A stretch of DNA of 64,000 nucleotides from Pandoraea apista. Lineage in GTDB: Bacteria; Pseudomonadota; Gammaproteobacteria; Burkholderiales; Burkholderiaceae. The position numbers and the translations under genes are program-made. Under the pieces are notes generated by a model. It saw only the letters and a list, made by a program, of their open reading frames with translations. It searched no databases and was not told the DNA's origin. Positions 1 through 64,000 of this stretch are shown piece by piece. Numbering within the stretch: the stretch's first letter is position 1; every line of letters starts with the position of its first letter. Location: NCBI RefSeq assembly GCF_001465595.2, contig NZ_CP013481.2:1178001-1242000 (forward strand), given 5' to 3'.

Positions 1-1134
1 GATCGGGCACGGCAGGCTCGACGCCCGCAAGTCCTCTTCGGTCTCGCTCACACATTCGGCCAGACGCGAGATCGGCACGCAGACGTCTGTCGTGACTGCG
101 CGGCAGCCCGGCTTGAGCTGGAGCATCGCAAAGTACGCGCTGTGACGCGCGCCCCACAGCCGGTTGCGATCTTCAGTGCGCGTGGCCCATTCGAATCCCG
201 TGCCCCCGTTTTCCTTGGCCAGTTCCTCAACCGTTTCCGCCTGCTCTTTCACGCCGGCATCGCTGCCATGGAATTCGAAGAACAACGTTTGCGTCTCGGG
301 CAGTTCCATCTTCGAATGTTTGTTGATGGCACGCACAGCCAGCGCATCGACGAATTCAACGCGCGCCACCGGCACGCCCAACTGAATCGTCTGGATAACG
401 CAGTTCACGGCATCCGTCATGCTGGGGAACGAGCAGATTGCGGCCGACACGGCCTCCGGCTGCGGATACAGACGTACGGTCGCTTCGGTGATAATGCCCA
501 GCGTGCCTTCGCTGCCGACGAACAGGCGCGTGAGGTCGTAGCCGGCGGAAGACTTGCGTGCACGCGTGCCGGTGTGAATCACACGGCCGTCGGCGAGTAC
601 CACGGTAAGCGCCAGCACATTTTCGCGCATGGTGCCGTAACGCACGGCATTGGTACCCGAGGCCCGCGTGGCGCACATGCCGCCGATGCTGGCGTCGGCG
701 CCCGGGTCGATCGGGAAGAATAGGCCGGTGTCGCGCAGCGCTTCGTTGAGCGCCTTGCGGGAGATACCCGGTTGTGTGGTGACGGTCAGATCTTCCGCGT
801 TGATCGCGACGACCTGATTCATCTCCGAAAGATCGAGCGACAGACCGCCCTCGACGGCCAGCAGATGGCCTTCGAGCGACGAGCCTGCACCATAAGGAAT
901 GATGGGAACGTCATATTTGGCGCACAGCTTGACGATCTGCGACACTTCCTCGGTGCTGTGCGCGAAGGCGACGGCGTCAGGCAGCATGGGGTCGAACGGA
1001 GACTCGTCCCGGCCGTGATGTTCGCGCAGCGCCTCCTTCGTGCTCACGCGCTCGCCCAGCAGGGCTTGCAACTCGGTGAGCAGGGCGTCCGGAAACGGAC
1101 GCTTGGCGGCGAACGGCAGATGGGGGTGATTCAC
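1..1134 (-). CDS. FAD-linked oxidase, D-lactate/glycolate dehydrogenase type (partial, 3' end outside window)
   Basis: The first 378 codons are present; the gene runs off the left edge. The start is a GTG at 1134 with AAGGAG eight bases upstream. The N-terminal half is an FAD-binding type-4 domain: PYGAGSSLEGH (about residue 85-95) is the flavin pyrophosphate-binding loop of this superfamily. The end of the visible part reads LKPGCRAVTTDVCVPIS, a hallmark of the D-lactate dehydrogenase (cytochrome) / GlcD group, where R/K, D and the following segment form the substrate site. Such enzymes oxidise a D-2-hydroxy acid to a 2-oxo acid and pass electrons to the respiratory chain. The substrate cannot be fixed without the C-terminal half; D-lactate is the best guess, glycolate or D-2-hydroxyglutarate are alternatives. 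Confidence 0.85.
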   Translation of the reverse strand, partial: MNHPHLPFAAKRPFPDALLTELQALLGERVSTKEALREHHGRDESPFDPMLPDAVAFAHSTEEVSQIVKLCAKYDVPIIPYGAGSSLEGHLLAVEGGLSLDLSEMNQVVAINAEDLTVTTQPGISRKALNEALRDTGLFFPIDPGADASIGGMCATRASGTNAVRYGTMRENVLALTVVLADGRVIHTGTRARKSSAGYDLTRLFVGSEGTLGIITEATVRLYPQPEAVSAAICSFPSMTDAVNCVIQTIQLGVPVARVEFVDALAVRAINKHSKMELPETQTLFFEFHGSDAGVKEQAETVEELAKENGGTGFEWATRTEDRNRLWGARHSAYFAMLQLKPGCRAVTTDVCVPISRLAECVSETEEDLRASSLPCPI

Positions 1135-1475
1135 GGCTTTCTCCTTCGGGTCTCCGGGCGGCCAGCGCCGGCAGGCGATGACTGACTCCATATCGGGGTG
1201 GGGTCTCGGGCATGAGCCGACAAGTCCGAACGCGCAATGGTCCGGCGGCGCACTCCCTGACACCTCATGAGCGGGGATTTTACGCTGTGACGGCGTTTTT
1301 CCCCACCCTTTGCGTCATATCATACGGACTTGCCGCCACGGAGCGCCATCGGAATTGCCCGAAAAACGGGCCGCGAGGGCGAAGGCGGTCAATTTCAATC
1401 TAAGAAGGCAGGTCGTCCGGCAGCCGAACGAGGCGCCGGTGGGCAAGATGTGCCGCAAGGGGTAGGTGTCAGAAG
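1135..1475. other. Divergent intergenic region without a gene
   Basis: These 341 bases separate the divergent FAD oxidase and PduO genes and should carry both promoters. I see a TAAAAT-like hexamer on the minus strand (around 1283) but no convincing -35 partner. No cobalamin riboswitch core was recognised in front of the adenosyltransferase gene. Confidence 0.5.
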
Positions 1476-2039
1476 ATGGGTAATCGTTTGAGCAAAATCG
1501 TTACACGTACGGGCGACGGCGGTAAAACCGGCCTCGGGGACGGCGCGCGCGTCGACAAATTCAGCCTGCGTATCGTCGCCATCGGTGAGATCGACGAAAC
1601 CAATTCGCACATCGGGGTATTGCTGTGCGAAGACCTGCCGCCGGACGTGCGCGCGCTGCTGCTCGACATTCAGCACGATTTGTTCGATCTCGGCGGGGAA
1701 CTGAGCATGCCGCGCCACACGTTGCTCGGCGACGCTCAGGTCGCCAAGCTCGACGACTGGCTGGCGCGCTACAACGCGGATCTGCCTCCTCTGAAGGAGT
1801 TCATCCTGCCGGGCGGCACGCGCGCGGCGGCGCTGGCGCATGTGGTGCGCAGCGTGTCGCGCCGGGCCGAGCGCGCCATGGTGGCGCTGGGCGCCGAAGA
1901 GACGGTAGCCCCCGCGCCGCGGCAGTACGTCAACCGCCTGTCCGACCTGATGTTCGTGCTCGCCCGGGTACTGAACCGTGCGGGCGGCGGAACCGATGTG
2001 CTGTGGCAGCGCAATCGCGCCGAGGGCGGGGCGCAATAA
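1476..2039 (+). CDS. PduO-type ATP:cob(I)alamin adenosyltransferase
   Basis: A protein of 187 residues. It transfers the adenosyl group of ATP to cob(I)alamin, making coenzyme B12. The N terminus has the diagnostic TRTGDGGKTGLGDG (about residues 10-23), which forms the ATP-binding loop at the trimer interface, and RAERAMVALG / QYVNRLSDLMFVLAR near the C terminus carry the conserved Arg, Asn and Asp residues of the family. Length is normal for PduO/MMAB-like enzymes. The gene stands alone between divergent or convergent neighbours, so it is probably a housekeeping corrinoid salvage enzyme and not part of a propanediol operon. The ribosome-binding site before ATG 1476 is weak. Confidence 0.93.
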   Translation: MGNRLSKIVTRTGDGGKTGLGDGARVDKFSLRIVAIGEIDETNSHIGVLLCEDLPPDVRALLLDIQHDLFDLGGELSMPRHTLLGDAQVAKLDDWLARYNADLPPLKEFILPGGTRAAALAHVVRSVSRRAERAMVALGAEETVAPAPRQYVNRLSDLMFVLARVLNRAGGGTDVLWQRNRAEGGAQ

Positions 2040-2143
2040 CGTCGTAAGTCACGTCGCACGTCACGTCGCAATCTTGCCGCTTTGTTCCGCAAGGGAGGAG
2101 CGTCGGCGTGCGGGCCGCTGGCCTTGCTGCGGCCCCGCCGTGG

Positions 2144-2175
2144 AAAAGTCGGGGCGGCCTCGCGCCGCCCCCGAC
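2144..2175 (-). terminator. Rho-independent terminator of aroG
   Basis: Directly after the aroG stop on the minus strand: a stem of about 11 bp (arms 2175-2164 and 2158-2148, one bulged base, 5-nt loop), followed by TTTT. Confidence 0.7.
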
Positions 2176-2176
2176 A

Positions 2177-3250
2177 TCAGTTGCCAGCGCCGCGAGCCAG
2201 ACGGCGTGCACGTACGGCATCGGCCAGCGTGTCGAGCACCTTCAGGCTGTCTTCCCAGTCGATGCAGGCATCGGTGATGCTCTGACCGTAGGTCAGCGGC
2301 TTGCCCGGCACATGATCCTGACGGCCTGCCACCAGATGCGACTCGACCATCACGCCAATGATGCGGTCGTCGCCACCAGCGATCTGGCGCGCGATGTCCT
2401 CGCACACCGGGATCTGGTTCTCATGCTTCTTCTGGCTGTTGGCATGCGACGCGTCGATCATCACGCGTGCGGCCAAACCCGACTTGGCGATGTCGTCGCA
2501 GGCGGCCTGCACGCTGGCAGCATCGTAGTTCGGTGTCTTGCCGCCGCGCAGAATCAGATGGCAGTCTTCGTTGCCCGATGTCGACACGATGGCCGAGTGG
2601 CCGCCCTTGGTCACCGACAGGAAATGGTGCGGTTGCGACGCGGCCTTGATGGCGTCGACGGCGATCTTCACATTGCCGTCGGTACCGTTCTTGAAGCCGA
2701 CCGGGCACGATAACCCCGAAGCCAGTTCGCGGTGCACCTGCGATTCGGTGGTGCGCGCGCCAATGGCGCCCCATGACACGAGATCGGCAATGTACTGCGG
2801 GCTGATCATGTCGAGGTATTCCGTACCGGCGGGCAGTCCCAGCGCGTTGATCTGGGCGAGCAGCTCTCGCGCCAGGCGCAGGCCGTCGTTGATCTTGAAG
2901 CTATTGTCCATGTGCGGGTCGTTGATGAGACCCTTCCAGCCCACGGTCGTGCGTGGCTTCTCGAAGTACACGCGCATCACGATCTCGAGTTCGCCCTTCA
3001 GACGTTCGCGCTGTTCGACCAGCCGTGCAGCATATTCCAGTGCTGCTTTCGTGTCGTGAATTGAGCACGGGCCGATGATGACGACGAGACGGTCTTCCAT
3101 GCCGTGCAGCACGCGGTGAATGGCGCCGCGCGAGCGATGGATGAGGTCCGCGCTCTGCTCGGAGCAGGGGTATTCGCGAATCAGATGCGCCGGCGGCGTC
3201 AGTTCCTTGAGTTCACGAATACGGACGTCATCGGTGTTGTGGGGAGGCAT
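2177..3250 (-). CDS. aroG: 3-deoxy-7-phosphoheptulonate synthase, class I
   Basis: 357 residues; DAHP synthase joins phosphoenolpyruvate and erythrose 4-phosphate, the first step of the shikimate pathway. Class I signature motifs are present: GPCSIHD (60-66), KPRTTVGWKG (98-107) and SQVHRELASGLSCPVGFKNG; the latter includes conserved substrate-phosphate contacts. The length matches AroF/AroG/AroH. I chose ATG 3250 because AGGAG lies seven bases upstream; an in-frame ATG at 3304 lies inside the leader terminator and is unlikely. The leader encodes a Phe/Tyr-rich peptide followed by a terminator, so expression is probably controlled by transcription attenuation in response to charged tRNA-Phe/Tyr. 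Whether the enzyme itself is inhibited by Phe or Tyr cannot be read here. Confidence 0.96.
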   Translation of the reverse strand: MPPHNTDDVRIRELKELTPPAHLIREYPCSEQSADLIHRSRGAIHRVLHGMEDRLVVIIGPCSIHDTKAALEYAARLVEQRERLKGELEIVMRVYFEKPRTTVGWKGLINDPHMDNSFKINDGLRLARELLAQINALGLPAGTEYLDMISPQYIADLVSWGAIGARTTESQVHRELASGLSCPVGFKNGTDGNVKIAVDAIKAASQPHHFLSVTKGGHSAIVSTSGNEDCHLILRGGKTPNYDAASVQAACDDIAKSGLAARVMIDASHANSQKKHENQIPVCEDIARQIAGGDDRIIGVMVESHLVAGRQDHVPGKPLTYGQSITDACIDWEDSLKVLDTLADAVRARRLARGAGN

Positions 3251-3302
3251 GGTTTTTCTCCTGGGCAGTTCGGACTGCGGTTCGATTCTCGGGATGCGGG
3301 TC

Positions 3303-3332
3303 AAAAAAAAACCGCCAGATTCTCTGGCGGTT
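3303..3332 (-). terminator. Attenuator terminator in the aroG leader
   Basis: On the minus strand a 10-bp perfect stem (AACCGCCAGA, 3332-3323, with TCTGGCGGTT, 3319-3310), a 3-nt loop (GAA) and a run of eight T (3310-3303). It lies between the leader peptide stop (3354) and the aroG start (3250). The 5' arm CCGCCAG can pair instead with CTGGCGG (3386-3380) inside the leader peptide gene, giving the mutually exclusive antiterminator. Confidence 0.88.
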
Positions 3333-3353
3333 TTTCAGGATTCGTTTCGGTGC

Positions 3354-3434
3354 TTACTGCTGCAACTGCCCCTCTCCTTCCGCCAGCGGTGTGAGATTCG
3401 CAAAAAAGTAAAAATAAAACTTATTGGCGGTCAT
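3354..3434 (-). CDS. aroG leader peptide (Phe/Tyr attenuator peptide), 26 residues
   Basis: A small reading frame, ATG 3434 to TAA 3354. Residues 6-11 are F-Y-F-Y-F-F, read from TTT TAT TTT TAC TTT TTT, an extreme AT-rich run in a GC-rich genome. This is the layout of a ribosome-mediated attenuator: when charged tRNA-Phe or tRNA-Tyr is scarce the ribosome stalls on these codons and frees CTGGCGG (3386-3380, codons about 17-19) to pair with the 5' arm of the terminator, so aroG is transcribed. With ample Phe/Tyr the ribosome runs to the stop and the terminator forms. The ribosome-binding site is poor, which is not rare for leader peptides. The peptide is expected to have no function except being translated. 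Confidence 0.85.
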   Translation of the reverse strand: MTANKFYFYFFANLTPLAEGEGQLQQ

Positions 3435-3486
3435 GAGGGATGTCATCGATATTGCATTGCAGGCGTTCGCCGTGCACAGAAACCAC

Positions 3487-3515
3487 TTTATACGCCTAAT
3501 CGAATGACGCTGCAA
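3487..3515 (-). promoter_or_regulatory. Promoter of the aroG leader transcript
   Basis: Minus strand: TTGCAG (3515-3510), a 17-bp spacer, TATAAA (3492-3487). This is close to the sigma-70 consensus at the ideal spacing. The predicted transcript start near 3480 lies about 45 bases before the leader peptide. Confidence 0.65.
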
Positions 3516-3612
3516 CCGTGCGAGACCGCTGAATGGCGGGAAAACGCGCGGAAACAGTGCATTTTTTCATTTTGTTTTGCGCTAAAAATACGTGGTTTTG
3601 GAAATTCATGCG

Positions 3613-3640
3613 AAAACGCCCGGTTTGCGCCGGGCGTTTT
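3613..3640 (-). terminator. Terminator after tldD (bidirectional structure)
   Basis: Perfect 11-bp stem AAAACGCCCGG / CCGGGCGTTTT with a 6-nt loop. It sits about 110 bases after the tldD stop and before the aroG promoter, so it most likely ends tldD transcripts. Confidence 0.8.
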
Positions 3641-3752
3641 GCTATGCTTTACGCATTTTTTTGCGGTGCGCCATCCAACGTGTGACGCTCGACGGTGCCG
3701 TTTGCCAACCATCGCCTGAGAACTTTGCCGGCCCCGACCGGCGTTACCGTTT

Positions 3753-5213
3753 TCAGGCCGTACCGCCGACGGTCATGTTTTCCATGCGCAGCGTCGGCTG
3801 GCCAACGCCCACGGGCACGCTCTGGCCTTCCTTGCCACACACGCCAACGCCCGAATCCAGGGCCATGTCGTTGCCGATCATCGTCACGTCCTTGAGCGAT
3901 TCCGGTCCGTTGCCAATCAGCGTGGCACCCTTGACCGGGTACGTGATCTTGCCGTCTTCGATCATGTAAGCCTCGGACATCGAGAACACGAACTTGCCGT
4001 TGGTAATGTCGACCTGACCGCCGCCGAAGTTCACGGCGTAGAGGCCGCGCTTGACCGATGCGATGATTTCCTCGGGGTCTTTGTCGCCACCCAGCATGTA
4101 AGTGTTGGTCATGCGGGGCATCGGCAGTGCGGCGTAAGACTCGCGACGGCCGTTACCTGTGACCGGCATCTTCATCAGGCGGGCATTCAGGCTGTCCTGC
4201 ATGTAGCCCTTGAGAATCCCGTCTTCGATAAGCGTGGTGCATTGCGTGGCATTGCCTTCGTCGTCGATGTTCAACGAACCGCGGCGGCCCGACAGCGTGC
4301 CGTCGTCGACCACAGTGACACCCTTGGCCGCCACCCGCTCGCCGAGGCGGCCGGAAAAGGCCGACGAGCCCTTGCGGTTGAAGTCGCCTTCCAGGCCGTG
4401 GCCGACGGCTTCGTGCAAGAGCACGCCGGGCCAGCCCGGGCCAAGAACCACAGTCATTGCGCCAGCCGGCGCCGGGCGGGCGTCGAGCTTGACGATGGCG
4501 CCGTCGACCGCTTCCTTCACGTACTTTTCGAGCAGATCGTCTGTGAAGTAGGCGTAGTCGAGGCGGGCACCGCCGCCACTGTTGCCGACTTCGCGGCGAC
4601 CGTTGGATTCGACGATGACGGTGACCGATACGCGAACGAGCGGGCGTACGTCGGCGGCGATCACGCCGTCGCTACGTGCCACCAACACGACATCGTACTC
4701 ACCGGCCAGACCGGCCATGACTTGTTGCACGCGCGGATCGCGCGCACGGGCGAGTTTTTCGATGCGCTCGAGCAACGCCACTTTGCCGTTGGCGTCGAGC
4801 GAGGCCAGCGGATCGGCCGGCAGATAGAGTCCGTGACCGGTCGCATTGGCGAGTTTGTTGCCGACTTTCACACGTCCGCGCCCGGCCGTGGCGATGCTGC
4901 GAGTGGCAGCGGCCGCGTCCTTCAGTGCAATCTCGGAGATGTCGTCGGAGTAGGCAAACGCGGTGCGGTCGCCCACGATGGCGCGCACCCCGACGCCCTG
5001 ATCGATCGAGAACGAACCCGATTTGACGATGCCTTCCTCGAGGCTCCACGCTTCGCTGCGCGTGTACTGGAAGTACAGGTCGGCGTAGTCCACGCGGTGC
5101 GTAAAGATGTCGCCGAGTGCGCGTTGAAGGTGGCTTTCGTCGAGGCCATACGGCGTGAGCAGTAGTTCGCGGGCCGTAGCCAGGTTCTCGATGCCGGTGT
5201 CGATGATTTTCAT
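3753..5213 (-). CDS. tldD: Metalloprotease TldD
   Basis: 486 residues, the normal length. TldD with its partner TldE/PmbA forms a zinc protease that degrades unfolded or modified peptides and matures some ribosomal peptides such as microcin B17. The zinc motif HEAVGH is at residues 267-272 within [15 protein letters not shown], and the typical glycine-rich C-terminal beta domain follows (GFGGGQ-like segment [14 protein letters not shown]). The gene follows the nitrilase gene on the same strand by 53 bases. The partner pmbA is not in the window. TldD/TldE being a peptide protease gives a possible, purely speculative link to the peptide-modifying island at 29-34 kb. Confidence 0.96.
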
Positions 5214-5266
5214 GCGGTGTCAGGCCAAGGAAATGTATTCGGTAGATGAGGGCGAATTCGTGTAAA

Positions 5267-6151
5267 TCAACCTTGCAGCACGCGATGCCGCCACGCGGGC
5301 AGGCTCTGACGCACGGCGGCCAGCCGGGCCGGGTCGATGTCGCCGATGACCACGCCGGCGCCTTCCGCTTCTCGCTGGGCGACGATATCGCCCCATGGGT
5401 CGATCAGCATGGAATGCCCCCAGGTGCGCCGCCCGTTTTCGTGATGTCCGCCCTGCGCGGACGCCAGGACATAACACTGGTTCTCGACGGCTCGCGCACG
5501 CAACAGCAGTTCCCAATGCGCGCGGCCCGTGGTGTAGGTGAAGGCGGCGGGTACGACCATGAGCGTACAGTCGCCCATGGCACGGTACAACTCGGGAAAA
5601 CGCAGATCGTAGCAAACTGACAGGCCCACACGTCCAAACGGCGCTTCAAACGTGCGTACGGCATCGCCGGGGCGAATGGTGCGCGCTTCGTCGTAGGCTT
5701 CTTCCCCTTTGACAAAGTTGAACAGGTGAATTTTATCGTAGCGTGCGGCCAGCGTGCCGTCGGGGCCGAACACCAGCGTGGTATTGAGCACGCGTTCCGG
5801 CTCGGGCGCCGCCAGCGGTAGCGTGCCGCCGATCAGCCACACGCCGTGACGGTGGGCCGTCTCGGCGAGAAAGTCCTGAATCGGGCCATGGCCCGGGGTC
5901 TCTCGCAAAGCCAGCTTGTCGGTATCGCGCTGGCCCATGTAGCAGAAATACTCGGGTAACAGCACCAGCTGCGCACCGTTCTGCGCCGCCTCGGCGATCA
6001 GGCGGCCCGCCTCGCGGAGATTGCGCTCGACGTCGGGGGCACTCACCATCTGGACCGCCGCAACCCGCACCGGGCCGTCGGTGGGCGTAGTGAGAGTCGT
6101 GGGGGCGGGGGAGGCCGATACGGCGGCTGGCTTTGTGTCGGGACTCGTCAT
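5267..6151 (-). CDS. Carbon-nitrogen hydrolase (nitrilase superfamily, Nit1/deaminated-glutathione amidase type)
   Basis: 294 residues. The catalytic triad of the superfamily is visible: Glu67 (VLLPEYFCY), Lys140 (YDKIHLF) and Cys180 (SVCYDLRFPELYR). The last segment is diagnostic of the Nit subfamily that hydrolyses deaminated glutathione, a repair reaction for aberrant transaminase products; the exact substrate is inferred. The first 27 residues, rich in T, P and A, precede the conserved RVAAVQMVS strand and may be overlong; no better in-frame ATG was found. Downstream tldD and upstream yhdP lie on the same strand, a layout common in betaproteobacteria. Confidence 0.9.
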   Translation of the reverse strand: MTSPDTKPAAVSASPAPTTLTTPTDGPVRVAAVQMVSAPDVERNLREAGRLIAEAAQNGAQLVLLPEYFCYMGQRDTDKLALRETPGHGPIQDFLAETAHRHGVWLIGGTLPLAAPEPERVLNTTLVFGPDGTLAARYDKIHLFNFVKGEEAYDEARTIRPGDAVRTFEAPFGRVGLSVCYDLRFPELYRAMGDCTLMVVPAAFTYTTGRAHWELLLRARAVENQCYVLASAQGGHHENGRRTWGHSMLIDPWGDIVAQREAEGAGVVIGDIDPARLAAVRQSLPAWRHRVLQG

Positions 6152-6226
6152 GTAATGGCTGGATTCGGAGCGGATTACCGGGTCGGGCTGCGTTTCAAGC
6201 GAAGCGTTTCGGAAGCGCCCATGCGC

Positions 6227-9200
6227 TCAATTGCCGCGCATGCCGACTGGCGGGACGCTATTTTGCGCCTCGGGGCGATCAACCGGGGATGCATTGATCT
6301 TACTCTTATTGTCGTTGCCCTGTCCGATGACCGGATTGTCCCAGGAGCCGGTCACATGGTAGGTCGTCGAGAGCGTGCGCGAGAGCTGTTCGCCCAGCGC
6401 CAACTGCGCGAAGAAACTGCCGATGCCCAGCGCCGGGTTGACGATGGCCCACGCGAGCGACGCCGACGCGGCGTTGATTTTCGGCAGCACCAGCACATTC
6501 AGGTCCTGGGTCTCGCGGGCGAGATCGGTATGGCCGTCGATCTTGATCGTCGCCGTGCTGGAGTTGATCGTCAGATCGTTGGTGTTTGCCACACCGGCTT
6601 GCATGGTGGCGTTTCCTTCGATGCTGTCGAATGGCAGACCGCTGCCGATCACGCTATTGAAGTCGAACGTCAGAATCTTTGCGAGGGTCTGCACCGACAG
6701 AATCCCCAGCAGCTTGGCCAGTCCCGGGTCGGCTTTCAGGATCTGACCGCGCTTGAGGTCGACCGCGACCTTGCCGCCAAGCGTCGGGTAATCGATGGCA
6801 TCGGGGCCGCCGCGCCAGCCGAAGCGGCCCGAGATCGTGCCCGAGCCGTCTTTGAGGGTTTTGGGCTGGCCCAGACGATCGAGCAGTCCGCCTGCGTCCT
6901 TCACGTCGAGATTGAAGTCGAGCACGGTGCGTCGCGGCACGTCGTCGGCGCCGCCTGCCACGGCTGCGGCTGCCGCGCGGCGGCGCGACGTGCGCCAGTT
7001 GCCCTTCACGTCGAGTGTGGCCGCGCTGTTGCTGAGTTCCAGTTTGGTCAGTTGCCATACCGGCACGCCGTCTTCGACGTCGTTGTGCGCATTTAACTGC
7101 AAGCGGCCCAGTGGTTTGTCGCGCAGCACGAAATCGTTGGCGACCACATCGATGGCAGGGAATTCGTCGCTCGGCTCGTCGAGGACTTGCGTGAGCACAT
7201 CGCTGCCGTGGTCTTCGCGCGGGATCACGAGTTTCGCCAGACGTGCGCGAATGGTGCCCGACGGGTTTTTCGCGTCCGGCGCATGCCATTCGGCGAAACC
7301 GGAGACCAGGTCGGACGCCAGACTCACTTGCCAGTCGCGGTCGTTGCGCTGCGCCCCCACGACCAGCTCCGGCCACTGCCGCGACATCAGCCGCACCTGC
7401 TTCGCATGCAACGCCAGACGCGTTGGCAGGTAGGGCGTCAGCGCGCCGAACTCGTCGCGCGCGGCGGCCGCCGGAGCGGGCGGGGTGCCCGGGGCGCCGG
7501 GCGTGACGGGCGCGATGGGCGTGACGGGCGTGACGGCGTCGCTGCTCAGCGATGCGATTACGCCGCGCCAGGCGTCCACGTCGAGCGTGTCGAACATGGC
7601 GGCGGCTTGCACGCCTTCGCGCGGTGCCGGCACCGGCTGGTTAATGCCGATGCCGCCGCGCAGCACGTCGATGTGGCCGCCGTTGCCGGCCGCGTGCTGC
7701 TGTACGTAATTGCCCTGCACACTGCCGATGGCGAAGTCGAGCGTATCGATGCGTCGGCCCCCCGGATTCGCCTGAGGGCGCAGCGTGAAACGCGCGGGCA
7801 ACGACGTCTCGGCGCTCTTGCCGAGCGGGGCGGGCAAGTTCACGCCAAGCCCGGCGAGTGTGGATTGCACCGCCACGTCGGTCATCTCCTGATGCACCGT
7901 GACCGTTGCCGTGTAGGGGGTGCTGCCTGTCATACGCTTGGCCAGTTGTGCGAGCGTGGCGTTTTCACGGTTTTCGCGCAGTCCCTGCGCACTCATCGTG
8001 CCGTTGATGTTCAGGGCGATGGTGCCGTCGTCGCGGCTGCCGCCCGAGGCGCGCACGTCGCCGCCAAGGAACGTGCCGCGCAGATTGTCGAGCGAGATGC
8101 CGCGTTCCGTGAACGCCAGTTCGCCATCTACCGCACCGAAGGTGGGCAATCCGCTCAGCAGTGTGACGTCGTTACGCAGGAAGCGCGCGCGTCCCGTGAC
8201 CTTGGAGCGGTCGGTGTGCTCGAGCGGCATGGCCAATTGCAGGGCCAACTGCGTGGTGCCGTTCGCGCGCGTTTCCTGCGTGAAGTCGCCGATCCAGTGC
8301 CCCACCGGGCTGCTGTTCAGGTACTTGACAAAGTCGGCGGCCGGGCCGCGGGCGTCGCCCTTGAGGGTGAGCACGGAACTGTCCTGGCCGATGTCATTGA
8401 TGTCGCCCAGCACTTGTGTGAGCGTCACGCCGAAGATCGACCCGCTGTCGATGGCGATGTGCAGCTTGTCGGCGTCGAAGCGCAGATTGCCGCGCACTTT
8501 CTCAAAGGCGGGCCAGACCTCGGTGTGACCCGGGCGCAACGGCGAAGGGTTGAACGTCACGTCCGCAAGCGGGATATCGATGCGGAACTTGCCGCCGCCC
8601 TTGCCGTACGGGAAATCTTCGAGATCGCCCTGCACGGCGAACGGGGCGTTCTGCACGGTGCCCGCGATCAGGGCGCGTTGCAGATAGTCGCGCACGCTCG
8701 CGCCGATATCGGTGGGCAGATAACGCGGCACCGAATTGGCGTTCGCCCGCACGATGCTGCCCTTCAGATCGACGATGCCGTTGCCCTTGCCGCCGCTACG
8801 CCACGTGCCGTTCACATCGCCCGTCAGCTCGGCGTTTTGCAGATGCAGGGCGTCGACATGCACCTGCACGTTTGCCGGGGCGTCCGGCTTGGTCACGGCG
8901 TGGGAGACACGCCACGACGTGCGTGCCGTGAGGGTGTCGAGGTCGATACGCGGCTGGTCGAAGCGGCCGGGGAAGTCGAGCGTGGCGTTCCTGGCGTCCA
9001 GTGTCAGGCTGCCGCGCGACTGATCGGCGTCGACGTGGCCGTTCAGGTTGGCGAAGCCGGGGCGTCCCGCATTGGGAGAGCCGGCATGCGCCGGCGGATG
9101 CTGGCTCGGCGCGCTGTCGACGCCCAGCGCTTCGAAGTCGGCCACGACCCGGTAGCGGTCGCGCTCGGGCGGAAGTTGCTTGATGCCGGGCAGATCGCGC

Positions 9201-10648
9201 CAGTTGCCCGGGCGCCGGGGCGTCGGGGCCTGATAGTTGATGTCGAAATTGGCCAGACGGCCGCGCGGACGAAAACTCGCGAGCGTGTCGCGCGTTTGCG
9301 AATCGATGGGTAGTGCCGGCACGAGCGCCATGGCGGCGCCGATGTCGAAGCGCGGGCCGGAGAGCGCCACATGCAGCCCTTGCGTCTGGGTGCCGGGGGT
9401 GTACGTGCCGCGCAGATCGGGGACATCGAGCGTTGGACGCCCCGCGGCCAGCAACGTCAGATCGCGGGCGCGCAGATTCCAGCCGGCGTCGGGTTGCGCC
9501 CCGATGCGTGTGACGTCGATTCGACCCTGAGTCGCGTCGAAGGTCAGCGGGGGCAGGTCGTCGGCCAACTGTACCGAGGTGTTTTCGCCGGCGGTGCGCA
9601 GCGTGGCGCCTGTGAGCACACCGCTGTCGAAGTCGACCCAGGCGCGGGCGGCAACACGGCCACGAGACTCCTTGCCCGGCAGATCGACGTAGCGGGCCAG
9701 TTCGGTGAGATCGAGCGTACCGACGTCGGCGTAGATCTGACCTCGCCAGCGTTTGACTTCGCCGGGCCGGGCGAACAGCGGATTGGTGAAGCGCGCGCGA
9801 ATGTCGAGCGGCGCGACGATGCCCTGCGGTGGCGTCGCCTGCAGGCCGAACCGGTGCTCGAAGCCGCGATTGCGCAGCATGGCGTTGACCTGAGAGACAA
9901 CGACTTCGGGCGCATTACGGGTGGTGTCGCGCCAGCGCACGGTGCCATTGCGAATGACGATACGGGCCTGCCGCATCAGCCAGTCGGCCCCCGTGGTATC
10001 CGTGGCGCCACTGTTGCCGGCGACCGGTATGCCTGCAACGAGGACCGTGCCGTCGGCGAGTCGCTCGACTGTGAGGTCCGGTTCATACAGGGTGAGGCTC
10101 GACAGACGCAGATCGAAATGGATCAGGCTGGTCCACGAGAGTACGGCATCGAGACGGTGAAGTGTCAGGCCGGTTTCGGCGGGCAACGGCGCGCCGGGCG
10201 GCGCGTAACTCACTGCCGGGGGATTGTCGGATGCCGCAGACGCCGATGCCCCCGATGCTGCGGACGGTGTGGTCTGCCGTTCGGCCTTCACCGCGGCGAC
10301 CACCCGGGCAACCGTGGAGGCTTTGGGGTTCGCGCTGGGCGTGGCGCGCATAATGCGCACGTCTTCGAGCGTAAGGTAAGGGTGCCAGCCGCGCCAGACG
10401 GCGTCGACGTGGCCGATGGTGACGGGCAGACCGATGGCGCGCGTCGCTGCCGCTTCGATTTGCGGGCGATAATCCGAGACACGCGGCAAAACGATGTACC
10501 GGGTCGCGAGAACAACGGCACCCAGTCCGAAATAACCGATGACGATAAGCGCCAGCAGCCATTCCAGGCCTAGGCGCAAGCCACGCGGCAGTGACGAGAA
10601 CCAGGACCGGGTCGCAGTCGGCGAGGCGGGCGGCTTACGGTCGGTCAT
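6227..10648 (-). CDS. YhdP family AsmA-like envelope protein
   Basis: 1473 residues, one of the largest genes here. A single N-terminal transmembrane helix (about residues 27-51, WLLALIVIGYFGLGAVVLATRY) is followed by a very long periplasmic region of repeated beta-rich segments (for example the DFNLDVKDAGGLLDRLG and DFAIGSVQGNYVQQ stretches) ending in AsmA-like sequence (LAWAIVNPALGIGSFFAQLAL). YhdP/TamB-type proteins form long grooves that move phospholipids from the inner to the outer membrane. A P/A/T-rich insert near residues 1040-1065 is low complexity. It is followed by the nitrilase gene on the same strand and divergent from glnE. Confidence 0.92.
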   Translation of the reverse strand: MTDRKPPASPTATRSWFSSLPRGLRLGLEWLLALIVIGYFGLGAVVLATRYIVLPRVSDYRPQIEAAATRAIGLPVTIGHVDAVWRGWHPYLTLEDVRIMRATPSANPKASTVARVVAAVKAERQTTPSAASGASASAASDNPPAVSYAPPGAPLPAETGLTLHRLDAVLSWTSLIHFDLRLSSLTLYEPDLTVERLADGTVLVAGIPVAGNSGATDTTGADWLMRQARIVIRNGTVRWRDTTRNAPEVVVSQVNAMLRNRGFEHRFGLQATPPQGIVAPLDIRARFTNPLFARPGEVKRWRGQIYADVGTLDLTELARYVDLPGKESRGRVAARAWVDFDSGVLTGATLRTAGENTSVQLADDLPPLTFDATQGRIDVTRIGAQPDAGWNLRARDLTLLAAGRPTLDVPDLRGTYTPGTQTQGLHVALSGPRFDIGAAMALVPALPIDSQTRDTLASFRPRGRLANFDINYQAPTPRRPGNWRDLPGIKQLPPERDRYRVVADFEALGVDSAPSQHPPAHAGSPNAGRPGFANLNGHVDADQSRGSLTLDARNATLDFPGRFDQPRIDLDTLTARTSWRVSHAVTKPDAPANVQVHVDALHLQNAELTGDVNGTWRSGGKGNGIVDLKGSIVRANANSVPRYLPTDIGASVRDYLQRALIAGTVQNAPFAVQGDLEDFPYGKGGGKFRIDIPLADVTFNPSPLRPGHTEVWPAFEKVRGNLRFDADKLHIAIDSGSIFGVTLTQVLGDINDIGQDSSVLTLKGDARGPAADFVKYLNSSPVGHWIGDFTQETRANGTTQLALQLAMPLEHTDRSKVTGRARFLRNDVTLLSGLPTFGAVDGELAFTERGISLDNLRGTFLGGDVRASGGSRDDGTIALNINGTMSAQGLRENRENATLAQLAKRMTGSTPYTATVTVHQEMTDVAVQSTLAGLGVNLPAPLGKSAETSLPARFTLRPQANPGGRRIDTLDFAIGSVQGNYVQQHAAGNGGHIDVLRGGIGINQPVPAPREGVQAAAMFDTLDVDAWRGVIASLSSDAVTPVTPIAPVTPGAPGTPPAPAAAARDEFGALTPYLPTRLALHAKQVRLMSRQWPELVVGAQRNDRDWQVSLASDLVSGFAEWHAPDAKNPSGTIRARLAKLVIPREDHGSDVLTQVLDEPSDEFPAIDVVANDFVLRDKPLGRLQLNAHNDVEDGVPVWQLTKLELSNSAATLDVKGNWRTSRRRAAAAAVAGGADDVPRRTVLDFNLDVKDAGGLLDRLGQPKTLKDGSGTISGRFGWRGGPDAIDYPTLGGKVAVDLKRGQILKADPGLAKLLGILSVQTLAKILTFDFNSVIGSGLPFDSIEGNATMQAGVANTNDLTINSSTATIKIDGHTDLARETQDLNVLVLPKINAASASLAWAIVNPALGIGSFFAQLALGEQLSRTLSTTYHVTGSWDNPVIGQGNDNKSKINASPVDRPEAQNSVPPVGMRGN

Positions 10649-10777
10649 GCTGCGCGTCTACGAGGGAATGTGGTAGTTTCTGTGGCAAAGACTGTAACAC
10701 AAGCCCACGACCCTCCGATGGCCCGGCCGTAGGAGAAATAGACATGTGATCCGGCGTTTGATCGCGCATCGGTAAGC

Positions 10778-13705
10778 ATGCGAAAGTCTCCTCATTCTTC
10801 TTCATTCTCATTGCTGACCGGAACCCCGCCAGTGAGTTCACCCGAAAATCCGATCGAAATCTCATCGTACTCGCGCTACGCAGCGCGTATGCTCGCCAGC
10901 CGTCCGGCGCTTGCCGAGGCGTTGCCTGAACTGGCGGCGCACCCTGTCGATGCACGCTGGCTCGCCCGTCGCTTCGAAGCGATTACCGGCACCGTACTCT
11001 CGCCGCCCGAGCAGGCTTCGGGGGTGTCGGGCGTTGACGAAGCGGGCCTCGCACGCGCATTGCGAGTGTTGCGGATCGAAGCGCTGTGCGCTGTCATGCA
11101 GCGCGATCTGGACGGTCGTGCCGAGTTGTCCGAGGTCACGGAGGCCATGACTGCGCTGGCCGAATTCGCCGTGCAGGCGGGCATTGCAGTGCTGTCGCGC
11201 GAACTCGAAGCCATTCACGGCGTGCCGCGCAATGCCGAAGGCGAGCGTCAGACGCTGGGCGTGGTGGGCATGGGCAAGCTTGGCGGGCGCGAGCTGAACG
11301 TCTCGTCGGACATCGATCTGATCTTCCTCTATGAAGACGACGGCGACACGTCGGCCCCCGACGGTGCCGATCCGGCCGCCGCGAGCCATCTGCGCCTGTT
11401 GTCGAATCACGAGTTCTTCACCAAGCTTGGCCGTAAGCTGATCGGCCTGATTTCCGAACTCACGTCGGACGGTTATGTGTTCCGCGTGGACATGCGCCTG
11501 CGCCCCAACGGCGATTCGGGACCGCTTGTTTGCAGCCTGCCGATGCTCGAAGAGTATTTCTACGTGCAGGGGCGCGAGTGGGAGCGCTACGCGTGGATCA
11601 AGGGGCGTCTGGTCTCCGAATTGGCAAGCGAGCCCGGCAAGCGCATCGAGCGGTTGCTGAGCGCGCTGGTTCAGCCGTTCGTGTTCCGTCGCTATCTGGA
11701 TTACGGCGTGATCGGTGCGATTCGGGCACTCCACGAACAGATTCGCCACGAGGCGGAGCGCCGCGCCCGGGCCAAGCCCGCTCGCATCAACGACATCAAG
11801 CTCGGCCGTGGCGGGATTCGAGAGGTCGAGTTCTCGGCGCAGGTGTTCCAGTTGATCCGTGGCGGTCAGGAGCCGGAACTGCGCGTGCGCCCGACGTTGG
11901 CCGTGCTGGGCGTGGCGGCGCGGCGCGGCTGGCTTGCGCAGAACGTTGCCGACGAACTGGCGAACGCCTACGTCTTTCTGCGCAAGCTCGAACACCGGAT
12001 TCAGTATCTGGACGATGCGCAAACGCATATCCTGCCGGGGCCCGGCGAGGATCGTCTTGCGGTTGCGCGGGCGATGGGTTTCCCGGACGAAGCGAGTTTC
12101 ATGACGGTGCTCGACGAGCACCGGGAATTCGTGGCGGCGCAGTTCGACGAGATTTTTGCCGACAAGGCGGGCGGTAACGGACAGAAGGGCGGGAAGAAAG
12201 GGGCGTCCGGCGCGGGCGACTGCGAGTGCCCGCCGGAGTTGTGGAGCGAATGTCTGGCCGACGAGGCGCAGACGGGCGACCTCGGCAATCAGCTCACGCG
12301 ACTGGGCTTCTCCGACGCCGAAGGCGCGCTCGACCGCCTGCGCGCGGTGTGGACGTCGTCACGCTACAAGGCGCTGGGCGAGATCAGCCGGCGGCGCTTC
12401 GATCAACTCGTGCAGCGCGCGGTGGAAGGCGCAGCAGGCACCGGTGAAGCCGACGCCGTGCTCGCGCGCATGCTCGATCTGCTTTCGACCATCAGCCGCC
12501 GCAGTTCGTATCTGGCGCTCCTCACCGAGTATCCGCGTGCGCTGGAGCGTGTCGTCAAGGTGCTGGCCGGCTCGCGCTGGGCGGCCGGCTATCTGATCAG
12601 TCACCCGCAACTGCTCGACGAATTGCTCGACGACGAAGCGCTCGCCGCGCCGTTCGATTGGCCGGCGTTCAAAACGCAATTGCTGCTGAGCCTGAACGCC
12701 GCAGGTGCGTCGGGTAATGTTGAAGTGCAGATGGATATTCTGCGGCGCGCGCATCACGCCGAGGTGTTCCGTATCCTGCTGCTCGATTTGCAGGGCACGC
12801 TGTCGGTCGAAGCGATTGGCGACCGGCTCTCCGAGTTGGCGGACATCATCGTCGACGTGACGATCTCGACGGTCTGGCCGCACGTGGCGACACGCCACCG
12901 CGAGGTGCCGCGGTTCGCCGTCATCGCCTATGGAAAGCTCGGTGGCAAGGAACTGGGCTACGCGTCCGACCTCGACCTGATCTTTCTCTATGACGATGAC
13001 GACGACCGTGCGCCCGACGCTTATGCCGCGCTGGCCCGGCGGTTCGTGACGTGGCTCACCACGCACACGGGCGCGGGTATGCTCTTCGACGTCGATCTGC
13101 GGCTGCGGCCCAACGGCTTGTCGGGGCTGCTGGTAACGAACATCGAGAGCTTTCGTCAGTATCAGTTCCGCGAGGGCAATGCGAATACTGCGTGGGTCTG
13201 GGAGCATCAGGCGCTCACCCGGGCGCGCTTTTGCGCCGGTGACGAGACCATTGGCGCGGCGTTCGAGACCATTCGCGCGCAGGTGCTCGCCACGCCGCGC
13301 GAGGCGCTGCCGCTCGCGCAGGAAATCGTGGCCATGCGACGCAAGGTGCTTGAAGGGCACCCGAATCCCGGCAAGCTCTTCGACCTGAAGCATGACCGGG
13401 GCGGCATGGTCGACATCGAGTTCACCGTGCAGTATCTGGTGCTGCTGTATTCGGGCGCGCATCCGGCGCTGCTGCGCAATGCGGGCAATATCGCGCTGCT
13501 GCGCGAAGCGGCCCAACTCGGCCTGATCGACGCGAAGCTTGCCGACGATGCCGCCGCGGCGTATCGCACGTATCGCAAGCGTCAGCACAAGTTGCGGCTC
13601 GACGGTGTGGAAGCCGCGCGCGTGCCTGCGGCCGATATCGCGGCTGAGCGCGAGGCCGTGACGGCGTTGTGGGATTCGGTGTTTTCAGACGCGGGACCGG
13701 TCTGA
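10778..13705 (+). CDS. glnE: Bifunctional glutamine synthetase adenylyltransferase/adenylyl-removing enzyme
   Basis: 975 residues. GlnE adenylylates and deadenylylates glutamine synthetase in response to PII and glutamine. Both nucleotidyltransferase domains are intact: the N-terminal one at GMGKLGGRELNVSSDIDL (about residues 165-182, deadenylylation) and the C-terminal one at AYGKLGGKELGYASDLDL (about 716-733, adenylylation), each with the D-x-D metal pair. The start is uncertain: ATG 10778 gives a Ser/Pro-rich extension of about 18 residues before a GTG at 10832, and either could be used. The gene is monocistronic, convergent with recN. Confidence 0.95.
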   Translation: MRKSPHSSSFSLLTGTPPVSSPENPIEISSYSRYAARMLASRPALAEALPELAAHPVDARWLARRFEAITGTVLSPPEQASGVSGVDEAGLARALRVLRIEALCAVMQRDLDGRAELSEVTEAMTALAEFAVQAGIAVLSRELEAIHGVPRNAEGERQTLGVVGMGKLGGRELNVSSDIDLIFLYEDDGDTSAPDGADPAAASHLRLLSNHEFFTKLGRKLIGLISELTSDGYVFRVDMRLRPNGDSGPLVCSLPMLEEYFYVQGREWERYAWIKGRLVSELASEPGKRIERLLSALVQPFVFRRYLDYGVIGAIRALHEQIRHEAERRARAKPARINDIKLGRGGIREVEFSAQVFQLIRGGQEPELRVRPTLAVLGVAARRGWLAQNVADELANAYVFLRKLEHRIQYLDDAQTHILPGPGEDRLAVARAMGFPDEASFMTVLDEHREFVAAQFDEIFADKAGGNGQKGGKKGASGAGDCECPPELWSECLADEAQTGDLGNQLTRLGFSDAEGALDRLRAVWTSSRYKALGEISRRRFDQLVQRAVEGAAGTGEADAVLARMLDLLSTISRRSSYLALLTEYPRALERVVKVLAGSRWAAGYLISHPQLLDELLDDEALAAPFDWPAFKTQLLLSLNAAGASGNVEVQMDILRRAHHAEVFRILLLDLQGTLSVEAIGDRLSELADIIVDVTISTVWPHVATRHREVPRFAVIAYGKLGGKELGYASDLDLIFLYDDDDDRAPDAYAALARRFVTWLTTHTGAGMLFDVDLRLRPNGLSGLLVTNIESFRQYQFREGNANTAWVWEHQALTRARFCAGDETIGAAFETIRAQVLATPREALPLAQEIVAMRRKVLEGHPNPGKLFDLKHDRGGMVDIEFTVQYLVLLYSGAHPALLRNAGNIALLREAAQLGLIDAKLADDAAAAYRTYRKRQHKLRLDGVEAARVPAADIAAEREAVTALWDSVFSDAGPV

Positions 13706-13852
13706 TATCGGCCCGCGGATGAGCTCGGGCGGTCGATGGTGCGCCGCCCGTGCGACGACTGTTTGTGACGGAGACGATGGACGCAACACGTCGTGCATTG
13801 CGCGGGCAGGGCGGGCTGGGCGGCCCCTGGAAGGCTAGGCAGCCTCAGCGCC

Positions 13853-15517
13853 TCAGAGGGCGAGCATCTCCCGCGCGTGCTTGCGTGTCGTTGCGGTAAT
13901 CTCGACACCTCCCAGCATCCGCGCAATCTCCTCGACACGCTCCGTGCGGCCAAGCGGCTCGATTTCACTCATCGTCGTATCGCCGTCGCTGCGCTTCTTC
14001 ACGCGCAGATGCTGGTGGCCGAGCGCCGCGACCTGCGGCAAGTGGGTGACGCACAACACCTGCCGTCCCTGACCGAGTTCGCGCAGCAGACGGCCGACCA
14101 CTTCGGCCACCGCGCCGCCGATACCGGAATCCACTTCGTCGAAAATCAGCGTCGGGGTGAGGCTGGCGCTGCTGGCAATGACCTGCAAGGCGAGACTGAT
14201 ACGCGCCAGTTCGCCCCCCGATGCCACTTTAGCCAGGGGCCGCGTCGGCACCCCCGGATGGCCGGCCACGAGAAACTCTACCGTTTCCAGACCAAACGAT
14301 TGCGGCTCCGACGTTGCGCTGAGCGTGACTTCGAAGCGTCCGCCCGGCATGGACAGATCCTGCATGGCGCGCGTGACTTCGCGTGAGAGCGACGCCGCAG
14401 CTTTCGCGCGTGCCTTCGACAACTCCTTTGCCAGCTTGTGGTAGGTGGCGTGGGCAGCGTCGGCGGCAGCCTGCATGGCGGCGGTGTCTTGCGATGCCGT
14501 CAACTCTTCGAGCTGGGCGCGTCGTTCGGCATGCTCGGCAGGCAGTTGCTCCGGCGTGACACGGAATTTGCGCGCCGCCGAATGCAGCGCGTCGAGCCGC
14601 TGCTCGACCACGGCAAGACGTTCCGGATCGAGGTCGACCCGTTGCGCGTAGTGCGTGAGCGAATGCACGGCCTCGCGCAACTGAATCTCCGCAGGCTCCA
14701 GCGCGGCCAGCGTGTCCGCGAGTCCGGCGTCGATCTCGGCCAGTTCGCGAATTTGATGCACGACGTGGCCCAACGACGGAACGATGGCGCCGTCGGCTTC
14801 CGCGAGCGTATCGAGGGCGCCTTGCACCCCGTTGATGAGGCTGGCGGCGTGCGAGAGACGCCGATGTTCGGCACTCACTTCGTCCCATTCCCCTTCCTGG
14901 GGATTGAGCTTGTCGAGTTCCGACGTCTGCCATTCCAGGCGTTCGCGCTCCAACTGCAATTCGCGGTCGCGGCCATGTGCTTCTTCACATCGTTTGACGA
15001 GGCGCCGCCATTCCTTGTGGGCCGCGGCAGTGTCGGCGCTAAGCTGCGTAGCGCCGGCATGCGAGTCGAGCAGACGGCGTTGCGCGTCGGGACGCAGCAA
15101 TTGCTGATGCGCGTGCTGGCCGTGAATATCGACGAGCATCTCGCCGAGTTCGCGCAATTGAGCGAGGGTGGCGGGTGTGCCGTTGATGAAGGCGCGCGAG
15201 CGCCCGCCCGAGTCGAGCACGCGGCGAAGCAACACGCCGCCGTGCTCTTCGAGCGTGAGCGCCTGCGCCTGCAACCAGGCTTCGAGATCGGGACGCGCTT
15301 CGGCGTCGGCGGCGAATTCAGCGGTAATGTCGGCCCGCGCCTGGCCATTGCGCACCATACTGGTGTCGCCGCGCTCGCCCATTGCCAGCGCCAGCGCATC
15401 GATCAGGATCGATTTGCCTGCGCCGGTTTCCCCCGAAAACACGGTGAAACCGGCGGAGAATTCCAGGTCGAGACGATCGACGATTACGAAATCGCGAATC
15501 GAGAGACTGCGTAGCAT
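13853..15517 (-). CDS. recN: DNA repair protein RecN
   Basis: 554 residues, the usual length. An SMC-like ATPase acting in double-strand break repair. Walker A is at FSGETGAGKSILIDALA (about 29-45), a coiled-coil middle (Leu/Glu/Ala-rich, about 150-370), the signature region VASGGELARISLAL and Walker B PTLIFDEVDSGIGG near the C terminus. The start ATG 15517 gives the family-typical opening MLRSLSIRDFVIVD; the open frame continues upstream, but that part is the antisense of nadK. The nadK stop is only 23 bases upstream, so nadK-recN is probably an operon. Confidence 0.96.
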   Translation of the reverse strand: MLRSLSIRDFVIVDRLDLEFSAGFTVFSGETGAGKSILIDALALAMGERGDTSMVRNGQARADITAEFAADAEARPDLEAWLQAQALTLEEHGGVLLRRVLDSGGRSRAFINGTPATLAQLRELGEMLVDIHGQHAHQQLLRPDAQRRLLDSHAGATQLSADTAAAHKEWRRLVKRCEEAHGRDRELQLERERLEWQTSELDKLNPQEGEWDEVSAEHRRLSHAASLINGVQGALDTLAEADGAIVPSLGHVVHQIRELAEIDAGLADTLAALEPAEIQLREAVHSLTHYAQRVDLDPERLAVVEQRLDALHSAARKFRVTPEQLPAEHAERRAQLEELTASQDTAAMQAAADAAHATYHKLAKELSKARAKAAASLSREVTRAMQDLSMPGGRFEVTLSATSEPQSFGLETVEFLVAGHPGVPTRPLAKVASGGELARISLALQVIASSASLTPTLIFDEVDSGIGGAVAEVVGRLLRELGQGRQVLCVTHLPQVAALGHQHLRVKKRSDGDTTMSEIEPLGRTERVEEIARMLGGVEITATTRKHAREMLAL

Positions 15518-15540
15518 GGGATATCGGGTGAGGCTTGAAG

Positions 15541-16449
15541 TCAGTTCTGGGGCGTATCTTCGTCGGAGATATGCTCGTTCCAGTGCAGTTTGCGGCGCAG
15601 CGTCGCGTAGTAGTTGTAGCCCACCGGATGCAGGAACGTCACCTGATGTGCGGAGCGGCTCACCAGAATCCGGTCGCCCTGACGCAGTTCGGCAAACGAC
15701 TGCATGTCGAAGTTGGCGCCGACTTCGCGTCCGCCGGTAATCGTGATGACGATATCGCTCGAATCGGGCAACACAATCGGGCGGTTCGAGAGGGCGTGCG
15801 GCGCGATCGGCACGAGCACCACTCCGCCAAGGCGCGGGTGCAGGATCGGGCCGGAGGCCGAGAGTGCATACGCGGTGGAACCGGTCGGCGTGGCGACGAT
15901 CAGGCCGTCCGAGCGCTGCTTGTACATGAAGCGGCCGTCGACATCGACGCGCAACTCGACCATGCCCGAGATCCCCGAGCGGTTCACGACGACGTCGTTG
16001 AACGCGAGCGTTTCGAAGAGCGTCTGGCCGTCGCGCTCGATGCGGGCGGCCAGCAGCGTGCGCTGCTCGCCTTCGAAATGTCCTTCGAGCATGGCCGGCA
16101 CGACCTGGCGCATCTCGTCGAGCGGAATATCGGTGATGAAACCGACGCGTCCGTGGTTCACGCCGATCAGCGGCACCTTCGACGCCGCAAGCTGGCGGCC
16201 GACGCCAAGCATCGTCCCGTCGCCCCCAACGACGACGGCCACATCGACCTGCGTGGCGATTTCCTGGATATCGAGGGTCCGGTACGGATCGGCCGCAGCG
16301 CCGATGTTGTGCGCCGTGTCGCGCTCGAAGACGACGTGATGCCCGCGCTGGGCAATACATGCCGCCAGCGTGAGCAGAGGTTCGGCAACGCCGTCGGCAT
16401 GATATTTCCCGACGAGCGCTACGGTCTTGAAAGGGCTCCCTGTTTTCAT
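15541..16449 (-). CDS. nadK: NAD kinase
   Basis: 302 residues; phosphorylates NAD to NADP. The family signature GGDGTML is at about residues 76-82, and SGGM-like loops are represented by [17 protein letters not shown] and the glycine-rich [17 protein letters not shown] chose ATG 16449 ([17 protein letters not shown]) because the conserved first strand follows; an ATG at 16491 is possible but adds a non-conserved piece. A weak -10 (TGTAAT, minus strand 16461-16456) lies six bases before the start. hrcA is divergent and recN follows. Confidence 0.95.
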
Positions 16450-16553
16450 GCCGCCATTACACCATAAGTCGATGACAGCAACCATCGGCATCCGCCGCCT
16501 GATGCGGTTCTCGCCTCGGGGTTTGCCGCACGCCGCGTATGCACATTTCGCGT

Positions 16554-16559
16554 TACAAT
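16554..16559 (+). promoter_or_regulatory. -10-like element of hrcA, 7 nt before the start codon
   Basis: TACAAT, preceded by GCGT. With the usual 6-7 nt to the transcript start, transcription would begin at or next to the A of ATG 16567. There is no Shine-Dalgarno sequence in between. Confidence 0.5.
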
Positions 16560-16566
16560 TTTTGCC

Positions 16567-17598
16567 ATGCTAGATCAACGTGCGCAAGCTCTCCTCAAAA
16601 CCCTGATCGAACGGTACATCGCCGATGGCCAACCGGTCGGTTCGCGCACGCTTTCCCGGTACTCGGGGCTCGACCTCTCCTCGGCGACGATCCGCAACGT
16701 GATGGCCGATCTCGAGGCACTCGGCTTTGTGTCCAGCCCCCATACGTCTGCCGGTCGCGTGCCTACCCCGCGTGCTTACCGTCTGTTCGTCGACACCATG
16801 CTGACGGTGCGTCCCCTTGAGAAAGAGGCCGCCAATCTTCTCGCGTCGCATGTGCAGAACCGGTTACAACCGGCAGGGCCGCAGCAACTCGTTGCCTCGG
16901 CGGCACAGGTGCTCTCGAACCTCTCGCAATTCGCGGGCGTGGTGCTCACCCCGCGTCGCAGCCAGACCTTCCGTCAAATCGAGTTCCTGCGGCTGTCGGA
17001 CAAGCGAGTGTTACTCATCATCGTCACGCCCGACGGCGACGTGCAGAACCGCATCATCCTGACGGAAAAAGACTATTCACCGGCGCAACTGGTCGAAGCG
17101 GCGAACTATCTGAACGCCCATTTCGGCGGCCATAGCTTCGACGACGTACGTGCTTACTTGCGCGGTGAACTCGATGCCCTGCGCTCCGACATGAGCGCCT
17201 TGATGCAGGCCGCCGTTCAGGCAGGCAGCGACGCCATGGCCGACAACACACGCGAGAGCGTGCTGATTTCGGGCGAGCGGAACCTGCTGGGTGTGGAAGA
17301 TCTGTCATCGAACATGGAACGCCTGCGCAGGTTGTTCGACGTGTTCGAGTCCAAGACCGGCCTTTTGCAACTGCTCGACGTGTCGAGTCGCGCGCAGGGC
17401 GTGCAGATCTTCATCGGCGGCGAATCGAGTCTCGTGCCGATCGAGGAGATGACGGTCGTGACGGCACCGTACGAAGTCGACGGCGAGGTTGTTGGCACAC
17501 TGGGCGTGATCGGCCCGACACGCATGGCTTACGAGCGCGTGATTCCGATCGTCGACATCACGGCCAAGCTGCTTTCCAACGCGCTCAGCCAGCATTGA
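16567..17598 (+). CDS. hrcA: Heat-inducible transcription repressor HrcA
   Basis: 343 residues. HrcA represses chaperone genes by binding CIRCE operators and is folded with help of GroEL. The winged-helix N terminus contains [20 protein letters not shown] and [17 protein letters not shown], the DNA-recognition part, and the C-terminal GAF-like domain ends with [17 protein letters not shown], a strongly conserved block. No CIRCE element (TTAGCACTC-N9-GAGTGCTAA) was seen in front of grpE or dnaK here, so its target is presumably groESL elsewhere. The gene lies divergent from nadK. Confidence 0.96.
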
Positions 17599-17672
17599 CC
17601 TGCGCTCGCGCTGCCCGCGTGCTATCGCTTCGCCTGCTTTACGTTACAACTCCGTAGCATTCCTTTACACGC

Positions 17673-17714
17673 TGTCACATACGGCAGGCTTACGCTCGAA
17701 GTGTCACTTATGGC
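17673..17714. repeat. Direct repeat upstream of the FecR/DUF6600 gene
   Basis: TGTCACATACGGC (17673-17685) and TGTCACTTATGGC (17702-17714) agree in 11 of 13 positions and start 29 bp apart, almost three helical turns. They lie about 100-145 bp before the start codon, a plausible place for a regulator. No regulator is assigned. Confidence 0.45.
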
Positions 17715-17816
17715 GAAGTTGCGAGCATCGCCTTCGTCAAAGGATTCGGACAGAACGACACGGTAACGCACCCGGCGCAGCGGTGGGTGCGTGAACCTGA
17801 AGGGCCCGGAGTGTCT

Positions 17817-20219
17817 ATGAAATCCCTGATTTCCTGGCGGACGATGGTCCGTTATCTCGGCGTCGGGCTTGCGCTCGGCGCGTTAGGCGCCGTGGGCTTA
17901 CCCGCGCTGGCGCAGGCGCAAAGCGCCGATCCGCCGGGCCGGGTGGCCCGGTTGAACGAATTCGACGGCACCGTTACGTACGCACCCGCAGGCACTGGCG
18001 ACTGGCGCTACGCCGACCGCAACCGGCCGCTGACCACCGGCGACGCCCTCTGGGTCGATCGCAACAGCCGCGCCGAGATGCATGTCGGCGGCACGGCGGT
18101 TCGCATGGGGGCGTCCACGAGTGTCGCGCTGTCTGCCGTGACCGATCAGAACGTGCAACTGAACGTAACGCAGGGCACCGTCGGCCTCCGGCTGCGAACC
18201 TACGATCCGAATCAGCCGTACGAGATCGATACGCCGAACCTGGCGTTCGTGCCGCAGCAGGCAGGGGAGTACCGTGTCGATGTCGATCCGAATGGCGTGA
18301 CGACGGTCAGCATCTGGCGCGGCGCGGCCACCGTGTATGGGCAGGGCGCCTCGGTGCCGCTGCAACAGGGGCACCGCGTGGCGTTCGTCGGTCAGAATCT
18401 GACGCAGCAGCCAACGAGCCCGCTCGTGGCGGACGCATTTGACCAATGGGTACGCCAGCGCGACGCCCGCGAGGACGCCTCGGTGTCCGCCCGCTACGTG
18501 CCGCGCGACATGACCGGCTTTGAAAGTCTGGACGATTACGGTACGTGGCAGGAAACGCCGAACTACGGCGCCGTATGGGTGCCGTCGAGCGTGCCGTCGG
18601 GCTGGGCGCCGTATCGCACTGGCCACTGGGTCTGGGTCGATCCGTGGGGCTGGACGTGGGTTGACGACGCACCGTGGGGCTTCGCGCCTTATCACTATGG
18701 CCGGTGGGCCTATGTCGATGCGCGCTGGTGCTGGGTGCCGGGGCCGGTTGCCGTACGGCCGGTGTACGCACCGGCGTTGGTCGGCTGGGTGAGCGGCAGC
18801 AGTGGCGGCAATCAGTGGGGCATTTCGTTCGCGGCAGGCGGGGTGGGCCTCGCGTGGTTCGCGCTCGGCCCGCATGACCCGTATCGTCCGGCATATCGCG
18901 CCAGTTCGTCGTACGTCACGAACATCAATCGGTCGACGGTGATTCAGACGACCAACATCACCAACATCAACAATGTGTACGTGAATCGCAATGTGCGGGG
19001 CGCCGTATCGACGATGCCGGCACAGTCGTTCGTGCAAGGGCGTCCGGTGGGTGCGCCGGTGGCCTTGGCGGCGCCGCGCGCGGGGCAGTCGTGGCGAGTG
19101 GCGAATACGCCGGGTGTGGCGCCGGTGCAGCAGAGCGTGTTCGGCAATAGCCGTCCGGCGGCCGGGGCGCCGCCGACGGGTGTGTTCAGCCGGCAGGTGC
19201 TCGCAACGCGCGCACCCGCAGCCCGGGCTATGCCGTCGCGTGAGCTGACCAGTCAGTTGCACCCGGTGCCGAACGCCGGCGGCGCGCCGTTGGCTTTCGT
19301 TCAGAATGCGCAACAAGTCCAGAATACGCGGCCGGGAGCCTCGAACTCGCAGGGGCGCGTGCAGCCGCGTGTGACGGTCGTGAGTACACACGGACCGGTC
19401 GGTGCGCCGATTGGAGTGAATGGCGCAACGCCCGCACGGCCTGCGATGGGCGCGGCCGGTGCGGTGGGCGCTACCCCGGCGCACGGTGCGCTGCCGCCGA
19501 CGGGCGCTGTGCCTCCGATGCATGGTGCGCCGGGCGTCCCCGGTCAGCCGGGGGTGCCAGGGGTTCCGGGAGCGCCGGGGCGGCCGGGCGTGCCGGGGGA
19601 ACCCGGTGTGCCGGGTGAGCCGGGCTATGGCGGGCGTGGCGTTTATCAGAATCGTCCGGGGCAAACCGCGCCGCAAGCCCAACCGTCGGGGCGTGGCGAA
19701 CAAGGGGCGCCGTCCGGTGTCCCGCATCCGCCGGGCGTGAGCGCGGCGGGGCAGCCCGCTTTGCGCGGCGAGGGGCAGCAGGCAGTGCCGCAGCCCGGGC
19801 ACGACGCCGCACAGCGCGATATGCAGATGCGCCGCCCGTCGCCGCCGGAGACACGAAATGCGCCCCCGGCTCCGCAGCGTGGTCAGCCGGAAGACGGTGA
19901 AGCCGCCCGTCGGCCGCAGCAGTGGCAGTCCCACGCACAGCCTCAGGTGCCGCAAGCCCAGCCGCGCCCGCAACCGCAGGTCGAGCGTCCTCAGCCGCGC
20001 CCGGAGCCGCAGGCCGAGCGGCAGCCGATGGCGCCGAGACCTCAGCCCGCGCAAGAGCGCCCGCAGACGGTGCCCCATCCGCAACCGCAGGAGCATTCGC
20101 ACCCGCAAACGGCGCCGCGGGAGAACAAACCGGAAGGCGCCCGCGCACCGTCGCACGAGGCGGAGCATCCGAGCGCAGCGCATCGCCCGCAGAAGGAAGA
20201 CGAGCATCCGCACGGCTGA
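17817..20219 (+). CDS. Secreted FecR-domain/DUF6600 protein with collagen-like and P/Q-rich tail
   Basis: 800 residues. A signal peptide (about 1-36, ending [10 protein letters not shown]) is followed by a FecR-type beta domain (about 50-190, [29 protein letters not shown]), then a Trp-rich DUF6600-like block with repeated [15 protein letters not shown] units (about 235-320). The rest is low complexity: an A/P/V linker, a collagen-like run of G-x-P triplets (about 575-610, for example [13 protein letters not shown]) and a C-terminal part rich in PQ, RPQ and EH. Start: ATG 17817 has GGAG upstream. This is probably an exported, envelope-associated protein; it is not a TonB-linked FecR because there is no membrane anchor or sigma partner nearby. 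Function unknown. Confidence 0.85.
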
Positions 20220-20228
20220 GCGTTGACT

Positions 20229-20270
20229 CGCCCGCCCCTGCGTCAATCGTGGCTGACGCAGGGGCGGGCG
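20229..20270. terminator. Perfect 17-bp hairpin between the FecR-like gene and hemH
   Basis: Arms 20229-20245 and 20254-20270 are exactly complementary, very GC-rich, with an 8-nt loop. No T-run follows, so it is either a Rho-assisted terminator or an mRNA-stabilising 3' end. Confidence 0.55.
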
Positions 20271-20316
20271 GGGAGTCATGCCGCCTGCCCTCGCCGGATG
20301 TCGGCCAGGTTTGCGG

Positions 20317-20322
20317 TAAAGT
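20317..20322 (+). promoter_or_regulatory. -10-like element of hemH, 7 nt before the start codon
   Basis: TAAAGT followed by seven bases and ATG 20330, with no Shine-Dalgarno sequence. TTGCGG just before it is too close to be the -35. Confidence 0.35.
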
Positions 20323-20329
20323 ACGATCC

Positions 20330-21520
20330 ATGCGCTTCGATCCTGAACCCATTTCGCATGGCCAGTCCGGCAAGACAGCCGTTCTGCTGATCAACCTTGG
20401 CACGCCCGACGAGCCGCGTCCTGCGGCCGTGCGTCGCTATTTGCGCGAGTTCCTGTCGGACCCGCGCGTCGTGGAAATCCCCTCGTTCGTGTGGCAGCCG
20501 TTGCTGCGGCTGGTGATTCTGCCGTTTCGCTCGCGTCAGTCCGCGCAGAAATACGCGACGGTCTGGACCCGCGAAGGCTCGCCGCTCAAAGTGAACACCG
20601 AGCAACAGACGAACGCTTTGCGCGCCTTGCTGCATGCGAACGACTACGACGTGGTCGTCGACTACGCCATGCGCTACGGGAATCCGTCGATTCCCGAACG
20701 TATTCGCGCGCTGCGGCAAAACGGCGTGGAGCGTATTCTCGTCCTGCCGCTTTATCCGCAATACTCGAGCAGCACGACTGCCACGGCCAGCGACGCCGTG
20801 TTCCGGGTGCTCGGCCGCCTGCGCAATCAGCCTGATGTGCGCACGGTGCGCGACTACCACGATCATCCCGCCTATATCGAGGCGCTGCGTCAGCAGGTCG
20901 AGGGCTATTGGCAGCAGCACGGCCGACCGGATTTTGCGGCCGGCGAACGGTTGCTGCTGAGCTTTCATGGTGTGCCGCGCCGCACGCTCGATCTGGGCGA
21001 TCCCTACCACGATCAGTGCGTGAAGACAGCGCGCTTGCTGGCGGCCGCGCTGGGTCTCGACGAAACGACCTGCCGTCTTACGTTCCAGTCGCGTTTCGGC
21101 AAGGCGGAATGGCTTCAGCCCTACACGGCTCCGACGCTCGAAGAACTGGGCCGTGGCGGCACGCCGCGTGTCGATGTCTTCTGCCCCGGTTTCACGTCCG
21201 ATTGTCTCGAGACGCTCGAAGAAATCAATATGGAAGGCCGCCACGCCTATCTGTCCGCAGGCGGCAAGGCGTTCCACTTCATTCCCTGTCTGAACGGCGC
21301 GGGCGCCTGGATTACGGCGCTGGGCGAGATTGCGGCGCGTCACCTGCAAGGGTGGCCGGTACTCTCGCCGGAGGGCACGGCGCAGGCGTCGGCGGCAGCG
21401 GTGGCGTCGACCCGTCAGCGGCAGGTCGCTGCCATGGCGGCATTTGACGAGGCGAGTGCGGCGGCTGCCGCCACCGCCGCCGCAGCGGCCGAGCAAAACC
21501 GGTCGGGAGCGAGCACGTGA
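20330..21520 (+). CDS. hemH: Ferrochelatase
   Basis: 396 residues. Inserts Fe2+ into protoporphyrin IX, the last step of haem synthesis. The catalytic His is His213 in [11 protein letters not shown], and the family segments [12 protein letters not shown] (19-30), [13 protein letters not shown] (about 140-152) and [16 protein letters not shown] (with the acidic metal-path residues) are intact. The open frame extends upstream, but the family N terminus begins at ATG 20330. The last 45 or so residues are Ala-rich (runs such as [14 protein letters not shown]) and lie beyond the usual end; they are probably disordered. The stop overlaps the hslR GTG start (GTGA). Confidence 0.95.
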
Positions 21521-21918
21521 CGATCAAGGTCGACGATTCGCCGCAGGCCGCCACGCGCATCGACAAATGGCTGTGGGCCGCGCGCTTCTTCAAGACACGC
21601 TCGCTCGCGACCCAGGCGGTCGATCGCGGCCGCGTGCTGTGCAACGACGCTCGCGTGAAACCGGCGCGCGACGTGCGCCCGGGCGACATCGTGACGGTGG
21701 ATAACGGCAGCACGCGCTGGGAAGTGCGGGTGAAGGCCATTGCGGAAGTCCGGGGGTCGGCGCCCGTCGCACAATCGCTGTACGACGAGACAGAAGCCAG
21801 TATTCGCGCTCGTGCTGACGAGAGTGAGCGCCGACGTCTATTCCAGGAGCCCGCCGCGCAGATGCACGGGCGCCCGACGAAACGGGACCGGCGGCGTCTC
21901 GGCGGCGTTGGCGAGTAG
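21517..21918 (+). CDS. hslR: S4-domain RNA-binding protein, Hsp15 family
   Basis: 133 residues starting at GTG 21517, which overlaps the hemH stop by four bases, so translation is probably coupled. The S4 domain covers about residues 11-70 ([40 protein letters not shown]). The tail is basic ([12 protein letters not shown]). E. coli Hsp15 binds 50S subunits that carry an aborted nascent chain and helps recycle them; that role is inferred from family membership. It lies just upstream of the grpE-dnaK-dnaJ heat-shock group. Confidence 0.9.
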
Positions 21919-21941
21919 ACTTACCGGTTGACGATCCCGAT

Positions 21942-21966
21942 AAGCCGCTCATTTGCGGCTTTTTTC
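21942..21966 (+). terminator. Terminator of hemH-hslR
   Basis: Stem AAGCCGC / GCGGCTT (21942-21948, 21955-21961), 6-nt loop, T-run through 21965. It starts 24 bases after the hslR stop. Confidence 0.85.
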
Positions 21967-22110
21967 AACGCCTGAATGAACGCCGCCGCTGGCGAAATGC
22001 GCAGCGGCGGACGTGAGGTGGAGCGGAGTTTAGCTGTCCCGCGAGACGCGAAACGAACCGGGAGAGCGGCTTCGCGCGCGACGGCAGCGTGTCGCGCGCA
22101 CCCGGGGCGA

Positions 22111-22299
22111 TCAGCGCGAAGGGATTCCGGTGTTGGACGAATGCACCGGCACGCCCGGCATTTCCACGAAGTGATGCAGCACGGCCCGCACGCCACCATA
22201 TTCGGTGTCGCGCCGCGTGACTGCGCCGGACAAGCAGATCGTAATCGTTACCGTCGTCACCAACGCAAGGATGAAGACAACAGCCAGTGGCAGCTTCAT
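22111..22299 (-). CDS. Small single-pass membrane protein, unknown
   Basis: 62 residues. The start ATG 22299 has a strong ribosome-binding site (AGGAG, six bases upstream). Residues 3-24 form one hydrophobic helix (LPLAVVFILALVTTVTITIC), followed by a polar tail of about 38 residues. The helix could also be an uncleaved signal. It is the only open frame in the 680-bp gap between hslR and grpE, and lies on the opposite strand. I do not recognise the family; the coding assignment rests on the ribosome-binding site and the clean transmembrane segment. Confidence 0.5.
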   Translation of the reverse strand: MKLPLAVVFILALVTTVTITICLSGAVTRRDTEYGGVRAVLHHFVEMPGVPVHSSNTGIPSR

Positions 22300-22501
22300 G
22301 ATGCGCTCCTGAAAGAACACTACGCCAGACGGGGGGTGTCCGGCGAGCGGCCGGGTCCAGCACGGCACATCCATCAACTGGACCGTAATTCATGTTAGGT
22401 CGCAGCAACGGCCGATACAATAGAGGACTCGTAACGCGTGTAACCGGATATTTGCCGGCACGCCGCGCGCACCGACATGGCGCACAGAATGCCCGCCAGC
22501 T

Positions 22502-22530
22502 CTTGAAATCGGTGTGAACGCCCTTACTAT
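22502..22530 (+). promoter_or_regulatory. Heat-shock (sigma-32) promoter of the grpE operon
   Basis: CTTGAAA (22502-22508), a 12-bp spacer and CCCTTACTAT (22521-22530). This matches the sigma-32 consensus CTTGAAA / CCCCATNT well at the -35 and partly at the -10. grpE starts 69 bases downstream. A second, sigma-70-like -10 (TACAAT, 22416-22421) lies further upstream. Confidence 0.65.
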
Positions 22531-22598
22531 CCAAAGGGATTTGAACCGGCGGCGCATCGTCGTGGTGCGCTGCAAGAACCTTTTGACGACTCAAGCTC

Positions 22599-23144
22599 AT
22601 GACTGAACAGCAAAACACCCCCGACCAGCCGATTCCGTCTCAGGCCGAAGCGGCCCCGAACGACGCTGCGCTCGAGAACGAAGCGCTGCCCTCGGTCGAG
22701 GCGCAGCTTCTGGCGGCACAGGCCGAAGCGGCCAGCCTGCGCGACGACGCGCTGCGTGCCCGCGCCGAGATGGAGAACGTGCGCCGCCGCGCGGAAGACG
22801 AAGTGGCCAAGGCTCGCAAATTTGCCGTGGAAAGCTTCGCGGAGAACCTGTTGCCGGTGATCGACAGCCTGGAGGCTGCGGCGGCCGACAAGAGCGGCGA
22901 CGTAGCCAAGTTGCAGGAAGGCGTTGCCCTGACCCTGCGCCAGTTGGTCTCGGCGCTCGAGCGCAGCAAGGTGACGGTCATCGACCCCGCTGGCGCGAAG
23001 TTTGATCCGCATCAGCATCAGGCGATCTCCATGGTGCCGGCCGAGCAGGAGCCGAATACGGTGGTATCGGTGCTGCAGAAGGGGTACCTGATCGCCGATC
23101 GCGTGCTGCGCCCGGCGCTGGTGACGGTAGCCGCCGGCAAGTAA
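22599..23144 (+). CDS. grpE: Nucleotide exchange factor GrpE
   Basis: 181 residues. Releases ADP from DnaK. An acidic/Q-rich disordered N terminus, a long coiled coil (about 40-95, rich in A/E/R) and the beta-wing with the family segment [25 protein letters not shown] (given here only in part: [17 protein letters not shown], about 155-171). First gene of a heat-shock group grpE - thioredoxin-like - dnaK - dnaJ, behind a sigma-32-like promoter. Confidence 0.96.
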
Positions 23145-23149
23145 ACGTG

Positions 23150-23169
23150 TTGCCATGACATCATGGCAA
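23150..23169. repeat. Inverted repeat after grpE
   Basis: TTGCCATGA, CA, TCATGGCAA: perfect 9-bp arms starting six bases after the grpE stop. No T-run follows. It could be an RNA hairpin that uncouples grpE from the downstream genes or protects the 3' end. Confidence 0.5.
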
Positions 23170-23287
23170 GCTTAGGTGATTTCAACGACGCAATGGTGGG
23201 CGTGCAAGACGTGGAAAGCTGCCGACGTCGGCATCGACGGGGCGGCCGGGTAACGGCAAGCGCAGGATCAGGCAAGGATCAGCGACC

Positions 23288-23716
23288 ATGGCAGGCGAAC
23301 TTCCGGGCATGACGGCAGTAGACGGCACGGCATTCGAGGTGTTTTCGATGCGCGAGCTAACGACCGAAACGTTCGATGAAGGCCTTCGCGAGGCAGGCGA
23401 CGCGCTGGCGGTAGTGTTTTTCTGGGGCGTCGATTGTTTCAACTGCGACGTCGCCAAGAAAACCATGCTTGCGCAGCGCGAGGCCATTGAGGCGTTGGGG
23501 CTGCGCTGGTTTCATGCCAACGTGTATGCCGATACGGCGCTGGGCAAGCGCTTCGGGCTGCACGGCGTACCCACGTTTTTCTTCTTCCACGAAGGCAAGA
23601 AACTGGGCCGGGCGACCGGCTGGCAGGGCCTGCCCCAGTTCCGGCTGGCGGTGGCCGCCGCCCGCGAGAAAATCGCGGCGGCGGGGGGCAAAACCGGACG
23701 GCAAGAAGGGTCTTGA
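23288..23716 (+). CDS. Thioredoxin-like protein encoded between grpE and dnaK
   Basis: 142 residues. A thioredoxin fold with the redox pair C-F-N-C in FFWGVDCFNCDVAKK (about residues 45-59) and the cis-proline in HGVPTFFFF (about 94-102). The active site differs from the W-C-G-P-C of thioredoxin: the motif is V-D-C-F-N-C. There is no signal peptide, so it is cytoplasmic. Its place between grpE and dnaK suggests a role in redox repair or folding of stress-damaged proteins; that is an inference. ATG 23288 is the likely start; an ATG at 23348 would remove the first 20 less conserved residues. Confidence 0.85.
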   Translation: MAGELPGMTAVDGTAFEVFSMRELTTETFDEGLREAGDALAVVFFWGVDCFNCDVAKKTMLAQREAIEALGLRWFHANVYADTALGKRFGLHGVPTFFFFHEGKKLGRATGWQGLPQFRLAVAAAREKIAAAGGKTGRQEGS

Positions 23717-23812
23717 AATGCACCGGGCTGCACCCATATGTCGTGCAGATCAATGAGTTGAATGGGCCTCGGGCCCGACAGAAAGACGCAAAGGACGCTA
23801 GGAGAAATTCAA

Positions 23813-25738
23813 ATGGGCAAAATTATCGGTATTGACTTGGGCACCACGAACTCGTGCGTGGCCGTCATGGAAGGCAATCAGGTCAAGATCATCGAAAACG
23901 CGGAAGGTGCGCGCACCACGCCGTCGATCATCGCCTACATGGACGATGGCGAAATCCTGGTCGGCGCACCGGCCAAGCGCCAGGCCGTGACCAACCCCAA
24001 GAACACGCTGTACGCTGTCAAGCGCCTGATCGGCCGTCGCTTCGACGAAAAGGAAGTGCAGAAGGACATCGGCCTGATGCCGTACAAGATCGTCAAGGCT
24101 GGCAACGGTGACGCCTGGGTGGAAGTGCGCGACCAGAAACTGGCCCCGCCGCAGATTTCCGCCGAAGTGCTGCGCAAGATGAAGAAGACCGCCGAAGACT
24201 ATCTGGGCGAGCCGGTCACGGAAGCCGTGATCACGGTGCCGGCATACTTCAACGACAGCCAGCGTCAGGCCACCAAGGATGCCGGCCGCATCGCCGGTCT
24301 GGAAGTCAAGCGCATCATCAACGAGCCGACCGCTGCCGCACTGGCTTTCGGTCTGGACAAGAAGGAAGGCGGCGACCGCAAGATCGCGGTGTATGACCTG
24401 GGTGGCGGCACGTTCGACATCTCGATCATCGAAATCGCGGATGTGGAAGGCGAGCACCAGTTCGAAGTGTTGTCGACCAACGGCGACACGTTCCTGGGCG
24501 GCGAAGACTTCGACCAGCGCATCATCGACTACATCATCGCCGAGTTCAAGAAGGAACAAGGCGTCGATCTGTCGAAGGACGTGCTCGCGCTGCAACGCCT
24601 GAAGGAAGCTGCCGAAAAGGCCAAGATCGAGCTGTCGTCGAGCCAGCAGACCGAAATCAACCTGCCGTACATCACGGCCGACGCCTCGGGTCCGAAGCAC
24701 TTGAACCTGAAGATCACGCGCGCCAAGCTCGAAGCCCTGGTCGAAGAGCTGATCGAGCGCACGATCGAGCCCTGCCGCCTGGCCATCAAGGATGCCGGCG
24801 TGAAGGTGAGCGAGATCGACGACGTGATTCTGGTCGGCGGTATGACCCGCATGCCGAAGGTGCAGGAGAAGGTCAAGGAGTTCTTCGGCAAGGAACCGCG
24901 CAAGGACGTGAACCCGGATGAAGCCGTGGCCGCAGGTGCCTCGATTCAGGGTTCGGTGCTCTCGGGCGACCGCAAGGACGTGCTGCTGCTCGACGTGACC
25001 CCGCTCTCGCTCGGTATTGAAACGCTGGGCGGCGTGATGACGAAGATGATCGCGAAGAACACCACGATTCCGACGAAGCACTCGCAAGTGTTCTCGACGG
25101 CGGACGACAACCAGCCGGCCGTGACGATCAAGGTGTATCAGGGCGAGCGCGAGATGGCCGCCGGCAACAAGTCGCTGGGCGAGTTCAACCTCGAGGGCAT
25201 TCCGCCCGCCGCACGCGGCACGCCGCAGATCGAAGTGACCTTCGACATCGACGCCAACGGTATTTTGCACGTGGGCGCGAAGGACAAGGCGACGGGCAAG
25301 GAAAACAAGATTGTCATCAAGGCGAACTCGGGCCTGTCGGACGCCGAGATCGAGCAAATGGTGAAGGACGCCGAGCTCAACGCCGAAGAAGACAAGAAGG
25401 CCCGCGAGCTGGCCGACGCCCGTAACCAGGGCGATGCGCTGGTGCACAGCACCCGCAAGGCGCTGACCGAGTACGGCGACAAGATCGAAGCTTCCGAGAA
25501 GGCATCGATCGAGGCAGCGATCACGGCGCTGGAAGACGCACTGCGCGGTTCGGACAAGGCAGATATCGATGCCAAGGTCGAAGCGCTGGGTACCGCGAGC
25601 CAGAAGCTCGGCGAGAAGATGTACGCCGACATGCAGGCGCAAGCCGGTGCTGCGGGTGCCGCAGGTGCCGAGCAGAGCAAGCCGCATGACGATAACGTCG
25701 TCGACGCCGAAGTGAAGGAAGTGGGCGACAAGAAGTAA
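23813..25738 (+). CDS. dnaK: Molecular chaperone DnaK (Hsp70)
   Basis: 641 residues. Nucleotide-binding domain starts [11 protein letters not shown] (4-14), with phosphate-2 motif [11 protein letters not shown] (about 194-204) and adenosine motif [12 protein letters not shown]. The linker [13 protein letters not shown] (about 385-397) precedes the substrate-binding domain; the C-terminal lid ends with the EEVD-like acidic tail [15 protein letters not shown] 23813 is supported by AGGAG upstream and by the family N terminus. Part of the grpE-dnaK-dnaJ group. Confidence 0.98.
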
Positions 25739-25782
25739 GGTGTGCATGGCGCGCGGTGCACACCGATGTGCGCCGCGTGTAG

Positions 25783-25829
25783 GCCGGGTATCGAAGTTCT
25801 CTGCGAAGGGAATCTCGACCCGGCTTTTT
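25783..25829 (+). terminator. Terminator-like hairpin between dnaK and dnaJ
   Basis: GCCGGGT (25783-25789) pairs with ACCCGGC (25818-25824), with a further CGA/TCG pairing inside, followed by TTTTT. It probably attenuates read-through so that dnaK is made in excess over dnaJ. Confidence 0.65.
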
Positions 25830-25865
25830 GCCTGATGGCGACATGCGCCAACATTGGAAAGACTT

Positions 25866-27011
25866 ATGGCCAAACGTGATTACTACGAAGTCCTTGGCGT
25901 CGCCAAGAACGCCACCGACGATGAAATCAAGAAGGCGTACCGCAAGCTGGCGATGAAGTACCATCCGGACCGCAATCCGGACAGCAAGGACGCCGAAGAG
26001 AAGTTCAAGGAAGTCAAGGAAGCCTACGAGATGCTCTCCGAGGCGGAGAAGCGCGCTGCGTATGACCAGTACGGTCATGCAGGCGTCGACCCGAACATGG
26101 GCGGCTTCGGCGGTGCGGGCGGTCAGGGCTTCGGTGGCTTCGCAGATGCGTTCGGCGACATCTTCGGCGACATCTTCGGTCAGGGCGGCCCCGGTGGCGG
26201 GCGCGGTGGCCGGGCGGGCCCGCAGGTGTATCGCGGCGCGGATCTTCGCTACAACATGGAGATCACGCTGGAGCAGGCGGCGAACGGCTTCGACACGCAG
26301 ATTCGCGTGCCGAGCTGGGAAGAGTGCGAAGTCTGCCACGGCAACGGTGCGAAGCCGGGCACGAAGCCCGAAACCTGCCCGACCTGTAACGGTTCGGGTT
26401 CGGTGCGCATGTCGCAGGGTTTCTTCAGCATTCAGCAGACCTGTCCGAAGTGCCATGGCACCGGCTCGTACATTCCCGAGCCCTGCACGAACTGCCACGG
26501 CTCGGGCAAGATCAAGAAGACCAAGACGCTGGAGATCAAGATCCCGGCAGGTATCGAAGACGGCATGCGTATCCGTTCGTCCGGCAACGGCGAACCGGGT
26601 GTGAATGGCGGCCCGGCGGGCGACCTGTATGTGGAAATCCACATCAAGGCGCACAACGTGTTCGAGCGCGACGGCGACGATCTGCATTGCCAGATGCCGA
26701 TTTCGTTTGCGACAGCGGCCCTTGGCGGCGACATCGATGCCCCTACGTTGCACGGCAAGGCGACCTTCGAGGTACCGGAAGGCACGCAAACGGGCAAGAC
26801 GTTCCGCTTGCGCGGCAAGGGCATCAAGGGCTTGCGCGCGAGCTATCCGGGCGATCTGTACGTGCATGTGCAGGTGGAAACGCCGGTCAAGCTCAACGAC
26901 ACGCAAAAGCAAATGCTGCGTGACTTCGATGCATCCCTCAAGGAAGGCGGCGCGCGTCACAGCCCGCAGTCGAAGGGCTGGTTCGATCGCGTGAAGCAGT
27001 TCTTCGAGTAA
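25866..27011 (+). CDS. dnaJ: Chaperone protein DnaJ (Hsp40)
   Basis: 381 residues. J domain with H33-P34-D35, a G/F-rich linker (about 72-125, [18 protein letters not shown]), the four C-x-x-C-x-G-x-G zinc repeats ([32 protein letters not shown], about 153-220) and C-terminal substrate domains. ATG 25866 is the family start ([11 protein letters not shown]); an upstream in-frame ATG at 25854 is less likely. pabBC starts four bases after the stop. Confidence 0.98.
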
Positions 27012-27015
27012 TTTC

Positions 27016-28959
27016 ATGCAAAGTGAAGCGCCCTTGGCCGCATTCGCGCTGTTGGACGACAGCGCGGACCCGGCCGGCGGGGCGCGTCTGTATACCGGGC
27101 TCGTACGCGAGGTGACTTGCGACGAGCCCGGTGTGCTTTCCGACGCGCTTCGCGAAGTGGAAGATGCCACGCGTCACGGTCTGCATGCCGTGCTGCTGAC
27201 CGACTACGAATTCGGCGTGCGTCTGGGGGGCGTGCATACGGTGACGACGCGTCGCGCGCCGGGCCAGTTTCGTGCACTGCTGTTCCGTGAGTTGCAGCGG
27301 CTTGACGCCACGCAGACACAGGTGTGGTTGTCGCAACAGGAAGCCGCATGTGCCGGGGAGGGGGCGTTGGCTGCGAGTGCGACGCGCGTGCCAGGCGGCA
27401 GCAGCAACGGCATTCGCCCGCCCGGCGTTGCCGGCGTGGCGGCGCTGCAAAGCGATGTCAGCGACGCCGCATTCGACGACGCCATCGCCCGGATTCACGA
27501 GTGGCTCTCGCAGGGCGAGTGCTACCAGATCAACTACACGTACCGCCTGAATTTCGACGCCTTCGGCTCGCCCGTCGCGTTGTATCGCCGTTTGCGCGCG
27601 CGTCAGCCGGTGCCGTACGGTGCCCTCGTGATGTTGCCCGGTGCCCGGAACGTGGCGGGCCGCGCCATCCTCTCGCTTTCCCCTGAGCTGTTTCTGCGTC
27701 ATTCTCGCGGACGAATCGAAGCGCGGCCGATGAAGGGTACGGCCCCGGCCTGTGGCGACGCGTCGGAAGACGCCAAACGTAGCGCTGCGCTCGCTGCCGA
27801 TGAGAAGAATCGCGCCGAGAATCTGATGATCGTCGATCTGTTGCGCAACGATCTCGGTCGTATTGCGACATCGGGTTCGGTCAAGGTGCCGAAGCTCTTC
27901 GAGGTGACGCGCTTCGCGAGCGTGTTGCAGATGACGTCGACCGTCACGGCGATGCTGCCGTCGGCAACGTCGTTGGCCGACGTTCTGCGCGCGCTGTACC
28001 CCTGTGGCTCGATCACCGGCGCGCCGAAGCACCGCACCATGCAACTGATCGGCGAACTTGAATCGTCGCCGCGCGGGTTGTACACGGGCGCTATCGGCTG
28101 GCTCGATGCGCGTGAAGACGACCCGCAAGCGCTTGGCGACTTCTGTCTGTCCGTCGCCATTCGAACGCTGGAACTCGATGCTCCCGGGGCCGGAGGACTG
28201 CGGCGCGGCCGACTCGGTGTCGGCGCAGGGATCGTACTCGACAGTAAAGCCGAAGAGGAGCGCGAAGAGTGCAAGCTCAAGGCACGGTTCCTGAGCGCGC
28301 TGGATCCGGGCTTCGAACTCTTCGAGACGATGCAGGCGACGCGTGGCGGCGGTGTGGCACATCTCGAGCGTCATCTCGCACGTCTGGCAGCCTCGGCGAC
28401 GTATTTCGGCTTCCGTTTCGACGGCGCGGCGTTACGCGCACAACTCGATGCCGTTCTCGCCGCCCTTGTGGATGACACCGTTTACCGGGTGCGTTTGGCG
28501 CTTTCGCACGATGGCACGGCGGCCATTACGCATGCCGTATTGGCGCCGCTGCCGCATGCAAGCGTGACCGTGCTGCTCGCCGACGATGCCAGTGTCACGC
28601 GAGCGGCAGCTTTGTTCCTGCGTCACAAGACCACCGTGCGTGCGCAATACGACGCCGCGTGGCGTGAGGCAGAAACGAAGGGCGCCTTCGACGTGCTGTT
28701 CTTCAACGAGCGGGGTGAGTTGACCGAGGGCGGGCGCAGCAACGTATTCGTCAAGCGCGGCGGAATCTGGATGACGCCGCCATTGTCGTCCGGCGTGTTG
28801 CCGGGGGTGATGCGCGGTGTGATCCTCGACGATCCGGCATGGGCGGCGGTGGAGACTGTGCTGACGCGAGACGATGTCGCGAACGCGCAGGCGATTGTCG
28901 TGTGCAACGCTTTGCGAGGCGCACTTCCTGCGATCGTCGCGCCGGCCGCAGACGCATAA
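27016..28959 (+). CDS. pabB: Fused aminodeoxychorismate synthase component I / aminodeoxychorismate lyase
   Basis: 647 residues. Residues 1-430 are a chorismate-binding (PabB/TrpE) domain: QGECYQINYT (about 160-169), RPMKGTAPA (about 236-244, with the PabB lysine), NLMIVDLLRNDLGRI and the closing segment GVGAGIVLDSKAEEE. From about residue 435 (FELFETMQATRGGGVAHLERH) comes a class IV aminotransferase-fold domain like PabC, with ELTEGGRSNVFV near the end. The fusion would convert chorismate to p-aminobenzoate for folate when combined with a glutamine amidotransferase (PabA) not seen here. It begins four bases after dnaJ, so it may be co-transcribed with the heat-shock genes. Confidence 0.92.
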   Translation: MQSEAPLAAFALLDDSADPAGGARLYTGLVREVTCDEPGVLSDALREVEDATRHGLHAVLLTDYEFGVRLGGVHTVTTRRAPGQFRALLFRELQRLDATQTQVWLSQQEAACAGEGALAASATRVPGGSSNGIRPPGVAGVAALQSDVSDAAFDDAIARIHEWLSQGECYQINYTYRLNFDAFGSPVALYRRLRARQPVPYGALVMLPGARNVAGRAILSLSPELFLRHSRGRIEARPMKGTAPACGDASEDAKRSAALAADEKNRAENLMIVDLLRNDLGRIATSGSVKVPKLFEVTRFASVLQMTSTVTAMLPSATSLADVLRALYPCGSITGAPKHRTMQLIGELESSPRGLYTGAIGWLDAREDDPQALGDFCLSVAIRTLELDAPGAGGLRRGRLGVGAGIVLDSKAEEEREECKLKARFLSALDPGFELFETMQATRGGGVAHLERHLARLAASATYFGFRFDGAALRAQLDAVLAALVDDTVYRVRLALSHDGTAAITHAVLAPLPHASVTVLLADDASVTRAAALFLRHKTTVRAQYDAAWREAETKGAFDVLFFNERGELTEGGRSNVFVKRGGIWMTPPLSSGVLPGVMRGVILDDPAWAAVETVLTRDDVANAQAIVVCNALRGALPAIVAPAADA

Positions 28960-28998
28960 CGCCGGTCAGGTACGAGCGTCAGTCATCTTCCCGGAGGG

Positions 28999-29099
28999 AA
29001 ACCGCGCCACGCGGTTTGTGCATTGGACCGCACAGCGCTCCATTGGGAAAATTCTCAATGGAGCGTACTTCTACCCCTCCGCGTCATGCGGGGTTTTTC
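28999..29099. terminator. Array of three hairpins between pabB and the repeat-protein island
   Basis: Within the 351-bp gap 28960-29310 I see AAACCGC / GCGGTTT (28999-29005, 29011-29017); CGCTCCATTG / CAATGGAGCG (29036-29045, 29056-29065), whose palindrome almost closes through GAA/TTC in the loop; and a CCGC / GCGG hairpin with GGGTTTTTC after it (about 29078-29098). The last is a credible terminator for the upstream operon. The rest of the gap (29100-29310) must hold the promoter of the repeat-protein gene, but I see no clear hexamers. Confidence 0.6.
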
Positions 29100-29310
29100 A
29101 CGTCTTTCGCCATCGGTCGTGGTTGCCTGAGCGGCCCGTATTTCACAGATTTGCGTGGCAGTCTTGCCGGGAAAATAGATCCCTCTCAAGTGAAAGTCGA
29201 CTTCCTTCCACAGTCATTGGCGCGTCGGGGAGTCGGCGTGACCACCCATTTTTCGCACAGAATCCTTTGAGCCGGCGTCCGATGTTTGTTTGACTCTAGG
29301 AGCGAAAAAC

Positions 29311-30381
29311 ATGAACGAGAACGATCTGGAACTGCAGCTTAACGAAGACCAGATTCGCCATATTCAGGCGATGACCGGACAGCGTATCGGGGCGATTCGA
29401 GTGGTGTCGAATTTCCCGGGACTTCAAGGAATACAGGGTGCGCAGGGCGTGCAAGGTGTTCAGGGCATGCAAGGCGCGCAAGGTATGCAGCCTCAGGGTG
29501 TGCAAGGCCCGCAGGGCGTGCAGGGGGTTCAGGGGATGCAAGGCCCGCACGGTATGCAGGGTGCTCAGGGCATGCAAGGGCCCCAGGGATATCAGCACGC
29601 GCAAGGCATGCAAGGCGTTCAAGGCATGCAGGGTCCGCAGGGATACCAGAACGCCCAAGGTGTGCAAGGCCCGCAAGGCATGCAAGGCGTTCAAGGCATG
29701 CAGGGCCCGCAGGGATACCAGCACGCCCAAGGTGTGCAAGGCCCGCAAGGCATGCAAGGCGTTCAAGGCATGCAGGGTCCGCAGGGCTATCAGCACGCCC
29801 AAGGAGTGCAAGGCCCGCAAGGCATGCAAGGGGTTCAAGGCATGCAGGGTCCGCAGGGATATCAGCACGCCCAAGGAGTGCAAGGCCCGCAAGGCATGCA
29901 AGGCGTTCAAGGCATGCAGGGTCCGCAGGGATATCAGCACGCCCAAGGAGTGCAAGGCCCGCAAGGCATGCAAGGCGTTCAAGGCATGCAGGGTCCGCAG
30001 GGATATCAGCACGCCCAAGGAGTGCAAGGCCCGCAAGGCATGCAAGGCGTTCAAGGCATGCAGGGTCCGCAGGGATATCAGCACGCCCAAGGAGTGCAAG
30101 GCCCGCAGGGCATGCAAGGGGCTCAAGGCATGCAGGGCCCGCAGGGATACCAGCACGCCCAAGGTGTGCAAGGCCCGCAGGGCATGCAAGGCGTTCAAGG
30201 CATGCAGGGTCCGCAGGGATACCAGCACGCCCAAGGTGTGCAAGGCCCGCAAGGCATGCAAGGGGTTCAAGGCATGCAGGGCCCGCAGGGATACCAGCAC
30301 GCCCAAGGCGTGCAAGGCCCGCAAGGTGTTCAGGGCCCGGAGCAGGTTCAGGGCATTCAAGGCGCCCAGGGACTGCATTGA
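29311..30381 (+). CDS. G-x-Q triplet-repeat protein (collagen-like periodicity), candidate substrate of the modification island
   Basis: 356 residues. Residues 1-37 are a non-repetitive, acidic leader-like segment containing L-N-E-D-Q-x3-I-x3-T-G-x2-I-x2-I-R-V-V (10-32). From residue 38 nearly every third residue is Gly and every third is Gln: units GVQ, GPQ, GMQ, GAQ and GYQ. A 24-residue unit (GVQGPQGMQGVQ then GMQGPQGYQHAQ) repeats nine times almost unchanged; Y-Q-[HN]-A-Q occurs 11 times. Collagen needs Pro/Hyp and Gly; here Gln dominates and each unit has two Pro, so a true triple helix is uncertain. There is no signal peptide. ATG 29311 has AGGAG eight bases upstream. The four downstream genes include two likely modifying enzymes, so I infer that Tyr/His/Pro/Gln of the repeats are modified. 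No homologue is recognised with certainty. Confidence 0.85.
   Translation: MNENDLELQLNEDQIRHIQAMTGQRIGAIRVVSNFPGLQGIQGAQGVQGVQGMQGAQGMQPQGVQGPQGVQGVQGMQGPHGMQGAQGMQGPQGYQHAQGMQGVQGMQGPQGYQNAQGVQGPQGMQGVQGMQGPQGYQHAQGVQGPQGMQGVQGMQGPQGYQHAQGVQGPQGMQGVQGMQGPQGYQHAQGVQGPQGMQGVQGMQGPQGYQHAQGVQGPQGMQGVQGMQGPQGYQHAQGVQGPQGMQGVQGMQGPQGYQHAQGVQGPQGMQGAQGMQGPQGYQHAQGVQGPQGMQGVQGMQGPQGYQHAQGVQGPQGMQGVQGMQGPQGYQHAQGVQGPQGVQGPEQVQGIQGAQGLH
29641..30288 (+). repeat. Nine tandem 72-bp repeats inside the G-x-Q gene
   Basis: The GGATA(C/T)CAG / GGCTATCAG Tyr codon block recurs at 29641, 29713, 29785, 29857, 29929, 30001, 30073, 30145 and 30217 (and again at 30289), exactly 72 bases apart. Units differ by only a few silent or Val/Ala changes. 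Such long, near-identical in-frame repeats expand and contract by slippage or recombination without frameshift. Confidence 0.95.
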
Positions 30382-30539
30382 TCGTAATGCCGCCGTCTGC
30401 GGCGCGAGAGTGTGTAGAGGGTTTGCGCGCGCTCGCGGCCGTTGACTAATGGTGCGGCTCGGCGGTCGATTCGCCGGGCCGCAAATCCCATGATCCTGAT
30501 GAGGTATCGCTTTCGATAGCTCGTACTGGAGTTGCGATC

Positions 30540-31535
30540 ATGTCGTCAACCCTCATGAACCTGTCGGCGGAGCAACGCGCAAAGCTGTTCGACGCCACAG
30601 GCGCGCCATTGCGCAGACTTCGTATCGATGCGGTTAGCGGCACTGCGCAGGCGATCGACGGCCATTGCCACCGGTGTCTGCTCACCGAGGACTTGCCTGG
30701 CGTTCATATCGCCCCGGACGGCATCTGCGATGCTTGTCACGCGTTCGCAGAGGAATCCGCGCGCGGCGATTACACGCAGCGCAAACTGCTCGATGTGGTG
30801 GCCGCATGCCGGGGCTCGGGCACACCGGATTGCGTGCTGGCGTACTCGGGAGGAAAGGACAGCGCTCTGACGTTACTGCTTGCCGTGAAGGAGCTGGGCC
30901 TGCACCCGATTGCCGTGCTCGTCGACAACGGATTCATCCCCGATGAAGTCAAGACCAATGCGTCGTCGTTCTGTGCTCAGTTCGGCGTCTCGCTCGTGAT
31001 CGAACGGATCGATATTCGCAGGATTGCCCGCGAATCGCTTCAGTCGAGTTCAGGGCGTATTCCCTGTTCCTCGTGTATCAGCGGAGTCTTTGCCGCGATG
31101 GCGAAAACCTGCCGGTCGCTCAATCTCCGCCTCATTCTCAGCGGGCATCGATTCCCGCCGCTTGCCTATCCCGTAAGTGGTTTCACGAAGCGCGAAGCGG
31201 ACAACGGCTTCATCTGCGCTTCGCCGCTGCTCGCCAGACAACTCACTGAAGCAGAGCAAATGCAATGGATTCGGGAGGCGGGCTGGAAACCGGTAGCGAT
31301 GGCCGGCAACACGTCGAACTGCAAGCTGATCGGTGTGGTGGAGCAGCATCTCTACGACGTCCAGGGCTTTAATCCGCACATCTACGAGGTTTCGAAGGAA
31401 ATTCGAGCCGGCTTCTATGACCGCCGTGTGGGTTTCGGGAAAGTCGAACGTCCGGAGATCACGCCGGAGCATCGGCAATGGGTGCTTGACCGGATGCAAG
31501 CCGATACCCCAGAGGTCTCTGATAAACCAGAGTGA
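30540..31535 (+). CDS. PP-loop ATPase with N-terminal four-Cys zinc-ribbon-like motif (N-acetyl sugar amidotransferase/ExsB-like fold)
   Basis: 331 residues. The PP-loop SGGKDS is at 103-108 in VLAYSGGKDSALTLLL, so the protein should adenylate a carboxylate or amide/ nucleobase oxygen. Four Cys at 43, 46, 63 and 66 (HCHRC ... GICDAC) resemble the zinc-binding start of WbpG-type amidotransferases. Another C-x-x-C (176, 179; IPCSSC) and LILSGHRFPP (198-207) follow. Residues 8-29 carry the L-S-x-E-Q-x3-L-x3-T-G-x2-L-x2-L-R motif shared with the repeat protein and the 120-residue protein. It overlaps the next gene by four bases (GTGA). The likely role is ATP-dependent activation of the peptide substrate or of a cofactor; the reaction is not known. 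Confidence 0.8.
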   Translation: MSSTLMNLSAEQRAKLFDATGAPLRRLRIDAVSGTAQAIDGHCHRCLLTEDLPGVHIAPDGICDACHAFAEESARGDYTQRKLLDVVAACRGSGTPDCVLAYSGGKDSALTLLLAVKELGLHPIAVLVDNGFIPDEVKTNASSFCAQFGVSLVIERIDIRRIARESLQSSSGRIPCSSCISGVFAAMAKTCRSLNLRLILSGHRFPPLAYPVSGFTKREADNGFICASPLLARQLTEAEQMQWIREAGWKPVAMAGNTSNCKLIGVVEQHLYDVQGFNPHIYEVSKEIRAGFYDRRVGFGKVERPEITPEHRQWVLDRMQADTPEVSDKPE

Positions 31536-32098
31536 GTCACATGCACGATTCCATCATTGTTACCGACAACTTCTATCGCGACCCGAACGATGTCCGGACG
31601 TTTGCACTGGATCAGGCGTTCACGGTAAAGGGAAACTATCCCGGCGCCCGCACTGGGCCATTCCTGCATGACGGCGTGATGGACGCTATCCAGCATATCG
31701 TCAAGTCGCCGATTACGTATTGGCCGCCGGACACGTACAACGGCGCGTTTCAATACAGCGTCAAGCAGGACACGACATGGGTGCATGCGGATCACACCAC
31801 CGTATGGTCCGGCGTGGTCTACCTTACACCGGACGCCCCCCCTCAGGCCGGAACAGCGTTCTACCAGCATAACGAAACGGGCTTCGATCTCTACCCAGAC
31901 GACGAAAGGCAGCGCGCGTCGTGCGATGCCGACGCCACCGCCTGGGAGCGCTGGACGGTGACCGACCGGATTGCCAACCGCTTCAATCGCCTGATCTTGT
32001 TTCGGGGGCGTCGCTTCCATGCGAGTCAGGGACATTTCGGCGACTGCAAGGAGAACGGTCGTTTGTTTCAGACATTCTTTTTCAACACGCACTCCTAA
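31532..32098 (+). CDS. 2OG-Fe(II) oxygenase-like protein (DUF6445-like)
   Basis: 188 residues from GTG 31532, or 185 from ATG 31541. The fold looks like a double-stranded beta-helix oxygenase: H85-x-D87 in WVHADHTTVWSGVVYLTP, a distal His163 in ILFRGRRFHAS and Arg177 in GRLFQTFFF, the spacing of the H-x-D...H iron triad and the 2-oxoglutarate Arg seen in prolyl-4-hydroxylase-like enzymes. The context (triplet-repeat protein, radical SAM maturase) suggests hydroxylation of residues in the repeat protein, by analogy with collagen prolyl hydroxylase. Substrate and activity are inferences. Confidence 0.72.
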   Translation: MSHMHDSIIVTDNFYRDPNDVRTFALDQAFTVKGNYPGARTGPFLHDGVMDAIQHIVKSPITYWPPDTYNGAFQYSVKQDTTWVHADHTTVWSGVVYLTPDAPPQAGTAFYQHNETGFDLYPDDERQRASCDADATAWERWTVTDRIANRFNRLILFRGRRFHASQGHFGDCKENGRLFQTFFFNTHS

Positions 32099-32130
32099 TT
32101 CGTATCTTCCCACCTGAAGGAGGCAATGAG

Positions 32131-32493
32131 ATGGCAGCTTCGGAACTGTTTTTCCCAGTGGGGTCGCTCGGTCTGAGCAAGGAGCAATCGGCGAAGATCA
32201 AGACGGCGTTCGGACATGAGGTCGAGAGCGTGCCGTTGTATCGCGTGGTGCCTGTGTCATCCGAAGACCGCTTCGTGCCGTTGGCCGACGTGCCGGGATT
32301 GCCGGGCATACTCGTTCATTACGGCAACGCGGCGGCACCGGCCGGCACCAACATCATTGCGTCGGTGATTTCGGATATGGCAAGGGGAACCGATGACTCG
32401 GCGGTATTCGCCGCGCATACAAAGCTCATGGCGCCGCATCCGGACGACGGTGTCGCCAAAGCGCGCGCGCCTGCGGCCGGTAAAGCGAAGTGA
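32131..32493 (+). CDS. 120-residue protein of the repeat-protein island, unknown; candidate precursor or adaptor
   Basis: A very strong ribosome-binding site (AAGGAGG) precedes ATG 32131. Residues 15-34 have the motif L-S-K-E-Q-x3-I-x3-F-G-x2-V-x2-V that also opens the PP-loop and repeat proteins. A middle part (about 40-95: PVSSEDRFVPLADVPG, ILVHYGNAAAPAGTNIIAS) looks folded; the last 15 residues are an A/K-rich tail. No signal peptide, no Cys. The gene sits between the oxygenase-like and radical SAM genes. It could be a second peptide substrate, a recognition/adaptor subunit or a scaffold. I do not recognise the family. Confidence 0.7.
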   Translation: MAASELFFPVGSLGLSKEQSAKIKTAFGHEVESVPLYRVVPVSSEDRFVPLADVPGLPGILVHYGNAAAPAGTNIIASVISDMARGTDDSAVFAAHTKLMAPHPDDGVAKARAPAAGKAK

Positions 32494-32511
32494 ATTGACG
32501 CCCCCGTCTCG

Positions 32512-33672
32512 ATGACCACGCACAGTGGCGATAAGGACGATGTCGCGTCAGGCGGTGCGGGCGATCTTCTGGTGATGGTCAAGGTCGCCGAGCGCTGCAA
32601 TATCGATTGCGACTATTGCTACATGTACCGGGGTGTTGATCAAGGTTGGCGGCAGCGCCCCAAATTCCTGAGCGAACCTCATCTCGACCAGTTGGTCGAG
32701 CGTCTGATCGAGCACCGCCACGCGTTCCCCGCGGCAAGAATGACGTTGGAGATTCACGGAGGAGAGCCGCTGTTGCTCGGCAAACGCCGCACGGCCCGAT
32801 TCTTCGAACATTTGCGAAATCGATTGACCGAAGCCGAGTTGGCCATCGTGACGCAAAGCAACGGTGTGTTAATAGACACGGCCTGGCTGGATCTGTATGC
32901 CGAGTTTGGCGCCACACTCGGAATCAGCTGCGATGGCCCTCCCGCGCTGCATGATCGGCATCGATACGATTTCGAGAAGCAAGGAACTGGGGCGCGTGTC
33001 GAGCAGGCGATTCGCCTGTGCCTCTCCTACCCGCAGTCGCGGCGCGTGTTCAATGGCGTGCTGGCTGTCATCGATCCCAACAACGATCCGGTCAGAATCC
33101 TCGACTACTTTCGCGCATTGGGGTTGAGCGACGTGGACTTTCTCTTGCCCGATGCCAACTTTGCCGCCCCTCCACGGCACATTCAGGCGTATACGCACGC
33201 GCGTCTGCTGGCTTTCCTGTGTCGAGGGTTCGACGCGTGGTGGGCTCTCGACGACCCGGCGTTTCACGTGCGCATCTTTGAAACGTTCATCCGGGGGGTA
33301 CTGGGCCGTCGTTCCGAACTCGATGCATTTGGTGGCGCGTTGGCGCCGATCGCCGTGGTCGAGAGTGACGGCGGATATCGGTTGCTGGACGTACTTTCCA
33401 TCTGCAAGACCGATGCGAGTTACACGGGACTGGGTCTCGAGACGCATGCGCTTCAGGACTTCGTCGACCTCGCGCGCACTCGCTATCCAGAGGTTCACGC
33501 GGCCTGTCGTCAGTGTGATGCGTTTGTCGCGTGCGGTGGCGGCTACGTCGCCCATCGCTTCGATGGCGAAAGTTACGACAATCCCAGCTTCTATTGCAAC
33601 GCGTTAGTCGGCTTCTATCGACATGTGCGTGCACGCGTGAACAACCTCTCGAAAGCAACGCGGCTCAAATAA
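32512..33672 (+). CDS. Radical SAM/SPASM peptide-maturase-like enzyme (cyclophane-forming type)
   Basis: 386 residues. The SAM [4Fe-4S] motif C29-x3-C33-x2-C36 lies in VAERCNIDCDYCYMY, and GGEP at 83-86 binds the SAM amino group. The C-terminal cysteines 298, 332, 335, 341 and 362 (CRQCDAFVACGGGYVAHR ... SFYC) fit a SPASM-type auxiliary cluster domain. The CGGGY..HR...NPSFYC layout is that of FxsB/XyeB/GrrM-like maturases, which join an aromatic side chain to the beta-carbon of a residue two positions on, forming three-residue cyclophanes. The repeat protein offers Y-Q-H and H-A-Q in every unit. No anchor or export signal. The ribosome-binding site is weak; the start lies 18 bases after the previous stop. 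Confidence 0.88.
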   Translation: MTTHSGDKDDVASGGAGDLLVMVKVAERCNIDCDYCYMYRGVDQGWRQRPKFLSEPHLDQLVERLIEHRHAFPAARMTLEIHGGEPLLLGKRRTARFFEHLRNRLTEAELAIVTQSNGVLIDTAWLDLYAEFGATLGISCDGPPALHDRHRYDFEKQGTGARVEQAIRLCLSYPQSRRVFNGVLAVIDPNNDPVRILDYFRALGLSDVDFLLPDANFAAPPRHIQAYTHARLLAFLCRGFDAWWALDDPAFHVRIFETFIRGVLGRRSELDAFGGALAPIAVVESDGGYRLLDVLSICKTDASYTGLGLETHALQDFVDLARTRYPEVHAACRQCDAFVACGGGYVAHRFDGESYDNPSFYCNALVGFYRHVRARVNNLSKATRLK

Positions 33673-33690
33673 GCCGGGGACATTCAACGA

Positions 33691-33713
33691 CGGGCGCGAC
33701 ATCCACGCGCCCG
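33691..33713. terminator. Hairpin closing the repeat-protein island
   Basis: CGGGCGCG (33691-33698) and CGCGCCCG (33706-33713) with a 7-nt loop, between the convergent radical SAM gene and the ABC binding-protein gene. No T-run. Confidence 0.5.
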
Positions 33714-33728
33714 CGATGTGCCGAATTT

Positions 33729-34757
33729 TCAGCTTCCCTGGCGCGCCGCCATCTGCGGCACGAACAGATCGCTCCACTTTGCCGGACGCGTCTTGATCGT
33801 GCCCGCACGGCCCATGAACTCCACGTACTGCATCAAGCCGTTCGGGGTTGTGGTGAATTGCAGGCCCGGATCGGCGAGCATCTGCTCGATCTCGGCTTGC
33901 GGCAGATTCATCTTCGATACCCGCAGGAACGTCTTCGCCGCGCCCACGCGATCTTTCGCGATGTAGGCGGCCGCCTCTTCCTGTGCATCCAGAATCGCCT
34001 GTACCAGCTTCGGATTCTGCACGGTGAACTGCTTCGGCGCGAAGACCACGTCGATGGTGATATTGCCGAGCACATCGGTGGAATTCAGCACGCGCTTGAT
34101 CCGCGGGTCCTTCAGTTCCTGATACGAGAACGGCGGCGAGGTGAAGTGCGCGGTGATTTCCGTTTTGCCCGAGAGCAACGCGCTCAGGGCTTCCGGGTGG
34201 CTCAGGCTAACCGTCTGAGGATCGAGTTTTGCGTAGTTCTCGATGCCGAACGTCTTCGCCACGGCCATTTGCAGCAGCACCGCAGAGAGCGACGTCTTGA
34301 TGCCCGGAATCGCGATCTTGTCCTTCGGCGTGAAGTCCTTGAGCGACTTGATGTTCGGGTTGTTCGTATTGAGCCAGAGCGGGCCAGTCGAGAGCGCCGA
34401 CAGCCCGATCACTTCCGAGCGCGGAATGCCATGCGCCTTCGACCAAAGCGTGACGAAGCCCGGCGCGCCCGTACCGGCGACATCGAGATTGCCGGCGAGC
34501 ATTGCGTCGTTGATCACGTTGCCGCCGTCGAGAATCGTCCACGTGGTCTTCACGTCGCCCAGCCCCAGCGCCTTCGCATGCTTCTCGACGAGTTGCTGGT
34601 CGCGCATGACCATCAGCGGCAGATAGAGAATGCCGTAGCCATGCGAGAGGCGCACAGTGTTGGCTTCGGCGTGGGCGGTGTTGCCGAGCGTGGTGAGGGC
34701 CGTGGTGGCGGCGAGCGTGAGGGCACTTGCCCAGCGAGCAAAATGGCGTCGGTTCAT
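33729..34757 (-). CDS. ABC transporter substrate-binding protein, SsuA/TauA type
   Basis: 342 residues with a signal peptide (1-30, MNRRHFARWASALTLAATTA, cleavage after AHA). The RR near the start could also allow Tat export, but the motif is weak. The mature protein has the NMT1/SsuA-like fold: RLSHGYGILYLPLMVMRDQQ, DGGNVINDAMLAGNLDVAGTG and KIAIPGIKTSLSAVLLQMA. Substrates of this family are nitrate, sulfonates, taurine or thiamine precursors; this one is not identified. Third gene of the operon ATPase - permease - binding protein. Confidence 0.88.
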   Translation of the reverse strand: MNRRHFARWASALTLAATTALTTLGNTAHAEANTVRLSHGYGILYLPLMVMRDQQLVEKHAKALGLGDVKTTWTILDGGNVINDAMLAGNLDVAGTGAPGFVTLWSKAHGIPRSEVIGLSALSTGPLWLNTNNPNIKSLKDFTPKDKIAIPGIKTSLSAVLLQMAVAKTFGIENYAKLDPQTVSLSHPEALSALLSGKTEITAHFTSPPFSYQELKDPRIKRVLNSTDVLGNITIDVVFAPKQFTVQNPKLVQAILDAQEEAAAYIAKDRVGAAKTFLRVSKMNLPQAEIEQMLADPGLQFTTTPNGLMQYVEFMGRAGTIKTRPAKWSDLFVPQMAARQGS

Positions 34758-34848
34758 GGTGTTGTCGTCTCCGGATAGTTCGAATTATTCATGCCCCCGC
34801 AGGGGCGTCAATCAGACGCGGCCGCAAATTTGCGCGTCAGCGCGGCGA

Positions 34849-35757
34849 TCAGTGCTGCATTCCCCAGCGATGCAGCGTGCGTTTCTCGATGCGGGCGAAC
34901 AGCAGATTCTCGACGGCAAGCCCGATCAGAATCACGAAGAACAGTCCCGCGAAGACGTTGGCCGTCTCCAGCGAGTTGCGGTTCTCGAAGATGTACCAGC
35001 CGAGGCCACCCGAGCCCGAGGACACCCCGAACACGAGTTCTGCCGCGATCAGCGTGCGCCACGCAAAAGCCCAGCCCACTTTCAGGCCGGTGAGAATGCT
35101 CGGGAACGCGGCCGGAATGAGCACATGCTGAACCAGGGCGAAGCGCTTGAGCCCGTAGTTCTGACCGACCATGCGCAGCGTTTTCGACACGCCGCGAAAG
35201 CCGCTGTGCGTGTTGAGCGCCACGGCCCACAGGACCGAATGCACGAGTACGAAGATCACGCTGCCGTTGCCGAGCCCGAACCAGATCAGGGCGAGCGGCA
35301 GCAGCGCAATGGCCGGCAGCGGGTTGAACATGGCGGTCAGCGTCTCGAGCAAGTCGTTGCCGATTTTCGAGCTGATGGCCACGGTGGTGAGCACCGCGGC
35401 GAGTGCAATGCCAATGCCGTAGCCGACGAGCAGTGTCTTGAGCGAGATCGCGGCACGCAGCAGCAGCACACTGCTTGTCAGGCCGCTCGCGAATGCGCCA
35501 ACGGTGTCGGTGAAGCTCGGGAACAGCAGCGCGTTGTCGAGCCAGCGGCCGTAAATTTCCCAGATGATGGCGAGCACGCACAGAATCACGGTCTTGCGCA
35601 GCCAGCTAAGACGGTAGAGCGTTTCGAAGGTCGAGAGCGGACGCTGGATCGACGACAGTTCGGCAGGCGTGGGCTCCAGTACGATTTCTGGCCGGTACAC
35701 TGGCTCGATGGGCGCTTGCGCAGACGACGTAGGGTGTTGCGAGGCGATGGCGTTCAT
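34849..35757 (-). CDS. ABC transporter permease, SsuC/TauC type
   Basis: 302 residues, six predicted membrane helices (first at about 53-72, TVILCVLAIIWEIYG). The EAA loop that touches the ATPase is at ALVQHVLIPAAFPSILTGLK, followed by GWAFAWRTLIAAELVFGVSSGSGGLGW, typical of the nitrate/sulfonate group. ATG 35757 has GGAG upstream and lies ten bases after the ATPase stop. Confidence 0.92.
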   Translation of the reverse strand: MNAIASQHPTSSAQAPIEPVYRPEIVLEPTPAELSSIQRPLSTFETLYRLSWLRKTVILCVLAIIWEIYGRWLDNALLFPSFTDTVGAFASGLTSSVLLLRAAISLKTLLVGYGIGIALAAVLTTVAISSKIGNDLLETLTAMFNPLPAIALLPLALIWFGLGNGSVIFVLVHSVLWAVALNTHSGFRGVSKTLRMVGQNYGLKRFALVQHVLIPAAFPSILTGLKVGWAFAWRTLIAAELVFGVSSGSGGLGWYIFENRNSLETANVFAGLFFVILIGLAVENLLFARIEKRTLHRWGMQH

Positions 35758-35767
35758 GAGCGTCTCC

Positions 35768-36568
35768 TCAGTGGGCCGCGAACAGCAGTTGATCGATGCG
35801 CGTCTCGAGCGCGCTCTGGTGGGCCGTGCCGAGCTGCTCGGGCGAAATGCTGTTGAGTTCGGCCTTGACCTGACCGGGATGGGGCGAGAGCAGCAGAATG
35901 CGCGTGCCGATACGGATCGCTTCGTCGATACCGTGCGTGACAAACAGCACGGTAAAGCGCGTGTCGTCCCACAGGCGAAGCAGTTCGTCCTGCATCTTGC
36001 GGCGCGTGAGGGCATCCAGAGCAGCGAAAGGCTCGTCCATGAGCAGGACATCGGGCTCCATCGCCATGCCTCGCGCGATGGACACACGTTGCTTCATGCC
36101 GCCGGAGAGCGTATGCGGATAACTGTCGATGAATTTCGCCAGCCCGACTTTCTCGATGTAATGGGCGGCACGCTCGGCAGCGTCACGCCCCTTCAGGCGG
36201 CCGCTCGCGGTGAGTGCGAATTCCACGTTCTGACGCACGGTCTTCCACGGCAGCAACTGATCGAACTCCTGAAAGACCATCATGCGATCGGGGCCAGGCT
36301 CGGTGATCGTGCGGCCCTTGAGGCGGATCTCGCCGTGCACCGGGGGCAAATATCCGCCGATAGCCTTGAGCAAGGTGGATTTGCCGCAGCCGGACGGGCC
36401 AAGCAGCACGAACCGGTCGCCCGGGTAGACATTGAAACTCACTTGCTGCGCGGCGGTGACGAGGTAGTCGTCGGTCTTGTATTGCAGCGTGACGTGGTCG
36501 ATTTCGAGCAATGGCGGCACTGCGGGCGCAATTGTCCCGGCAGCGCCCGCAAGGGGGGCGTTTTGCAT
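35768..36568 (-). CDS. ABC transporter ATP-binding protein, SsuB/TauB type
   Basis: 266 residues. Walker A GPSGCGKST (about 58-66), Q-loop VFQEFDQLLPW, signature LSGGMKQRVSIARGMA, Walker B VLLMDEPFAALD and the H-loop VLFVTHGIDEA are all intact. First gene of the importer operon; the region upstream (36569-36796) separates it from the divergent response regulator and contains a direct repeat that may control both. Confidence 0.94.
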   Translation of the reverse strand: MQNAPLAGAAGTIAPAVPPLLEIDHVTLQYKTDDYLVTAAQQVSFNVYPGDRFVLLGPSGCGKSTLLKAIGGYLPPVHGEIRLKGRTITEPGPDRMMVFQEFDQLLPWKTVRQNVEFALTASGRLKGRDAAERAAHYIEKVGLAKFIDSYPHTLSGGMKQRVSIARGMAMEPDVLLMDEPFAALDALTRRKMQDELLRLWDDTRFTVLFVTHGIDEAIRIGTRILLLSPHPGQVKAELNSISPEQLGTAHQSALETRIDQLLFAAH

Positions 36569-36616
36569 TGCGTGTCTCCTGATGGATGCTTTTATAATCG
36601 GCTCGATACTAAGCAG

Positions 36617-36635
36617 CGAAGCTGTAACGAAGCTG
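36617..36635. promoter_or_regulatory. Direct repeat CGAAGCTG, 11-bp spacing, candidate response-regulator site
   Basis: CGAAGCTG at 36617-36624 and 36628-36635. One helical turn between half-sites is the arrangement bound by OmpR-family dimers. It lies 160-180 bp before the response-regulator gene and about 50-70 bp before the divergent ABC operon. A TATAAT (36593-36598, plus strand) lies beside it. Confidence 0.5.
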
Positions 36636-36796
36636 ACACGCTGCTCAGGTGGCCCCCCAATTCAGGGGAAACACCGAGGAAGTTGCCGGCGATTTCCGAG
36701 AGAATCGCGGGCAGGCGCCGGGAAATTCGCGGCGGTGCGGTGTACGGGGAAAACGCCTCGCGTCCGGCGACAGGCGAAGAAGGAGACTCAGGAACC

Positions 36797-37459
36797 ATGC
36801 GCATCATGCTGGTGGAAGACACCGCCGATGTCGCCGAAGCGATTGCCACCCAGTTGCGCAGGCTTGGCCATGCGCTCGATTGCGAGTCGGACGGTGCGGC
36901 TGCGGCGGCACGCATCGGTGACGATTACGACCTGCTGATCCTCGACGTCATGCTGCCGCACGTCGATGGTTTCGAGTTGCTCAAACGTGTGCGTGAGCGC
37001 GGCCTGTCGACTCGCGTGCTGATGCTTACGGCTTGCGCCGAGATCGAAGAGCGCGTGCGCGCGCTCGATCTCGGGGCAGACGATTACCTTACCAAACCCT
37101 TCGACTTCCGCGAGTTGGAAGCGCGCGTGCGTGCGCTCATGCGCCGCACCGGGCAAGACGCGACGAACCGGCTGACATGCGCCAATCTCTCGCTCGATCG
37201 CAAGAGTCGCGGCGTTGAAATCGACGGACAACCGATCGAACTCACGCGCCGCGAAGTCACCCTGCTGGAGATCCTCGCGGCGCGACCGGGGCGCATCTTC
37301 GGCAAGGACGAACTCATGGATCGCCTCTACGGCGACGAGCCCGCGCCGAACGCAAACGCCATCGAGCAATATGTCGCCCGGCTGCGCAAGAAGCTCGCGG
37401 CAGCGCAATTCCAGATTCGCACGTTGCGCGGGCTGGGCTACCAACTCGTGCTGTCATGA
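36797..37459 (+). CDS. OmpR-family response regulator (TctD/QseB-like)
   Basis: 220 residues. Receiver domain with acidic pocket E7-D8, phospho-acceptor Asp50 (LILDVMLP) and Lys100 (TKPFDF); winged-helix DNA-binding domain from about 125 (QPIELTRREVTLLEILAARPG, YVARLRKKL). ATG 36797 is preceded by AGGAG. The stop overlaps the kinase gene (ATGA). Confidence 0.95.
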   Translation: MRIMLVEDTADVAEAIATQLRRLGHALDCESDGAAAAARIGDDYDLLILDVMLPHVDGFELLKRVRERGLSTRVLMLTACAEIEERVRALDLGADDYLTKPFDFRELEARVRALMRRTGQDATNRLTCANLSLDRKSRGVEIDGQPIELTRREVTLLEILAARPGRIFGKDELMDRLYGDEPAPNANAIEQYVARLRKKLAAAQFQIRTLRGLGYQLVLS

Positions 37460-38826
37460 TCGTTCCCGGCCGGTCACTGTATCTGCGGCTGGTGGTGCGC
37501 ATGGGCGCCGTGCTGGCGTTCGCGGTGGCGGCGGTGTTGCTCGGTATCTGGTTCTCGACACGCTCGGCCGTCGACCGGGCGTATGACCGCTGGCTGCTCG
37601 GCAGCGCGCTGCAAGTGGCGGAGAACACCTGGTATCAGAATGGCGAAGTGAATGTCGACGTGCCGCTCGCGGCGTTTTCCGCACTCGCGCCGGGCGATCA
37701 GATCTTCTACACCGTGCTCGATCCGAATGGCCGGTCGGTGGCTGGCGATTCCGAATTCCGTCCGGTTATTCCCTGGGACAAACTGGCCGATGGCCCTGTC
37801 GTTGTCGACGGTACGTATCAGGAGATGCCGATCCGCATCGCCATCGTCGGACGTCGCATGCCGGTGGCCGCCCCGCATCCGTGGGCCGTGGTGGCGCTTG
37901 CGCATACCCAGAACGCCCGGGTGCGATTCACGCGCGGGCTGGCCGACAATACGCTACTCATCACCATTGCCACCGGGGGGCTGACAATGCTCGCTGCACT
38001 ATGGACGCTGCGTCAGGCGCTGCTGCCGCTCAAGCAGATCGAGGCGGCGCTTCGGGCGCGCGACTCGAACGATCTTGCGCCACTGGCGGTGACCGTGCCC
38101 GCCGAAACGCTGGCACTCGTGGGGGCGATCAACGACTTCATGCATCGGCTCGCGGCATCGCGCGCGCTGATGCGTCGCGTGATCGGCGACGCGGCCCATC
38201 AACTGCGCACGCCCGTGACGGCGCTTACCGCGCAGGCGGAAATGCTGACGCAGACGCAGGATGAAACCGCCCGCGAGATACACCTTGCACGTATTCAGAA
38301 GCAGGCGCGCGGGCTTGGCGGCCTTATTCATCAACTGATCAATCACGCGATGGTGCAGCACCGTGCCGACAGCGTGGCGCCTGTACCGGTCGATCTGAAC
38401 GAGTTGTTGCAGGCCGCGATGCGTGAGACGCTTTCCTACGCGACGCGCGATATCGATGTCGCCCTGAATGCGCCGGACACGCCTTGTATGATCCTGGGCG
38501 ATCCGCTGAGCCTGCGCGAAGCGATCAAGAACGTGCTGGTCAATGCGCTGGCCTATGGCGCGCCGCATCGGCTTCATGTCGACGTGACGAGTGCGGAAGA
38601 TCGATGGCGTTTGCGCTTTTTCGATGACGGGCCGGGCATTCCGGAGGCGGAGTGGCAGCGCGTACGCACCCCTTTCTCTTCTCGCGCGGACGGTCGCGAA
38701 GGAGCAAGTCTGGGGTTGGCGATGGTTGCCGAAGTGATTCATGCGCACGGCGGCAAGATGGGGTTCGAGCGCGTGGAAGGCGAAGGCTTTGCCGTGGTGC
38801 TGACCCTGCCGATGGCAGCAGGCTGA
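37456..38826 (+). CDS. Sensor histidine kinase, TctE-like
   Basis: 456 residues, two membrane helices (about 15-34 and 164-184) flanking a periplasmic 2CSK_N-type sensor domain (35-163, AYDRWLLGSALQVAENTWY at its start). HAMP-like linker, then phospho-acceptor His248 in AAHQLRTPVTAL, N box LREAIKNVLVNALAYG and G boxes FFDDGPGIPE and REGASLGLAM. This family senses tricarboxylates or related organic acids in known cases; the ligand here is unknown. Four-base overlap with the regulator gene implies co-translation. Confidence 0.94.
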   Translation: MIVPGRSLYLRLVVRMGAVLAFAVAAVLLGIWFSTRSAVDRAYDRWLLGSALQVAENTWYQNGEVNVDVPLAAFSALAPGDQIFYTVLDPNGRSVAGDSEFRPVIPWDKLADGPVVVDGTYQEMPIRIAIVGRRMPVAAPHPWAVVALAHTQNARVRFTRGLADNTLLITIATGGLTMLAALWTLRQALLPLKQIEAALRARDSNDLAPLAVTVPAETLALVGAINDFMHRLAASRALMRRVIGDAAHQLRTPVTALTAQAEMLTQTQDETAREIHLARIQKQARGLGGLIHQLINHAMVQHRADSVAPVPVDLNELLQAAMRETLSYATRDIDVALNAPDTPCMILGDPLSLREAIKNVLVNALAYGAPHRLHVDVTSAEDRWRLRFFDDGPGIPEAEWQRVRTPFSSRADGREGASLGLAMVAEVIHAHGGKMGFERVEGEGFAVVLTLPMAAG

Positions 38827-38903
38827 CCGCTCGACGAGCGGCTCGCAGGGACCTGCGCGGATTTCACGGTGTCGCGAGACGGGACTGAGCCCACTCACCA
38901 ATG

Positions 38904-38934
38904 AAAAAGCGGTTCGTCTCCGAACCGCTTTTTT
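38904..38934. terminator. Bidirectional terminator between the sensor kinase and panB
   Basis: AAAAGCGGTTCG / CGAACCGCTTTT, loop TCTC, flanked by A-run and T-run; serves the convergent kinase and panB transcripts. Confidence 0.9.
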
Positions 38935-38961
38935 GTCACCGCACGGTGTTCAGCGCAACGC

Positions 38962-39780
38962 TCAGAACGAATGCTCCTGCGTCGGGAACGTGCGGTGCTT
39001 GACTGCCTGAACATACGCTTCGATGGCCGCAGCAATGCTCGGCTGGCCGTCCATGAAGTTCATCGAGAACTTCGGCGACTTGCCCGGGAACACGCCCAGC
39101 ATGTCCTGCAACACGAGCACTTGTCCATCGCACTCGGGACCGGCGCCGATGCCGATGGTCGGCATTGTCGGCAATTCGGGTGTCACGCGAGCCGCGAGGG
39201 CGGCCGGAATCGCTTCGAGCACGACCAACTGCGCGCCGGCCGCTTGCAGCGCACGCGCGTCGTCGAGCAAACGCGCCTGTGCGGCGTCTTCCCGTGCCTG
39301 AACCTTGAAGCCGCCGAACGCGTGCACCGATTGCGGCGTGAGCCCGAGGTGGGCGCACACGGGAATGCTGCGTTCGACCAGAAAGCGCACGGTCTCCGCG
39401 AGCCATTCGCCGCCTTCGATCTTCACCATTTGCGCACCGGCCTGCATGACGGACACGGCGCTCTGATAGGCCTGTTCCTTCGTGCCGTACGTGCCAAACG
39501 GCAAATCGGCGAGCACCACCGCCTTGTTGACGCTGCGCGCCACGCACTCGGTGTGATAGCAGATGTCTCGCAGCGTGACGGGCAGCGTGGTGCGCTGGCC
39601 CTGAATCACGTTGCCGAGCGAGTCGCCAACGAGAATGGCATCGACGCCCACACGGTCGAGCAGTGCGGCGAAACTCGCGTCGTAAGCGGTGAGCATGGCG
39701 ATCTTCTCGCCACGTTCGCGCATCTGGGCAAGTCCGGGAACGGTCACGGCCTTGCGATTGGATTCTTGCAGATAACTCAT
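38962..39780 (-). CDS. panB: 3-methyl-2-oxobutanoate hydroxymethyltransferase
   Basis: 272 residues. Makes ketopantoate from 2-oxoisovalerate and 5,10-methylene-tetrahydrofolate for pantothenate/CoA. Family blocks: [13 protein letters not shown] (31-43), the metal-binding [11 protein letters not shown] (51-61, Asp53), [27 protein letters not shown] and [17 protein letters not shown]. It follows the deoxynucleoside kinase gene on the same strand by about 53 bases and links folate and pantothenate genes in one cluster. Confidence 0.97.
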
Positions 39781-39833
39781 GTCAGCCTCGGTTCAGGAGG
39801 GTCCGCTGGCGCAACGTGCGTGGCCAGAGATGG

Positions 39834-40490
39834 TCAGGGGCGCGCACCCTTGACGAAGACTTCCTTGCGTCCGCGCATCTGATCGATGCGTTCGACCAGC
39901 AAGGCGAAGTCGCTGTCGTTGTGTGCCGGGTCGAATTGTTCCGTGTCGACAGTCAATACCGGCGCAGCGGCGTAATGATAGAAGAATTCACCGTAGATGT
40001 CGCACAGTGCGCGAAGATAGGTGTCGGGAATCTGTTGTTCCATCGGGATCGCGCGCTTCTGAATGCGCGCGAACAACGTCTCTGGACTCGCTTGCAGATG
40101 AATCACGAGATCGGGCGCACGGTGCGGCCGCTCGATATGCGCGACGAGCTTGTGGTACAAGGCCAGTTCGTCGGCGGCGAGCGTAAGTCGTGCAAACAGC
40201 CCGTCCTTCTCGGGAAGGAAGTCGGTGAAGATCGGCTTGCCGTCGATATCGCGTCGCGCGATTTCCGTTGCCTCGTCTACGCGTTGCAGGCAGAAGGACA
40301 ACTGCGCGGGCAGCGCAAAGCGCGCACTGTCGCGATAGAAACGTTCGAGAAAGGGATTGAGTGCCGGCTGCTCGAGCATCAGATCGGCGCCGGCGGCATC
40401 GGCCAGGCGACGCGCGAGCGATGTTTTGCCAACCCCGATCGGACCTTCGACGGCCAGATAGCGGAAACGCCCGAGAACGGGCGATCTCAT
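39834..40490 (-). CDS. Deoxynucleoside kinase family protein
   Basis: 218 residues from ATG 40490, which overlaps the folK stop (ATGA); an ATG at 40523 would lie inside folK. Walker A GPIGVGKTSLARRL (about 16-29), the DRS-like acidic segment FTDFLPEKDGLFA and the LID region RIQKRAIPMEQQIPDTYL are recognisable. Phosphorylates deoxyadenosine/deoxyguanosine in known homologues; specificity here is inferred. Confidence 0.9.
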   Translation of the reverse strand: MRSPVLGRFRYLAVEGPIGVGKTSLARRLADAAGADLMLEQPALNPFLERFYRDSARFALPAQLSFCLQRVDEATEIARRDIDGKPIFTDFLPEKDGLFARLTLAADELALYHKLVAHIERPHRAPDLVIHLQASPETLFARIQKRAIPMEQQIPDTYLRALCDIYGEFFYHYAAAPVLTVDTEQFDPAHNDSDFALLVERIDQMRGRKEVFVKGARP

Positions 40491-40999
40491 GAGGCGTAGG
40501 CCCGCTTCGTCGGGCAGCAGCACTGCTCGACACGCTCGATGCGCTGGTCGGCGACATCGGCCAGCAGAGCGCTCACGCGCCCCACGCCGGGAATTTCAAG
40601 GTCGGGAGCAAGATCCGCGAGCGGGCGCAGCACGAAGGCGCGCAGCGCAATGCGCGGATGCGGCACAACCAAATCGGGCTCTGCAATGCACTCGTTACCA
40701 TATAGCAGCAGATCGAGGTCGAGAGTGCGCGGCGCATTTTTATATGGCCGCTCACGCCCGAAATGCAGTTCGATCTTCAGACACAGCGTGAGCAATTGGC
40801 GGGCGCTCAGACTCGTCTCGACGGCGACGGCGCAGTTGAGATAGTCGTCACCGCTCGACTCGACGGGGGCGGTGCGATACAAGTCGGATTTGGCCGTGAT
40901 AGTGACGCCAATCTGCTGTGCGAGACAGACAATGGCGTCCTTGATCGCTTGGCGGGCGTCGCCGAGATTTGCGCCGAGCCCGATATAGGCAACAGTCAT
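40487..40999 (-). CDS. folK: 2-amino-4-hydroxy-6-hydroxymethyldihydropteridine pyrophosphokinase
   Basis: 170 residues. Transfers pyrophosphate from ATP to hydroxymethyldihydropterin in folate synthesis. Signature RTLDLDLLLYG (about 92-102) with its metal-binding Asp pair, plus YIGLGANLGD at the start (5-14) and VVPHPRIALRAFVLRPL. Overlaps pcnB by four bases upstream and the kinase gene by four bases downstream. Confidence 0.96.
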   Translation of the reverse strand: MTVAYIGLGANLGDARQAIKDAIVCLAQQIGVTITAKSDLYRTAPVESSGDDYLNCAVAVETSLSARQLLTLCLKIELHFGRERPYKNAPRTLDLDLLLYGNECIAEPDLVVPHPRIALRAFVLRPLADLAPDLEIPGVGRVSALLADVADQRIERVEQCCCPTKRAYAS

Positions 41000-42531
41000 G
41001 AAGCACCTTCGGAACCATGCTGTCGCGATGATACCCGCTTGCCCTGATTCTCGCTGGTAGCGTTCTCATTACCGCCACCGCCGTCTCCACGTTCGCCGCC
41101 CGAACCTTCACCGCTGCCGCCGCTACCCGACGGTTTGCGACGACGCCGACGGCGCTTCGCGGCCGGCGTGGTGCTGCCCGAGCCGCTGCCCTGCGTGAGC
41201 AGTGCGTCGCGCGTGGCGCCGTCGCCTTCGAGGAAGTCCGTCCACCACTGACCGACTTCGGCCGGGACTTCACCCGACTCGCAACGCAGCAGCAGAAAGT
41301 CGTAACCGGCGCGCAGGCGCGGGTGCTCCAGCAGACGCAGCGGCGTGCGGCCCACGCGCTTGTCCAGCCGCACCTGCAAGCCCCAGATTTCCTTCATGTC
41401 GGCGACGAAACGGCGCTGGATCGCCAGCTTGCCGGTTTGCGCGTCGAGCACGTCGTCCATTGCAAGATGCAACGCCGGAATCGGGTACTCGCCCGCACTT
41501 TGATAGGCCTGCCACTTTTCCAGCACCAGATGCCACAGGAGTGCGGCGAACAGGAAACCCGGCGAAACCGGTTTGCCTGCGCGGATGCGTGCGTCGGTGT
41601 TGGCGAGCGCCAGCGTGACGAACTTCTCGCCCAGCGGTTGCTCCAGCACCACGTCGAGCAACGGAAGCAAGCCGTGATGCAGCCCCTGCGTGCGCAGTTG
41701 CTGCACACATGCCCAGGCATGGCCCGAGAGCAGCAGCTTGAGCATTTCGTCGAACAGACGCGCCGCCGGCACGTTGTCGATGAGCGGCGCCAATTGCGGA
41801 ATCGGTGCTGCCGTAGCGTCGTCGATCTTGAAGCCGAGCTTGGCCGCGAAACGCACCACGCGCAGCATGCGCACAGGGTCTTCGCGGTAGCGCGTGGCCG
41901 GATCGCCGATCATGCGCAGCACGCGCTTCTGAATGTCTTCCCAGCCGTGGTGATAGTCGTGCACCGTCTGGGCCGCCGGGTCGTAGTACATGGCGTTGAC
42001 GGTGAAGTCGCGCCGCGCCGCGTCTTCGTCCTGCTCACCCCAGACGTTGTCGCGCAGCACACGGCCTGATTCGTCGGTCACGTGCGTCTTGCGGTCGAGT
42101 TCGCCTTTTTTCGGACGACGTGTGCCGATCTGCTCGCTGTCGACCGCTTCGACCAACGCCCGGAACGTGGAGGTCTCGATGATCTCCTGTCCGAACTGCA
42201 CATGCACGATCTGGAAGCGGCGGCCGATGATGCGCGCGCGGCGGAACAGGCGCTGGACCTGTTCGGGCGTGGCGCTCGTCGCGACGTCGAAGTCCTTCGG
42301 GGCGATGCCCAGCAGCAGGTCGCGTACGGCGCCGCCAACGATGAAGGCCTTGAAGCCGGCTTGCTGGAGTGTGTCGGTCACGCGAACGGCATTCTTCGAG
42401 AGCAGGCTCGGATCGATGCCGTGGACCTTGACGGGAATGACGACCGGCACACCGGTGGCGGGCGGGTTGCCCGCACCGCTATCGGTCTGGCCGTCTTTGC
42501 CCAGCAGTTTCTTGATGAGTTTGCGGATCAC
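40996..42531 (-). CDS. pcnB: Poly(A) polymerase I
   Basis: 511 residues. Adds poly(A) to RNA 3' ends, promoting decay. The nucleotidyltransferase core FIVGGAVRDLLLGIAPKD (about 60-77) with DFDVATSA carries the D-x-D pair; RDFTVNAMYYDP and EDPVRMLRVVRFAAKLGF are class II poly(A) polymerase motifs that separate it from CCA-adding enzymes. The C terminus is a basic, disordered tail (AAKRRRRRRKPSG followed by a G/S/E-rich stretch). Overlaps the HAD gene by four bases. Confidence 0.95.
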   Translation of the reverse strand: MIRKLIKKLLGKDGQTDSGAGNPPATGVPVVIPVKVHGIDPSLLSKNAVRVTDTLQQAGFKAFIVGGAVRDLLLGIAPKDFDVATSATPEQVQRLFRRARIIGRRFQIVHVQFGQEIIETSTFRALVEAVDSEQIGTRRPKKGELDRKTHVTDESGRVLRDNVWGEQDEDAARRDFTVNAMYYDPAAQTVHDYHHGWEDIQKRVLRMIGDPATRYREDPVRMLRVVRFAAKLGFKIDDATAAPIPQLAPLIDNVPAARLFDEMLKLLLSGHAWACVQQLRTQGLHHGLLPLLDVVLEQPLGEKFVTLALANTDARIRAGKPVSPGFLFAALLWHLVLEKWQAYQSAGEYPIPALHLAMDDVLDAQTGKLAIQRRFVADMKEIWGLQVRLDKRVGRTPLRLLEHPRLRAGYDFLLLRCESGEVPAEVGQWWTDFLEGDGATRDALLTQGSGSGSTTPAAKRRRRRRKPSGSGGSGEGSGGERGDGGGGNENATSENQGKRVSSRQHGSEGAS

Positions 42532-43208
42532 TGGAACAACTCGAGAATGGGCCAGCGACGCGACAGCGCGATGCCGCGCAGCGCCTCATCGGGGTTCGTT
42601 GCCACCGGATGGTTCACTTTCTCCATCAGGGGGACGTCGTTGGCGGAATCGCTATAGAAAAATGCGTGGTCGAAATCGCTCCACGTCTTGCCCAGGCTTG
42701 CAAGCCAGGCTTCGGTGCGTGTGATCTTGCCCTCGCGGAAGCTCGGTGTGCCGACGTATTCGCCGGTATAACGCGCGTTCGGATCGCCGCCGGCAGTGGC
42801 CGGTTCGGTGCCGATCAGGTGATCGATACCGAACGCCCTGGCGATCGGGCGTGTGACGAACGTGTTGGTCGCCGTCACGATGGCGCACAGGTCGCCCGCG
42901 TTGCGGTGCACGTCGAGCAGTTCGAGCGCTTCGGGACGGATATGCGGCAGGATCGACTCTTCCATGTACTGCGCATGCCACGCATCGAGCTGGTCGCGCG
43001 GGTAGCGTGCGAGCGGCGCGAGACAGAAACGCAGATAGGCCGGCATATCGAGCCGGCCTGCACGGTAGTCCTGATAGAAGGCCTCGTTGGCCTGCGCGTA
43101 CGAGTCACGCTCGACCGCGCCCTGGCGCACGAGGAAACGGCCCCATTCTTTGTCGCTGTCGGTAGGCAGCAGGGTGTGGTCGAGATCAAAGAGAGCTAAA
43201 TTGGTCAT
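42528..43208 (-). CDS. HAD-IB family phosphatase
   Basis: 226 residues. HAD motif I DLDHTLLPTDSD (8-19, nucleophile Asp8, acid/base Asp10), motif II IVTATNTF, Lys in FREGKITR, motif III YSDSANDVPLME. This matches the SerB-like IB branch; substrates may be phosphoserine-like or histidinol phosphate. First gene of the overlapping set HAD - pcnB - folK - kinase. Confidence 0.9.
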   Translation of the reverse strand: MTNLALFDLDHTLLPTDSDKEWGRFLVRQGAVERDSYAQANEAFYQDYRAGRLDMPAYLRFCLAPLARYPRDQLDAWHAQYMEESILPHIRPEALELLDVHRNAGDLCAIVTATNTFVTRPIARAFGIDHLIGTEPATAGGDPNARYTGEYVGTPSFREGKITRTEAWLASLGKTWSDFDHAFFYSDSANDVPLMEKVNHPVATNPDEALRGIALSRRWPILELFQ

Positions 43209-43215
43209 TGCGCGA

Positions 43216-43221
43216 ATTTTA
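43216..43221 (-). promoter_or_regulatory. -10-like element of the HAD gene, 7 nt before the start codon
   Basis: TAAAAT (minus strand 43221-43216), seven bases before ATG 43208, with no Shine-Dalgarno sequence between. Confidence 0.45.
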
Positions 43222-43239
43222 CCTGAAGCCAGGGGTTGC

Positions 43240-43947
43240 CTAGTTTTTACCGTCGGGGGTGGCAGGATCGGTGTGGGTGAGCATCTGGCGCAGCAACGGT
43301 AAGGTGACCGCGCGCTTTTGCTCCATCGAAAAGCGGTCCAGGCGGTCGAGCAATGCCATCAGACTCGACATGTCGCGCTGGAAGTGAGTGAGCAGGTAAG
43401 CCGGCACGTCGGCCGCCAACTGCAAGCCGCGCTCACGGGCGGCGTTCTGCAACGCCTGTTTCTTGCCGTCGTCGTCGAGTCCCACAATGTGAAATACGAG
43501 ACCCCAACCGAGTCGGGTGCGCAAATCTTCGCGCAGCGGCATGTCGACCGGAGGCTGCGAACCCGCCGCCACGAAGGCGCAATGCGGGCGGGCGCGTGTC
43601 TCGTTGAACAGGTTGAACGCGGCAATCTGTTGCGTGGGCGAGAGATTGTCGCAATCGTCGACGCAATAGACCGTACTCGCTTCGTCGAACGTGAAGGCTG
43701 CCAGCGGGCTGTTCGGACGCAGATAGCGGGCGCTTGGGCCGACGGCATGGCACAGCGCCTCCATCAGGTGGGTTCGGCCGGACCCGGCAGCCCCCCAGAG
43801 GTAGATGCCGCGGTCGCGTGCCGTGCCGGCCGAGAGTTCGGCATTCAGGCCGGCGAGCGTCATCGCCGGCTCGCGATTCGGCCCGACAATGAAATTGTCG
43901 AACGTGGCGGGCGGCGGTGTGCCGAGGTCGAGATACAGTTGCTGGAT
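43240..43947 (-). CDS. hda: DnaA regulatory inactivator Hda
   Basis: 235 residues from GTG 43947; a GTG at 43980 would add 11 residues. I prefer 43947 because the clamp-binding motif QLYLDLG then lies at the very N terminus, as in the family. AAA+ features: IYLWGAAGSGRTHLMEAL (Walker A, with Arg instead of Lys, as in Hda proteins), VDDCDNLSP-like Walker B, and the arginine-finger region DLRTRLGWGLVF. With the beta clamp Hda stimulates ATP hydrolysis by DnaA and limits re-initiation. Confidence 0.92.
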   Translation of the reverse strand: MQQLYLDLGTPPPATFDNFIVGPNREPAMTLAGLNAELSAGTARDRGIYLWGAAGSGRTHLMEALCHAVGPSARYLRPNSPLAAFTFDEASTVYCVDDCDNLSPTQQIAAFNLFNETRARPHCAFVAAGSQPPVDMPLREDLRTRLGWGLVFHIVGLDDDGKKQALQNAARERGLQLAADVPAYLLTHFQRDMSSLMALLDRLDRFSMEQKRAVTLPLLRQMLTHTDPATPDGKN

Positions 43948-44056
43948 CACGAACGAAGAAAGCCGGCGGAAGGCCGGCACAGAACGGTTTGCAGGGCACG
44001 ACGGCCTTCGCCGGCGTCCGATATCCGGTTTGCGTGCCGAAAGGACACGCGCATCG

Positions 44057-44075
44057 GGTAAAATCGCATTTTACC
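44057..44075. repeat. Palindrome GGTAAAA-N5-TTTTACC upstream of purM
   Basis: Perfect 7-bp arms (44057-44063, 44069-44075) overlapping a TAAAAT -10-like hexamer (44059-44064), 22 bases before the purM start. Either an operator or an RNA hairpin in the purM leader. Confidence 0.5.
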
Positions 44076-44096
44076 GAACCTTGATGCATTCCCGTC

Positions 44097-45143
44097 ATGT
44101 CACACCCTAACGAAACTTCCGGCCTTTCCTATCGCGACGCTGGCGTCGACATCGAAGCGGGCGACGCATTGGTCGAAGCGATCAAGCCGTTTGCCAAGAA
44201 AACCCTGCGCGACGGCGTGCTGGGCGGCATTGGCGGCTTTGGCGCACTGTTCGAAGTGCCCAAGCGCTACAAGGAGCCGGTACTCGTTTCGGGCACCGAT
44301 GGCGTGGGCACCAAGCTCAAGCTGGCCTTCACGCTGAACAAACACGACACGGTCGGCCAGGATCTGGTGGCCATGAGCGTGAACGATATTCTGGTGCAGG
44401 GCGCCGAGCCGCTGTTCTTCCTCGACTACTTCGCCTGCGGCAAGCTGGATGTGGCCACGGCTGCCACCGTCGTCAAGGGCATTGCCCAGGGCTGCGAGCT
44501 GGCCGGTTGCGCTCTGATCGGCGGCGAAACGGCGGAAATGCCGAGCATGTATCCGGACGGCGAGTACGATCTGGCCGGTTTCGCGGTCGGTGCGGTCGAA
44601 AAGAGCAAGATCATCGACGGCACGACCATCGTGCCGGGTGACATCGTGCTGGGTCTGGCCTCGTCGGGCGCCCACTCGAACGGCTATTCGCTGGTGCGCA
44701 AGATCATTGAAGTTGCCAAGCCGGATCTGGACGCCGATTTCCACGGCCAACCGCTGCGCGACGTGCTGATGGCGCCCACGCGCATTTACGTCAAGCCGCT
44801 GCTGGCGCTGATGGCGACGCTGCCGGTCAAGGGGATGGCGCACATCACCGGCGGCGGTATCGTCGAGAACATTCCGCGCGTGCTGCAAGACCACCTGACG
44901 GCCGATATCTCGAAGGACGCCTGGACGCTGCCGCCGCTGTTCCAGTGGCTGCAAGCGCACGGCAAGGTGGCCGACGCCGAAATGCACCGCGTGTTCAACT
45001 GCGGTATCGGCATGGCGGTCATCGTGTCTGCCGCTGACGCCGATGCGGCCGTCAAGCACCTCGAAGCGTCGGGCGAGACGGTCTACCGTCTGGGCAAGAT
45101 CCGCGAGCGCAAGGAAGGCGAGGCGCAAACGATCGTGTCGTAA
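44097..45143 (+). CDS. purM: Phosphoribosylformylglycinamidine cyclo-ligase (AIR synthetase)
   Basis: 348 residues. Closes the imidazole ring in purine synthesis. Family blocks: [19 protein letters not shown] (10-28), [46 protein letters not shown] (given in part: [14 protein letters not shown]), [35 protein letters not shown] and [13 protein letters not shown]. Divergent from hda. Confidence 0.98.
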
Positions 45144-45183
45144 GACAGGGGAGGGCGCGGCCCTCCCGGCGCAAGGAATGCAA

Positions 45184-45224
45184 GCAAAGCCCGCCGGGGA
45201 TTCCCTCGGCGGGCTTTGCTTTTT
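45184..45224 (+). terminator. Terminator of purM
   Basis: GCAAAGCCCGCCG / CGGCGGGCTTTGC (45184-45196, 45207-45219) with a further GGG/CCC inside, then TTTTT. Confidence 0.9.
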
Positions 45225-45314
45225 GGCCAGCGCCGGCGATTCAGGGAAAGGCGGGGCCGGTTGACGGCAGAGACCGCGTCGGCTCATCACGTTTCATGGC
45301 GATGTGTGCGGCTT

Positions 45315-46232
45315 TCATGCGGCTTTCATGCGGGTCTCGACGGCACGCATGACATCCTCAAGCGTGGTCTCCATCACCCGCACGAGATCGTCGAGTTGTG
45401 CGCTGGGTGCGGCGGCGCGCGGCGTGATGCGCAGGGTGTGGAACGGCATCGAGGGTTCGAAGCGGCGCAATACGAGATCGGAGTCGAGAAAATCGTAGGC
45501 AGACACGGGATGCAGCAACCCGATGCCGACATTCTCCTTGACCATCGTGCCGATGTTGACGGAATAGCGGGCCGTGGCGACAACCTGCTGATGCAGATTT
45601 CCCTCGGCGAAGAGCTGATCCATGCCCCAGCGCACCATGTCGGTGGGCTCGTAGGAGAGGATCGGCTGTCCCTTCAGATCGGCCAGACGGATCATCTTCT
45701 TGCGAGCGAGCGCGTGGCCCGACGGCAGAGCGCAGATCGCGTCGAGCTTGGCGAACGAGACGGCGTCGGTCGCGGCCACATCGATGGTGTCGGTCACGAG
45801 ACCCAGCGCGAGTTGATGCGTGACGACCTGATCGCGAATCAGATCCGAGGCCCCCGTGGTCAGCGCCAGTTGGACGCTGGGGTGCAACGCCCGGTAGCCG
45901 GCCATCACCCGCGCGAAGAACCCGAGGCCGAACGACACCACGGACCCCACACGAACGACGGCCTTGTCCGGGTTGCGCAGATTGAGCGCAAATTCACGGA
46001 TGTTATCGAGCCCGGCGTAGCGGCGCTCCACTTCTTCGAAGAGCGCGAACGCCTCGGCCGTAGGCTCGAGACGGCCGCGCGCGCGGTCGAACAGCGTGAG
46101 ACGCGTCGAGCGTTCGAGATCGGCCACAAGACGGCTGACCGCAGACTGCGACGTGCCGAGCACCTGCGCCGCTTTGGTGGTCGTGCGCGTAAGCATCAGC
46201 GCACGAAAGGCGTCGACGTGCCGAAAATCCAT
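45315..46232 (-). CDS. LysR-family transcriptional regulator
   Basis: 305 residues. The N-terminal winged helix FRALMLTRTTTKAAQVLGTS, QSAVSRLVADLER is typical; the effector domain follows (about 90-290). It is the last gene of the operon that begins at 52884, 39 bases after the amidohydrolase. It ends in a tandem 11-bp duplication (ATGAAAGCCGC twice, minus strand 45329-45308) in which the second copy supplies the stop codon TGA. Confidence 0.94.
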   Translation of the reverse strand: MDFRHVDAFRALMLTRTTTKAAQVLGTSQSAVSRLVADLERSTRLTLFDRARGRLEPTAEAFALFEEVERRYAGLDNIREFALNLRNPDKAVVRVGSVVSFGLGFFARVMAGYRALHPSVQLALTTGASDLIRDQVVTHQLALGLVTDTIDVAATDAVSFAKLDAICALPSGHALARKKMIRLADLKGQPILSYEPTDMVRWGMDQLFAEGNLHQQVVATARYSVNIGTMVKENVGIGLLHPVSAYDFLDSDLVLRRFEPSMPFHTLRITPRAAAPSAQLDDLVRVMETTLEDVMRAVETRMKAA

Positions 46233-46271
46233 CGATTCTCCACGGAAGGGTTTGCGCGTGCGGCACTCGCC

Positions 46272-47513
46272 TTACAGCGCGAAAGCGTGGATTCTACCGC
46301 CCTTCATCACCATCGGAATGCGCTCCCCCTGACCAAGCAGACAGTCGATGGACGCGAGCGGATTGCCGTCGACGATCAGCACGTCGGCGTGCGCGCCGGG
46401 CACGATTTCCCCCAACTGTCCCGACTGACCGAGCACTTCGGCACCGATGACCGTGGCACTTCGCAGAATCTCTGCCGGGGAAAGCACTTCGGCACGCAAA
46501 CGGAATTCGTCGCTTTGCAGGCGCTGCGATTCGCCCAGCAGATCCGAGCCGTAACCCATCTTCACGCCTGCCTCGCGGAAGATCTCCAGCGAGCGCAAAC
46601 CGGCCGCGTGCACGTCGGCGATCTTTGCGACGCTGTCGTCGGGCAGGCCGAGCGACTTGCCTTCGTTGGCCAGCGCGTCGTAAGTCACCAGCGTGGGCAC
46701 GGCGTAAGCGCCCTGATCGGCCATATAGCGAGCAGTGGCGGCGTCGACGAGATTGCCATGCTCGATAGTGCGCACACCGCAACGCACGGCTCGCTCGATC
46801 GCCTGTGCCGTGTAGGCGTGGGCGAGCACGTAGGTGCCGCGTGCGCGTGCTTCGGCGACGATGGCGCGGATCTCGTCCTCGGAGTAGCCCCACGCGCCCA
46901 CGGGATCGGTGGGCGAGGCCACGCCGCCCGAGGCCATGATCTTGATCTGATCGGCCCCCATCTGCAATTCTTCGCGCACGGCACGACGCACTTCGTCAAC
47001 ACCGTCGGCCACGCGCGACAGCGCACCGACGCGCACACAGCATGGGCACGGGCCGTCGGTGCCGATGTAATCGGTGCGCGCGCGTCCGTCGCCGTGTCCG
47101 CCGGTCTGGCTGATCGCGCGGCCCGACACGAACAGGCGCGGCCCTTCGGCGAGCCCGCTGTCCACCGCCTGTTTGATGGCGTATCCGGCACCGCCCGCGT
47201 CGCGCACGGTGGTGAAGCCGCGACGCAGCATGCCCTGCAAAATGGGTACCGACTTGAGCGTGACGAGCACGTTCGGCAGATGCGCCTGCGCTGACAGATT
47301 GAGTTGCGTCGCGTGAACGTGCACATGCAAATCGATCAGCCCCGGCATGACCGTGCGCCCGCGCGCGTCGATCTCTCGCGCGGACTGCACGCGAATCGGC
47401 TTATCGGAGACTTCCTTGATGCGCCCGTCCTCGATCAGGACGGCGTGGTCTTCGCGCAACTCGCCCTTGACCGGGTCGAGCAACGCGCAATTCGACAGCA
47501 GAATCGACTCCAT
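46272..47513 (-). CDS. Amidohydrolase (prolidase/Sgx9260-like, binuclear metal type)
   Basis: 413 residues. Metal ligands: H63-x-H65 (with H67) in GLIDLHVHVH, the lysine in DQIKIMASGG (probably carboxylated), His in VLAHAYT and TIEHGNLVD, and Asp in MGYGSDLLG. This is the organisation of amidohydrolases annotated as Xaa-Pro dipeptidase or Xaa-Arg/Lys dipeptidase; the true substrate is unknown. No signal peptide. It follows the M24 gene, so both hydrolases may act on a compound brought in by the transporter of the same operon. Confidence 0.9.
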   Translation of the reverse strand: MESILLSNCALLDPVKGELREDHAVLIEDGRIKEVSDKPIRVQSAREIDARGRTVMPGLIDLHVHVHATQLNLSAQAHLPNVLVTLKSVPILQGMLRRGFTTVRDAGGAGYAIKQAVDSGLAEGPRLFVSGRAISQTGGHGDGRARTDYIGTDGPCPCCVRVGALSRVADGVDEVRRAVREELQMGADQIKIMASGGVASPTDPVGAWGYSEDEIRAIVAEARARGTYVLAHAYTAQAIERAVRCGVRTIEHGNLVDAATARYMADQGAYAVPTLVTYDALANEGKSLGLPDDSVAKIADVHAAGLRSLEIFREAGVKMGYGSDLLGESQRLQSDEFRLRAEVLSPAEILRSATVIGAEVLGQSGQLGEIVPGAHADVLIVDGNPLASIDCLLGQGERIPMVMKGGRIHAFAL

Positions 47514-47580
47514 GACCTCTCCTCCGGGATGATACGTCTGGTGTTCTATGCCGGCCGTTCCGACATCGCGTGCCGCGTGT

Positions 47581-48777
47581 TCAATTGATCGTGGCGTGAG
47601 CGAGCGTGCGGGGCGTGTTGGTGAGCATCACGGGGGTGTCGCCGGTCACGACCGAGTCGTCCAGCCGGAAGCCGCCGAGGCCGTAGACGTAGATCCCCGG
47701 CTCCGCCGAATAGACCTCGTTGGCGAGCAGCGGCCGGTGGCTGAACGCCATGTCGTCCGGGTATTCGTGGCCGATGATGCCCATGCCGTGTCCCGTGCGG
47801 TGACGGATGTACTCGCCGCAACCGGCTTTCTCGATGACGGCTTGCGCCGCGGCGTCGATGCCCGACACCGGTTTGCCCGTGACGGCGGCGTTCACGGCGG
47901 CCTCGTTGGCCGCGCGCGCGACTTCGTAGAAGCGCGCCTGCTCGCTCGACGGTTTGCCGCAGAACCAGGTGCGCTCATTCTCGATGACGAGGCCGTTCAG
48001 GCGCGGAATCACGATGTTGACCATGCCGTCGCCCTCGCTGATGCGCGCGCCGCACGAGGCGCCATCGCCGTGGGGCGAGGCCGATGCGGGGCCCGAGAGT
48101 GTCCAGCAGCGCATCACTTCGAGGTTCTCGCCGGGGAAGCGCTTCGCGCCTTCGGTGACCATCAACGCGGCCATCGAGTAATCGAGTTCCTGCACGAGAC
48201 GCCCCGGACGGATATTCTCGCGATAGCGATCCTGCACCCAGTCCGCCAGTTCGGCGGCGGCGCGCATGATGGCGATTTCTTCGTCGTGCTTCACCCAGCG
48301 CAACGCGCGCATCTCGGCAAGCATCGGCACGAGCTTTGCATCGGGCAGCAATGCGCCGGCTCTCGCCAACGGACCACCGGCGGCGTCGACACCAATGCGC
48401 GAACCCGCAAGACCGGCCGTGCGCATCGTGTCGGCGATCAGCGCAGGAACTTCGGCGAGCAGCGGCTGGCGTTGCGTCACGCGCGGATGCTCGGCATAAA
48501 GCGTGACACGATCGAGATCGAGCCACAGATGACCACGCTCTCGCGCCATCATCAGGTGATGCGTGGACAACTCGTTCATGACCGCGAAAGGCTCCCCGTT
48601 ACGCGGCACGCAAATGGCGATCGGGCGCTCCCACGTCTGCACATCGACGTGAAAGTTGGTGGCCCACTGAAAGAAGTCGGCGGCGGTGAACACGAGCGCG
48701 TCGACACGCGTGCGGTCCATCAGGTCGTTCATCAGATTGCGGCGGTACTGCCGTGTGGCATGAGAGAGGGTCGGCAT
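47581..48777 (-). CDS. M24-family (creatinase-like) hydrolase with altered metal site
   Basis: 398 residues from ATG 48777. Creatinase N-terminal domain, then a pita-bread fold. In aminopeptidase P/prolidase the metal ligands are D, D, H, E, E. Here the first Asp is replaced (VNIVIPRLNGLVIENERT has no D-x-G), the second is Glu, the His (RTGHGMGIIGHE) and the first Glu (YSAEPGIY) are kept, and the last Glu is Asp (GGFRLDDSVV). The ERT segment after NG is like creatinase, which uses no metal. So a C-N hydrolase of the creatinase type is more likely than a peptidase. Confidence 0.88.
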   Translation of the reverse strand: MPTLSHATRQYRRNLMNDLMDRTRVDALVFTAADFFQWATNFHVDVQTWERPIAICVPRNGEPFAVMNELSTHHLMMARERGHLWLDLDRVTLYAEHPRVTQRQPLLAEVPALIADTMRTAGLAGSRIGVDAAGGPLARAGALLPDAKLVPMLAEMRALRWVKHDEEIAIMRAAAELADWVQDRYRENIRPGRLVQELDYSMAALMVTEGAKRFPGENLEVMRCWTLSGPASASPHGDGASCGARISEGDGMVNIVIPRLNGLVIENERTWFCGKPSSEQARFYEVARAANEAAVNAAVTGKPVSGIDAAAQAVIEKAGCGEYIRHRTGHGMGIIGHEYPDDMAFSHRPLLANEVYSAEPGIYVYGLGGFRLDDSVVTGDTPVMLTNTPRTLAHATIN

Positions 48778-48889
48778 GGCGAAATCCTTATCGGCAAAAA
48801 TGTTGCGCAATGTCAGGAAGCGCAGGCGCGGCGCACGGCACGGCATGACACGGGCAGACCGGACGGGGCGGCAAGCGCAGTCGGGGAAC

Positions 48890-49810
48890 TCAGGTCATCA
48901 TCGTCTTCGCATAACGGCGGTGAATGACCCAGTGCGAGGCGATGGCCAGCGCGAACGTCACGACCATCGACACAATGGAGAGCACCGCGCCGAACGGCCA
49001 GTTATTCGCTTTCGCGATCTGGTCGTAGATCGTGGGCGTCATCATCGTGATGCCGGTGCCGCCGAGCAGCACGGGGGTGGCGTAGGCGTTCATGCAGAGA
49101 ATGAACACGAGCATGGTGCCCGCCGCGATACCCGGCGCCGCCATTGGCAGGATCACTCGCGTGAGTGTCTGACGGAACGTGGCGCCCAGATTGCGTGCGG
49201 CTTCCTCGACGGAGAAGTCCATGCCTTCGAGCACGCTCTGTAACGTGAGAATCATGTACGGCAGCACCACCGCCGTCGTGCCCACAACGACAGCGAACGG
49301 CGTATAGAGCAGTCGAACCGGTTGCGGCACGATACCCAGCGACACGAGCAGCGAATTGACGAAACCGGCGTTGCCGAGCATCACCATCCAGCCTGCCGCG
49401 CGCACGACATTTCCCACGAGCAGCGGGAAGACCAGCAACATCACGAGCAGGCTCTTGAAGCGGCTTTGCGTGCGGGCGAGCACGTACGCCACGGGAAAGC
49501 CGAACACGAGCGCGAGCACAGTACACAACGAGGCGACCTTGATCGTCGTCCACAACACCGAGAGGTAGTACGGATCGGTGAAGAACTTGAGATAGTTTGC
49601 GCCGGTCAGTGCCGCCTGCATCATGTCGACGGGGTCGTACCGGTTGAAGCTGTAGCGCACCAGTTGCAGCCCGGGGAACACGATGACGAAGAGCACGACG
49701 AGCGTGGCGGGCGCGGCGAGCGAGCCGCCGGTGAACGCGCGGCGAACCGCACGCGCGGTGGCGGCCCGCGAGGCGTGAGTCGCTTGAGCGGGCGGCGGGC
49801 GCGAGGTCAT
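48890..49810 (-). CDS. ABC transporter permease, PotB type
   Basis: 306 residues, six predicted membrane helices (first at about 30-50, APATLVVLFVIVFPGLQLV). EAA loop near EEAARNLGATFRQTLTRVIL. ATG 49810 has GGAG upstream. It lies 26 bases after the binding-protein gene in the operon permease - ATPase - binding protein - permease. Confidence 0.93.
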   Translation of the reverse strand: MTSRPPPAQATHASRAATARAVRRAFTGGSLAAPATLVVLFVIVFPGLQLVRYSFNRYDPVDMMQAALTGANYLKFFTDPYYLSVLWTTIKVASLCTVLALVFGFPVAYVLARTQSRFKSLLVMLLVFPLLVGNVVRAAGWMVMLGNAGFVNSLLVSLGIVPQPVRLLYTPFAVVVGTTAVVLPYMILTLQSVLEGMDFSVEEAARNLGATFRQTLTRVILPMAAPGIAAGTMLVFILCMNAYATPVLLGGTGITMMTPTIYDQIAKANNWPFGAVLSIVSMVVTFALAIASHWVIHRRYAKTMMT

Positions 49811-49836
49811 GGTGGGCTCCGGCGTGTCGGCAACGT

Positions 49837-50901
49837 TCACAGCCCCACCTTGAATTCCTTGTTCCAGAAGTCGAGCAGCGCGGGCTTGTCGGCAGTGAAT
49901 TTCGCGTAGTCGAGTTTCACCATCCGGTCGAGTTCGGCATTGGTAAAGCCCACGCTCTGTTGCAGCGACGGCGGCAGGTTGGCGTTCTTCACGGTTGGCG
50001 CATAGCCCATGGTTTCCGCAAAGCCGATCTGCGCACGCGGGTCGAGCATAGCGTTCAGATAGTTGAAGCCGCACGGCTTGGACTGCGAGTTCTTCGGCAC
50101 GGCGGCTTCGAAGGTCACCGGCACGGCGCCTTCCTTGGGCACCACGTAGTCGATGGGCACACCGGCCTTCTTCCACTGAAGCGCGCGCGCCTTCCACATG
50201 CAGGTGAACCAGATGTCGCCGCTCTTGAGCGCGGAGGCCACGGCCTCGTTCGACGGATAGACCTTCGGCTGCTGCGACTTGCGCAACTCGCGCAGAAACT
50301 GCATGCCACCGGCGGTATCGCCATCCTTATGACCCGCGGCGAGCGAACTGCTCACGACGTTGAAGTTGTAGAGAATGTCGGAGAAGCCGACCTTGCCCTT
50401 GAGCTTCGGGTCGAGGGCAGCCGAAAACGAGTCGGGCTTCGTGCCGAGCTTTTCCGGGTTGTACACGATCACCATCGCGCTGAAGATGTGCGGAATCGAA
50501 TACGGACGGCGCAGCGCTTCGAGCGTGTTGCCGAGGTTGGGCACGAGCTTCGCATCGACGGCTTCGAGAATGCCCGAGCGGTTGATGTCGTACATATCGA
50601 GATCGGCCAGACACGCGACGTCGAGCGAGCCACGGCGCGACGCTTTCTCCGCGCGCAGTTTGGTCATGCGAGCGACCTGATCGGCCGAGTCGTACGTGAC
50701 CTTGCCGCCCGCCGCTTCGATGATCGGCTTGCCGATATTCTGTTCGAGCAGGTTCAGGTAGTCGCCGCCCCAGGTGCCGACAACCACGTTCGGGCAAGCA
50801 TCGGCCGCGTACGCCGAAAGCGCGTCGAGGCCTAGCGCGGGAGCGATCACCAGACCGGAAGCGGTCTTCAGAAACAGGCGGCGGTTCAGGGCGTGCGTCA
50901 T
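49837..50901 (-). CDS. ABC transporter substrate-binding protein, PotD/PotF type
   Basis: 354 residues from ATG 50901 (AAGGATG upstream); ATG 50928 is less likely. The N terminus NRRLFLKTASGLVIAPALG is a twin-arginine (Tat) signal, R-R-L-F-L-K. The mature protein is a family-1 binding protein like those for polyamines, putrescine or related compounds (VVVGTWGGDYLNLLEQ near its start). The Tat route suggests folding before export. Ligand unknown. Confidence 0.9.
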   Translation of the reverse strand: MTHALNRRLFLKTASGLVIAPALGLDALSAYAADACPNVVVGTWGGDYLNLLEQNIGKPIIEAAGGKVTYDSADQVARMTKLRAEKASRRGSLDVACLADLDMYDINRSGILEAVDAKLVPNLGNTLEALRRPYSIPHIFSAMVIVYNPEKLGTKPDSFSAALDPKLKGKVGFSDILYNFNVVSSSLAAGHKDGDTAGGMQFLRELRKSQQPKVYPSNEAVASALKSGDIWFTCMWKARALQWKKAGVPIDYVVPKEGAVPVTFEAAVPKNSQSKPCGFNYLNAMLDPRAQIGFAETMGYAPTVKNANLPPSLQQSVGFTNAELDRMVKLDYAKFTADKPALLDFWNKEFKVGL

Positions 50902-50972
50902 GTCGTCATCCTTCAAAACGTTGGCCACGAGGGTGGCCGATACATGGGCCGAAGCGAGGGGGTAAGGCGTCG

Positions 50973-52025
50973 TCAGGCGTTAAAAAACAGACAGTCGGTA
51001 CTGGCGAAACAGGCGTTGAGTGCACGGCCTGGCGCATAGCGGCCGGCGTCGTCGCGTGCGGTGTTTTGCACGTGCGCCACGAGCATCTCACCTTGCGCGC
51101 TCTTCAGGCGAAGTTCGAGCGTGGAGCCCAGATAGATCGTCTGATCGACCGTGACCGGTAGCGCTGTTTCGTCGCGCGCCGGGGTGTCTGTCAGGCGCAG
51201 GCGCTCGGGGCGGATACCGAGTGTCGTGGCGTCCGGCGACGCGGCGGGCAAGGCCAGGCGCTCTCCTCTGGCGGTCACGAAATGGCCATCCGTCATTCGG
51301 CCCGCGAGGAAATTCATCTTGCCGAGGAAGTTCGCGACGAACGGATTGGCGGGACGTTCGTACAGCGTGTCGGCGGTGCCGATCTGTTGCACGCAACCGT
51401 CGTGCATCACGGCCAGACGGTCGGCAATCGCCAGCGCCTCTTCCTGGTCGTGGGTGACGAAAATCGTTGTGAGTCCGAGCCGGCGCTGCAATGCGCGGAT
51501 CTCTTCGCGCACTTCGGTGCGCAGCTTGGCGTCGAGATTGGAGAGCGGTTCGTCGAGCAGGAAGACGTCGGGACGAATGGCGAGTGCGCGGGCAATCGCC
51601 ACGCGTTGCTGCTGACCGCCGGAGAGTTGGCGCGGGTACCGATCCGCCAGCGCCGTGAGACGCACCATATCGAGGGCTTCGCGAATGCGCGTGGCGCGAT
51701 CGGCGCTCGATACGTGTCGCATTTCAAGGCCGAACGCCACGTTCTCGGCCACGGTCATGTGCGGAAAGAGCGCATAGCGCTGGAACACCATGCCGGTATT
51801 GCGACGGTTCGGCGGCAAGCGCGAGACTTCTTTGCCGCCGATCCAGATTTCACCGGCCGTCGGCTCGACGAAACCAGCGACCATGCGCAGCGTGGTTGTC
51901 TTGCCGCAGCCGCTCGGGCCCAGAAACGCCACGAGTTCGCCCTCGGCGATCTCCAGCGAGAAGTCCGCCACGGCAGCGGCGTTGCCATATTGCTTACGCA
52001 GTCCGCGAAGGGATACGTTGGCCAT
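50973..52025 (-). CDS. ABC transporter ATP-binding protein, PotA type
   Basis: 350 residues. Walker A GPSGCGKTT (about 36-44), Q-loop VFQRYALFPHM, signature LSGGQQQRVAIARALA, Walker B VFLLDEPLSNLD, H-loop IFVTHDQEEALA, then a C-terminal TOBE domain (about 270-345). The stop lies 71 bases before the binding-protein start; the start is one base after the permease stop. Confidence 0.95.
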   Translation of the reverse strand: MANVSLRGLRKQYGNAAAVADFSLEIAEGELVAFLGPSGCGKTTTLRMVAGFVEPTAGEIWIGGKEVSRLPPNRRNTGMVFQRYALFPHMTVAENVAFGLEMRHVSSADRATRIREALDMVRLTALADRYPRQLSGGQQQRVAIARALAIRPDVFLLDEPLSNLDAKLRTEVREEIRALQRRLGLTTIFVTHDQEEALAIADRLAVMHDGCVQQIGTADTLYERPANPFVANFLGKMNFLAGRMTDGHFVTARGERLALPAASPDATTLGIRPERLRLTDTPARDETALPVTVDQTIYLGSTLELRLKSAQGEMLVAHVQNTARDDAGRYAPGRALNACFASTDCLFFNA

Positions 52026-52026
52026 G

Positions 52027-52884
52027 TCAGATCACCTGGCTGAGTTTGACGAAGCGATCGGTGATCAGCATGACGATGCCGAGCAGCACGATCTGCGCAG
52101 CGGAGACGGCTGCAATCGTCGGGTCGAGGTTGAATTCGAGGTACTGCATGATCGCGATGGGGAGCGTGGTCTTGCCGGGTCCCACGAGCGGCAACGTGAG
52201 TTCGAGGTTCTCGAACGACACGATGAAGCTGAACAAGACAGACGCCACAATGGCCGGGCGCAGCATCGGCAATGTCACGCGCCACAGTGTTCGCCACGGA
52301 CCTGCGCCGAGGTTGCGCGCGGCCTCTTCGATGGTGTCGTCGATCTGCGCGAGACTCGCGCCGACGAGGCGCATCGTCCACGGAATGGTCAGACAGATAT
52401 GCGCGACGACAAGGCCGCCGAAGGTGCCCACGATGTCCACGTCGAGCGTGTTTTCGGCGCGCAGATAGAAGAGGTACGTGGCAATGCCCGCGACGATGCC
52501 CGGCACCACCAGCGGCAGCAGCAGAACGTTGCCCAGCGTGCGGCGGCCCGGAAAGCGATAGCGCGCGAGGGCGAGCGAGGCGGCCACGCCGAGGATCACG
52601 CCGCCGATGGCCGCACAGGCGGCGAGTTGCAAGGAGAGGAGGAAGCCGTTGGCGAATGCGGCATTACGCCACGCATTCAGATACCACGACACGGTGTAGC
52701 CGCTCGGCGGGAACGTGATGATCGCGTCTTTGAAGAAGCTCAGCCAGACAACGAAGATCAGCGGGCTGAGCATGAACAGATAGATCAGCGTGACCCCTGT
52801 GCGTACCGCCCATTTGGCGACCGGTGCCGGCAGCCGCAGCACATCGCCCGTCACCCCACTTGGCTCCATCGAAGTCTGCGTCAT
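52027..52884 (-). CDS. ABC transporter permease, PotC type
   Basis: 285 residues from ATG 52884 (AAGGA upstream); the open frame reaches back to 52974, but that part covers the palindromes. Six membrane helices (first at about 27-47, GVTLIYLFMLSPLIFVVWL). EAA loop EEAARNLGAGPWRTLWRVTL. First gene of the operon that runs to the LysR gene. Confidence 0.93.
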   Translation of the reverse strand: MTQTSMEPSGVTGDVLRLPAPVAKWAVRTGVTLIYLFMLSPLIFVVWLSFFKDAIITFPPSGYTVSWYLNAWRNAAFANGFLLSLQLAACAAIGGVILGVAASLALARYRFPGRRTLGNVLLLPLVVPGIVAGIATYLFYLRAENTLDVDIVGTFGGLVVAHICLTIPWTMRLVGASLAQIDDTIEEAARNLGAGPWRTLWRVTLPMLRPAIVASVLFSFIVSFENLELTLPLVGPGKTTLPIAIMQYLEFNLDPTIAAVSAAQIVLLGIVMLITDRFVKLSQVI

Positions 52885-52912
52885 TGGCGTCCTTCCCGGT
52901 ATCGTGGATTCG

Positions 52913-52961
52913 ATGCAATTTTGCATTGATCGAAACGTTGATATGCAAATTAGCATATCAA
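52913..52961. promoter_or_regulatory. Two 14-bp palindromes upstream of the PotC-type operon
   Basis: Site 1 ATGCAATTTTGCAT (52913-52926) and site 2 ATGCAAATTAGCAT (52943-52956), 12 of 14 positions identical and 30 bp apart start to start. Site 2 lies in the longer repeat TTGATATGC-N6-GCATATCAA (52938-52961). They end about 29 bp before the first start codon, where a repressor would act. Confidence 0.6.
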
Positions 52962-53064
52962 AATCGTCATGCAAACCGGAAAGCTGTCAGGGTTTGAACG
53001 GAGGCGGGCGCGGCACTTGTGACCGGCTCGGCGCGGCGCGTGTGGCCAGGGGGGAGGGACAACA

Positions 53065-53092
53065 ACGCTTCGCTGCCTTGGCGGCGAAGCGT
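53065..53092 (-). terminator. Hairpin after miaA
   Basis: Thirteen-base arms 53065-53077 and 53080-53092 with one G-T pair and a 2-nt centre, just after the miaA stop on the minus strand; only a short T-rich tail (GTTGTTG). Confidence 0.5.
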
Positions 53093-53108
53093 CGGGCATC
53101 GGCAGGGC

Positions 53109-54056
53109 TCAGCTCTGCCAGAGCGTGCGTACAGTGGCGAGCGCCCGTTGCGGGGCGTCGGCCGCAGCGCAGTCTACGATGTGGCGCTCCGGCATCGAAC
53201 GCAGCCACGTGAGCTGACGCTTGCACAACTGACGGGTGGCGAAGATGCCCTTGTCTCGCATGGTGTCGTAGTCGGTCTCGCCGTCGAGGTATTCCCACAC
53301 CTGCCGGTAGCCCACACAGCGCATCGACGGCAGCCCGGGGTCGAGATCGCCCCGTGCGCGCAGACGTTCGACTTCTTCGATGAAACCGGCCGCGAGCATC
53401 AGACGAAAACGTTCGGCAATGCGCGCATGGAGCACCGATCGGTCGCCGGGCTCCAGTGCGACGGGCACGAAAGTGTGTGTCGATGGCGTGTCCGGAGTCT
53501 GTGCCTGCTCGGCCAGCCATTGCGACATGGGCTTGCCCGACAGTTCGAAAATTTCGAGGGCGCGCTGAATGCGCTGCGAGTCGTTCGGCGCGAGGCGGGC
53601 GGCCGTCGCGGGATCGACGCCGGCGAGTCGAGCATGCATCGCAGGCCAACCGTTGCGAGCGGCGTCTGCGTCGAGTCTGGCGCGCACCTCGGCGTTGGCG
53701 GATGGCAGCGGCGAGAGGCCCTGCGTGAGCGCCTTGTAATACAGCATGGTGCCGCCAACGAGCAGCGGACGTCGCCCGCGCGCGGTGATTTCGTCGATAA
53801 GTCGCAGCGTGTCGTGACGAAATTGTGCGGCCGAGTAGGCATCGCGCGGATCGATGATGTCGATCAGGTGATGCGGCACGGCGGCCAATTCGGCGGCGCT
53901 GGGCTTGGCCGTGCCGATATCCATCTCGCGATAGACGAGGGCGGAATCGACGCTGATGATCTCGAGCGGTGTGTCCTGTGCCAGCGCGAGAGCCGCGGCG
54001 GTCTTGCCGGAAGCCGTCGGGCCCAGCAGACAGACGATCGGGGGATTTGCCTTCAT
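53109..54056 (-). CDS. miaA: tRNA dimethylallyltransferase
   Basis: 315 residues. Adds the isopentenyl group to A37 of tRNAs reading UNN codons. P-loop [16 protein letters not shown] (10-25), [34 protein letters not shown] and [14 protein letters not shown] are the family blocks. Seven bases after mutL on the same strand, a common miaA-mutL linkage. Confidence 0.97.
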
Positions 54057-54063
54057 GAACCGC

Positions 54064-56133
54064 TCAACGTCCGCGCATGAACAATTTGTCGAGGTCGCCG
54101 AGCGTGAGCTGGTACCAGGTGGGCCGTCCGTGGTTGCATTGATCGGCGCGCTCGGTCGCTTCCATCTGACGCAGCAATGCGTTCATTTCCTCATGCGTCA
54201 GGCGACGGTTGGCACGTACCGCCGTGTGGCAGGCGAGCGTGCCCAGCAGTTCGTGCTGACGTTCCGTGAGCACGCGCGACCCGCCGTACTGACGCAGATC
54301 GGCCAGCACGGCGCGCGCGAGTGCCTGCGCATCGGCACCGTCGAGCAGCGCAGGAATGGCGCGCACGGCGAGCGTGGTCGGCGACATGACCGCGAGGTCG
54401 AAACCGAGGGCGGTGAGCGTTTCCTGATGCTCTTCGGTCGTGCCGATCTCCACCGGGTCGGCGAAGAACGTCACCGGAATGAGCAGCGGCTGCACCGGCA
54501 CGCTGCGCTCGACCAGCGCCTGCTTGAAGCGCTCGTACAGAATGCGCTCGTGCGCCGCGTGCATATCGACCAGCACGAGACCGTGAGCGTTCTGAGAGAG
54601 GATGTAGATGCCGTGTAACTGGCCCAGCGCAAAGCCCAACGGATGCTCGAGGGACATAGCGCCGGCGTTGCCGCTGGCGCCTGCGGGCAATGCGTCGAAT
54701 CCGGTGGCAAGCGCCGCGCCGTCCTGGGGGGCGCCAGTGTTGCCGTAAGCAGGCGAGGGCGCGTCGGTCACGCCCGGCTGACCGTAGGGGCGAGGGGCGG
54801 GCGGTGCGGTGCGTCCGAACAGATTGTCGTAGACGGACATCGGCTGCACCATCGGCAGCGAGCCTTGCTGCATGCGCGGGTTCCAACTGCTACCGCCCGG
54901 CGTGCCGAAACCGGCGGCCGGACGTGCTGCCATGAGGCCGTTCCCGTTTCCATTTGCCCCGCCAGCGGCAGCCCCCGGCCCGGCGGCGAGACCGCCGCTA
55001 TCGGTCAGGTGTGCCGAGTGCGTGGCGCCGCCGCTGCCCGCCGCGCGTGCCAGCGCACGCTGCACGACGTGGAACACGAACTGGTGGACGCTGCGGGCAT
55101 CGCGGAACCGCACTTCGATCTTCGACGGGTGAACGTTCACGTCGACCAACTGCGGCGGCAATTCGAAATACAGCACGTAAGCGGGGTAGCGGTCGCCGTG
55201 GAGCACATCTTCGTACGCGGCGCGAACCGCGTGGGTGAGAAGCTTGTCGCGCACGAAACGCCCGTTCACGAAGAAGAACTGCTGGTCGGCGCGGCCCCGG
55301 CTGGCGGTCGGCAAGCCGACGAAACCGGACAGGCGCAGCTCGGCTGCGCCTTCGTCGAGCGCGAGATGGGCGCCGGCGAAATCGTTGCCGAGCACGCGCG
55401 AGACGCGCGTGGCGGCGTCAGACGCGTTCCAGTGCTCAACCGCACGGTTGTTGTGCAGGATCGAGAAGCCGACATCCGGGCGCGCGAGCGCACTGCGCCG
55501 GATGACGTCCATGCAGTGACCGAATTCGGTTTGCTCGGTCTTCAGGAATTTGCGGCGCGCGGGGGTATTGAAATACAGATCGCGCACGTCGACCGTCGTG
55601 CCCACAGGGCCGGCTGCGGGTGTCAGGGTTCCGGTGTTGCCGTCGATCGCCGTGGCATGCGGCGCGTCGGCCTGCCGGCTCGACAAGGTGAGCTGCGCGA
55701 CGGACGCGATAGAGGCCAGCGCTTCGCCCCGGAACCCGAGCGTGAGTACCGACTCCAGTTCGTCGAGCGTACGAATCTTGCTCGTGGCGTGACGTGTTAG
55801 AGCAAGTGGCAATTGCTCGGCAGACATGCCGCCGCCGTCGTCGGTAATCGCAATGCGGCGCACGCCGCCTTCCTCAAGCTTGATCTGGAGCGCACGCGCG
55901 CCGGCGTCGAGCGCATTTTCGAGCAATTCCTTGACGACGGACGCCGGGCGTTCAACGACCTCGCCAGCGGCAATCTGACTAATCAACTGATCCGGGAGGA
56001 CCTGAATGGCGCGAGCCGGCGCGAGGCCTGCCGGCATAGGGCCGGGGCGGCGCTCGGGGGCGTGGGTGCTGGCGCTGCCGGGCAAGGCGCCCGGGTCTTG
56101 CGCCTCGGAGGCGGAGGTCGGGGTGGCAGACAT
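54064..56133 (-). CDS. mutL: DNA mismatch repair protein MutL
   Basis: 689 residues from ATG 56133; in-frame ATGs at 56142 and 56166 exist. GHKL ATPase motifs: [32 protein letters not shown] long P/G/A-rich linker (about 355-470) leads to the C-terminal domain, which keeps endonuclease motifs: [12 protein letters not shown] (D-x-H-A-x2-E-x4-E, with Met where Gln is usual), ACHTAVRA and CNHGRP. It is therefore expected to be a nicking MutL, unlike the E. coli enzyme. A TATAAT lies seven bases upstream of the chosen start. Confidence 0.95.
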
Positions 56134-56140
56134 GGGAACC

Positions 56141-56146
56141 ATTATA
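56141..56146 (-). promoter_or_regulatory. -10 element of mutL, 7 nt before the start codon
   Basis: Consensus TATAAT (minus strand 56146-56141) and then GGTTCCC before ATG 56133. No Shine-Dalgarno sequence. No good -35. Confidence 0.5.
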
Positions 56147-56379
56147 AAGGTTGCCCTCAAAGACATAGATCGATCGACGTTTCAGCCCGCAATACCCATG
56201 AGAGCGCAGCCGCTTCCCATGATGGGAATGGCCGGGGCGAGAGGCGGCGACCGATGCTCCTGGCAAGTCGGCGCCGACTGTCACGGGGACTTAACGACGC
56301 CCGATGGTTGCGCTGGTATGATGCGACACGTCGCGCGCCCGCAGGGACGGGCCGGCGTCCTTCATCTTGAGGAATCGTC

Positions 56380-57048
56380 TTGGATACTTTGTTGCAATTG
56401 CTGGAGATGGTGCTCCACATCGATAAACATCTGGGGGTGTTCATCGATCAGTACGGAAACTGGGTGTATCTGTTCCTGTTCACGATCGTGTTCGTGGAAA
56501 CAGGATTGGTGCTCTTTCCGTTCCTTCCGGGCGATTCCCTGTTGTTCATCGGCGGCGCTTTCGCCGCGACCGGGGCTATGGATCCCTGGCTGCTCGGCGT
56601 GCTGTTGTTCATCGCTGCCGTGACCGGTAACACGCTCAACTACTGGATCGGCTCGAAGATCGGCACGCGCGTGTACGAGAAGAACTGGCGTTTTCTCGAT
56701 CGCGACGCCTTGCGCAAGACCCATGATTTCTACGAACACCATGGTGGCAAGACGATCGTGATGGCGCGCTTCGTGCCGGTTGTGCGTACGTTCGCGCCGT
56801 TCGTGGCGGGCGTATCGGCCATGTCGTGGACGCGCTTCCAGCTCTACAACGTGATCGGTGCGCTGATCTGGGTGGTGCTGCTCGTGGGCGGCGGCTACCT
56901 GTTCGGCAACTTGCCGATCGTCAAGCAGTACCTGAACGTGATTGTGCTGGTCGGGATCTCGGCGGCCGTGGTGCCGATCGCCCTCGGCGCCGTGTGGAAG
57001 CTCTTCTCGCGGGGTCGCCGTCGCGTAGCGCCGGGTCAGAGCGAGTAA
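56380..57048 (+). CDS. DedA family membrane protein
   Basis: 222 residues. Starts at TTG 56380 with GAGGA seven bases upstream. The DedA/VTT fold is shown by VFVETGLVLFPFLPGDSLLF (about 38-57) with its re-entrant E and F/P motif, GNTLNYWIGSKIG and FVPVVRTFAPFVAGVSAM with the conserved Arg. About five hydrophobic segments. DedA proteins move undecaprenyl phosphate or phospholipids across the inner membrane and depend on the proton motive force; the substrate here is not certain. Confidence 0.93.
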   Translation: MDTLLQLLEMVLHIDKHLGVFIDQYGNWVYLFLFTIVFVETGLVLFPFLPGDSLLFIGGAFAATGAMDPWLLGVLLFIAAVTGNTLNYWIGSKIGTRVYEKNWRFLDRDALRKTHDFYEHHGGKTIVMARFVPVVRTFAPFVAGVSAMSWTRFQLYNVIGALIWVVLLVGGGYLFGNLPIVKQYLNVIVLVGISAAVVPIALGAVWKLFSRGRRRVAPGQSE

Positions 57049-57068
57049 GCTCCACCTCGTCAGGTAAT

Positions 57069-57107
57069 GAAAAATGGCGCGTCCCGTGATCGGGGCGCGC
57101 CATTTTC
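57069..57107. terminator. Bidirectional terminator between dedA and amiC
   Basis: AAAATGGCGCG / CGCGCCATTTT (57071-57081, 57096-57106), inner CCCG/CGGG, between convergent genes. Confidence 0.85.
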
Positions 57108-57134
57108 ATTGGTCGCGTTATCGGCTGCTGGCGA

Positions 57135-58607
57135 TCAGGCCGTGCGATTCTTCGCGAGCGGGGGATTCTTGGCGAAGTAAGCCTTGATGCCCTTGAGCAG
57201 TGCGTTGGCGAGGCGGTCCTGATAGGCCGGATCGTTCAGGGACTGCTCTTCCTTGGGGTTGCTGATGAACGCCGTCTCGACCAGCACCGACGGAATGTCC
57301 GGTGCCTTGAGCACCGCGAAGGCAGCCTGTTCGACGTTCTTGCTGTGCAGCCGGTCGGCAACCGTGCCGATCTCGGCAAGCAGTGCCGATCCGAACACCT
57401 TGCTGTCGCGGATCTGCGCGGTCGTCGACATATCGAGCAGTGCATGCGCCACGGCACGGTCGTTGGTTTTGATGTTGACGCCGCCGATCAGATCCGACGC
57501 GTTTTGTGTCTTTTCCAGCAAACGGGCCGTCGCGCTCGTGGCGCCTCGCTCGGACAACGCGAATACCGACGCACCGTTTGCCGATGGCGAGGTGAACGCG
57601 TCCGCGTGAATCGACATGAACAGATCGGCATCCACGCGGCGAGCCTTCTGCACGCGCACGCCGAGCGGCACGAAGAAGTCGGCGTCGCGAGTCATCATCG
57701 CGCGCATATTGGGCTGCGCATCGATCTTCTCGCGCAGCCGCTTGGCGATCTGCAACACCACCACTTTTTCATACGTGCCGCTGCTGCCGATGGCGCCCGG
57801 GTCTTCTCCGCCGTGGCCGGGGTCGAGCGCAATGGTCAGCAGGCGGGCCGTTTTCGGGCCGCGCGAGGGCAGCGGCGAGGACAGGCCGTCGTCATCGTCG
57901 CCTTTGCGCTGGGCAAGCGGCGGTGTCTTGTCGGGGGCCGGTGTCGGTGTGGGAGATGGCCGCGAGGGACGCGGCCCTTGCTCACGCTGTGCATAACGCT
58001 GGAAGAACGCCTCGCTTTCTTCCGTACTCGGCGTGCCCGTGCCCGGCGAGGGCGAAGCCGGTGACGGGGGCGGGGTGTTTTGCGCCAACGCCTCGGCCTT
58101 GTGCCCGGACTTGGCGAGCAGTTCCATGAGCGGATCGGGTTCGACGGCGGGATACAGATCGAACACCGTGCGGTACTTGTAGCCCGCGACCGGCGGCAAC
58201 GTGAAGGACTGCGGCTTTACGCCGGCCTTCAGGTCGAAGACCATGCGTACAACGCCGGGTTTGAACTGTCCCACGCGCACTTGCATGATCTGCGGGTCGT
58301 TCGGCTGAATCTTCGAGACGAGGTCGCGCAGCGCGGGGTTCAGATCCACTTCATCGAGATCGATGACGAAGCGGTTCGGGCTCTCCATCAGTTGCTGCTG
58401 GAATTTGACCGGATTGTCGGTCTCGAGCGTGACGCGAGTGTAGTCCCTGGCCGGCCAGACACGCACCGCCACAATGGCGTTGGCGAATGCGAAGCGGGGG
58501 CCTGTGAGGGCGAGAATCAGTGTCGATGCACCTGCGCGCAGTGCGCGGCGGCGGCCGGCATTGGGCGATGAGGCGTCGTCGGTACGGGCGAAGCGTTTGA
58601 TCAGCAT
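57135..58607 (-). CDS. amiC: N-acetylmuramoyl-L-alanine amidase with AMIN domain
   Basis: 490 residues. An R-R-R-A-L-R twin-arginine-type signal (about 19-45, ending PRFAFA) suggests Tat export to the periplasm. AMIN domain (about 45-155) targets the septum; a P/T/S linker (about 185-245); amidase_3 domain with zinc ligands in IALDPGHGGEDPGA, the Glu of YEKVVVLQIA, His in SIHADAF and catalytic Glu in LVETAFISN. Cleaves peptides from peptidoglycan in cell separation. Overlaps tsaE by seven bases. Confidence 0.95.
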   Translation of the reverse strand: MLIKRFARTDDASSPNAGRRRALRAGASTLILALTGPRFAFANAIVAVRVWPARDYTRVTLETDNPVKFQQQLMESPNRFVIDLDEVDLNPALRDLVSKIQPNDPQIMQVRVGQFKPGVVRMVFDLKAGVKPQSFTLPPVAGYKYRTVFDLYPAVEPDPLMELLAKSGHKAEALAQNTPPPSPASPSPGTGTPSTEESEAFFQRYAQREQGPRPSRPSPTPTPAPDKTPPLAQRKGDDDDGLSSPLPSRGPKTARLLTIALDPGHGGEDPGAIGSSGTYEKVVVLQIAKRLREKIDAQPNMRAMMTRDADFFVPLGVRVQKARRVDADLFMSIHADAFTSPSANGASVFALSERGATSATARLLEKTQNASDLIGGVNIKTNDRAVAHALLDMSTTAQIRDSKVFGSALLAEIGTVADRLHSKNVEQAAFAVLKAPDIPSVLVETAFISNPKEEQSLNDPAYQDRLANALLKGIKAYFAKNPPLAKNRTA

Positions 58608-59125
58608 GAGTTCAGGCAGGCAAGACCGGCAGGCGTGTAGGCGCTCGTCGTCAGACGGCGGCTATCGCCCACAGGTTCCAGCCAAAGGCTCAAATCGGGG
58701 GTGCCCAGGAGACCTTCGGCCTTCTCCGGCCACTCGACGAGGCACAGGGCGTTGCCTGCAAAGTGCTCGCGAAAGCCCGTGTCGTGCCATTCGGCCGGAT
58801 CGGCAAAGCGGTACAGGTCGAAATGATAGACCGGCAACACGCCCTGTGGTGTGTCGATGTTGTATGGTTCACACAGTGCGTAAGTGGGGCTTTTGACGCG
58901 CCCTGTGTGCCCGAGTGCGCGCAGCAGCGCACGCACGAGCGTGGTTTTGCCCGCGCCGAGGTCGCCCGAGAGCTGAACATGCAGCCCCGCGTGCGCAGCA
59001 TCGGTATGTGCCATACGTTCCACAATGGCGCGCGCAAGCGCTGCGGCGAAGGCGCCGGTGGCGTCTTCGTCCGGCAGCGCGAAGATGCGCTCGCCCAGCG
59101 GTGATGGCGTCGATGGATCGGGCAT
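58601..59125 (-). CDS. tsaE: tRNA threonylcarbamoyladenosine biosynthesis ATPase TsaE
   Basis: 174 residues. Walker A SGDLGAGKTTLVRALL (53-68), then VKSPTYALCEPYN, YHFDLYRFADPAEW and LCLVEWPEKAEGLL, the family order. Works with TsaB/TsaD in t6A37 synthesis. The tsaE and queG start codons are only 17 bases apart on opposite strands, so the two promoters must overlap the other gene. Confidence 0.96.
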   Translation of the reverse strand: MPDPSTPSPLGERIFALPDEDATGAFAAALARAIVERMAHTDAAHAGLHVQLSGDLGAGKTTLVRALLRALGHTGRVKSPTYALCEPYNIDTPQGVLPVYHFDLYRFADPAEWHDTGFREHFAGNALCLVEWPEKAEGLLGTPDLSLWLEPVGDSRRLTTSAYTPAGLACLNSC

Positions 59126-59129
59126 TGCG

Positions 59130-59135
59130 TAAAAT
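59130..59135 (+). promoter_or_regulatory. -10-like element of queG, 7 nt before the start codon
   Basis: TAAAAT followed by GGAGTCG and ATG 59143. GGAG could also act as a ribosome-binding site if transcription starts further upstream. Confidence 0.4.
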
Positions 59136-59142
59136 GGAGTCG

Positions 59143-60417
59143 ATGAAAGCTTCCGTGATTTTCCCCGCTACCGCCGCACAAGTCGAGCTATCGACAGGTC
59201 CGAATCCTTCGGAAGTGTCGCCCTCGCGCGACAAAGCGACACTTCAGACGCTCGACCCCGAGCGCCTGAACGCGCTTGCGCGTCAGATCCGGGAGTGGGC
59301 GAGCGAGCTGGGTTTCGGTCGCGTTGGCATTACCGATACCGATCTCTCGCACGCCGAAGCGGGCTTACAGCAATGGCTCGACGACGGCTGCCACGGCGAT
59401 ATGGACTATATGGCCGCGCACGGAATGAAGCGCGCGCGGCCTGCGGAACTGGTTCCGGGCACGGTGCGCGTCATCAGTGCGCGCATGAACTATCTCCCCC
59501 GTGACACCGATATGGCGAGTTGGCGTCAGCGCGAAGCGGCGCGCGTGGCAATGCCCGCGGAGGCGGTCGTCTCGCTCTATGCGCGCGGACGCGACTATCA
59601 CAAGGTCATGCGCAATCGGTTGCAGCAATTGGCCGATCGCATTACGCAGGCGATCGGGCCCTTCGGCTATCGCGCGTTCACCGATTCGGCCCCGGTGCTC
59701 GAAGTTGAACTCGCGCAGAAGGCCGGGCTGGGCTGGCGAGGCAAGCATACGTTGCTGCTTTCGCGCGACGCCGGTTCGCTCTTCTTTCTCGGCGAGATCT
59801 TTGTCGACCTGCCGCTGCCGGTGGATATCGATGCAGGGACTGCGACCGATACTGGCACTGAACCCACGCCGGACGCCGTCGCAGCACGCGGCATGCAACG
59901 TGGCGAGCACTGCGGACAATGCCAGCGATGCCGGGATGTCTGTCCCACGGGCGCGATCACCGAAGCCTTTCGTGTCGACGCGCGGCTGTGCATCTCGTAT
60001 CTGACAATCGAGCACAAGGGGGCGATTCCCGAGGCGCTGCGTGCAAAGATGGGCAATCGCATCTATGGGTGCGACGATTGCCAGCTTTACTGCCCGTGGA
60101 ACAAATTCGCTCAGCCATCGCCGCTCACCGATTTCGCGCCGCGCAACCGGCTCGACTGCGCCTCGCTTGTCGAACTCTTCGCATGGAGCGAGGCGGATTT
60201 CATGGACAAGCTGGCAGGGAGCCCGATTCGGCGCATCGGCCACGAACGGTGGCTGCGCAATCTGGCTGTCGGGCTCGGCAATGCACTGCGCGAAACGGTG
60301 GACGCCGCCGCACGCAAGCCACTGCGCGACGCCTTGCTGGCACAACGCGACCATCCCTCCGCGCTGGTGCGCGAGCACGTCGAGTGGGCGTTAGCCCAGG
60401 AAGGAGTTACGGTTTGA
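59143..60417 (+). CDS. queG: Epoxyqueuosine reductase
   Basis: 424 residues from ATG 59143. A cobalamin-dependent [4Fe-4S] reductase that completes queuosine in tRNA. Two ferredoxin-type cluster motifs: CGQCQRCRDVCPTGAI (about 258-273) and CDDCQLYCPWN (about 309-319). The loop DGCHGDMDYMA and AQKAGLGWRGKHTLL (substrate/cofactor site) are typical. The B12 requirement fits with the PduO adenosyltransferase near 1.5 kb. The stop overlaps xerD (TTGA). Confidence 0.96.
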   Translation: MKASVIFPATAAQVELSTGPNPSEVSPSRDKATLQTLDPERLNALARQIREWASELGFGRVGITDTDLSHAEAGLQQWLDDGCHGDMDYMAAHGMKRARPAELVPGTVRVISARMNYLPRDTDMASWRQREAARVAMPAEAVVSLYARGRDYHKVMRNRLQQLADRITQAIGPFGYRAFTDSAPVLEVELAQKAGLGWRGKHTLLLSRDAGSLFFLGEIFVDLPLPVDIDAGTATDTGTEPTPDAVAARGMQRGEHCGQCQRCRDVCPTGAITEAFRVDARLCISYLTIEHKGAIPEALRAKMGNRIYGCDDCQLYCPWNKFAQPSPLTDFAPRNRLDCASLVELFAWSEADFMDKLAGSPIRRIGHERWLRNLAVGLGNALRETVDAAARKPLRDALLAQRDHPSALVREHVEWALAQEGVTV

Positions 60418-61493
60418 GTACGCGCGCACGCAAGACTTCCGGCAACGACGCGTCGCAGGATGAGTTCGACAAGTTAAGCGAGACCATCGACGGTTGCGAC
60501 GACGCCGACGAGCCATTCGAACAGGCCGCACTCGATGCGGTTCATGACGACGCCCGCCAGGATCCGTCGGTCCCGCTCGCGTTCGATCCCGAGAGCTCGG
60601 TGTTCGTGCGCAGCGCCACCCTCATCGACCAGTTCTGCGACACGATCTGGCTCGAAGACGGGCTCTCGCGCAACACGCTCGACGCTTACCGTCGCGATCT
60701 GCGCCTGTTTGCAGAGTGGCTTGCGGCCAAGCGCGAGATTGCTCTGGATGGTGTGAACGAGGCGGCGCTCTCCGCCTACCTGGCGTGGCGTCGAGACAGT
60801 CTGGCGAGCAGCGTGAACCGCCGTCTCTCCGTCTTCAAGCGCTTCTACCAATGGGCGCTGCGCGAGCATGTCGTGCAGCAGGACCCGTGCTTGCGCATTG
60901 CCTCGGCCAAGCGCGCGCAACGATTGCCTTCGACCTTGTCCGAAGCGCAAGTCGAAGCGCTGCTCGCCGCTCCCGACCTGACGCAGCCGCTCGGGCTGCG
61001 CGATCGCGCCATGCTCGAATTGATGTACGCGAGCGGCTTGCGCGTGTCGGAACTGGTCGCGCTCAAGACCATCGAAGTGGGATTGAACGAAGGCGTGCTG
61101 CGCATTTTCGGCAAGGGCGCAAAGGAGCGGCTGGTGCCATTCGGCGAAGAGGCCAATGGCTGGCTTGCACGCTATCTGGCCGAGAGCCGGGGAGTGTTGC
61201 TGAACGGCCGCGCCTGCGACACGTTGTTCGTCACGCAACGCGGCGAGGGCATGACGCGCCAGGCGTTCTGGTATCTGATCAAACGCTATGCGTTGCAGGC
61301 CGATATTCGTGCGCCGCTCTCGCCGCACACGCTTCGCCATGCGTTCGCAACTCATTTGATCAATCACGGCGCCGATCTGCGCGTGGTGCAGTTGCTGCTC
61401 GGACACTCCGATATTTCCACCACACAGATTTACACGCACGTCGCACGCGAGCGTCTCAAATCGCTGCATGCGCAGCATCATCCGCGCGGGTGA
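60414..61493 (+). CDS. xerD: Tyrosine recombinase XerD
   Basis: 359 residues from TTG 60414, which overlaps the queG stop and has AAGGAG seven bases upstream. Catalytic residues: Arg in ASGLRVSELV, Lys in GKGAKERLVPF, His/Arg in PHTLRHAFATH, His in LLGHSDISTTQIYTHV and the Tyr in the same segment. About 55 N-terminal residues, acidic and disordered, extend beyond the usual XerD. XerC/XerD resolve chromosome dimers at dif with FtsK. XerC is not in the window; XerD is assigned from the sequence type and is less certain than the recombinase family. Confidence 0.9.
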   Translation: MSTRARKTSGNDASQDEFDKLSETIDGCDDADEPFEQAALDAVHDDARQDPSVPLAFDPESSVFVRSATLIDQFCDTIWLEDGLSRNTLDAYRRDLRLFAEWLAAKREIALDGVNEAALSAYLAWRRDSLASSVNRRLSVFKRFYQWALREHVVQQDPCLRIASAKRAQRLPSTLSEAQVEALLAAPDLTQPLGLRDRAMLELMYASGLRVSELVALKTIEVGLNEGVLRIFGKGAKERLVPFGEEANGWLARYLAESRGVLLNGRACDTLFVTQRGEGMTRQAFWYLIKRYALQADIRAPLSPHTLRHAFATHLINHGADLRVVQLLLGHSDISTTQIYTHVARERLKSLHAQHHPRG

Positions 61494-61521
61494 TCGTTCT
61501 GCGCGGCGATGCGCTGCGCCT

Positions 61522-63087
61522 TCAGAGCAGTGCTTTCAGCTTGTGTTTGAGTACCTTGCCGGTCGACGCGGCGGGCAGGGTGTCCAGCACACGAATCTGT
61601 GCCGGTCGTTTGTAGGGGGCGAGGCGTGTCGCCGCCCAGGCGGCCAGCGACGGCACATCGATGGTGTGACCGGGGCGCGCCTCCACAAATGCGACAACCT
61701 GCTCGTTACCTTCTTCGGCACGGCCGAGAACGGCGGCCTGAAGCACATCCGGATGGCTCGTCAGCGCTTGCTCGACTTCGAGCGGGTAGACGTTGAAACC
61801 GGAGTGAATGATGAGTTCCTTGGCACGTCCGGCAAGGAAGAGCGCGCCGTCCGGCGCGCGACGGGCGAGATCGCCCGTGCGTAACCAGCCGTCTGCCGTC
61901 ACGGTTGCCGCAGTGAGGTCGGGCGCCCGGTAGTAGCCGAGCATCACATTCGGGCCGCGTACCCAGAGTTCGCCCACTTCGCCGTCGGGTACATCCTGTG
62001 CGTCGTGGCCTACGATACGCACCGCCACGCCGGGAATTGGCGGGCCGACGGCGCAATCGTCGCGCGGTGCATCGAGCAGCGTTTGCGAGACGGTCGGGCT
62101 GCTCTCCGTCAGTCCGTAGCCGTTGTGGATCGGCAGTCCGTAGAACGCTTCGACACGGGCCTTGAGCGCGGCGTCGAGCGGCGAGCCTCCCGAGTAGACG
62201 AACCGAAGACGCGGCGCGACGAGCGTTGCCCCGTGCGTTGCGACGTAAGCCATCAGGCGCGCGTGCATGGCAGGCACGCCTTGCAGGATCGTCAGCCCGT
62301 CGTGGGCGAGCGAATCGAGCACGGCCTCGGGGGTGAAGCGCGCGGCGAGTCGCAGCGTGGCGCCGGCATACAGCGTTCCGAGGCACACCGACGTCAGGCC
62401 GTAGACGTGAGAGATCGGCAGGACACCGTAGGCGATATCGTCGGCACCGACATGGCGCAGCGTGCTGGAGACTGCCGCAATGAACATCAGATTGCGATGC
62501 GAGAGCTGAACGCCTTTGGGCGTGCCAGTCGTGCCGGTGGTGTAGATGAGCGCCGCGCATTGCGCCGCCGGATCGGTCTGCACGGGTTCGGCGAGACTGC
62601 CGGGATCGATGTCGGACGCCGCAATGGCCCCCAGCGCAAGTTCGGTCCAGACAACTTTGGCGGCGTCTGCACGCGCATGGGCGGCGGCGTCGGGCGAGGT
62701 GTCGACCGTGTAGATCGTGCAGCGTGGCCGTGCATGGTCGCGGATAACGCCCAACTCCGTTGGCGAGAGCCGCGCGTTGCACAGCAGCGGCCAGGCGTCG
62801 AGCGACGCCGCGGCGAGCAGCAGCACCACATAGGCGATGCCGTTCTCGCCCACGATCATCACGCGGTCGCCCCCTCGCACGCCATGCGTGCGCAGGCGCT
62901 CGGCGCAGGCGGAGACGGCACCGGCCAGCTCGCCATAGGTCAGACGGCGGAAATCGTCGATCAGCGCGATGCGGGCGGGCGTTTGCGCGGCAATACGCGC
63001 GGGCAGGGTGTCGATGCGTGCGGGCAGATTCGCCAGCAAGGTGGCGGCGAAAGTGTCCGTGCGAGAAGTATCGGTAGGGGAAGACAT
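61522..63087 (-). CDS. Acyl-CoA synthetase / AMP-binding long-chain fatty-acid-CoA-ligase family protein
   Basis: 521 residues. Adenylate-forming enzyme. P-loop YTTGTTGTPKGVQLSHRN (about 180-197), NGYGLTESSPTVSQ, the Asp hinge motif DGWLRTGDLARR and C-terminal Lys in LPAASTGKVLKHKL. It activates a carboxylic acid with ATP and CoA; chain length cannot be told. Convergent with xerD (28-bp gap). Confidence 0.93.
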   Translation of the reverse strand: MSSPTDTSRTDTFAATLLANLPARIDTLPARIAAQTPARIALIDDFRRLTYGELAGAVSACAERLRTHGVRGGDRVMIVGENGIAYVVLLLAAASLDAWPLLCNARLSPTELGVIRDHARPRCTIYTVDTSPDAAAHARADAAKVVWTELALGAIAASDIDPGSLAEPVQTDPAAQCAALIYTTGTTGTPKGVQLSHRNLMFIAAVSSTLRHVGADDIAYGVLPISHVYGLTSVCLGTLYAGATLRLAARFTPEAVLDSLAHDGLTILQGVPAMHARLMAYVATHGATLVAPRLRFVYSGGSPLDAALKARVEAFYGLPIHNGYGLTESSPTVSQTLLDAPRDDCAVGPPIPGVAVRIVGHDAQDVPDGEVGELWVRGPNVMLGYYRAPDLTAATVTADGWLRTGDLARRAPDGALFLAGRAKELIIHSGFNVYPLEVEQALTSHPDVLQAAVLGRAEEGNEQVVAFVEARPGHTIDVPSLAAWAATRLAPYKRPAQIRVLDTLPAASTGKVLKHKLKALL

Positions 63088-63093
63088 GGCCGC

Positions 63094-63099
63094 ATTGTA
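63094..63099 (-). promoter_or_regulatory. -10-like element of the acyl-CoA ligase gene, 6 nt before the start codon
   Basis: TACAAT (minus strand 63099-63094), then GCGGCC and ATG 63087. Confidence 0.45.
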
Positions 63100-63184
63100 A
63101 TGCGCGCGCCGTTCAAAGGCAGCCGACTGGCGTGCCGGTGCGGCCCGGCGCGCATTCCGGGACCGCAGCGCAGGGGTGTTTCAT

Positions 63185-63190
63185 TACAAT
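63185..63190 (+). promoter_or_regulatory. -10-like element of ybaK, 8 nt before the start codon
   Basis: TACAAT, then AGGCGCCC and ATG 63199. Confidence 0.45.
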
Positions 63191-63198
63191 AGGCGCCC

Positions 63199-63693
63199 AT
63201 GAGCAAGTCCAAACACGTCTCGGAAACGCCGGCCACGCAGTTTCTGAAGCAAAAGAAAGTGGCCTTTACGGAACATGTCTACGAGTACGTCGATCATGGC
63301 GGCACCGGCGAATCGGCACGCCAGTTGGGCGTAGACGAGCATGCCGTCGTCAAGACCCTCGTTATGGAAGACGAAAAGGCCCGGCCGTTGATCGTGCTCA
63401 TGCACGGCGACCGGACCGTCTCGACGAAGAATCTGGCGCGTCAGATCGGCGCCAAGCGCGTGGAGCCCTGCAAGCCGGAGGTCGCCCAGCGTCACTCCGG
63501 CTATATGGTGGGCGGCACGTCGCCGTTCGGCACCAAACGGGCGATGACGGTGTATGTCGAGGCGTCGATTCTCGATCTGCCGCAGATTTTCATCAATGGC
63601 GGCCGGCGCGGCTACCTCATCGGCATCGCCCCGTCCGTACTGCTCAATACGTTGGCGGCCAAGCCGGTGTCGTGCGCATTGAGCGACGAGTAA
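63199..63693 (+). CDS. ybaK: Cys-tRNA(Pro) deacylase YbaK/EbsC
   Basis: 164 residues. Hydrolyses Cys-tRNA(Pro) mischarged by prolyl-tRNA synthetase. Family blocks: DEHAVVKTLVMED (with the essential Lys), VSTKNLARQIGAKRVEPCKPE, and GYMVGGTSPFGTKRAMTVYVE (given in part: GYMVGGTSPFGTKRAM). Normal length. plsY follows on the same strand, 150 bases downstream, so it probably has its own promoter. Confidence 0.95.
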   Translation: MSKSKHVSETPATQFLKQKKVAFTEHVYEYVDHGGTGESARQLGVDEHAVVKTLVMEDEKARPLIVLMHGDRTVSTKNLARQIGAKRVEPCKPEVAQRHSGYMVGGTSPFGTKRAMTVYVEASILDLPQIFINGGRRGYLIGIAPSVLLNTLAAKPVSCALSDE

Positions 63694-63843
63694 CACCCGT
63701 CATCCCACCGGTCGAATGGCCGCTTGCCCGGCACTTTGCGCCCCGGCGCAACCCCGTGTTTGCCAGAATGGGGTGACCGGGCCGCTCAAGTAGAATGGCG
63801 GCCAACGCAAATCCTGCTCATCAACGAAGTTCTTGGGAAGTTC

Positions 63844-64000
63844 ATGGCCACACTGGTTTTTATCGTTCTCGCGTATCTGATCGGCTCGGTGCCGTTTGCG
63901 GTGATTGTCAGCCGTACGATGGGGCTTGCCGATCCACGCAGCTATGGCTCGGGTAATCCGGGCGCCACGAACGTGCTGCGCTCCGGCAACAAGAAGGCCG
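63844..64000 (+). CDS. plsY: Glycerol-3-phosphate acyltransferase PlsY (partial, 3' end outside window)
   Basis: Only the first 52 residues are present. A membrane helix ([19 protein letters not shown], about 5-24) is followed by [20 protein letters not shown], the PlsY motif that binds acyl-phosphate and glycerol 3-phosphate. ATG 63844 has a weak ribosome-binding site (GGGAAG). Confidence 0.93.

Follow-up and report, generated by a model that had tools for sequence, protein, structure and literature searches.

A five-gene island in Pandoraea apista predicted to stitch cyclophanes into a collagen-like protein

The stretch of Pandoraea apista DNA analyzed here (64,000 nucleotides; referred to as the window) contains five + strand genes at 29311-33672, rep, pp, ox, sm and rsam, and all five were located as the compact same-strand set that a first-pass annotation had described (Table 1). 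They constitute an accessory island, as a genus-wide comparison places pp, sm and the N-terminus of rep in the identical 11 of 32 genomes, while an rsam orthologue occurs in 10 of the 32, every one of them within those 11. The annotation had asked whether the genes co-occur and had considered that the enzymes might mostly be found apart from any repeat protein; the genes are a co-inherited set, and among the genus orthologues rep goes together with pp in 11 of 11 genomes. The gene content and order of the island recur in related genomes, and the low dN/dS values of pp, ox, sm and rsam (9, 9, 9 and 8 loci, respectively) reveal purifying selection, which together argue that the locus is more than a chance assembly. 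In all three cluster-free genomes that were fetched, the pabBC-like and ABC-transporter flanks are 70-97 bp apart (measured between the ends of the flank matches), and this empty site bounds the island to the five genes, none of which is an exporter or protease gene. The single rep-less orthologous locus found is decayed and resides on a 5.3-kb contig of a Paraburkholderia genome.

Table 1. Features of the island, in window coordinates
Feature	Position	Strand	Description
rep	29311..30381	+	ORF, 356 aa; collagen-like, presumed rsam substrate
rep N-terminal module	29311..29418	+	residues 1-36; leader/docking-like; common to sm and pp
Predicted cyclophane sites	29590..30300 (span)	+	n=11; Tyr in X, non-Gly at i+2
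Site positions in rep			Y94-Q-H96; Y112-Q-N114; Y-Q-H at Y136, 160, 184, 208, 232, 256, 280, 304, 328
rep tandem array	29600..30326	+	72-bp unit PQGYQHAQGVQGPQGMQGVQGMQG; 10.1 copies, 96% matches (Tandem Repeats Finder)
pp	30540..31535	+	331 aa; PP-loop ATPase resembling amidotransferases/sulfurtransferases; carries the shared N-terminal module
SGGKDS of pp	30846-30863	+	residues S103-S108
ox	31532..32098	+	188 aa; DUF6445, putative 2OG-Fe(II) oxygenase; H85-x-D87 ... H163 ... R177
pp/ox overlap		+	4 bp; ox starts with GTG
sm	32131..32493	+	120 aa; no Pfam/NCBIfam family; shared module near N-terminus
Invariant FAAHTKLMAP of sm	32407-32436	+	13-sequence alignment
rsam	32512..33672	+	386 aa; radical SAM/SPASM enzyme, FxsB/YhhB superfamily; C29-x3-C33-x2-C36, C298, C332, C335, C341, C362

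The rep product matches the Pfam Collagen family (PF01391) with 139.3 bits, above the cut-off of 27.2, and its full-length copies comprise 281-384 residues. The earlier description of a protein built of G-x-Q triplets is right about the triplets, in which Gln is nearly invariant at position Y, but incomplete, as a glycine is replaced roughly once in every unit of 24 residues (...GPQGYQHAQGVQ...), and it is these replacements that are informative. The radical SAM and oxygenase signatures reported for the neighboring genes are borne out. RSAM exceeds the cut-off of Pfam Radical_SAM (PF04055; 43.9 bits against 29.5), and its cysteines at positions 29, 33, 36, 298, 332, 335, 341 and 362 are invariant in eight sequences; in this family, the C-terminal ones are auxiliary-cluster ligands. 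Its best NCBIfam profile is YhhB (NF041707; 302.5 bits, under the cut-off of 445), FxsB (TIGR04269) scores 286.9 bits, under its cut-off of 370, and an alignment of 371 positions gives the enzyme 34% identity with a YhhB protein that lies above the family cut-off. The suggested FxsB/XyeB/GrrM-type assignment thus stands at the level of the FxsB/YhhB superfamily of three-residue-cyclophane enzymes, but falls below both curated cut-offs, and rsam forms its own clade, whose placement lacks resolution. More remote relatives of rsam (25-38% identity) pair with short peptides, as 9 of the 10 annotated loci among 11 plasmid loci examined have a 47-83 aa CDS just upstream. OX belongs to DUF6445 (PF20043), with three orthologues scoring 49.9 (the window copy), 53.1 and 46.1 bits, all above the cut-off of 24, and its residues H85, D87, H163 and R177, which include the annotated H-x-D...H signature, are invariant in ten sequences, consistent with a putative oxygenase role. 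No match to the YhhC profile (NF041706) is listed for the three ox orthologues up to an E-value of 10, and BLASTP detects no similarity between ox and YhhC (E 0.49).

In pp, the PP-loop motif SGGKDS is confirmed, and C43, C46, C63, C66, C145, C176, C179, C191, C226 and C261 are invariant across nine loci. Its best NCBIfam match is WbuX (TIGR03573), with a score of 97.7 bits that lies below the cut-off of 203.2. According to the motif description in PMC10607449, N-acetyl sugar amidotransferases are defined by SGGXDS and CXXCXn[GN]XCXXC; in our alignment, the former is present at S103-S108 and the latter is formed by C43/C46/C63/C66 with G61. In addition, C176-x2-C179 aligns with the P-C-S-Y-C segment of TtuA PH0300, an enzyme whose [4Fe-4S] cluster is described as having three cysteine ligands (PMC6225789), and the third cysteine lies beyond the aligned stretch. 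These features would fit an amidotransferase- or thiolase-like role for pp. The two amidotransferase motifs and the WbuX match also speak for a surface-sugar or adhesin locus, where pp would be an N-acetyl-sugar amidotransferase with a glycan as its substrate and rep an ordinary bacterial adhesin of the collagen-like kind, and rep does match collagen-like adhesin profiles, albeit with scores far below their cut-offs. We regard this explanation as very improbable, as pp falls under the WbuX cut-off, the five genes to which the empty site confines the island include no sugar or glutaminase gene, and pp has an N-terminal module in common with rep and sm. Pairwise hhalign comparisons of this module yield E-values of 1.1e-4 (rep-sm), 3e-6 (rep-pp) and 2.6e-5 (sm-pp), and for each of the three pairs 0 of 200 column shuffles match the real score. 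The module is therefore common to the three proteins at the sequence level, and it may function as a docking element.

In rep of the window, each of the 11 Tyr residues at position X is followed by a non-Gly residue at i+2, as compared to 2 of 82 for other X residues. Across the ten rsam-containing genomes, one of which has a partial rep, this is the case for 71 of 71 Tyr or His residues in X versus 37 of 766 non-aromatic ones, where the 71 sites are not independent, since many were copied by tandem duplication. Nine types of trimer occur (YQH, YQY, YQN, YQQ, YQP, YPN, YLH, HQY and HLN), with none ending in Gly; the residue at i is His in loci L053 and L054, and L056 has two sites only, YQH and HLN. 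Several cases run against the pattern: Tyr42, located in the linker of both L055 and L057 and outside the X register, is followed by Gly at i+2, L055 contains Phe58-Q-Gly, and L054 contains N-Q-H. The 37 exceptions include glycine losses that lack a preceding Tyr or His (MQS, MQP, MQW, MQA, MQD and AQS). Eight His residues occupy the Y register, from which i+2 does not fall on a Gly, and resemble plain Gln-to-His changes. The pattern tracks rsam. P. terrae (the one rsam-less genome in the comparison) contains rep-pp-ox-sm without an rsam orthologue, its two rsam-like matches both being located elsewhere (25% identity over residues 19-376 and 31% over 21-120), and its rep retains Gly at i+2 of 21 of 22 aromatic or His residues in X, the exception being one H-P-L.

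YhhB enzymes join Tyr or His to the β-carbon of the residue at i+2, forming C3(Tyr)-Cβ(Arg) and C2(His)-Cβ(Arg) bonds, as summarized in a review (PMC11002830). As the Tyr/His sites in X are always followed by a non-Gly residue in the rsam-containing genomes, at the position where YhhB needs a β-carbon, rsam most likely introduces Tyr/His-x-X cyclophanes into rep. Glycine has no β-carbon, which would explain its replacement at these sites. Alternatively, the Y-x-H periodicity could interrupt the triple helix in a structural or metal-binding capacity unrelated to rsam, with which its association would be historical. Interruptions of the G-X-Y pattern occur in natural collagens, tandem duplication would multiply any one of them, and a single rsam-less genome is available. 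We nevertheless consider this unlikely: several residues are found at i+2 (H, Y, N, Q or P) and His can stand at i, yet i+2 is never Gly at these sites when rsam is present, which fits a β-carbon need better than a fixed metal site, and Phe or Trp in X is found 14 times in P. terrae versus once in the rsam-containing genomes.

A further possibility is that rsam, together with ox, modifies sm, which would be a precursor with a FAAHTKLMAP core, whereas rep would be a scaffold or the end product of pp and ox only. The sm gene is directly upstream of rsam, its N-terminal module followed by a later conserved motif is a precursor-like layout, and the H-T-K within that motif (H-x-K) is similar to the YhhA sites of the form H-x-R; sm matches no Pfam or NCBIfam family, and neither sm nor rep matches the YhhA family (NF041705) at E-values up to 1. 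However, H-T-K is equally invariant in the rsam-less P. terrae and so does not track rsam, as the rep motif does, and we judge modification of sm to be unlikely as well. We therefore favor cyclophane formation on rep, and regard the island as probably a RiPP-like system for protein modification with a collagen-like substrate. What had been proposed from the window, a RiPP-like system acting on a triplet-repeat protein, is upheld as regards the co-inherited genes and the cyclophane-type Y/H-x-X motifs of rep that track rsam in ten genomes as compared to P. terrae; the modification itself is a prediction from sequence.

In the proposed mechanism, rep would be synthesized with its N-terminal module docking to the modification enzymes, an assembly that sm and pp, which carry a similar module, would probably join. 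RSAM would then connect the Tyr or His ring at i to the β-carbon at i+2, producing three-residue cyclophanes at Y-Q-H, Y-Q-Y, Y-Q-N and H-Q-Y sites, up to 11 per chain. PP might use ATP to activate an amide carbonyl and exchange its oxygen for nitrogen or sulfur, and ox might hydroxylate rep, presumably within the G-X-Q triplets; that both act on rep is tentatively suggested by P. terrae, which has kept them while having neither rsam nor the Y-x-H sites. The outcome would be a chain of collagen-like type, interrupted and stiffened at intervals. Against this scheme, the 281-384 residues of rep compare with 47-60 in the short cyclophane precursors seen here, and the invariant H-T-K of sm could be the substrate motif instead. 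The pathway in its entirety, with rsam cyclophanes exactly at the replaced glycines, a thioamide or amidine made by pp, hydroxylation by ox along the near-invariant Gln (and Pro) and docking through the common module, is possible but doubtful. Short peptides are the known substrates of radical SAM cyclophane chemistry, and the rep pattern predicts the same chemistry on a long structural protein. If this is correct, it would offer a novel route to a stitched collagen, with genetically encoded rigid cross-links at chosen chain positions, join two fields that have so far been separate, and give a first context to DUF6445 and to a PP-loop family without a known substrate. Within the scope of the searches made here, the full pathway, if true, would be without precedent as a RiPP pathway whose substrate is a genuine Gly-X-Y collagen.

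Among known systems, the YhhA/YhhB/YhhC triceptide loci of Vibrio (L077) and Novosphingobium (L071, whose YhhA matches NF041705 with 60.9 bits) are similar in having an FxsB/YhhB-type radical SAM/SPASM enzyme, Tyr or His at i with a β-carbon residue at i+2 and, encoded alongside, the 2OG oxygenase YhhC in L077 or, in L071, an aKG-HExxH hydroxylase domain that is fused. However, their precursors contain 47 and 60 residues with motifs at the C-terminus (the two YhhA sequences end in Y-D-R/H-H-R/H-N-R and Y-D-R/H-N-R/H-N-R), whereas the sites in the far longer rep occur throughout its repeats; no similarity links ox to YhhC in the profile and BLASTP searches, the island adds a PP-loop enzyme and sm, and rsam is under the YhhB cut-off. 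PP shares SGGKDS and the tetracysteine motif with WbuX, WbpG and LpNASAT, and its P-C-x2-C aligns with that of the TtuA-type thiolase PH0300, but differs from the sugar enzymes in its sub-threshold WbuX score, its N-terminal module and its setting among five genes that include none for sugars. Like the bacterial collagen-like proteins Bucl, Scl and Lcl, rep has a Gly-X-Y repeat above the Pfam Collagen cut-off, but its Y position is near-invariant Gln and the N-terminal module takes the place of a recognized surface domain. Such proteins are not known to share a locus with genes for radical SAM, PP-loop and DUF6445 proteins. The Tvg system of Halomonas (TvgA with TVGG repeats, the radical SAM enzyme TvgB and the Fe/2OG enzyme TvgC) resembles the proposed system in combining a repetitive substrate, repeated radical SAM modification and an Fe/2OG gene, but forms cyclopropylglycine on Val, has peptidase and transporter genes and, in the account given in PMC9062424, has no collagen repeat. 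Corallotide, a large repetitive graspetide, is made by the isopeptide-forming chemistry of a graspetide synthetase and, as its authors state, lacks a Gly-Xaa-Yaa repeat, but it resembles the system proposed here in its large repeated precursor, its 2OG oxygenase and partner protein, and its collagen-like physical behavior, as far as described in PMC13097080.

The five genes that the first-pass annotation had singled out as an island are present in the window and encoded on the same strand; pp and ox overlap by 4 bp.

Table. Genes of the island in the window, with products and best family matches.
Gene	Coordinates	Strand	Product and family match
rep	29311-30381	+	Collagen-like protein; Pfam Collagen, 139.3 bits
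pp	30540-31535	+	PP-loop protein; nearest WbuX (N-acetyl sugar amidotransferase), under cut-off
ox	31532-32098	+	DUF6445 protein, over cut-off
sm	32131-32493	+	120-aa protein; no family match
rsam	32512-33672	+	Radical SAM/SPASM enzyme; best specific profiles YhhB, 302.5 bits (cut-off 445), and FxsB, 286.9 bits (cut-off 370)

Co-occurrence across genomes had been proposed as the check on this grouping, and the genes do travel together: the rep N-terminus, pp (orthologues having at least 71% identity) and sm are found in an identical set of 11 of the 32 genus genomes. Orthologues of rsam (at least 77% identity) occur in 10 of the 32, all inside this set; four further genus genomes reach E 1e-30 to rsam, but only with 28-29% matches. 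The ox gene is present in all ten relatives' loci examined. The genes on either side we take to be pabBC-like and to encode an ABC-transporter substrate-binding protein; in each of the three cluster-free genomes fetched, 70-97 bp separate the ends of their matches, as compared to ~4.8 kb in the window. Because of this co-occurrence and the empty site, a chance neighbourhood was rejected. The island has also occupied more than one genomic place, as it lies on a different contig from the pabBC-like gene in four genomes (G031, G062, G233 and G245), and the sequence retrieved to the left and right of the G233 island contained neither of the two flanking genes. In another genome, G251, rep is split over two contigs, where C107 holds its N-terminus, next to the pabBC-like gene, and C203 the remainder, apparently through an assembly break inside the repeats. 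Purifying selection acts on pp, ox, sm and rsam, with dN/dS values of 0.10-0.32 for sm and ~0.04-0.11 for the other three genes; for the four loci at the greatest distance in the comparison, dS is near or over saturation. Among the genome contigs searched, the named species nearest to the window are P. horticolens, P. communis and P. bronchicola, to whose copies the rsam protein is 92-94% identical. A promoter scan found no sigma-70-like promoter, terminator-like sites were fewer than in the shuffles of the same scan, Rfam gave no match at gathering score, and a hairpin between rep and pp varies across loci without a uniform form. A near-palindrome around CCATTGGGAAAATTCTCAATGG (window 29039-29062, ~270 bp upstream of rep) was set aside, the pattern being absent upstream of rep in 10 of 10 relatives' loci.

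Searches with pp returned only its own genome among 399 sampled genomes of the order (E <= 1e-20) and 398 of the phylum (E <= 1e-40). In two further genera within the family, 0 of 60 genomes and 1 of 144 had a match, and 42 of 299 sampled family genomes matched at E <= 0.001, only 11 of which, all of the genus, had at least 71% identity. Viral contigs hold at least three weak PP-loop matches (27-36% identity). Seven sm homologues were found, every named one from Pandoraea; a query with residues 1-46 of rep gave four candidates, none of them scored, despite identical N-termini in genus genomes, and is uninformative on distribution. PP-loop relatives with 45-67% identity to pp do exist, among them that of Paraburkholderia ribeironis, where a 5.3-kb contig (L061:1-5294) carries pp-ox-sm-rsam in the same order, with rsam interrupted and one conserved Cys of pp missing. 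What we take to be transposase-like frames lie downstream and also upstream of pp, where rep would be. This contig is a decayed copy of the island outside the genus.

Enzymes that form three-residue cyclophanes join the aromatic ring of residue i to the beta-carbon of residue i+2, and YhhB links Tyr C3 and His C2 each to an Arg beta-carbon (both as described in PMC11002830). Since glycine has no beta-carbon, a ring at position X of a Gly-X-Gln triplet can be a cyclophane substrate only if the Gly at i+2 is replaced. The first-pass annotation had described rep as a G-x-Q repeat protein; the Gly-X-Gln chain is confirmed, but the replacement of Gly two residues after Tyr or His had been overlooked. 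Gln fills the third position in 79 of 80 intact triplets of the window rep, and in 72 of 77 in the L055 rep, the least regular other copy. All 11 repeat-domain Tyr residues of the window rep are in position X, and the Gly position two residues after each is filled by His (10) or Asn (1); after a non-aromatic X residue it is non-Gly in 2 of 82 cases. Over the ten genomes carrying rsam, i+2 is non-Gly for 71 of 71 Tyr/His residues in position X and for 37 of 766 non-aromatic ones, and a single Phe in position X has Gly at i+2. The resulting trimers vary between genomes (YQH, YQY, YQN, YQQ, YQP, YPN, YLH, HQY and HLN). For this pattern, p-values from Fisher tests are tiny; the sites are dependent through tandem duplication, and more weight therefore falls on how many different trimers occur and on the contrast with P. 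terrae described below. Because the rep sequences display exactly this replacement, rep is a candidate cyclophane substrate, and the pattern points to rsam joining Tyr or His to the beta-carbon of residue i+2 within it. Residues 52-54 of the L055, L056 and L057 rep proteins read H-L-N, with Asn replacing Gly at the same place, off the regular Y-Q-H repeats; these sites are included in the 71.

The rsam-less member of the set is P. terrae (G245), which carries rep-pp-ox-sm in order. Its 99%-complete genome yielded no rsam orthologue, only two matches elsewhere, with 25% identity (residues 19-376) and 31% identity (residues 21-120). In its rep, 21 of 22 aromatic or His residues in position X keep Gly at i+2, the exception being H-P-L, and Phe or Trp occupies position X 14 times, as compared to once in the copies from rsam-bearing genomes. 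This single rsam-less genome is suggestive of a tie between the rep motif and rsam. The sm protein could itself be a substrate, as it contains an H-T-K motif, but this motif does not track the presence of rsam. Several features count against rsam-formed cyclophanes in rep: linker Tyr42 of L055 and L057 has Gly at i+2, L054 contains N-Q-H, some Gly losses are distant from aromatic residues, eight His occur in the Tyr register, L049 has Trp at two Gly positions, rep is unusually long for a substrate, and sites are few in L055 (4), L056 (2) and L057 (3).

By curated cut-offs rsam falls outside both the YhhB and FxsB families, and its assignment as a plain YhhB was rejected. In a 24-protein tree the eight Pandoraea rsam proteins form their own clade (100/100), whose position is unresolved. 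The C-termini of YhhA from two plasmids, the first scored against NF041705 and the second YhhA by annotation, read Y-D-R/H-H-R/H-N-R and Y-D-R/H-N-R/H-N-R. Eleven plasmid loci with more distant rsam relatives were examined; a CDS of 47-83 aa lies directly upstream of the radical SAM gene in nine of the ten annotated ones, and none is annotated there in the tenth (L072). On a Gloeobacter plasmid (L074:3686-3937) and a Calothrix plasmid (L075:3550-3759), FxsB/YhhB-type enzymes adjoin short peptides that carry W-M-I, F-P-R, W-T-L or F-S-R close to their C-terminal end and are possible further cyclophane precursors. A sequence-pattern search of five distant radical SAM loci (L014-L018) found no collagen-like ORF. 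Six Pandoraea genomes (G204, G168, G198, G216, G251 and G062) carry a second radical SAM gene, FxsB-like and 28-33% identical to rsam.

The pp protein carries both motifs that PMC10607449 gives for N-acetyl sugar amidotransferases, and its P-C-x2-C lines up with the one in TtuA, a thiolase; on these two grounds it probably activates an amide carbonyl, and the rep Gln side chains would be its obvious candidate target. In ox, H-x-D...H...R is invariant and the 2OG-FeII_Oxy_5 profile matches weakly (E 0.11; 13.3 bits against a cut-off of 27), which together suggest a putative 2OG oxygenase; a sequence search of the PDB gave no relative of ox. The models predicted for sm (pLDDT 47) and for ox (38.6) were too poor for use. 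The N-termini of rep and pp share the module L-x-L-x-x-E-Q-x-x-x-I/L-x-x-x-T-G, with a looser form in sm. For these pairs, picked by eye before the statistical comparison, profile comparison gave E values of 1.1e-4 (rep-sm), 3e-6 (rep-pp) and 2.6e-5 (sm-pp), and 0 of 200 column shuffles scored at or above the real score in any pair, rep-sm being the narrowest (23.3 vs 23.2 for the best shuffle); ox control stretches gave E 0.05 or worse. The module, kept in the aligned PP-loop relatives with 45-67% identity, may have a docking or leader function.

The island comprises just these five genes, and neither an exporter nor a protease is among them. Among the papers listed by searches of open-access literature, none described a system of this kind, and those searches gave no paper on a Pandoraea collagen-like protein or on DUF6445. 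The Vibrio yhh locus also includes a 2OG oxygenase, YhhC, but ox shows no detectable sequence similarity to it. The nearest system described in those papers is corallotide (PMC13097080), a graspetide of repetitive sequence that behaves in a collagen-like way and comes with a 2OG oxygenase but, unlike rep, is without a Gly-Xaa-Yaa repeat. In its predicted working, the island may be likened to a triceptide system.
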